From: a virus
Strand: one strand, 5' to 3'
Length of the DNA stretch: 25,080 nt
Virus record (IMG/VR): IMGVR_UViG_3300032516_000188
Span: 1 to 25,080 of that record
Both the position numbers and the translations under genes were made by a program. Below, one piece after another: positions 1 to 25,080 of this stretch (positions are counted from its first letter, which is position 1; every line of letters starts with the position of its first letter). Under the pieces are notes generated by a model. The model searched no databases. It had not been told where the DNA came from and saw only the letters and a list, made by a program, of their open reading frames with translations.

Positions 1-48
1 GAGCGGGAGACGGGATTTGAACCCGCGACGTCCACCTTGGCAAGGTGG
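1..48 (-). tRNA. tRNA-Gly(GCC) 3' fragment, prophage attachment-site core (attR-like)
   Basis: Read on the minus strand, 48 to 1 gives a 5-bp anticodon stem CCACC/GGTGG closing the 7-nt loop TTGCCAA (anticodon GCC, glycine), a short variable loop, a T arm with loop TTCAAAT, and an acceptor 3' strand CTCCCGC followed by TC. The 5' half is missing: bases 49 onward (minus-strand TTGTTG just before the stem) are not a D arm. Phage DNA followed by the tRNA 3' portion is the standard attR layout for tyrosine-recombinase integration in the anticodon arm. The window starts right at the tRNA end, which suggests the provirus was trimmed at the repeat. A tRNA intron is a much less likely explanation. 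Confidence 0.85.
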
Positions 49-102
49 CAACAACATTCAAACTAGCGGAATTACTTGGCCAAAACAGCCCAAACTGGCC
101 AT

Positions 103-144
103 AAAAACCGTCCCTGGCAGCAAAACCGTCCCCAAACCGTCCCC
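103..144 (+). repeat. Three direct repeats of AAACCGTCCC beside the att core
   Basis: AAACCGTCCC occurs at 105-114, 123-132 and 134-143 in the same orientation. The palindrome TGGCCA also occurs twice just to the left (77-82 and 96-101). Short repeats within about 100 bp of an attachment core are typical arm-type sites for a tyrosine integrase or excisionase. That role is inferred from position only; no integrase gene is visible in the window. Confidence 0.4.
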
Positions 145-147
145 AGA

Positions 148-221
148 GGAGGACTGCCTTTCGTGAGCCGCAACGGGACTTGTGGCTCGCCGTTGAGCGA
201 CAACGGAAGGCAGCGGCCTCC
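148..221 (+). other. Predicted three-way-junction secondary structure, function unknown
   Basis: This stretch folds into a closed three-way junction by inspection. The outer stem pairs GGAGG (148-152) with CCTCC (217-221) and CTGCCTT (154-160) with AAGGCAG (207-213). Arm A pairs 165-173 with 180-188: 9 bp including one G-U, with a 6-nt loop. Arm B pairs CCGTTG (190-195) with CAACGG (201-206), with a 5-nt loop. No T tract follows, so it is not a classical intrinsic terminator. It sits between the att core and the first plus-strand gene. It could be a small RNA, a leader structure or an integration-related DNA hairpin; chance pairing in GC-rich DNA is not excluded. Confidence 0.35.
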
Positions 222-254
222 ACCCCCCAGGCCTCCTCACACTCCATGACACCG

Positions 255-282
255 TGACAGTCTGTTGACAGTGACAGACTGT
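255..282 (+). promoter_or_regulatory. Inverted repeat / TGACAG repeats upstream of the plus-strand cargo genes (candidate operator)
   Basis: A perfect 9-bp dyad, ACAGTCTGT (257-265) and ACAGACTGT (274-282), is separated by 8 nt. TGACAG is also directly repeated at 255-260, 266-271 and 272-277. TTGACA (265-270) matches a -35 hexamer, but I see no convincing -10 at the right spacing. It lies 45 nt upstream of the gene starting at 327, with nothing else between, so a repressor or activator site for that gene is the simplest reading. Confidence 0.4.
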
Positions 283-326
283 TATGTGATGGTCCGCCCG
301 TTACAACCTGTAACCGGAGGATTCAC

Positions 327-701
327 ATGACACGCATGAAACATCTGTTTGCGGCTTTTTCCATCTTTGCTTCCGTCGGGGTGACTTCATTTGCAGCGAC
401 TAACCTCCCGACGGAGGAGCGGTCTAGCTGGCAGGAGGTAGAACGCGAGGAAGGGGACGGATACTGTGCTGGTAGTGATCCGATTTGGATAAATTTCTTC
501 AGTGGTGGGTTTAGTGGCGGCACGTTTAGTGGTGAAAGTGGTGGTCTAGGGTCGGGCGAGGCGAGCGTCTGCGTGAAGTGCAATGTTTATGATCAGACAT
601 GCGAGGCTGTCTATGGGGGCTTCGCGTGGCATTCATGCAGGTTCGACAGGGAGACGGGGATGTGCCACGGCGTTAGCGCATGCGTGTCGCGTACTCGCTG
701 A
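327..701 (+). CDS. Small secreted cysteine-rich protein (probable phage cargo gene)
   Basis: 124 aa. ATG at 327 has a good ribosome-binding site, GGAGG at 316-320. The N-terminus is a signal peptide: positive start (R3, K5), hydrophobic core to about residue 20 and an A-x-A-like cleavage region near 21-24. The mature protein is short, with a Gly/Ser/Phe-rich segment (about 57-77) and seven cysteines (47, 82, 85, 92, 104, 113, 119), suggesting disulphides in the periplasm or outside the cell. I recognise no family. It opposes the late operon and its codons are visibly more AT-rich than those of the structural genes, as expected of a lysogenic-conversion gene with its own control. The dyad at 255-282 may regulate it. 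The gene call is firm; function is unknown. Confidence 0.75.
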   Translation: MTRMKHLFAAFSIFASVGVTSFAATNLPTEERSSWQEVEREEGDGYCAGSDPIWINFFSGGFSGGTFSGESGGLGSGEASVCVKCNVYDQTCEAVYGGFAWHSCRFDRETGMCHGVSACVSRTR

Positions 702-1312
702 TGAAACGGGCAGTCCTGCTCGCCTGCGTCCTCGCGCTGGCCACGGTGCTCATCTTCTGGCAGCGTAAAACCACCGCGCAACACCAGGCCAGTGCCGTCG
801 AGATGTCCTTACCTCCGACGGTGACACCTGCCCCTGCGACGACAGCGCCATCTTCTATGGTGTCGCTGTCGCGGGCGGCGGTGAAGGCGAAGGCATCACG
901 GATGGTATCGGTGACGTCGCCGGCGCCACGAGCTTCCATCGAAGCGATGAAAGCCCACTCGAAGGAGATGGAGCGGGTCGCGGAGATGATCGAAGCCGAC
1001 GTGCTGGGAGGCCTCGAGACGCGCTGGGATAAAACCCAGGAGTGCCTCGTTGCTGCCGCTGGCGTGACAGAGACGGCCCCGGTCGGAACCATTTGGAAGT
1101 GGACCTATGTCCTCGAAGTCACCCCAAGTGCCGACGGGTCCACCATCAACAGTGCCGATGCCGAGGACTGGCCTGAAGACTGGTCATCCGAAGTCAGGGC
1201 GTGCATGCGCGAGCAGTTTCCGGGGATCGAGGTCGATCAAAAATTGCCGTCGATGAAGCTAGAGTTTCCGTTCGTGTATGTGGTCTCGAAAGACCCTGCT
1301 AAGCCGGAGTAG
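701..1312 (+). CDS. Membrane-anchored protein with a possible AgmX/PglI- or TonB-like C-terminal domain
   Basis: 203 aa from the ATG at 701, which overlaps the stop of the preceding gene (TGATG), implying translational coupling. An ATG seven codons upstream (680) is possible but gives a worse hydrophobic start and has no close ribosome site. Residues 4-20 form one hydrophobic segment followed by QRK, an inner-membrane anchor with the rest in the periplasm. A Pro/Ala/Thr-rich linker and a charged helical stretch follow. The C-terminal ~80 residues (beta strand, D-x-S-T-I, then EVRACMREQFPGIEV and a beta-rich end) resemble the pattern of AgmX/PglI or TonB C-terminal domains common in Myxococcota; this is pattern-level only. 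Its 3' end overlaps the convergent gene at 1299-1778 by 14 bp. Confidence 0.7.
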   Translation: MKRAVLLACVLALATVLIFWQRKTTAQHQASAVEMSLPPTVTPAPATTAPSSMVSLSRAAVKAKASRMVSVTSPAPRASIEAMKAHSKEMERVAEMIEADVLGGLETRWDKTQECLVAAAGVTETAPVGTIWKWTYVLEVTPSADGSTINSADAEDWPEDWSSEVRACMREQFPGIEVDQKLPSMKLEFPFVYVVSKDPAKPE

Positions 1313-1778
1313 TCATCAACGGCAGAATCCCGACGTGCCCTCGAATCCACGTTTTTTCTGACGCATCTCCCAACCTGATCCAAACCTCCATCGGCCTCAC
1401 GCCCACGGCCGCGACCAGCAAGGCCTTGTCGGCGCTCTCGCGGCCGAACCGAAACCTTGCCCATCCCTTGCCCGTGTAGTTCGCGGTGTCCTCAGTCACC
1501 TGGTCGGCGTCGACCTGGATCTGCTTTCTAGCCGGCGAGCTGCCCGTGATGTTCGTGTCCGACCTGCGCGTGATGAGCACCGTCTGATCGACGTCGGTGG
1601 TGGTGATCGTCCAGATGATGAGGGCGCCCGAGAGCGAAACCGCCGCATCGTCCTCGTCTCGGAACTGCACGCCCAACTCCCAGTCGTTGCCGGCGATGAG
1701 TGGTTGCGTCTCGAGCTCGTTGAGGGCCTCGAGCGTCCAGTCGGTTTCCATCGGAGAAGCGATCTCTGCGGGGTCCAT
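1299..1778 (-). CDS. Small beta-rich protein at the end of the fibre operon (BppU-like N-domain pattern)
   Basis: 159 aa. ATG at 1778 overlaps the TAA of the fibre gene by one base (TAATG), with GAGGA upstream. The order 'wELGVQFRD.DDAAVSLSGALIIWTI', then a VDADQ-type strand, a Y-x-GKG turn and a C-terminal strand pair ending IRGHVGILPL resembles the beta-sandwich domains that open phage baseplate upper (BppU-type) and fibre-adaptor proteins. This is inferred from pattern only. As the last gene of the late operon and coupled to the fibre gene, it may be a fibre partner or chaperone. Its stop codon lies inside the convergent plus-strand gene, and I see no terminator between the two. Confidence 0.7.
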   Translation of the reverse strand: MDPAEIASPMETDWTLEALNELETQPLIAGNDWELGVQFRDEDDAAVSLSGALIIWTITTTDVDQTVLITRRSDTNITGSSPARKQIQVDADQVTEDTANYTGKGWARFRFGRESADKALLVAAVGVRPMEVWIRLGDASEKTWIRGHVGILPLMTTPA

Positions 1779-3151
1779 TATAGTGTCCTCACTTTGGCGA
1801 GGCCTCCTCCGAGCGCGCGCGCCTTCAGGCGAGCCGAGGCGTATGGGGTGTAAACGCTGACGCCAGGGTCGTCATAGATGAGCTTGATCCCCTCGATGTA
1901 CGGCTCGGGTCCGGGTAGCCGGCCCCACATACCCAGGTCGGCATCGACCGTGAGTGTCTGCCCTCGCTCGATGGAGAGGTTCAACGTCGCCGACGGGGTG
2001 AAGAGTGTCCTATTCACTCCACCGTCGAGGGAGTAGTAGAACAAGGCCTTCCGGAAGTCCTGCCCGGTCCACTGAGGATTCCAGTAAGACGACCCGAGAC
2101 ACCCCGCCACGTCGATGCTCTTCAACGTGAGCGCATACAGGTATGACTCCGACGGGAATGCCCGGGTCCAGCGGGCTCGTTGATCTACCCTTGTAGAACG
2201 TAACAAAAGATCCCCACTTTGTGTTGTCATCCCTACGTTAGGCACAACCATAATAAATAAATCACCGTCGTCGCTAAACTGGAACATCGGCGTCTCGTAA
2301 CATAAGCCACGAGTAGCACCATTGAGACCCTCACCGGGCCACATCACCCGCTTATATGCCACACCAGAAGAATTCCACACATCAATGTTGCCTAACCCCG
2401 GCTGCGTTTGTAAATAAACGTCTTCTGCGTACAGCTCTCCAGTAATCGGGTGAATATCCATACCCCTTAAGCACATAGTCGACGTGCCAAGCTTTCCCGC
2501 GGCCCCTAGTACTCGTGCATAGGTGCGAACAACCGCAAGCGAAGTCGCATCATATTGAATGATGTTTCCGGTCGGTGTCGAGCTACACCAAATATATCCC
2601 GGGGATGTCATAACCACGCTAACGGTCCCGATTGCTCGCCCGGTAGCAACCATTCCGGGCCATGTGTACTCGGTCAATGTTCCGTTCGGATAAGGAATCT
2701 GCCAAATCTTATCCGTTACACCGGGAACTTGTGCAATCTGAAAGCGCCCTGCGGGAATAGCAACGGAGCGCACCAACGCTCCCGCGTTGCTGTCTATCTC
2801 ATTTATGGCCTGGCCAGCACCGCCGGAGCCTTGATTCATGCAGAATAATTCATTACGACCGTGAGCACGAACAAAACCAGACGGATATAGACCTAACTGA
2901 ATCGAGTTTACAAAGGCACCGTCAGACACACGGTGTCGATATAGTTTATTGTCGCCGTTCCCATATTTCGCATAAATGAAGTGCGTCCCATCTGCTGAAA
3001 AAACACCGCCACTCCACCCGTAGAGTCCTGTGATTCTAATGTCGTCCTTTGTCGTGATCCTCTGAGGAAGCACTCCGCTCACCGCGGCCAAGCGCGCCCC
3101 GTTGGAGAGTGAGGCCGCCGATAGCAGGAGGGGCTCATAGACGAGGCTCAT
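1778..3151 (-). CDS. Probable tail fibre / receptor-binding protein, beta-propeller-like
   Basis: 457 aa. ATG at 3151 overlaps the preceding stop (ATGA) and has GGAGGAG upstream. Residues 40-300 show repeated short strands with phrases such as GVFSADGTHFIYAKYGN, NIIQYDATSLAVV and FQFSDDGDLFIMVV, spaced like the blades of a beta-propeller. The C-terminal ~110 residues form a separate beta-rich domain with GxYWNPQWTGQDFRKALF and a D-x-G ligand-like loop. The part encoded by about 2170-3060 is clearly more AT-rich than the ends of the gene, as expected when receptor-binding modules are swapped. No catalytic depolymerase motif is evident. Assignment as host recognition rests on position at the end of the tail operon, fold pattern and base composition. 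Confidence 0.65.
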   Translation of the reverse strand: MSLVYEPLLLSAASLSNGARLAAVSGVLPQRITTKDDIRITGLYGWSGGVFSADGTHFIYAKYGNGDNKLYRHRVSDGAFVNSIQLGLYPSGFVRAHGRNELFCMNQGSGGAGQAINEIDSNAGALVRSVAIPAGRFQIAQVPGVTDKIWQIPYPNGTLTEYTWPGMVATGRAIGTVSVVMTSPGYIWCSSTPTGNIIQYDATSLAVVRTYARVLGAAGKLGTSTMCLRGMDIHPITGELYAEDVYLQTQPGLGNIDVWNSSGVAYKRVMWPGEGLNGATRGLCYETPMFQFSDDGDLFIMVVPNVGMTTQSGDLLLRSTRVDQRARWTRAFPSESYLYALTLKSIDVAGCLGSSYWNPQWTGQDFRKALFYYSLDGGVNRTLFTPSATLNLSIERGQTLTVDADLGMWGRLPGPEPYIEGIKLIYDDPGVSVYTPYASARLKARALGGGLAKVRTL

Positions 3152-3384
3152 GGCTCCTCCGCCTCGGTCTCGAGCCTCGGAGGCTCCTCGGGTGCGGTTT
3201 TCGCCACATACCCCATGTCATCGACGATGACTTTTTGGATCTTGCGCTTCGCATCATCCGAGAGGGCATGAGCAATGTCACCATCAACTCCTCCTCGCAC
3301 GACGCCAGACATCACATCGATCTGGAGAGGGTAAATCTCCTCGATGGCGCCCTGAAATGCCTTGGGCAGTTTCTTCCTCGGCAT
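3148..3384 (-). CDS. Small hypothetical protein with acidic tail
   Basis: 78 aa. The preferred start is ATG at 3384, one base over the amidase stop (TGATG). A GTG at 3387 is equally reachable from GGAGG, which sits 4-7 nt upstream. A basic N-terminus (PRKKLPK) is followed by a likely helical middle and an acidic, Pro/Glu-rich tail (PEEPPRLETEAEEP). There is no signal peptide or membrane segment. It lies between the amidase and the fibre gene, with overlapping codons at both ends, so it is certainly co-translated. It could belong to lysis control or to fibre assembly; I recognise no family. Confidence 0.6.
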   Translation of the reverse strand: MPRKKLPKAFQGAIEEIYPLQIDVMSGVVRGGVDGDIAHALSDDAKRKIQKVIVDDMGYVAKTAPEEPPRLETEAEEP

Positions 3385-4043
3385 CACTTCACCTCCGGCG
3401 CCTCGGCGGGCATCCCCGCCCGGCGCATCTCATCCATGGGCCAGAATGGCCCCGGGTCTTCGCGGTTCTTCGGGTTGAACTGCGCATGCGAGTAGACATC
3501 GCAGGTTCCCCAAGCCTCACCGCAGACTTTCGTGATGGCCCTCGCCACCGCGATCTGCTCGTCGGCGTACCGCTGGAAATACCCACTTGCCAGCGGGCTC
3601 CACTCGATATCAGTGTCACGCACCAGACACGAGGGATCGATGCCCCACCCTCGGAATTTCTCACTCCAAGTGTACCAATTCCCCTCGAGCTTCTTGACCC
3701 TCCCGGCGTTGGCCAGCTCGATCCCCACCGTGGAGCCGGAGACCGGCAGGATGACTGCCCCAAAGGTGCCCGCTCCCTTCGTGTGATGCGTTCCCAGGGT
3801 GAACGGAGCGCACTGGTAGAAGGTTCCGTCCCGCTCCATCGCACCGTGAAAACCTTTTCCGCGCCCGTGCTGTATACGAATTGCACATCTGCGCCCGATC
3901 CTCGGCGTGCAGGGCACCTCTATCGCGTGCCAGACGATGCCGAGGGGGCGACCGACGACCAGGCCGCACGTCCGCTCCGTCGGGATGCGGTAGACCGCTG
4001 GCTCCCCGGGCGCGGCGACGAGCCAGCCGTGTTCTAGGTGCAT
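3384..4043 (-). CDS. N-acetylmuramoyl-L-alanine amidase (Amidase_2 / AmpD-type endolysin)
   Basis: 219 aa. It should cleave the MurNAc-L-Ala bond of peptidoglycan to release progeny. Amidase_2 landmarks are in order: GIVWHAIE with H39 as first zinc ligand, a central HHTKGAG (86-92), TVGIELANAG (105-114) with the conserved glutamate E109, and SHAQFNPKNREDPGP (185-199) giving H186 and D196 as the other zinc ligands. There is no signal peptide, so export across the inner membrane should need the holin encoded upstream. No separate wall-binding domain is apparent. The ATG at 4043 follows the TAA of the preceding 81-aa frame by one base, with GGTGG as ribosome site. Family confidence is high; the exact preferred wall type is unknown. 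Confidence 0.88.
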   Translation of the reverse strand: MHLEHGWLVAAPGEPAVYRIPTERTCGLVVGRPLGIVWHAIEVPCTPRIGRRCAIRIQHGRGKGFHGAMERDGTFYQCAPFTLGTHHTKGAGTFGAVILPVSGSTVGIELANAGRVKKLEGNWYTWSEKFRGWGIDPSCLVRDTDIEWSPLASGYFQRYADEQIAVARAITKVCGEAWGTCDVYSHAQFNPKNREDPGPFWPMDEMRRAGMPAEAPEVK

Positions 4044-4044
4044 G

Positions 4045-4290
4045 TTACCACCGCCCTCTCATCCCGAGCAGGCCGCGGTAGGCCAGATTGCTGCCGGCGG
4101 GAGACCACTGCATACCGCCCTCGGCCTCGCCGAAAGCGCTCCAGGCGGAGGAAAACCTAGCCTCGGCGCGCAAGCCGGCGCCGGCCTCTCCGTCGCTCTC
4201 CGTGCCCCTCAGAAAACCATAGAGGTCGACCTTGCCACTCCCAGGCTTGAGCTCTGCCGCGCGGTCTAGCCCTTCGAGGGCGCGGCTCAG
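4045..4290 (-). CDS. 81-aa lysis-region protein with no ATG/GTG start (CTG start proposed)
   Basis: This frame lies in the gap between holin and amidase. Minus strand 4290 to 4045 reads without a stop for 81 codons, with strongly GC-biased third positions, and ends TAA one base before the amidase ATG. No ATG, GTG or TTG exists near its 5' end. A CTG at 4290-4288 overlaps the holin stop (CTGA), mirroring the ATGA couplings of its neighbours. The protein reads LYGFLRGTESDGEAGAGLRA around 24-43, then alternating beta-like residues, and ends GLLGMRGRW. The terminal Trp with alternating apolar residues looks like an outer-membrane beta signal, but there is no signal peptide. Its role is probably in lysis, inferred from position. 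A fusion to the holin by -1 frameshift is the alternative. Confidence 0.6.
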   Translation of the reverse strand: MSRALEGLDRAAELKPGSGKVDLYGFLRGTESDGEAGAGLRAEARFSSAWSAFGEAEGGMQWSPAGSNLAYRGLLGMRGRW

Positions 4291-4826
4291 CGAGGGTTTA
4301 CTGTCGCCCCCTTGATATTCGCCAAGGTGCTTTCAACCTTGGTCCCAAGCCAGCGATCTACGTCCACGCCGATCACGCGAGCCAGGCGAGCAAGCCCCTT
4401 GGCGCCGACGTTACTCTTTACGACGGCGAGGGCGCGAGCCTTTGCCTCCGCGGCCTCCTCCCTCGTGAGCTTGCCGTCCTCGGCGCCAGCCTTGAGCCCG
4501 TCGGCGTAGGTCTGTTTGACCTCCATAACAGCGTCGACTACCTCCGCGAGCGCGCGAGAGAGGATGTCGCGGACGCTCCCGCTCAGGTACTTGCGGATCA
4601 CGTAGGTCGACAGGAGCGTGCCCAGGAGCGCCAGCACCCACGACAACACCTTATCGCCCCATGACAAGACCGTTGGAAGTAAACCCGCTGACGCTGGGGC
4701 CACTGAGGACACCACCGGAGGAGCGAATGCCACGGCTGCCCCAGCGTCAGCAGGTAAGTCGGATGTCTCAACGGCGTATGCGAGCCCAGACAGGAACAAG
4801 ACGACGATGATGATGAACGTCCTCAT
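4287..4826 (-). CDS. Putative holin (Phage_holin_6 / LLH-like)
   Basis: 179 aa. The start is ATG at 4826, not the longer frame from 4994, because it overlaps the previous stop (ATGA) and has GGGAGAAGG just upstream. Residues 1-19 are a hydrophobic signal-like segment ending LAYAV. A second membrane segment lies near 58-76 (VLSWVLALLGTLLSTYVI). The soluble C-terminus runs YADGLKAGAEDGKLTREEAAEAKARAL and then a V-D-x-W-L...VESTLANIK helix. That DGKLT-EEA-EAK...I-E..V..IK layout is what I recall of the superfamily-6 LL-H holin family. It would permeabilise the inner membrane for the signal-less amidase. The Ala/Pro-rich loop (25-50) is unremarkable. Confidence 0.65.
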   Translation of the reverse strand: MRTFIIIVVLFLSGLAYAVETSDLPADAGAAVAFAPPVVSSVAPASAGLLPTVLSWGDKVLSWVLALLGTLLSTYVIRKYLSGSVRDILSRALAEVVDAVMEVKQTYADGLKAGAEDGKLTREEAAEAKARALAVVKSNVGAKGLARLARVIGVDVDRWLGTKVESTLANIKGATVNPR

Positions 4827-5188
4827 TTTATCACCTTCTCCCTTATGGCGCGCACGTCGGTCCTGGTCTCCTCGACCGTCCGCGTGAGCGCCTTCAAGCC
4901 CTCGTCGAGAGCGGTTATTTGCGTTGCAAGCGCCCAGACCACTGAGAGGATTGTCACGGCCGCGCCGAATGACCCGCCGATCACAACCCACCATCTCACG
5001 GGTCGCGGGGCGAGCTTCTGGTTGAGCGCCTTGAGCTCCTCGCGCAAGAGGGAGTCGTTTGCCATCAGCTCGGCGAAGCGCTCGCGCCCATTGCCGAGGC
5101 GTGCGTCATGGTCGCCAAGCCGGCGCCAGATGCTCGAGATGCCTCCGCCACCTTCGCCGATCTCCTCTGGGGTGTTGGGTTCACGCAT
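4823..5188 (-). CDS. Small single-pass membrane protein of the lysis cassette
   Basis: 121 aa. ATG at 5188 comes one base after the stop of the preceding gene (TGA-C-ATG). Structure: a charged N-terminal helix (RFAELMANDSLLREELKAL, 38-56), a single transmembrane segment about 65-88 (VRWWVVIGGSFGAAVTILSVV), then a heptad-like coiled coil (ALDEGLKALTRTVEETRTDVRAI) to the end. This helix-TM-helix layout occurs in XhlA-type haemolysin/holin helpers, antiholins and inner-membrane spanins; the sequence does not discriminate between them. ATGA overlap with the following holin makes a shared lysis function likely. Confidence 0.65.
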   Translation of the reverse strand: MREPNTPEEIGEGGGGISSIWRRLGDHDARLGNGRERFAELMANDSLLREELKALNQKLAPRPVRWWVVIGGSFGAAVTILSVVWALATQITALDEGLKALTRTVEETRTDVRAIREKVIK

Positions 5189-5189
5189 G

Positions 5190-6212
5190 TCACGTCAACG
5201 ACAAGTCTTGATAGAAGGCGCCGGAGACGTAAAACCTTGCGCCCCATATTTTGTCCGCATGCGTCGCTCCAGAATTAAAAAGTAGAAGGATGCGATTCCA
5301 GTGATTCACCCCTTTCTGTGGATTGTGATATTCACCCATACAGGTCGTCCAGCATGGTTCCTTCAGCTCGCACGCATCAAAATGAGCATGCCCTGTATGC
5401 AGTAATAGTTTGCTGGTCAGAACCTCCTGCGGATCCATATCTTGGGTGCCCGAATCACTTATCGAATAGGTCATGAGTGTAGCCGCCGCCGACGATCCCG
5501 CTACAAGTTCATACGCCAGTCCTACCTTCCAGATGCGCGCTCCGTAGGTGGTAATCGGGCAATAGGCAATAGCGTTTCGCGCGGCTGCCCCATCGGCAGT
5601 CATGATGCCGGCTTGGTCTTTTGCCCAATGTGCGCTGTCATAATTCTCGAAAGGCACGTCGACGATGCTATCCCCTAGAGGCCATCGATAATCCATCAAT
5701 TCATTAAAATTGATACCGCTATCATTCACCATGATTGCTGCGATCTTGACGTACCCCGCCGGAGTCGACGGTTCAACAGGCCACCCCGATGTCTCGGCGC
5801 CCGTCGTGACCACCTGCGACAGTGAAGTGGTCATGCCCGACCGTGTCAGTTTGACGGACAAAATATCGTAGCGTTGCTTGCCCGCCCCCGCCGCGTCATG
5901 GGATGTTTCGATTTCATCGTCCGCGGTGATATATGCCAATACCGGCCAGCCCGTATCGCCTGTGTGGTGGATGATGAGACCCCCGGCAGCGTAAGCCTTC
6001 GAGGTATCGTGTTTGTAAATATATCCAGCTCTGCCCATGGTGCGGATTGCCGCGGCGCCATTCCCTCCCATGCCCGCATAGCAGACGCCCTGGTGAATCT
6101 GATTGATGAGCGGGTGATGAGCAATAAGGTAATCCTGTATATCGTTCAAGTCAGCGCTCTTGACCATATTGCCCACTGCATACGTTGTGTTTCTACTCGT
6201 CGGGAGAGTCAT
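5190..6212 (-). CDS. Fibre-like virion protein with baseplate-attachment-type N-terminus
   Basis: 340 aa. ATG at 6212, with GGAGGATAGAA upstream and two bases after the gp48-LamG stop. The N-terminus TLPTSRNTTYAVGNMVKSAD followed by LNDIQDYLI matches the start typical of phage tail-associated proteins that list a small module and then a trimerising helix. The rest is beta-rich without recognisable enzymatic motifs; the end (KIWGARFYVSGAFYQDLSL) looks like a final fibre strand pair. Base composition is more AT-rich than that of the core tail genes. The probable role is a side fibre or tip protein, judged by position directly after gp48, where Mu has its fibre gene S. No chaperone gene (Mu U-type) follows; the lysis genes do instead. 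Confidence 0.6.
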   Translation of the reverse strand: MTLPTSRNTTYAVGNMVKSADLNDIQDYLIAHHPLINQIHQGVCYAGMGGNGAAAIRTMGRAGYIYKHDTSKAYAAGGLIIHHTGDTGWPVLAYITADDEIETSHDAAGAGKQRYDILSVKLTRSGMTTSLSQVVTTGAETSGWPVEPSTPAGYVKIAAIMVNDSGINFNELMDYRWPLGDSIVDVPFENYDSAHWAKDQAGIMTADGAAARNAIAYCPITTYGARIWKVGLAYELVAGSSAAATLMTYSISDSGTQDMDPQEVLTSKLLLHTGHAHFDACELKEPCWTTCMGEYHNPQKGVNHWNRILLLFNSGATHADKIWGARFYVSGAFYQDLSLT

Positions 6213-6214
6213 TT

Positions 6215-7645
6215 CTATCCTCCGATGGGCGTTTCATCGCAGTAGTTGTACTGAGTATCACAGAGCAGGCTTGTCGATTCGCATAGCCCACCGTAGGTAT
6301 GCGCTGGCTTCATTCGCTCAATGACTGCTCGTGCCCCTGCCATGTCGGGCGAACCGCCGAGCGCCGGATTCCTGTAGACGTACCAGCTAAAGACCGCGCA
6401 GAATTCCAAGATCGATAGGTTCGCCGCCGTCGTGTCGAGCAGCTCGGCGACCATCGCCAAGACTTGCCCGCAGGAGTAGCCGGCCTCGGTCCAGAGGTGA
6501 GAGCACACTCGAAGGCGCCTCGTCGCTATCGAATCCGCCGGGCGCGGCGTGATGCCCGTCAGCGCTTCCCACCTTTCGAGGGCAACCCCGTAGGCTCGAT
6601 GAGGGAGGAAGTCCTCCTTGAGCTCTGCGGCGAGGCCGAGAGCGTAGCCGAGACCATCCCCCTCGACCATGAGCATTCGCTGGATGTAGCTCGACGGATC
6701 TTGCGTGAACACCTCGCGGCCCATCGTTGCCACGAAGGCGCGCACGAGGTCATAGCCGCGGGCGGGGTAGGTCTGAATCTGCCGCCACGTCTGGCGGATC
6801 TCCTCTGCCGAGCGTGCAGCGTCGGAGATGCGCACCTGGTCGATGCCTCCCTCGAGCCACTTGTCGTAAACGAGCGAGACGCCCGCATCCCATCCGCACC
6901 CGAGGGAGATGAATTGGCCCGTCGCCCCGCTAATGTCTGCTGAGGTGCTGGTCGTGCTCCCGATGAGTACCCCGTTGACGTAGGCCTCGTAAGTGAGGGA
7001 GGCCGTCGATATCCACCGTCGCACTATGGCGAGGTAGAACCAGGAATCAGCGGGCAACGCGCAAGCGATGGTGCATGTGATGGCGGCGAGGGCGCTGTTG
7101 TGGCGGAGGGTGATCGTTTCGGTCGAGGCCTCTAACCCCACTTCCCACAAGGTATGGTCGTCGCCGTCGAGAGATTGCGTCCCTCCGTGAGCGATGACAT
7201 GGCGATGCCCCGTGTCTCTGTTCCAGTAGGCGATGGCCTCAAACGTCATCGAGCGAGAGAGGTTTAGGCCGCCCGGGGTGCGCTCCTCGGCCACGAGACC
7301 ATGGAGCAGAGCGCCTTCCCTGCACCGACCGATGAGACCTGTCCCGACGTGACTCCCACTCTCGACAGGCGCCATGTCCTCGAGGCCCTCGGCCTCGTCG
7401 GTAGGTTGGAGCCAGTCTTCGGGCTCGTCGAGGCGGAGTAAGACCCTGGTTTCATCGTCGAGGCGGAAGCCTATTCCCCCGGTCCCGGTCCCTTGTTCGG
7501 CCTCGACGACTTCCGGCCCCGCTGGTGGCGAGGGTGGCACCTCGGCGTCGGGTTCGACGTCGTAGAGGGTTGCCTCGTGACGCCCCCCGTCCGGGTAGAA
7601 GGTGTCATCGGGAGGCGTGGTCAGCGTGCCGGTGTAGCCAGTCAT
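6215..7645 (-). CDS. Mu gp48 / YmfQ-type baseplate protein fused to a LamG-like lectin domain
   Basis: 476 aa, where Mu gp48-like proteins are usually about 200 aa. Residues 1-55 are Pro/Glu-rich. Residues about 65-290 form a concanavalin-type LamG domain: opening DETRVLLRLDE, then MTFEAIAYW, a DDHTLWEVGLE strand, WFYLAIVRRW, YEAYVNGVLIGS and closing GGIDQVRISDAARSAEEI, the classic order of Laminin_G_3 domains. Residues about 300-476 match Mu gp48/YmfQ (DUF2313): LPHRAYGVALERWEALTGI, then ATRRLRV and a repeated helical unit. The C-terminus normally caps the gp47 wedge; the inserted lectin could bind surface glycans or decorate the baseplate. ATG at 7645 with GAGGG upstream. Confidence 0.75.
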   Translation of the reverse strand: MTGYTGTLTTPPDDTFYPDGGRHEATLYDVEPDAEVPPSPPAGPEVVEAEQGTGTGGIGFRLDDETRVLLRLDEPEDWLQPTDEAEGLEDMAPVESGSHVGTGLIGRCREGALLHGLVAEERTPGGLNLSRSMTFEAIAYWNRDTGHRHVIAHGGTQSLDGDDHTLWEVGLEASTETITLRHNSALAAITCTIACALPADSWFYLAIVRRWISTASLTYEAYVNGVLIGSTTSTSADISGATGQFISLGCGWDAGVSLVYDKWLEGGIDQVRISDAARSAEEIRQTWRQIQTYPARGYDLVRAFVATMGREVFTQDPSSYIQRMLMVEGDGLGYALGLAAELKEDFLPHRAYGVALERWEALTGITPRPADSIATRRLRVCSHLWTEAGYSCGQVLAMVAELLDTTAANLSILEFCAVFSWYVYRNPALGGSPDMAGARAVIERMKPAHTYGGLCESTSLLCDTQYNYCDETPIGG

Positions 7646-7653
7646 TTATCCCT

Positions 7654-8595
7654 CTAGGTAGATGGTTCCACCGTGGGCGGATAGGGAACCAGAAGACCAT
7701 CCATCACCGCCCATCGAGTAGCGCCGACATCGACATAGTCGGGAATCTGTCTGCTTGCCGTCATCCTGAGCCTAAACGTCTTGCACCAGCCCTTCCATCC
7801 GCCGCTACCGTCTGCGACGGTGCGCCAGAGCAGAATGGGAGCCCCCTCGTCATTGCCGTTGTAGGGGTTGACGGGCAGATTCGCGCAACCGAAGGCCGAA
7901 ACGAATCTGGCAAAAGCCTCGCCAGAAAGGCCCTTTTTGTAGTGGCACCAGCCCATGCCTACAAACGTGCTTATCAGATTCGCCGACGAAGGCGTTCCCA
8001 CATACCACTGCGTAACCCACTGGTCCACGTCTTCGACGGGCGAGAGCGTTGTCTCCAGGCCATCCCAAAGTATCCAAGAGGTGGGCGTCGTATACCCGTT
8101 GTTCACGAAGAACATGAACGCCGGATAAGGAGCGGCGTTGTTCACCCCAATGTGGACCTTGCTAGCATTGGCGTTGAATCCTGCCGCGTAGGACGGCGAG
8201 GCATCCGTGCCTGCGCCCAGGACGATCCGCTCATCGGTGGCACTCGGTGTCTGCGTAGCGCTCGGCGAGCCGCCCGTGAACCCGGCTGCAAAGCTGTACT
8301 TGTGCCTCCAGTTGTTCGCGGTAGACCGCTGGAACGTGTACTCACGCCCGCCGGCCCCAGCGGGCGATTGATACCGGAACCATGCTCCTGCGTTCCCCAT
8401 GCCTCCGGCGCCGGATCCGCTGTGAGTGATCCCGTCGCTGGAAGCGAAATATGAGAGGCTGTCCCCGGAAGATTTTACGAGGCCGCCGGCTTGCTTCAGA
8501 GCTTCCTTGAAGTAGTAGATTGCTACATCGCCGGTGGCCGCCCCGAGATTCACCGCATCCAGAGGGGTGCTGGTTTTCTGCCAAAGCCACGTCAT
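7654..8595 (-). CDS. Virion structural protein of unknown role between gp47 and gp48
   Basis: 313 aa. I start it at ATG 8595, which overlaps the gp47 stop (ATGA) and has GGAGGAG at the correct distance; the longer frame from 8766 would run far into gp47. The N-terminus TWLWQKTSTPLDAVNLGAAT leads into a beta-rich body with AWFRYQSPAGAGGREYTFQR, YSFAAGFTGG and ILGAGTDASPS-like strands, ending in a Trp-rich region (GGWKGWCKTFRLRM). There is no signal peptide or membrane segment. The gene sits inside the baseplate block, so a baseplate-periphery or tail-decorating protein is likely. I do not recognise a named family. Confidence 0.6.
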   Translation of the reverse strand: MTWLWQKTSTPLDAVNLGAATGDVAIYYFKEALKQAGGLVKSSGDSLSYFASSDGITHSGSGAGGMGNAGAWFRYQSPAGAGGREYTFQRSTANNWRHKYSFAAGFTGGSPSATQTPSATDERIVLGAGTDASPSYAAGFNANASKVHIGVNNAAPYPAFMFFVNNGYTTPTSWILWDGLETTLSPVEDVDQWVTQWYVGTPSSANLISTFVGMGWCHYKKGLSGEAFARFVSAFGCANLPVNPYNGNDEGAPILLWRTVADGSGGWKGWCKTFRLRMTASRQIPDYVDVGATRWAVMDGLLVPYPPTVEPST

Positions 8596-9983
8596 GCCCA
8601 TCTCCTCCGCACGAGTACTTGCCTCGGCGTGACCAGCCCTATGGTTGAACCCGTCGTGTTTGTTCCATCGACGTTCGCCGTCGGCGCCACGATGGTTGTG
8701 TCCAGTACCCCCGCCGAGAGTTGAACCACCTTGAAGAGCGAGGACAAGCGCAGGGAGCCCTCCCATGTACCGGCGGCGAATTCGCCGCGGCCTGGCCCCA
8801 TGGAGTCAAAGAGCGCGATGATGGCCTCGCGCACCACCGAAACGAGGGGGCCGCCGGAGTACACGTTGTTCGTGGCGACCGGCGGGGAGGTCGCCAGCTC
8901 GTCATCATCAACGAGGGTGACTTCATCATCGTTCGGGCCGAGCGCCTCGATGATGGCCTCGTGACCGTCGTTCACCGTCGAGGTTACGCGCTTGTAGACG
9001 ATCCTGTCGCCCACGGCCATGTCAGATCGGACATCCGCGGTGAACTTCAGAACGCGCGTTCCTGCCGTCCACGATGAGACGACCAGGGGTGTCTCGTCAT
9101 CCCAATCGAAGGCGTAGGCTGCGCTATCCTCGGGCTCGACAGTGACCTCGACGTCGCATGGTTCGGCCGCCACGGTGAGCACCGTGAAGTCCACGCTCAC
9201 AGGGCGGAGGAGCTCGATGGCATCAAAGAGTGCGGTGCGCTCGTCGGATGAAAGCAAGCGCTCCGCCCCGCTCCCACTGTGCAGAGCCGCCAGATCGACG
9301 GTCCCGAGACCTTGCCGCAGCGGGAAGGGGTAGCCGTGAGCGATACCGCTCTGCTCCTCGGCCCAGGTTCGATAGTCGTTCGCGTTACCGCCCATGCCCG
9401 GGTACTTGACGCGGTCGAGGATGCGCGTGCGATAGGCGCCATCGTCCTCATCGTCGTCCCCATCCTGGCCGATATCGAGTTGCAGTTCTGCGACGGATTG
9501 GATGCCGCTGGGGGGGGACGTGAACGTGAGGATCTCGCCGGCCTCCTTCAGCCCCACCGATCCGGTCGTGACTGCGAGCACGTCGACGTCGACATAAGTT
9601 TCCCCTGCTCCGATAGTGGCGTTCTCGTTGACCTGAAACGACGTCCCGTCGGCATGGGAGAGCAGATCGCCGATGACCACTGAGGAGCTTTCTGACCCGT
9701 ACACGCGCAGAGCATCGGTCTCGTGCGCAGCCGTCGCGGCCTTTCGCGAGACCCCGTGGACATAGCCATGCGCATCGAGCTCCGCCCCCGTGGCGCGGTC
9801 AGGGAGGAGGTCACGGTAGACGCTATCGATGTGATAGTGGAGGCCGCTCACGGCGAGGGCCACGACGCGCAGGCGCTTCCAGGCATTCGAGTAGCGCGAC
9901 GTGTCGGCGCCCGGGAAGCGATTGGCGTAGTCGTTCACCAGGAGGGCGTGTATCTCGTCGAGGCTGGGAATGGCGAAACTCAT
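8592..9983 (-). CDS. Baseplate wedge protein, Mu gp47 / P2 gpJ family
   Basis: 463 aa. The start is ATG at 9983 (TGATG overlap with the gp46 stop, GGAGGAG 5 nt upstream) rather than the 27-codon-longer frame. Baseplate_J landmarks: IPSLDEIHALLVNDYANRFP opening helix, DLLPDRATGAELDAHGYVHG, LRVYGSESSSVVIGDLLS, DGTSFQVNENATI, and a ...YRTRILDRVKYPGMGGNAND segment followed by GIAHGYPFPLRQGLGTVDL. This family forms the wedge of the contractile baseplate together with gp46 and gp48. An acidic run (QDGDDDEDDG) precedes the R-x-R helix. A C8 tract on the coding strand at 9510-9517 lies within the TSPPSG codons. Confidence 0.92.
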   Translation of the reverse strand: MSFAIPSLDEIHALLVNDYANRFPGADTSRYSNAWKRLRVVALAVSGLHYHIDSVYRDLLPDRATGAELDAHGYVHGVSRKAATAAHETDALRVYGSESSSVVIGDLLSHADGTSFQVNENATIGAGETYVDVDVLAVTTGSVGLKEAGEILTFTSPPSGIQSVAELQLDIGQDGDDDEDDGAYRTRILDRVKYPGMGGNANDYRTWAEEQSGIAHGYPFPLRQGLGTVDLAALHSGSGAERLLSSDERTALFDAIELLRPVSVDFTVLTVAAEPCDVEVTVEPEDSAAYAFDWDDETPLVVSSWTAGTRVLKFTADVRSDMAVGDRIVYKRVTSTVNDGHEAIIEALGPNDDEVTLVDDDELATSPPVATNNVYSGGPLVSVVREAIIALFDSMGPGRGEFAAGTWEGSLRLSSLFKVVQLSAGVLDTTIVAPTANVDGTNTTGSTIGLVTPRQVLVRRRWA

Positions 9984-10366
9984 CACACTCCTCCGCTGGG
10001 TACGCTCGGGGTTAGGTCGATCTGGCCGTGCTGAACATCGGTGATCGCGGCCGTGATCGCCCACTTGCCCGTCTGGATCTGGTCCACGTCGGCTTGGAGG
10101 TCGGTCGCCCAGCCGAGGTCGACGAAGACTTTGAGCGCGGCGCGCACCATCTCGGCGGCGCGCTGCGCTTGCTTCGAGCTCGACCCGCCCCGCTGGAGCT
10201 GCCAGAGGTCACTACCCGCCTCTCCATCGCCGGGCCAACGTCCGCGGTCGGATTGCATCTGGAGATAGCAAGCGTTCTGGAGAGTGTCGTCGGTCTCGAA
10301 GTCACCCCAGCCGTCATCAACGTAGTCGTGAGTGACTGGATCGATGTACATGTCGAAACCTGGCAT
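9983..10366 (-). CDS. Baseplate protein, Mu gp46-like
   Basis: 127 aa. ATG at 10366, two bases after the gp45 stop, with GAGGTGAG upstream; the longer frame to 10486 has no support. The N-terminus MPGFDMYIDPVTHDYVDDG is followed by a Gly/Arg-rich region with the GRWPGDGEAGSDLW phrase that marks the Mu gp46 / GpW-gp25-like family, then an A-E-M-V-R-A-A helix and an IQTGKWAITAAITDV strand pair. It acts in the baseplate between the hub/spike (gp45) and wedge (gp47). Family-length match is good, with neighbours as in Mu. Confidence 0.88.
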   Translation of the reverse strand: MPGFDMYIDPVTHDYVDDGWGDFETDDTLQNACYLQMQSDRGRWPGDGEAGSDLWQLQRGGSSSKQAQRAAEMVRAALKVFVDLGWATDLQADVDQIQTGKWAITAAITDVQHGQIDLTPSVPSGGV

Positions 10367-10368
10367 GC

Positions 10369-10920
10369 TCACCTCGCCTTCAGGGTCGACGTGCCCGTCG
10401 CCGTGGGGAGTGTCCCGGCCTGCACCGATACGCCAGAGGCTCCCGGGCCAGTCGTGACGCCCGAGTGGGTATGAGTGGCGAGCCACGTTTTGATATTGTC
10501 GACATCGCCCTTGAGCGCCAGGGCAAGCGCTCCTGAGCCGTTGTCGATGAGCACCTCTCCACTCGCCCGGATGATGACCCGTGACTTCGAGTTGTGGATT
10601 ATCGTTTCGTCCTCGGCGAGCGAGGCCGACAGTCGAGAGTCACGAGTGGCCACCACGACGGGGTGTCCGGATGCTCCGCCGATGGAGATCACGATGGCCT
10701 CCGGCCGGCCTCCCGATGCGGGCCGCGACATGAAGCCGATGTTGTGGAACACCGGCACGTCGGGGATGACCTCGACGTTGCTCTCGCTGTCCTGATAGCC
10801 TCGGAGTTGCCAGAATGCCGAGGCATCGGTCAGCGTGACACTGAGCCGACGCGCGAGGCCTCTGAGCGCCGTCGCCGCGTTGCCCACCTTCTCCCTCAGA
10901 TAGCGACTGGTCGGCCTCAT
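10369..10920 (-). CDS. Baseplate spike/hub protein, Mu gp45-like
   Basis: 183 aa. ATG at 10920 overlaps the gpP stop (ATGA); the frame extends further upstream but only into gpP. An N-terminal helix (MRPTSRYLREKVGNAATALR) is followed by an OB-fold-like region with FHNIGFMSRPASGGRPEAIVI and a beta-helical segment (ETIIHNSKSRVIIRASGEVLI). The end, THTHSGVTTGPGASGV, has the H-x-H of membrane-piercing spike tips; such H-x-H motifs bind iron in P2/Mu spikes. The protein would form the trimeric needle under the tube. The ribosome site is weak, so translation probably depends on coupling to gpP. Confidence 0.88.
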   Translation of the reverse strand: MRPTSRYLREKVGNAATALRGLARRLSVTLTDASAFWQLRGYQDSESNVEVIPDVPVFHNIGFMSRPASGGRPEAIVISIGGASGHPVVVATRDSRLSASLAEDETIIHNSKSRVIIRASGEVLIDNGSGALALALKGDVDNIKTWLATHTHSGVTTGPGASGVSVQAGTLPTATGTSTLKAR

Positions 10921-12110
10921 AGTCTCAACGTCGCCCCCTTCTCGGCCAGCGTCAGTTGCGTAGTGGCCTGTCCTCGAGACCTCGTGAACGAGACCGCTGT
11001 TATGTAGTAGTAGCCCACCGCCCCGATCTCCTCGTCCTCGTAGCTGCACATCGTATCTGGCGCGTAGACTACCCATCTCCCCGGGAGGTACTCCTGCGAG
11101 TGTCCTGGCGCGGTGATCGATAGGGTCTTGCCCGCGCTGTCTCGAAGCGCCATCTCCCGCCGAGCCTTCGACAGAGCGTGCTTGTCATCGCGCACATCGT
11201 CGTCGGCAATGATGAGATCCTTCGCGCGCACGAAGTCGAGGCCTTCGCCTGCGGCCCCCGGGCCGTTTTTGACGCTGCCCCGTGCAGCAATATGGCGAGC
11301 GTCCGCAGAGCGGCCGCGGCTCATTCCTACCACGGTGATCCGCGAGAAACGCTCGGCGACACCATCACCCTCCTCGACGTCGAGCACGTTGCCCTCATTC
11401 GCGCGAGCACTCTGCGGCCGCGGTAGGAGGAATCGATACTGTCTCTCCTGGTTGTAGTTGGGCAGACCGACGACGAAACTCCTCCCGTCGGCCGTACTCC
11501 ACCCCAGGAGTTCGGCCTCCTCCAAGAAGTGACTCAGAACCGCCCAGCGAGATTGACCCGGCGAGACACTCCGCTCTGGTTTCGGACTCTGGTCGATAGC
11601 CGGCTCACTCGACACGCGCGCGAGCGGAACCTTGGAACCTCCCCGCAACAATCTGCGGTTAGAGGCGTTCGTGAGGATGACCTCGGAGAACCAGGGGCTC
11701 ACCATCTTTTCGGCGAGCTGCTTGATCCCGAGCCCGCCGAAACTGACCAGCGGCGCGCTCTCATCGACGAGCCTCCCGCCCTTGTCGCGCCCGCTGATGG
11801 CGAGGGTGCGCCCGCTATCCCTCGATACGGTGCGCGTGCGCTTGTCGATGTACCCTGTCAGCACCGTGTTTCCGTCGAGGATTATCTGCACCTCGGCGTC
11901 CGGGCGGCAGAGGTCATAGGCCTCCTTCCCGGCATTCCCGACTGCGAGGGAGAAGCTATCGGCAGGTTGCAGTAGATCGATGGATATGGAGTAGTTCGTC
12001 CAGTTCTCGATCAGCGTTCCGCCGATGCGCACCGAAACGACGTGAGCGAGCTCGCCCACCGCCCGCTGGGAGGCTTGCGACAAGGCGTCGACGAGGCCCG
12101 AGCCGATCAT
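10917..12110 (-). CDS. Baseplate hub protein, Mu gpP (gp44) / P2 gpD-like
   Basis: 397 aa. ATG at 12110 overlaps the gpN stop (ATGA). Family pattern: VVSVRIGGTLIENWTNYSIS near the start, the DSFSLAVGN strand, EVQIILDGNTVLTGYID at about 72-88, then SRDSGRTLAISGRDKGGRLVDES. Later come a central LGWSTADGRSFVVG domain and a C-terminal AREMALRDSAGKTLSITAPG, YLPGRWVVYAP, TQLTLAEK. Together these are the four-domain hub fold that nucleates the baseplate beneath the tube, as in T4 gp27. Neighbours are in Mu order, gpN before it and gp45 after. Length matches Mu gpP (about 380 aa). Confidence 0.92.
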   Translation of the reverse strand: MIGSGLVDALSQASQRAVGELAHVVSVRIGGTLIENWTNYSISIDLLQPADSFSLAVGNAGKEAYDLCRPDAEVQIILDGNTVLTGYIDKRTRTVSRDSGRTLAISGRDKGGRLVDESAPLVSFGGLGIKQLAEKMVSPWFSEVILTNASNRRLLRGGSKVPLARVSSEPAIDQSPKPERSVSPGQSRWAVLSHFLEEAELLGWSTADGRSFVVGLPNYNQERQYRFLLPRPQSARANEGNVLDVEEGDGVAERFSRITVVGMSRGRSADARHIAARGSVKNGPGAAGEGLDFVRAKDLIIADDDVRDDKHALSKARREMALRDSAGKTLSITAPGHSQEYLPGRWVVYAPDTMCSYEDEEIGAVGYYYITAVSFTRSRGQATTQLTLAEKGATLRL

Positions 12111-13009
12111 CCCGAAGACCTCGCCGAGCCAGGCATCGGAAGGGTGAGCGCTCCGGGTTCGACGCGCGTCGGGTCGGGGATGTCATTGAGCGCCATGATG
12201 TCGGCCATGCGGTCCTCCCACTCCGAGGGCGCATAGGTCGATGCCCCGAGACAGCGCAGAGGTAGAGGCGCCGTCACGGTGACGGAGAAGAGCCTCGGCG
12301 TCGTGGCCAGGGCCGCGGAGGCCGCGTTGCGCATGTTCGCCTGGAGGTTTGCGAGCGCTGCCACCACGGGGTATCTGGAGATGTCCGTGGCCAATTCCCA
12401 CTCATCACTGAGGGCCTGTATCTGGTTGCTGGCCTCTGTGAGCTCGTTTTGAATGTCGCGCGCGGTCTTGCCCTCCTCCTCCCAGCCGGAGGCCACGACC
12501 ACCATGTCATCGCCGAGAGTGCCCGCCAAGCCGCACTCCTCGATGGCCGTGGCAAGCTCGAGCGCGCTGGCGGCGACGGCGTCGACGCCGGCCATGATAG
12601 GGGAGCCGGCCCCTGCGGCGAACACCGACGGTTGAGTGGTGTCCTCCTCGACGGTGAAATCGCAGGTTATCGTGTCTCTGGGCTCGGCGCCCACGGAATA
12701 GGAGAACTCGCTGATCCGCGCGCGCGAGACCTCGCCGAAGAGGGGGTGGACGAATGGGAGGGGCTCGCCGCGGTCCTTCTGCACCACGAACGCGGCGAAG
12801 CGCTCGAGATGGTCGGCCCCCATGAAGATCGCCTTTACCCGCTCGATGCGTGGAGCTCGCCCCATGTCCTCGATGTCGGCGCCGTCACGGTTTGGGTACT
12901 CGTGCCGCACGAGGGCGCGCCCCGCTGTGCCATCGACGCCCACGACGTCGAGGCGCACTCCTCCGTAGGAGCACTCATAGAGGATCGATTCCCAGAAGTC
13001 TTCGCTCAT
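12107..13009 (-). CDS. Mu gpN-like tail protein with DNA-circularisation N-terminal domain
   Basis: 300 aa. ATG at 13009 overlaps the tape-measure stop (ATGA). The first ~110 residues match DNA_circ_N, the domain that starts Mu gpN: FWESILYECSYGGVRLDVVG, VRHEYPNRDGADIEDMG, then ADHLERFAAFVV and LPFVHPLFGEVSRARISEF. The remainder is helical and acidic. It links the tape measure to the hub in the tail-tip complex. It is shorter than Mu gpN (about 490 aa), which suggests a reduced C-terminal part. Despite the domain name, no DNA function is expected here. Confidence 0.88.
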   Translation of the reverse strand: MSEDFWESILYECSYGGVRLDVVGVDGTAGRALVRHEYPNRDGADIEDMGRAPRIERVKAIFMGADHLERFAAFVVQKDRGEPLPFVHPLFGEVSRARISEFSYSVGAEPRDTITCDFTVEEDTTQPSVFAAGAGSPIMAGVDAVAASALELATAIEECGLAGTLGDDMVVVASGWEEEGKTARDIQNELTEASNQIQALSDEWELATDISRYPVVAALANLQANMRNAASAALATTPRLFSVTVTAPLPLRCLGASTYAPSEWEDRMADIMALNDIPDPTRVEPGALTLPMPGSARSSG

Positions 13010-14898
13010 AGGACCGGCCCCCTGCCATATGCCGGGTCATTTTCGAGGCTGGCCGACATCGAAAAACCGTCCTTCGTCTGCAACTCCCCGATGACACGGA
13101 TGGTGAACTCTTTGACCGACGCGGCGGCGGCCTGCCCTTGGTCGATTCCACGCCGTTTCTTCTCGACGTAGTCCATGTAAGACATGTCCCCAGCGTCCGG
13201 ATAGAACTTAGCCGCGCTGCCCTCGGCCCATGGTCCTCGGCGTTGAGGAGCGTCTTTCATCAGTTGGACGTCGACGTCCTCCCAGGGCTTCTCGGCCCCG
13301 TAGAAAGACTGCTCGGCGACCCTGGGAGCGAATGCACCGTACTTCATGAAGTCGGAGTGCTTCATTTTTGCCCCGGCGTTGCCGATGATGTAATCGCCGA
13401 GGCCGGTCGCCTCTTGGATATAGTCGCCCAACTGATAGCCGGCATAGGCCGCGCCTGCGAGCCCCAGGACACTCCCCGCCACTCCGGCCACTCGCCCCAG
13501 CATGGACTTCTTACCCGCCGCCGCCGCGCCTCCACCAACGGCCCCGGCGACACCGCCCGCGCCGCCGGCGACACCGCCCCCGACCACCATCACGGGCAGA
13601 GGATTCACCATGCTCCACCCTCCGCCGAGGCCGCCAGCAACAGCCCCAGCAACCCCGCCCCCTCCACCTCCACCTCCGAAAACGGCTTGGCCGAGGCCGG
13701 GGAGATACTTCAGAGCGAGGAAGGAACCGAGGACGGCTTCCTTGTTGTCGATGAGAAAGCGCACGACGTCGACGAGCTTCTCGGCTGCGGCGACCAGTTG
13801 CAGCATGCGCTCGGGGGAGAAGACGTCATCCCACTGTTTCTTGAGCGCGATCCTGGCGACCTCGAGCCGCCCCGCCGCGCTCTCCATGTATTTTTTATAG
13901 TCGGTGCGGATGACCGTGCCCGCATTATTCGCGTCGTCGATGAGCTTCTCGACCTGAGCCAGTCGAGAATTTTGCCCCTGGTCCATAAGGGCGTTGAAAG
14001 CCATACCAGCCTCTTTGTCGGGCAAAAGTTGCTGAACCAGTTCTGGATTTTTCCCTACCTTGTCGATGAGCTCGAAAGTGATGTCCTTCATGCTTCGAAG
14101 GCGCTTAACGCCGTTTTTGTCCTTCTCGAAAATATCGACCTTGCCCAGCTTCTTGATTTTCGCGGAATGGCGGATGAGGCCAGTCATGAGCGCCTGCATG
14201 CCCGTGGCGGCCTGCGAGCTCGTGGCGAAACCCGAGCGCATCGTCTGGAGCATGGCGCCCATCTCGGCGAGGCCTTTGGTCCCCGTCACGCCGAACCGCG
14301 CGAACGAGGGCGTCAACTCCATCGCCAGGCTCGCTATCTCCTTGAGCTCGACTGCGCCGGCCTTTCCCTGCTGGAGAAGAATCCCGAAGGCCTTCTCCAT
14401 ATCAACCGCGGCAACCCCAAAGTTTGTCGAAAGTGCCGCGGAGGTCTGGGCGAGCTCTGACATGCTCGTCCCTGACGCCGCGGCGGTCATCGCCCACATT
14501 GATAGCTGGGTTTGCGCGTCATCGATTCGACCCGTCAGAGTCACCCACTGCTCTGCACCGCCGAGTAGTTCCGAGGGGTCGACGCCTTTCGCTTGCGCGA
14601 TTGCCCAGATTTTTTGCTTCAACGCCTCCATGTACTCGGCAGATTTTTCTCCCTGGATGCCGAGATAGGTGAGGCGCTTCGAGAATTCGAGCGCTTCTTT
14701 GCCCGCAGAAACCATCATCGCAGCGCCACCGAACCCGGCGAGACCTGCAACGCCCGAGAACGCCCCCGAGAGCCCTCTCCCGATATCGTTCTTGATGCCT
14801 GTCGCCCAGCTCTTGAGCTCCGACCTGGAACTTCTGAGCGCGCGACTGAGCCCCCGAGTGTCGCCGGTGATTCTGGCTACAGCTTCGCGGTCAGCCAC
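13006..14898 (-). CDS. Tail tape measure protein
   Basis: 630 aa. The start is GTG at 14898, with GGAGGG five bases upstream, overlapping the end of the chaperone frameshift product. The protein has a TIGR01760-type core: a helical N-terminus (ALRSSRSELKSWATGIKNDI), FSKRLTYLGIQGEKSAEYMEAL, TQLSMWAMTAAASGTSMSEL, then AGMAFNALMDQGQNS. A hydrophobic Gly/Ala-rich stretch at about 403-495 includes eight consecutive glycines and could be the membrane-active part released into the host inner membrane. At about 1.5 angstroms per residue this predicts a tail near 95 nm; that is inference. It is shorter than Mu's tape measure. Confidence 0.93.
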   Translation of the reverse strand: MADREAVARITGDTRGLSRALRSSRSELKSWATGIKNDIGRGLSGAFSGVAGLAGFGGAAMMVSAGKEALEFSKRLTYLGIQGEKSAEYMEALKQKIWAIAQAKGVDPSELLGGAEQWVTLTGRIDDAQTQLSMWAMTAAASGTSMSELAQTSAALSTNFGVAAVDMEKAFGILLQQGKAGAVELKEIASLAMELTPSFARFGVTGTKGLAEMGAMLQTMRSGFATSSQAATGMQALMTGLIRHSAKIKKLGKVDIFEKDKNGVKRLRSMKDITFELIDKVGKNPELVQQLLPDKEAGMAFNALMDQGQNSRLAQVEKLIDDANNAGTVIRTDYKKYMESAAGRLEVARIALKKQWDDVFSPERMLQLVAAAEKLVDVVRFLIDNKEAVLGSFLALKYLPGLGQAVFGGGGGGGGVAGAVAGGLGGGWSMVNPLPVMVVGGGVAGGAGGVAGAVGGGAAAAGKKSMLGRVAGVAGSVLGLAGAAYAGYQLGDYIQEATGLGDYIIGNAGAKMKHSDFMKYGAFAPRVAEQSFYGAEKPWEDVDVQLMKDAPQRRGPWAEGSAAKFYPDAGDMSYMDYVEKKRRGIDQGQAAAASVKEFTIRVIGELQTKDGFSMSASLENDPAYGRGPVL

Positions 14899-15594
14899 GT
14901 TTCCCTCCGAATGGACTACGCCGAGTTGGGCCAGTGTAGCGGTACACGACTCCGCCGCGTGGAGCCCTCGCCCTCGGTTTCATCGTTTCCGTGGCCGTCT
15001 GCTCCAACATGACGAACTCCCAAATCTGCCAGTCGCTCAGCTCTCGGGCTGGGGTGCCGTAGTAAGCAAATAGGTCACGAGCCCGAAAGATCCGAAGCCC
15101 AACAAGCTCGCTCTGTCCTTTTTTTTTACGGCGACCTTGATGGCCTCGTACTCACCTTGAGACAGCTCGGCAAAGTCGGGGCTGTTCTGCGCGCGCAGAT
15201 CACCGTACCAGCGGGTCACGATACCCCGCTGGTCGGCGGTCGTATTCGCGCGGAGATCGTCTTCATCGAGCGCAAAAGGTTTCGCCGGATCGTCAGCGTC
15301 CCTGCATGCCCGGAAGAGAAGCTGGACCATCAACTCCTCCTCATACGGCACGACGCACTGAAGATTTTCCGGCGGTAGGCCTATCTGTTTGAACCGCGAA
15401 TAGGCCGCCGCGTAACACTCCTGTTGTTCGTCGCCGCGTAGCACGCGCAGCTTGAAGGGCGCATCGAAGCCCGGCCATTTCTTGTCGACCAGCTTCTCGC
15501 TCGCTCGCGCGTACACGGCCAGCCGTGAGAGGCCGAGGGCTTCCTGATCGTCGGTCACGGGCTGACCGCCCAGAGCGTTGTTGCGGACGGCCAT
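14891..15594 (-). CDS. Tail assembly chaperone frameshift product (GT-type, -1)
   Basis: Frame 0 gives the 185-aa chaperone. At the A9 run (15127-15119) a -1 slip on AAA-AAG continues into an otherwise unassigned open frame of 75 codons, ending TGA at 14893-14891 inside the first codons of the tape measure. The predicted fusion is 234 aa. The new C-terminus contains GLRIFRARDLFAYYG and ELSDWQIWEFVMLEQT, the helical, tryptophan-rich pattern typical of 'T' domains (DLF...DW..WE.VM.EQ). This explains the ~140-base gap before the tape-measure gene. In lambda gpG/GT and Mu gp41 such pairs load the tape measure and tube. The ratio of products depends on slippage. Confidence 0.75.
15037..15594 (-). 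CDS. Tail assembly chaperone (gpG-like, frame-0 product)
   Basis: 185 aa. ATG at 15594, with GGAGAA upstream and three bases after the tube stop. It has a helical N-terminal chaperone fold, YARASEKLVDKKWPGFDA and QQECYAAAYSRFKQIGLPP, then an acidic loop (FALDEDDLRANTT) and ELSQGEYEAIKVAVKKKD around the slippery run. Downstream of the slip, the in-frame tail (29 residues) is short and less structured, as expected when termination is the default. The location between tube and tape measure is the conserved position of tail chaperones in myophages and siphophages. Confidence 0.8.
   Translation of the reverse strand: MAVRNNALGGQPVTDDQEALGLSRLAVYARASEKLVDKKWPGFDAPFKLRVLRGDEQQECYAAAYSRFKQIGLPPENLQCVVPYEEELMVQLLFRACRDADDPAKPFALDEDDLRANTTADQRGIVTRWYGDLRAQNSPDFAELSQGEYEAIKVAVKKKDRASLLGFGSFGLVTYLLTTAPQPES
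15119..15127 (-). other. Slippery run for programmed -1 ribosomal frameshift
   Basis: Nine consecutive A on the coding strand (T9 on the plus strand), read in frame 0 as GTA-AAA-AAA-AAG. A slip of -1 keeps Lys-tRNA pairing and opens the 75-codon frame to 14891. A GC-rich stretch follows immediately and could help stall the ribosome, though I did not identify a defined pseudoknot. The site lies close to the 3' end of the chaperone gene, as in other phages. Confidence 0.75.
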
Positions 15595-15597
15595 GCT

Positions 15598-15987
15598 CTA
15601 GTTCTCCGCGCGCTCGTCGAGTGCCACGACGGAGACCGTCATCTTGACCTCTCCGCCCTCGTCGAACGAGGGTGAGCAGTCATTGACGCGGCAGTCCACG
15701 AGGGAGCGTCGCTTGCCCGCCTCCGCCTCGGTCCACGTCAGCAGGAACGTGGTTCCCGCGCGCTTGAGCTCGCGCCAGTCCACCTCTGGGGTGCCGACGG
15801 GAATCACTACCTCCAGATCGGCGGAGTGTTCGGGCACGCCGCGCGTGTAACCAATCGGCCGGCGGCGCCGATTCATCGTCTTGACGGGCGCGGAGGGGTC
15901 AGAGCCTTTCGGCGAGAATGACCGCACGGTCGTCAGAGGAGTGCCGTTGTACTCGATGAGTGCGATGTCAACGATGGTTCGGGCCAT
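15598..15987 (-). CDS. Tail tube protein (Mu gpM-like)
   Basis: 129 aa. ATG at 15987 with AAGGAG seven bases upstream. Opening strand VDIALIEYNGTPL, then TTVRSFSPKG, RRRRPIGYTRGVPEHSADL (a loop typical of tube proteins), VDWRELKRAGTTFLLTWTEA and a closing CSPSFDEGGEVKMTVSVVAL. These are the beta strands of the hexameric inner tube through which DNA passes. It directly follows the sheath, as in Mu (L then M). Length is near the Mu tube protein (about 118 aa). Confidence 0.88.
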   Translation of the reverse strand: MARTIVDIALIEYNGTPLTTVRSFSPKGSDPSAPVKTMNRRRRPIGYTRGVPEHSADLEVVIPVGTPEVDWRELKRAGTTFLLTWTEAEAGKRRSLVDCRVNDCSPSFDEGGEVKMTVSVVALDERAEN

Positions 15988-15999
15988 GGGTGCGCTCCT

Positions 16000-17436
16000 T
16001 TACTCGATCTGCAAGTAGACGACACCGCACGCCTGGTGCAGATTCGGCACCACGCTCGCAGGGATGCCCACGTTCGCGCGCGTCTTGACGACGGTATCCC
16101 ACTCGACCAGTACCTCGCTCTTATGGGCGTCGACGTTCTGGAGGATCTCCAGCTCCTCACACTTGTAGAGGACATCGAGCGTCACGCTCTTGATGGCCTC
16201 GCGCGTGCGCTCATTTTTCTTCGCCCGCGGGAAGTGGAGGGCATAGGCCGCGTCGCACTGCCAGCCCACGTAATAGAGCGAGCGGACATTCGAGATGTCC
16301 AAGAGATCCTCGAAGGGCGCGGAGCTGATCGTGGTGAGCGTCGTGACGAGCCGGACAATCTTGCCCTTGTCGCCGGCCGCGTTGACCGTCAGCGGAGTGG
16401 TCCCCGCCGCGAGGGCGGTCTCGATTTCGGTGTCGGTCGGGACAGAGGCCGCGGGAGGCGGATAGAGGTCGAGTTCCACCCCATCGAAGCTCTTGGCAAC
16501 GTCCGTTTCGGCTTCGACGGCCATGGCCACCATCGCAGCGATTTCGCCTGGCATGTTTACGAAGCCCTCGGCCGAGAGCATGCAAACGTCCATCTCGTTT
16601 GAGCCCGACGCGAGCGCCGTGGCGGTCGCCAGCGTCCCCGTCTCGGCGACGTAACAGATCGTCCAAGCCTTCGCGGCGGCGCCGCCCCGAGCGGTCGCGT
16701 AGGCCTTGAGGTCTGAGATGTCGTTGGCGATGTGGTTGGCGACGGCGACGGCGTGATAAATCCTGTCGTTCATGACGTCGAGCGAGACCGTGAGGTCGTA
16801 AGCGGTCGCCCCCGAGACGCCGTTGGCGACGGCGACGGCGATGCCTGCCGGGTACTTCACGATGACGGGCACCTTGATGTCATTGCCATTCGTCCCGCCG
16901 TTCACTGCGGTCAATGTGACGATGTGCTCGCTCCCGCCTCCGCCCACGGCAGCCGTGACAGGGAGGTACTGGTAGCCGTACTGCTTGATCGCTGCGACGA
17001 TGCTTGCAGCGACGGTGATCGCAGAGGCCGCGTTGGCGACGCCCGCGCGGATCGTGCGCCCGCAGATGGTGAATTCGACATCGCCCGCCTCGGTCGCCGG
17101 CCCCGTGACGGTCATGGTGTAGGTCGCCTTTGTTCCGCCGTCGGCAAGACATACGCCCCAGAGGGCGGGCGCGGCTCCCGCTTGTTTCGCGGCCTGTTTG
17201 AGTGCCGCTCGGCACATGATGGCGAGCTCGCTCCCCTTGCCGAAGAGGAGGTCGGCTTCCGCCTCGCTCGTGACTTGGATGGGCGTGGCCGCGGCCTGAG
17301 TGCCTGCGGAACTCTTCATTCCGACGAGACCGACGACGCGATTGAGGGGCACGAGGCCGCGCGAGCGCGACGTTTTGTCGAACTCGATGAAGGTGCCCGG
17401 CTTGCGAGTGCTCGATGAGATCGTAGTACGGATCAT
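16000..17436 (-). CDS. Contractile tail sheath protein (Mu gpL-like)
   Basis: 478 aa. ATG at 17436 overlaps the DUF2635 stop (ATGA), with a GGAGG site upstream. N-terminus RKPGTFIEFD, then LNRVVGLVGMKSS and QVTSEAEADLLFGKGSELAIM, are characteristic sheath openings. A central domain contains AKAWTICYVAETGTLATATA. The C-terminus has VRLVTTLTTISSAPFEDLLDIS, VRSLYYVGW and REAIKSVTLDVLYKCEELEI, the conserved handshake region that joins subunits across discs. Contraction of this sheath drives the tube into the host. It is the defining myovirus gene of the window and its length matches Mu gpL (about 495 aa). Confidence 0.95.
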   Translation of the reverse strand: MIRTTISSSTRKPGTFIEFDKTSRSRGLVPLNRVVGLVGMKSSAGTQAAATPIQVTSEAEADLLFGKGSELAIMCRAALKQAAKQAGAAPALWGVCLADGGTKATYTMTVTGPATEAGDVEFTICGRTIRAGVANAASAITVAASIVAAIKQYGYQYLPVTAAVGGGGSEHIVTLTAVNGGTNGNDIKVPVIVKYPAGIAVAVANGVSGATAYDLTVSLDVMNDRIYHAVAVANHIANDISDLKAYATARGGAAAKAWTICYVAETGTLATATALASGSNEMDVCMLSAEGFVNMPGEIAAMVAMAVEAETDVAKSFDGVELDLYPPPAASVPTDTEIETALAAGTTPLTVNAAGDKGKIVRLVTTLTTISSAPFEDLLDISNVRSLYYVGWQCDAAYALHFPRAKKNERTREAIKSVTLDVLYKCEELEILQNVDAHKSEVLVEWDTVVKTRANVGIPASVVPNLHQACGVVYLQIE

Positions 17437-17690
17437 TGGGAGACCTCCTCCTCAGTCACGGCGCCCTCAGTCACGACGCTCACGGCGGCGACCTCGGCGA
17501 CCTCGGTCACGAGCACCAGATCGCCCACGGCGATTCGCCGCCGATAGAAGCGCTCATTGGGGACTTCGACGACTTGATCCGCGTAGATGGCACTCATCTC
17601 GCGGCCGTCATCGGCGATTGTTCGCCGCATGCCCGGCTGGAACACGGGTCGGTCTGGGTGCGCTGCCCGCACGCGCAAGGTGGTAGTCAC
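17433..17690 (-). CDS. DUF2635 protein (Mu gp38-like)
   Basis: 85 aa. GTG at 17690 overlaps the gp37 stop (GTGA). Family signature: FQPGMRRTIADDG at 17-29, then VPNERFYRRRIAVGDLVLV, equivalent to the conserved 'P..G...P....Y..RRL.DGD' core of DUF2635. The final residues (VTEGAVTEEEVSQ) are acidic and probably disordered. Position between gp37 and sheath is the same as in Mu. The exact role is unknown; it is a minor tail or neck assembly factor by association. Confidence 0.85.
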   Translation of the reverse strand: MTTTLRVRAAHPDRPVFQPGMRRTIADDGREMSAIYADQVVEVPNERFYRRRIAVGDLVLVTEVAEVAAVSVVTEGAVTEEEVSQ

Positions 17691-18268
17691 GTCGTAGCCT
17701 CCGTGAGTTGAATGACTGGATTTGCCGCCGAGCTTTCCGACGAAGAGAGGTTCACATGCCCATGGATATCGGTCATGGATGCGTCATCGGCAGCCGGCCG
17801 CGCCGCATCGAGCGTGCAGGTGTACACCGCTCGCCAGATGCACAGGTCTGGGCGATGTACCCATGGTTCCTCGACAGACGGAGCCAGGTAGCCGCAACCG
17901 GAGAGCCCCAGGTCGGAGCCAAAGAGGATATTTCGGATCGCTTCGAGGAGCGCATAGATGCCCGGGTCGGTCCCTATCCCGACCGTCCTGTCGTCTCTCG
18001 ACCGTAGCGAGCCCGATGCCACGAGCATCTCGACGGTGACATCCTGGGCGGCCTTGTCGCGCCCCACATTGAGCAGTCGATAGGTCGCGTTCGACGTCGA
18101 GAGCAGAACCAGGGGAAGGGGCGCATCGAGCGCCGCGCGGATCTGGTCGAGGTCGTCGGCCTTGGAAAACTCCCCGTTGTAGAGCTTAATCGAGGCCTTG
18201 AATTTCACGACAAGCGGATGGAGCGCTTTCACGATCCCCTGCTCGACGTGCGTTCGCAGCGCGCCCAC
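17687..18268 (-). CDS. Mu gp37-like protein (DUF1834)
   Basis: 193 aa. GTG at 18268 overlaps the preceding TAG by one base. Core features: an N-terminal helical domain (LRTHVEQGIVKALHPLVV), LDQIRAALDAPLPLVLL, DKAAQDVTVEMLVASGSL, then DRTVGIGTDPGIYALLEAIR and ILFGSDLGL, the DUF1834 pattern, with a closing IWRAVYTCTL. The protein belongs to the set between the virion-morphogenesis gene and sheath, thought to build the neck/tail terminator. The C-terminal Ser/Ala-rich tail is unconserved-looking. Confidence 0.85.
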   Translation of the reverse strand: MGALRTHVEQGIVKALHPLVVKFKASIKLYNGEFSKADDLDQIRAALDAPLPLVLLSTSNATYRLLNVGRDKAAQDVTVEMLVASGSLRSRDDRTVGIGTDPGIYALLEAIRNILFGSDLGLSGCGYLAPSVEEPWVHRPDLCIWRAVYTCTLDAARPAADDASMTDIHGHVNLSSSESSAANPVIQLTEATT

Positions 18269-18777
18269 TAGAAGAGCTCCGTTCGCTGGAGCGTGTTCTT
18301 GAACCAGGCGGCGAGGATGTAGCGCTTAGCCGCCCTCATGAACTGAGCGACCACGGCATCCGAGAACCACGCGAACGTACGCGCGGGTACGCGCGCGCCT
18401 CGGCCGACGGCCCCTCCCTCTTGATGGACGCCCGCCCACGGCACGATGGAGCGCGCTTCGAGAGACCAGCGCGTGATGCGATAGGAGAAGGCCGACTTGA
18501 GGCGCCCGAGCTGGTTGTCGAGGCGCCTCTGTGTCCGCTTCTTGACCTTGCCCCTCTTCGTGTAGGAGGAGCGGGTGAGGATCTTCTTGCGTGATGAGGC
18601 TGCTCGAGGCGCCCACATGCCAGTAGGCGATGTGCTCGACGCGAAATGGGAGCGCAGATCGAGCTTCACGACGGGCTTGAGCGCCTGGAATACCGGCTTG
18701 AGATTCTCGCCTCGCGCTTGGAGCTCGTTGAGCCCCTCGAGGACGTCGTGGATGTCTACTTCGACGACGCCGCTCAC
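18268..18777 (-). CDS. Virion morphogenesis / tail completion protein (Mu gpG, P2 gpS family)
   Basis: 169 aa. GTG at 18777 overlaps the DUF1320 stop (GTGA). Pattern of the phage_tail_S family: LEGLNELQARGENLKPVFQ near the start, DLRSHFASSTSPTGMWAPR at 35-53, a basic middle (KKILTRSSYTKRGKVKKRT) and a WAGVHQEGGAVG motif, then the R-x-F-AWF segment before a long C-terminal helix. In Mu this gene sits next to the head minor protein gpF; here it has moved to between gp36 and gp37. It completes the tail or the head-tail joining. Confidence 0.85.
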   Translation of the reverse strand: MSGVVEVDIHDVLEGLNELQARGENLKPVFQALKPVVKLDLRSHFASSTSPTGMWAPRAASSRKKILTRSSYTKRGKVKKRTQRRLDNQLGRLKSAFSYRITRWSLEARSIVPWAGVHQEGGAVGRGARVPARTFAWFSDAVVAQFMRAAKRYILAAWFKNTLQRTELF

Positions 18778-19208
18778 CAGAACCCCTTGAGCGATTCACG
18801 GCAGATGTCCTCATCATCATCTCGCTCGAGCACTTCCGAGGTGACGCTCGAGGAGGCCGACGGCGGAGGGTCAGTGCCCGGGCTCACCTTGCCCGCCACG
18901 AGCGCCTCGAGCCAATTCGTGCGATTCGTGTGCTTGGCCTCGTCGGATTCGCTGGCCATGCCGCGCCAGGAGCGCAGGAGGTAGACCGTCTCCTCGGCTG
19001 CCATGGTGACGACGCACGCGGGGGGCGATGCCAGCGAGGTCTGATAGCGCCTCTGGATGTAGCTATCCATCCAGCTTTCGGCCGCCGCTTGAGCATCGGC
19101 CAGCACAACAGCGTCGAGCCGGCCCGTCTTCTCGCGGTCGGTCAGCTCGATCAGCTCGTTGCTGCCGCCCGCTGCGTGCTGGATGTTTGCCTGAGTGCAG
19201 TAGGCCAC
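18774..19208 (-). CDS. Mu gp36-like protein (DUF1320)
   Basis: I place the start at GTG 19208, which gives AYCTQANIQ, the usual DUF1320 beginning, and has AGGGTGG just upstream; a GTG at 19235 would add nine residues and has no ribosome site. About 144 aa. Family landmarks are NELIELTDREKTGRLD, the AQAAAESWMDSYIQRRYQT helix with D-S-Y-I-Q, and TMAAEETVYLLRS. The protein probably acts as a head-tail connector (adaptor) between portal and tail, by analogy with gp6/gp16-like helical adaptors. The acidic tail (RDDDEDICRES) ends the protein. Confidence 0.85.
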   Translation of the reverse strand: MAYCTQANIQHAAGGSNELIELTDREKTGRLDAVVLADAQAAAESWMDSYIQRRYQTSLASPPACVVTMAAEETVYLLRSWRGMASESDEAKHTNRTNWLEALVAGKVSPGTDPPPSASSSVTSEVLERDDDEDICRESLKGFW

Positions 19209-19237
19209 GAAACCACCCTGCACCTGGAAGGGCACAG

Positions 19238-19260
19238 GGCGTGAAATTCGGGGTGATTGA
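19238..19260 (-). promoter_or_regulatory. Intergenic element, copy 1 (shared with 22401-22423)
   Basis: Plus-strand GGCGTGAAATTCGGGGTGAT (19238-19257) plus TGA. It matches 22401-22423 in 19 of the first 22 bases. It lies in the gap downstream of the capsid gene and just before the gp36 start, where no good ribosome site exists at the longer start. Could be a late promoter, an RNA-processing site or a leftover of duplication. Confidence 0.35.
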
Positions 19261-19278
19261 GGAGGATTACCGTCGGGC

Positions 19279-20181
19279 CTAGCCGGCGCCGGTCGAGCCG
19301 TACATGAATTGCCAGAGGCCGTAGCCCGCGGCGTGACGCCCGTCGACGCCGTACCGATAGACGCGCCGCATGAAGGCGTTTTCGTCGCTGGGGTCGTCCT
19401 GCGAAGCGAACTCCAGCGGCCGGCGGATCTGCATGACCAGACCCTTCACGGGCTTCGTCAGGTCGGCCAAGAACCAGTATGTCGGGTTCGTGTTGAGCCG
19501 CTTGGCCTCGATGACCTCGACGAGCCCGCGATAGATGTTCGACGCGCCCGAGGCGAGGTACTCGCTCGCCACGACCTTCTTTGCTGTGAAGAGGAGCGCC
19601 GTCGGCACGATGAGATGCGACGGGGTGACGTCGAGAGGACTACCGTCCTCGCCCTTGAGGCTGCCCATGGTGATATAGGCCGCCTCGAGAGCCGCGCCGT
19701 TTGCATCGAAGACCGTTGTCACCTTGTTGCTTTGCGTGCCGGACGAGCCCTCGGTGTGATCGGTGTCGAAGAAATACTGGCCGTCGTAGCAAGCGGTGGC
19801 GAATCCAGCCTTGAGGAGATCGAAGAGCAGATCCTCATAGTGCCGCTTGGCCGCCGCGGCGAGCCCTTGGATCTTCGGCCGGATGAGCCCGAGGCTGTCG
19901 TCGTCGATGTCGTTGCGGTCGACCTCGATGCCCGTGGCATAGTCCTTGTTGACGATCTGCCAGTTGTAGTTCGTCAGCTTCTGGAGGGAGCGATCATTGA
20001 GCCACTCCTTGAGCTGGGGATACCCTCCCATCCAGTTGTACTGCTCGGTGGGGTTGGAGCTCGCCACCACCATCGCCAGTCGCTCATAGAGCGATGGCGC
20101 CTCTTTCAGTGCGTTCTCGAAGACCGTCCGGAACCCAACCTGGGCGGCCTCGACCTTCGCTCGATTTAACATCGTTCCCAT
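19279..20181 (-). CDS. Major capsid protein (Mu gpT family)
   Basis: 300 aa. ATG at 20181 with a strong AAGGAGG seven bases upstream, the best ribosome site in the window, fitting the most abundant virion protein. gpT landmarks: YERLAMVVASSNPTEQYNWM, then DRSLQKLTNYNWQIVNKDYA, GIEVDRNDIDDD, DLLFDLLKAGF followed by CYDGQYFFDTDH, LIVPTALLFTAKKVV and ADLTKPVKGLVMQIRRPLEF. It is an HK97-fold coat; the DRNDIDDDSLG loop is family-typical. It lies between the decoration protein and gp36. Length matches Mu gpT (about 305 aa). It probably assembles on the scaffold domain encoded two genes earlier. Confidence 0.95.
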   Translation of the reverse strand: MGTMLNRAKVEAAQVGFRTVFENALKEAPSLYERLAMVVASSNPTEQYNWMGGYPQLKEWLNDRSLQKLTNYNWQIVNKDYATGIEVDRNDIDDDSLGLIRPKIQGLAAAAKRHYEDLLFDLLKAGFATACYDGQYFFDTDHTEGSSGTQSNKVTTVFDANGAALEAAYITMGSLKGEDGSPLDVTPSHLIVPTALLFTAKKVVASEYLASGASNIYRGLVEVIEAKRLNTNPTYWFLADLTKPVKGLVMQIRRPLEFASQDDPSDENAFMRRVYRYGVDGRHAAGYGLWQFMYGSTGAG

Positions 20182-20193
20182 GGTCTAGCCTCC

Positions 20194-21225
20194 TTATGAA
20201 GCGGTTGCTGTTCCACCGACGGCGACCCATCCGCCCGTATGCCATTCCAGTTCGCACCACTCGCCCGCAGCGTCGAAGTGGCGCGCTGCCACGGCGTAGG
20301 TGCCCGAAGTCGTCGCCGGGGTAACGGTGCATTCGGGAGTGGTCGTGCCGGTATGGCACATGATCGTCTTGCGCTGCCCTTCGTATGTCCCGTCGGGCAG
20401 GGTCATGGCGAGAGTGCCATCGACCACGAGGATCGATGTCCGCACCAGCACACTGAGGGCGGTCGCAGTCGAGACAACCTCGAAGTCCTCCGAGCCGGCG
20501 CCTCCGCCTGCTCCGACGGCCCCATCCACGACGGCCCACCCTCCGCTCGTGTGCCACTCGTACTCGACCCAGTCATTGACGCCGTTGAACTTCCAGACGG
20601 TGCCCGAGGCCGGGGTCACGGTGCCGCGCGGCGCCGATGCCGCGACGGTACAGGTGAGCGTCTTGCGCTGCCCTTCGACGGAGCCGTTCGCCAGCGTGTA
20701 GGCGACGGTTCCCGTACAGGACAGCCTTGACGAGCGCTTGTCGGGATCGATGGCGCCGCTGGTGACGGTCTCGACGGAGCCCCAACCTACGTAACCGGCG
20801 ACGGTTGCGAAGGAGGTGTAATTCGAGACGTCGACCCAGATATCTCCATCGGCATCGATCTCAGTCACGACGCCCGCGACGATGTTGTTGCTGTCGCTCG
20901 CGGCGACGGTCTGATCGTCGGCTACGTAGCAGAGGCGGCCAAGGGTCGCCGTCACGACGGGCGTTCCAGAGGAATTTTTGAACTTGTTGACGCCCGTGCG
21001 AACACAAACGGTGAGGGCGCCCGAGGAGCCGGTGTTGTAGACGTACTGCTCCGCGACGCCCACGACCTTGAAGCCCGACGTGTCGGCGGCGGGGACGGCA
21101 TAGCCGTCAGAGCGAACGGCGACGAGTGAGCCGTTGTAGATTTTCGCGCCCGTGTAAACGGGGAAGGTCATCGTCGGCCCGCGGTACTTGGCCTGAGTGA
21201 TTCTGTCGGCTGCGCATGCGGTCAT
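20194..21225 (-). CDS. Capsid decoration-type protein with a duplicated C-terminal domain
   Basis: 343 aa. ATG at 21225 with AAGGAG upstream. Residues 1-140 look like the DUF2190-type capsid stabilising protein: YTGAKIYNGSLVAVRSDGYA, then VVGVAEQYVYNTGSSGA, LGRLCYVADDQTVA and AGVVTEIDADGDIWV. Residues about 165-238 and 248-341 are two copies of an unusual beta domain: EGQRKT occurs at 184 and 282, VTPA at 203 and 301, and WHTSGGW/WHTGGW at 224 and 328. The duplicated part could project from the capsid surface. Most relatives stop after the first domain. Location just upstream of the capsid gene supports a capsid role. Confidence 0.75.
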   Translation of the reverse strand: MTACAADRITQAKYRGPTMTFPVYTGAKIYNGSLVAVRSDGYAVPAADTSGFKVVGVAEQYVYNTGSSGALTVCVRTGVNKFKNSSGTPVVTATLGRLCYVADDQTVAASDSNNIVAGVVTEIDADGDIWVDVSNYTSFATVAGYVGWGSVETVTSGAIDPDKRSSRLSCTGTVAYTLANGSVEGQRKTLTCTVAASAPRGTVTPASGTVWKFNGVNDWVEYEWHTSGGWAVVDGAVGAGGGAGSEDFEVVSTATALSVLVRTSILVVDGTLAMTLPDGTYEGQRKTIMCHTGTTTPECTVTPATTSGTYAVAARHFDAAGEWCELEWHTGGWVAVGGTATAS

Positions 21226-21228
21226 GGC

Positions 21229-22398
21229 TTACTCCTTCCCCTGCATCAACTTCTTGGTCGCGAGGAAATCCGCCTCGGAGATCCCCAGCTTCTTGCAGGC
21301 CACCTTGTCCTCGGCGCTCAGCTCGCAAGAGCCGAGTGTCGGAGGGACGGGATCGGGTGTGGCCGACTGAGGCGGCCCGCAGGGGATGATGCGCGGGAGA
21401 GCCGTCACCCATTCACGCGCGGCGGCGAGCGAGCCCGTCGACATCTGTCGGATGGCCTTCTCTGCCTCGCCTGGGATCTCCTTGCCCTCGGCGTCGTGCT
21501 TGAGCTGGATCTTCCCGCCCATCTTCGCCGAGAGCACCAGCGCCTCGACCTCGCGCTCGTGCATCTCCTTGACGAGCAGCCCGAGCTCGTTCTCGGCCTT
21601 GGCTCGGCCTTCCTCGGCCGCGGCGAGCGCAGCCCTGGTTGTCTCGAGCTCTCCGCGCAGAGCGGCGAGCGCCTCTAGCTGATTATCCATGTCTCTCTCC
21701 TCTTCGGCCCGCGCCGCGGCGAGCGCTGTTCTGATTTCGGTAACAGATGTGCCCTCGACGGCGGGGACATTGACGGCCGATGTTTCGTCTCCCACGGCCG
21801 ACGTATAGAGCATCTCGACGATGTGCTTCTCGCCGTTGGCCTCGACCTCCTCGCCTGGGTAATGAGGGCAGGGGTTCTTATCGCGCCATCCTCCGGTCAT
21901 CGGCTTGTTACACACCGAGCAGAGGACGGGGTCGGCCGAGTGCCATGCGATTGAGAACCGATCCAGCGTTCCATCCAGCGCGCTCTCGACGGCCCATGGC
22001 TTGACCAGCTCGATGACTTGCTTGAACGCCGCGCCGCCGCGCCGCTCGACTAACTCCGACGAGAGAATGGTTCCGCCCCGGCGGGACAAGTCGTTGTGGT
22101 CATGGTCGGCGAGAAACGGCTTCCCGACGAAGGATTGCGCGAAGCTGGCGAGAGCATCGTCGGAAAAGCGGATCTTCCTTCGATTGCGCTTGCCCTTCTT
22201 CTGGCAGAAGGTGACTGCGGCCATCTGCAAGCGGATGGGCTCGCCTGCGTGCAAGCGCGCCAAGAGGGCGTTGCGCTCGTCGGGCTGGAGGTCTCTCCCT
22301 CCTGCCTGGAGGGTGATGATCTCAGCGGGCTCATCGTCAGCGAGAGTGGTCGGAGGAATGAAGTGAGGCACGAGACAAGGAAACACCCGGAGACACAA
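21229..22398 (-). CDS. Prohead protease-scaffold fusion with a zinc-knuckle-like insert
   Basis: 389 aa from a TTG at 22398; GTG at 22386 or 22371 are alternatives, and none has a clear ribosome site. Residues 55-150 fit a prohead serine protease: VGKPFLADHDHND (H99/H101 region) with DRFSIAW supplying S149. A four-ligand site follows at 160-179: C160, C163, C177 and H179 (CSVC and CPHYPG). A coiled coil (about 235-300, ELETTRAALAAAEEGRAKAE) is the scaffold, and the end LGISEADFLATKKLMQ is a capsid-binding-like helix. It should process the capsid before DNA packaging. This corresponds to gene I of Mu in position. Confidence 0.7.
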   Translation of the reverse strand: MCLRVFPCLVPHFIPPTTLADDEPAEIITLQAGGRDLQPDERNALLARLHAGEPIRLQMAAVTFCQKKGKRNRRKIRFSDDALASFAQSFVGKPFLADHDHNDLSRRGGTILSSELVERRGGAAFKQVIELVKPWAVESALDGTLDRFSIAWHSADPVLCSVCNKPMTGGWRDKNPCPHYPGEEVEANGEKHIVEMLYTSAVGDETSAVNVPAVEGTSVTEIRTALAAARAEEERDMDNQLEALAALRGELETTRAALAAAEEGRAKAENELGLLVKEMHEREVEALVLSAKMGGKIQLKHDAEGKEIPGEAEKAIRQMSTGSLAAAREWVTALPRIIPCGPPQSATPDPVPPTLGSCELSAEDKVACKKLGISEADFLATKKLMQGKE

Positions 22399-22400
22399 GG

Positions 22401-22423
22401 GGCGTTAAATTCGGCGGGATTGC
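22401..22423 (-). promoter_or_regulatory. Intergenic element, copy 2 (shared with 19238-19260)
   Basis: Plus-strand GGCGTTAAATTCGGCGGGAT (22401-22420) plus TGC. It fills the 26-nt gap between portal and protease and ends two bases from the protease TTG, which lacks a ribosome site. The octamer CGTTAAAT recurs at 23783-23790, at the end of the terminase gene. A regulatory role is possible but unproven. Confidence 0.35.
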
Positions 22424-22424
22424 T

Positions 22425-23750
22425 CTATTGCGCGGGAGGCGGGATCGTCGGAGAACCAGGCTCAGGCTTCGGGACGCCCTTCAGAGCGCCACCTGTCGGC
22501 GCCTTGAACTGGAACTCCCTCCTCAACTGATCTTCGTCGAGCTCACCGCCCAGCTTGTTCACGAAGATGTCCGCCACTTGCGCGCGAGTGAGCGGGTCCA
22601 TCTCCGGCATGACGTGCACATAGAGGAGGGGCGGCCGAGCGGCCATTCCGTTGAAGAGGACGAACGGCCCGCCGATGTCGCGCGCGAACACCGTACCGAG
22701 CCGCGACGCATCCCGCAAGGTGAGCGAGAACGCCCGCGACTGGTGGACCTTGCCGAGCGCATAGCTCCCTGTCGATGTACCCTCGCCAGAGGTCAGCGTC
22801 GCGCCTGCAATGACCTTGCTCATCTCGTTGTTGCAAAGGGCAACAAGCGCACCCTGGACATCGTTTGAACGTCCACCACTCTCGACAGAGTGGATCGCTA
22901 TCTTGCAAGCCTCGGAGAAGATGGCACTCCCATCCTTCCCCAGCGATTGCACGGCCGTCTTGAGCGTTGTTTTGTCCTCGTCCGAGGCTGTTTCGGCATA
23001 CTCGCCCGTCACATAGGGGATGCCGAACCGCTCGCCGAACACGACCCAATCGCGGACAGAGAGCCGCTTGAAGAGCGCCCACCATGAGCAGGTGCGCATG
23101 AGACCGGCGGACGCGATGACCCGCCCGGGTAGCCGCTCGAAGATCCACTTGCCTCGCTCTAGCTCGATGCCGTCCTGTTGCTCGGCGGGGGTGAGCAGTC
23201 GCGGGTTGTCTTTCTCGTCGAACCGAAAGCGGCGATGGGGGGCGGCGCGGAACCAGACCGGACACCAGCCGTTGTCGGTCAGCCCCCAGTCGATCTCAGC
23301 CGCCGCCCAGCCGTAGCGCAAGGAGGTCAGGAGATGCTCGAGGAGGTCATCGAAGTTGGGGCACTCTCGGAGCGCCGCCTCGAGCTTCTGTGCTGCCATC
23401 ACATCCGCCGGAGTTGTGCCGCCCGCCTGGCAGATCCACTCCTTTCCGCAGACGTCGCTCGTTCGGCCCTCGAAGAGTGAGCGCAGATGGCCGTCGGATT
23501 CGATGATGTCATCGAAGAGATCGCACTGGCGCGAGACCACCCCTACCTCGGCCTCTCGGTAGATCGAGACGATGGTGCGCGGAGTGAGACCCTGGCCCGG
23601 GTGATCTGAGTAGCGGTCGGTCAACCCAAAGTCGAAGGTGGCGAAGCTGGTCGACGGCCTAACTGGAAGGGGTTGCGGTGGCTCGATGGAAAGCCGGCGA
23701 GGATACTCCTTGCGGCGAAGTCTGCCTCTGATTCGCTTGAAGATGCCCAC
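22425..23750 (-). CDS. Portal protein (DUF935, Mu gp29 family)
   Basis: 441 aa from a GTG at 23750, chosen because GGTGGAG lies 4-5 bases upstream and the resulting GIFKRIRGRL start is usual for portals; the frame is open to 23903. DUF935 landmarks: LTPRTIVSIYREAEVGVVSR, SLFEGRTSDVCGKEW, LRYGWAAAEIDWGL, WKIF-like KWIFERLPGRVIASAGLMR, WWALFKRLSVRDWVVFGERF, then GIPYVTGEY and NDVQGALVALCNNEMSKVIAGATLT. It forms the dodecameric ring through which DNA enters and leaves, and initiates prohead assembly. It follows terminase directly, as in Mu. The usual next gene, gp30/F (minor head protein), is absent. Confidence 0.93.
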   Translation of the reverse strand: MGIFKRIRGRLRRKEYPRRLSIEPPQPLPVRPSTSFATFDFGLTDRYSDHPGQGLTPRTIVSIYREAEVGVVSRQCDLFDDIIESDGHLRSLFEGRTSDVCGKEWICQAGGTTPADVMAAQKLEAALRECPNFDDLLEHLLTSLRYGWAAAEIDWGLTDNGWCPVWFRAAPHRRFRFDEKDNPRLLTPAEQQDGIELERGKWIFERLPGRVIASAGLMRTCSWWALFKRLSVRDWVVFGERFGIPYVTGEYAETASDEDKTTLKTAVQSLGKDGSAIFSEACKIAIHSVESGGRSNDVQGALVALCNNEMSKVIAGATLTSGEGTSTGSYALGKVHQSRAFSLTLRDASRLGTVFARDIGGPFVLFNGMAARPPLLYVHVMPEMDPLTRAQVADIFVNKLGGELDEDQLRREFQFKAPTGGALKGVPKPEPGSPTIPPPAQ

Positions 23751-23790
23751 GAACTCCACCTTGCGCTCGTCAAGGCCGAGGCCGTTAAAT

Positions 23791-25080
23791 CTAGTACCCT
23801 CCGAGAGCATCGCCGACGCGCCCTCGCGGGATCGCTTCGTACTCCACCTTTCCTCCCGCGCGCCGCCGCGGGTAGAAGCGATAGAGGGGGTATGTCGCCG
23901 CATCGCAGAGGTGCGCGAACGATGAGCGCCGGTCGGGGAAGCCTCCCTTGTTCGGCCACTTTCGGAGAGCTCGGTTGAGCCCTACATTCTCGGGGACCGA
24001 GAAGAAATGCCGCAAACCGTCAGCCGTTTTCATGCGCCCGTTCGCCACAAGGACGCGCTCCTCGATGCGAGGGTTCGCCTTGCTCTTCGCGTCCGGGGTG
24101 TAGATGTAGAGCCATCCGCGCTTGCGCAGAGCATCCCATGAGCCGCGCCCCTTCGTCCGCTCGGCGTTCTGCCACTCGCCAGACGCATCCGGGATCACGC
24201 AGCACTCCTTACCCGAGTAGCCCTTCGCCTCGAGCGCATCGAGCAGGTCATCCTCGTTGCCCGTGACGATGACCTCGTCGACGCACCATAGGACGTCCCG
24301 CTTAACCCAGGTGACATTGCCGTCGATGTCATCGTTGGGCGCAAGGTCGTAGGCCGACATGACGACGGCCGCCATGTGCGGGGTGAGCTGCCAATCCATG
24401 CCGACGATGTGCTCGTAGGGTCGCCCTCCGAGGTGCTTGTGCAGGAATGCGGTAGTTATACAGTGCTCCTCCGACGGAGGCTCGCGCACATTAAGGCGTT
24501 CACTCCACGAGTGAAAGACCGATTCGCCCGGGGGAATGAACTCGCCGAGCACCTCGCGGCGGTAGGTCACATCGTCGACGTCGGCGGCGAGGTCTGCCAG
24601 GGATTCATGTTCGATGTGGGGGTTCTTGCGAGGGTCGAAACTGAACTGGATCGCCGGCCTCTTGCCCGCGGTAATCTCCTCGACGGCGTCGCCTACCCAC
24701 TGACCCAGCGCAGTATCCGGCGGATTCGCTGCGATGATGGTTAAGCCCCCGTTGTCTGCCGTCGACGCGCGCACGACGGCATAGGCGCGCTCGTGCATCT
24801 TCTGACCCTCGTTCATGACGGCGAAGTCGCATCGACCACGCTTCAACTTCGCGGGGTCGTGCGTGCTACGGAGCCAGATTTGGCTCCCGTTTGCGAGATG
24901 AAACCGATGGATAGGCGCCCCCAGGAACGAATACCACCGTCGAGGGAGTAGCTCCTCGACCACCATCTGTAACTCCTCGGCCTCGGGGAGCGCTGGCGAG
25001 ATGAGCCAGACGCGCGCTCCCGCCACCATGACGGCATACATGACGGCCGCCTTGACCGCCAGATCGGTCTTTCCTCCTCG
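23791..25080 (-). CDS. Terminase large subunit, 5' end beyond the window
   Basis: Partial: 429 codons visible. The frame stays open to the window edge, where it reads RGGKTDLAV (Walker A, GGKT), so the Met at 25041 is not the start. ATPase part: RVWLISP after Walker A, then CDFAVMNEGQKM (Walker B; Asn where Asp is usual, with the catalytic Glu retained) and the coupling motif TIIAANPPD. Nuclease part: GMDWQ, CVIPDASGEW and LCDAATYPLYRF supply the three acidic residues of an RNase H-like fold. It packages DNA into the prohead. The sequence resembles the terminase_6-type large subunits that accompany DUF935 portals. The last codons lie about 40 bases before the proposed portal start. Confidence 0.92.
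   Translation of the reverse strand, partial: RGGKTDLAVKAAVMYAVMVAGARVWLISPALPEAEELQMVVEELLPRRWYSFLGAPIHRFHLANGSQIWLRSTHDPAKLKRGRCDFAVMNEGQKMHERAYAVVRASTADNGGLTIIAANPPDTALGQWVGDAVEEITAGKRPAIQFSFDPRKNPHIEHESLADLAADVDDVTYRREVLGEFIPPGESVFHSWSERLNVREPPSEEHCITTAFLHKHLGGRPYEHIVGMDWQLTPHMAAVVMSAYDLAPNDDIDGNVTWVKRDVLWCVDEVIVTGNEDDLLDALEAKGYSGKECCVIPDASGEWQNAERTKGRGSWDALRKRGWLYIYTPDAKSKANPRIEERVLVANGRMKTADGLRHFFSVPENVGLNRALRKWPNKGGFPDRRSSFAHLCDAATYPLYRFYPRRRAGGKVEYEAIPRGRVGDALGGY

Follow-up and report, generated by a model that had tools for sequence, protein, structure and literature searches.

The production of a tail assembly chaperone in two forms by frameshifting, G and the longer GT, is widely conserved in long-tailed phages, and the low level of the shift sets the G:GT ratio (PMC5009743). 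Frameshifts of this kind are well established (Xu, Hendrix and Duda 2004, as cited in PMC2628397, PMC4378225 and PMC5009743). The locus described here raises the question of whether an apparently non-coding gap in front of a tape measure gene holds the second half of such a chaperone. The DNA analyzed is a single virus record of 25,080 nt (here called the window), which carries a Mu-like head and contractile-tail gene block on its minus strand (Table 1). G is placed between the genes for the tail tube and the tape measure protein, the position expected of a G/GT pair. Our analysis indicates that the product of this putative tail assembly chaperone gene is very probably made in two forms, G and GT, by a -1 shift.

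Table 1. Tail genes and frameshift features in the window (positions on the 25,080-nt stretch).
Feature	Position	Strand	Basis
Tail sheath (Mu gpL type), 478 aa	16000..17436	-	PHROG 165 tail sheath, E 6.1e-86
Tail tube, 129 aa	15598..15987	-	PHROG 185 tail tube, E 2.3e-12
G, putative tail assembly chaperone, 0-frame product, 185 aa	15037..15594	-	ORF; homology; fold comparison
Slippery site, A9 and the G after it, with A_AAA_AAG in phase at 15124-15118	15118..15127	-	Sequence
Dual-coding stretch, slip to G stop (frame 0, tail of G; frame -1, start of T)	15037..15117	-	Comparison with L209
T domain, -1 frame, 75 codons plus TGA	14891..15117	-	T profiles built without the window; codon score; GC3 peak
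GGAGGG, likely tape measure ribosome-binding site, within T codons	14903..14908	-	Sequence reading; inference
Tape measure protein, 630 aa, GTG start (14898-14896)	13006..14898	-	PhageMin_Tail, E 6.2e-14; PHROG 794, E 3e-22
DNA circularisation/gpN-like protein	12107..13009	-	DNA_circ_N, E 7.5e-20
gpP-like baseplate hub	10917..12110	-	GpP-like_1st, E 1.7e-18

The G ORF ends in a TGA stop codon, and close to its 3′ end the 0-frame codons read GCC GTA AAA AAA AAG GAC, which places the heptamer A_AAA_AAG in phase for a -1 shift. The A9 run (T at 15119-15127 on the plus strand) is the window's sole run of nine; of 200 dinucleotide-shuffled versions of the complete window, 4 contained an A9 or T9 at any position. 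In the -1 frame, no stop occurs between 15151 and the TGA at 14893-14891, and this TGA overlaps the beginning of the tape measure gene, whose start codon is GTG. Translation past the slip would add 75 codons, so that GT would comprise 234 aa, namely the first 159 residues of G and a T extension of 75 aa. The initial annotation, which had described an A9 run followed by a 75-codon open frame up to the tape measure start, was exact in its coordinates, and the frame fills the supposed non-coding gap with an exact fit from tube to tape measure.

The length of the open frame alone is weak evidence for coding; 7.3% of 5000 shuffles of this stretch were open in any given frame. That the -1 frame is open beyond chance is instead concluded because the homology tests described below were positive. 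Furthermore, downstream of the G stop the codon score was -0.04 for the -1 frame compared to -0.29 and -0.31 for the other two, and the GC content of the -1 frame peaked at codon position 3 (0.69), the pattern of the window's genes.

The GT alignment had matches in 27 stretches of IMG/VR, three of which are relatives (L209, L210, and L211). The closest relative found, L209, is an independent record with the same neighbors as in the window (sheath, E 1.8e-129; tube, 1.2e-33; tape measure, 2.6e-62), and its G and T match those of the window with E values of 2.7e-41 and, by phmmer, 1.1e-16. Its slip site, GCA GTA AAA AAA AAG GAC, has the A9 run in the identical phase, the distance from slip to G stop is 82 nt in both records, and its -1 frame is uninterrupted up to a T stop that overlaps the tape measure start as GTGA. 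In L210 and L211 T also lies in the -1 frame, behind A8 and A9, respectively.

Across the dual-coding stretch, the window and L209 share 16/26 residues when read in frame 0 and 14/25 when read in frame -1; neither score was reached in 500 shuffles. The +1 frame of the same stretch (11/25) likewise exceeded its shuffles (0/500), and part of the agreement in the overlap therefore reflects DNA similarity as such. Beyond the G stop codon, the alignment scores were 55.5 for the -1 frame, 33.5 for frame 0, and 7.5 for the +1 frame, and the -1 frame is the only one free of stops in both records. Frame 0 also beat its shuffles in this part. Since the counts of identical residues do not favor the -1 frame (15/46, against 18/46 in frame 0 and 16/41 in the +1 frame), the case for the -1 frame after the G stop consists of its alignment score and its lack of stops only.

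More distant homologs were found in bacterial genomes. The tail sheath was searched in 282 genomes of one phylum, that of the genome with L096 (contig title, "Myxococcota bacterium"), and 8 of them matched. In L186 and L187, two of the eight regions fetched, the ORF just before the tape measure gene resembles the window's T (phmmer E 5.7e-7 and 7.2e-8), a match by which these two were selected, and it is placed in the -1 frame relative to a G of comparable length. The window's T also matched L210 (8.2e-8), L211 (3.1e-5), and L207 (2.1e-4). Searches with the G alignment returned 3 of the 282-genome draw (none of them new to the alignment), 9 of 183 genomes from the order to which genome G084 belongs (seven of them new, and eight more regions were fetched), and 1 of 11 genomes. 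Outside that phylum, the alignment searches covered four genomes, in which the GT alignment had no match (0/4), nor had the sheath in four others (0/4). Altogether, T was located in the -1 frame of G in L186, L187, L205, L207, L209, L210, and L211.

Profiles built from these T sequences without the window recovered the window's -1 ORF (14894-15151, minus strand) as the sole significant match among 623 six-frame ORFs. The E value was 7.5e-10 with two sequences (next best 1.8), 1.5e-8 with four (next 0.54), and 8.6e-6 with eight (next 0.22). With L209 included (six sequences) it reached 3.6e-17 (next 0.77), and 3.8e-13 when L209 was left out (five). T profiles built without the loci in question also matched L205 (1.7e-5), L203 (6.3e-5), and L206 (1.5e-7), and by coordinates T is in the -1 frame in L203 and L206. 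Matches to L202 (0.003), L204 (0.013), and L201 (0.062) were weak, with a background in other loci of up to 0.03 (L184); the profile had no match in L189 and nothing near G in L208. A G-like ORF is present in each of L189, L201, L204, and L208. The window's G was matched by G profiles of 4, 10, and 9 sequences with E values of 3.1e-7, 2.2e-13, and 1.8e-25, the last one, built without the window, with this protein as its sole match; a profile of two G sequences missed it. The W/E/F pattern in which the initial annotation had seen a T domain belongs to a family motif, roughly [YF][YFW]GxPAxEL[TS][DN][WG]Q, and its suggestion that a missing tail gene had been recovered agrees with the homology of this frame to T ORFs that lie in the -1 frame of G elsewhere.

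The slip sites of the homologous pairs are not uniform. A9 is present in L209 and L211, A8 in L210, and A7 in L187, while the sites are apparently G_GGG_GAA in L186 and C_CCT_TTA in L205 and L207, these three being our assignment from the overlap of the two frames.

Neither G nor the T extension matched a family in Pfam or PHROGs above chance (0 families). Direct searches of viral contigs with G, tube, gpN, tape measure, and portal, and of annotated phages with the G proteins of the window and of L187, gave no relatives, and genome contigs searched with the sheath gave no match. The window's G and T are thus homologous to pairs with no annotation only, including, by profile, the T of two Mu-like prophages. 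Sequence similarity of such ORFs across phages is low (PMC5009743), and because they share little sequence, we do not require a Pfam or PHROGs match for membership among G/GT pairs. The proposed chaperone fusion by a -1 shift is therefore supported by its anatomy, by the fact that the slip site and both frames are conserved, and by homology to -1 G/T pairs of phages and prophages.

We also analyzed a set of Mu-like phages and prophages, in which the gene order and a -1 ORF behind A7 to A9 are shared with the window. From 62 loci with a tube match, a G ORF was picked in 55 (six had no tape measure gene in reach and one had no G). An overlapping -1 ORF that extends past G was present in 53 of the 55 loci, duplicates included, and was combined with an A run of at least 7 in 48 (30 A8, 15 A7, 3 A9). 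By comparison, +1 ORFs occurred in 26 of the 55 loci, 9 of these with such an A run. The seven loci without the combination of -1 ORF and A run were L005, L006, L009, L066, L115, L116, and L130; in L066 another ORF had been mistaken for G, and the typical A8-linked -1 pair is present. Removal of duplicates left 43 loci, and A_AAA_AAG was in phase in 40 of them. As a set, the G and T proteins of these loci are not alignable with those of the window: in a profile comparison with the 43 G/T sets, the T score was reached by 60 of 200 shuffles and the G score by 12 of 200. The Mu-like loci therefore support the mechanism by position and not by descent.

The T profile matched T in 2 of the 43 Mu-like loci, L139 (9.4e-11) and L125 (1.9e-7). 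Both are from Aquitalea genomes, and the match ties the window's T family to Mu-like prophages outside the searched phylum.

The predicted fold of G was compared with solved structures. An AlphaFold2 model of G alone was too poor for use (mean pLDDT 49.1); with the G proteins of L209, L210, and L211 added, the mean pLDDT was 72.9. For this model, the tail assembly chaperone of HK97 (2OB9) ranked first among solved structures, with a Foldseek E value of 0.35 (probability 0.80) and, by VIA-align, a Z score of 6.4, an rmsd of 6.0, 14% identity, and 103 of the 107 residues of 2OB9 aligned; an unrelated structure came next with Z 4.2. With a Z score below 8 and a Foldseek E value of 0.35, the match to 2OB9 may reflect only a common fold arrangement. 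In BFVD, 11 of the best 50 among 378 matches are tail assembly chaperones by name, and none of the 378 had an E value of 0.001 or below. The fold comparison is thus suggestive only and would favor a chaperone role of G without proving it. The designation as a putative chaperone also draws on position, anatomy, and homology to the unannotated G/T pairs.

From these data we infer that the shift occurs, that it is ribosomal, and that its rate is low enough for G to prevail. Most ribosomes would stay in frame and produce G, and a minority would slip back by one base on A_AAA_AAG and continue in the -1 frame up to the tape measure start, yielding GT. As in lambda, G and GT would both bind the tape measure protein, T would recruit tail tube subunits, and neither form would be part of the finished virion. 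A_AAA_AAG is among the most shift-prone sequences in E. coli (PMC5009743), and measured shifts of 6% and 7% are given for two chaperone genes of an HK97-like cluster (PMC3711429). RNA structure downstream of the slip site was not unusual in the window (z of -0.37, 0.01, and -0.21) or in L209 (0.77), the mean z of 42 Mu-like loci was -0.03, and only L187 was mildly low (-1.72). An AAGG upstream of the slip site, considered as a Shine-Dalgarno-like stimulator, is not kept in L209. As there is no consistent downstream structure and the AAGG is not kept, the site may act by sequence alone.

A run of nine A's is long enough for RNA polymerase to slip as well, so that GT could come wholly or largely from transcripts with an extra A. 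Motifs for transcriptional slippage are runs of more than seven A's, and dnaX of Thermus uses nine (PMC3711429); the A9 of L209 and L211 and the A8 of L210 would also suffice. However, the sites in the homologous pairs L187 (A7) and, apparently, L186 (G_GGG_GAA) and L205 and L207 (C_CCT_TTA) are too short to slip transcriptionally, and the window's run ends in just the phase that yields A_AAA_AAG. We therefore favor a ribosomal slip and regard polymerase slippage as the main source of GT as unlikely.

Two further explanations do away with the shift itself, and both appear highly improbable. Since A9 is prone to errors and the window is one virus record of 25,080 bases, a homopolymer error in sequencing or assembly could have split a gene that is truly one fused frame, or T could be the dead remnant of a broken gene. 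The independent record L209, however, shows an identical A9, the two frames as in the window, a conserved 0-frame tail, and an equal distance to the stop, and both frames are kept, neither of them resembling debris. Alternatively, T could be a small gene with a start of its own that is never fused to G, for which a precedent might be seen in Klebsiella phage ST405-OXA48phi1.1, where a 117-nt ORF in the -1 frame downstream of G is annotated separately. This scarcely fits the conserved -1 frame of L209, which reaches back over G as far as the slip site, or the in-phase position of the slippery site. A -1 shift on A_AAA_AAG thus remains the preferred reading.

The slip site of lambda is G-rich, whereas the window uses A_AAA_AAG on A9, and the window's pair differs from gpG/gpGT of lambda also in having no match to a Pfam chaperone family. 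In its overall arrangement it resembles the lambda pair, which likewise lies before the tape measure gene, slips near the 3′ end of G, and has T in the -1 frame (PMC5009743). With dnaX of E. coli the window shares the identical heptamer in the identical phase. The E. coli gene carries a hairpin as well as a Shine-Dalgarno-like stimulator (PMC3711429), neither of which is supported in the window. For phage Mu itself, a -2 shift has been reported (PMC5009743, PMC4378225).

Judged by the sequence searches, the novelty of this locus is the protein family, a G/T pair that Pfam and PHROGs do not recognize, and the titles and abstract openings returned by literature searches contained no description of it. 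Tentatively, and with somewhat less confidence than we would grant an even guess, the homologs may represent an uncatalogued G/T family with its own T motif, distributed among phages of one bacterial phylum and Mu-like prophages elsewhere. In such a family, the slip site would have been swapped repeatedly (A9, A8, A7, G_GGG_GAA, and C_CCT_TTA), with the -1 direction fixed and no consistent stimulatory RNA structure, and members with A9 or A8 might mix ribosomal and transcriptional slippage. The finding leaves the knowledge of tail assembly unchanged; it recovers a tail protein missed by ordinary annotation, and the resulting T-domain profile detects the other half of the chaperone in phages without annotation. 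The homologous pairs with differing slip sites form a natural series on replacement of the site with its use kept.

Several annotated phages showed related arrangements. In Klebsiella phage ST405-OXA48phi1.1 (L172, 5265-5785), the record lists the end of T as a hypothetical ORF of its own, which lies in the -1 frame after CTT AAA AAA AAG, and it likely lacks the joined gene. In Rhizobium phage vB_RleM_PPF1 (L171, 3052-3258), a T7 lies near the end of the presumed G, and an unannotated -1 ORF extends to the tape measure start. The paper on Burkholderia phage KS10 gives no frameshift before the tape measure gene (PMC2628397). In the KS10 sequence (L212, 871-1104), the end of the chaperone gene overlaps with a +1 (equal to -2) ORF that finishes at the tape measure start, the relation reported for Mu; the slip site in KS10 was looked for among homopolymer runs only. 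A +1/-2 ORF that overlaps a Mup41-like gene and extends to the tape measure gene is also present in Alteromonadaceae phage B23 (L170, 3089-3268), whose tape measure protein is the best match to that of the window among annotated phages.
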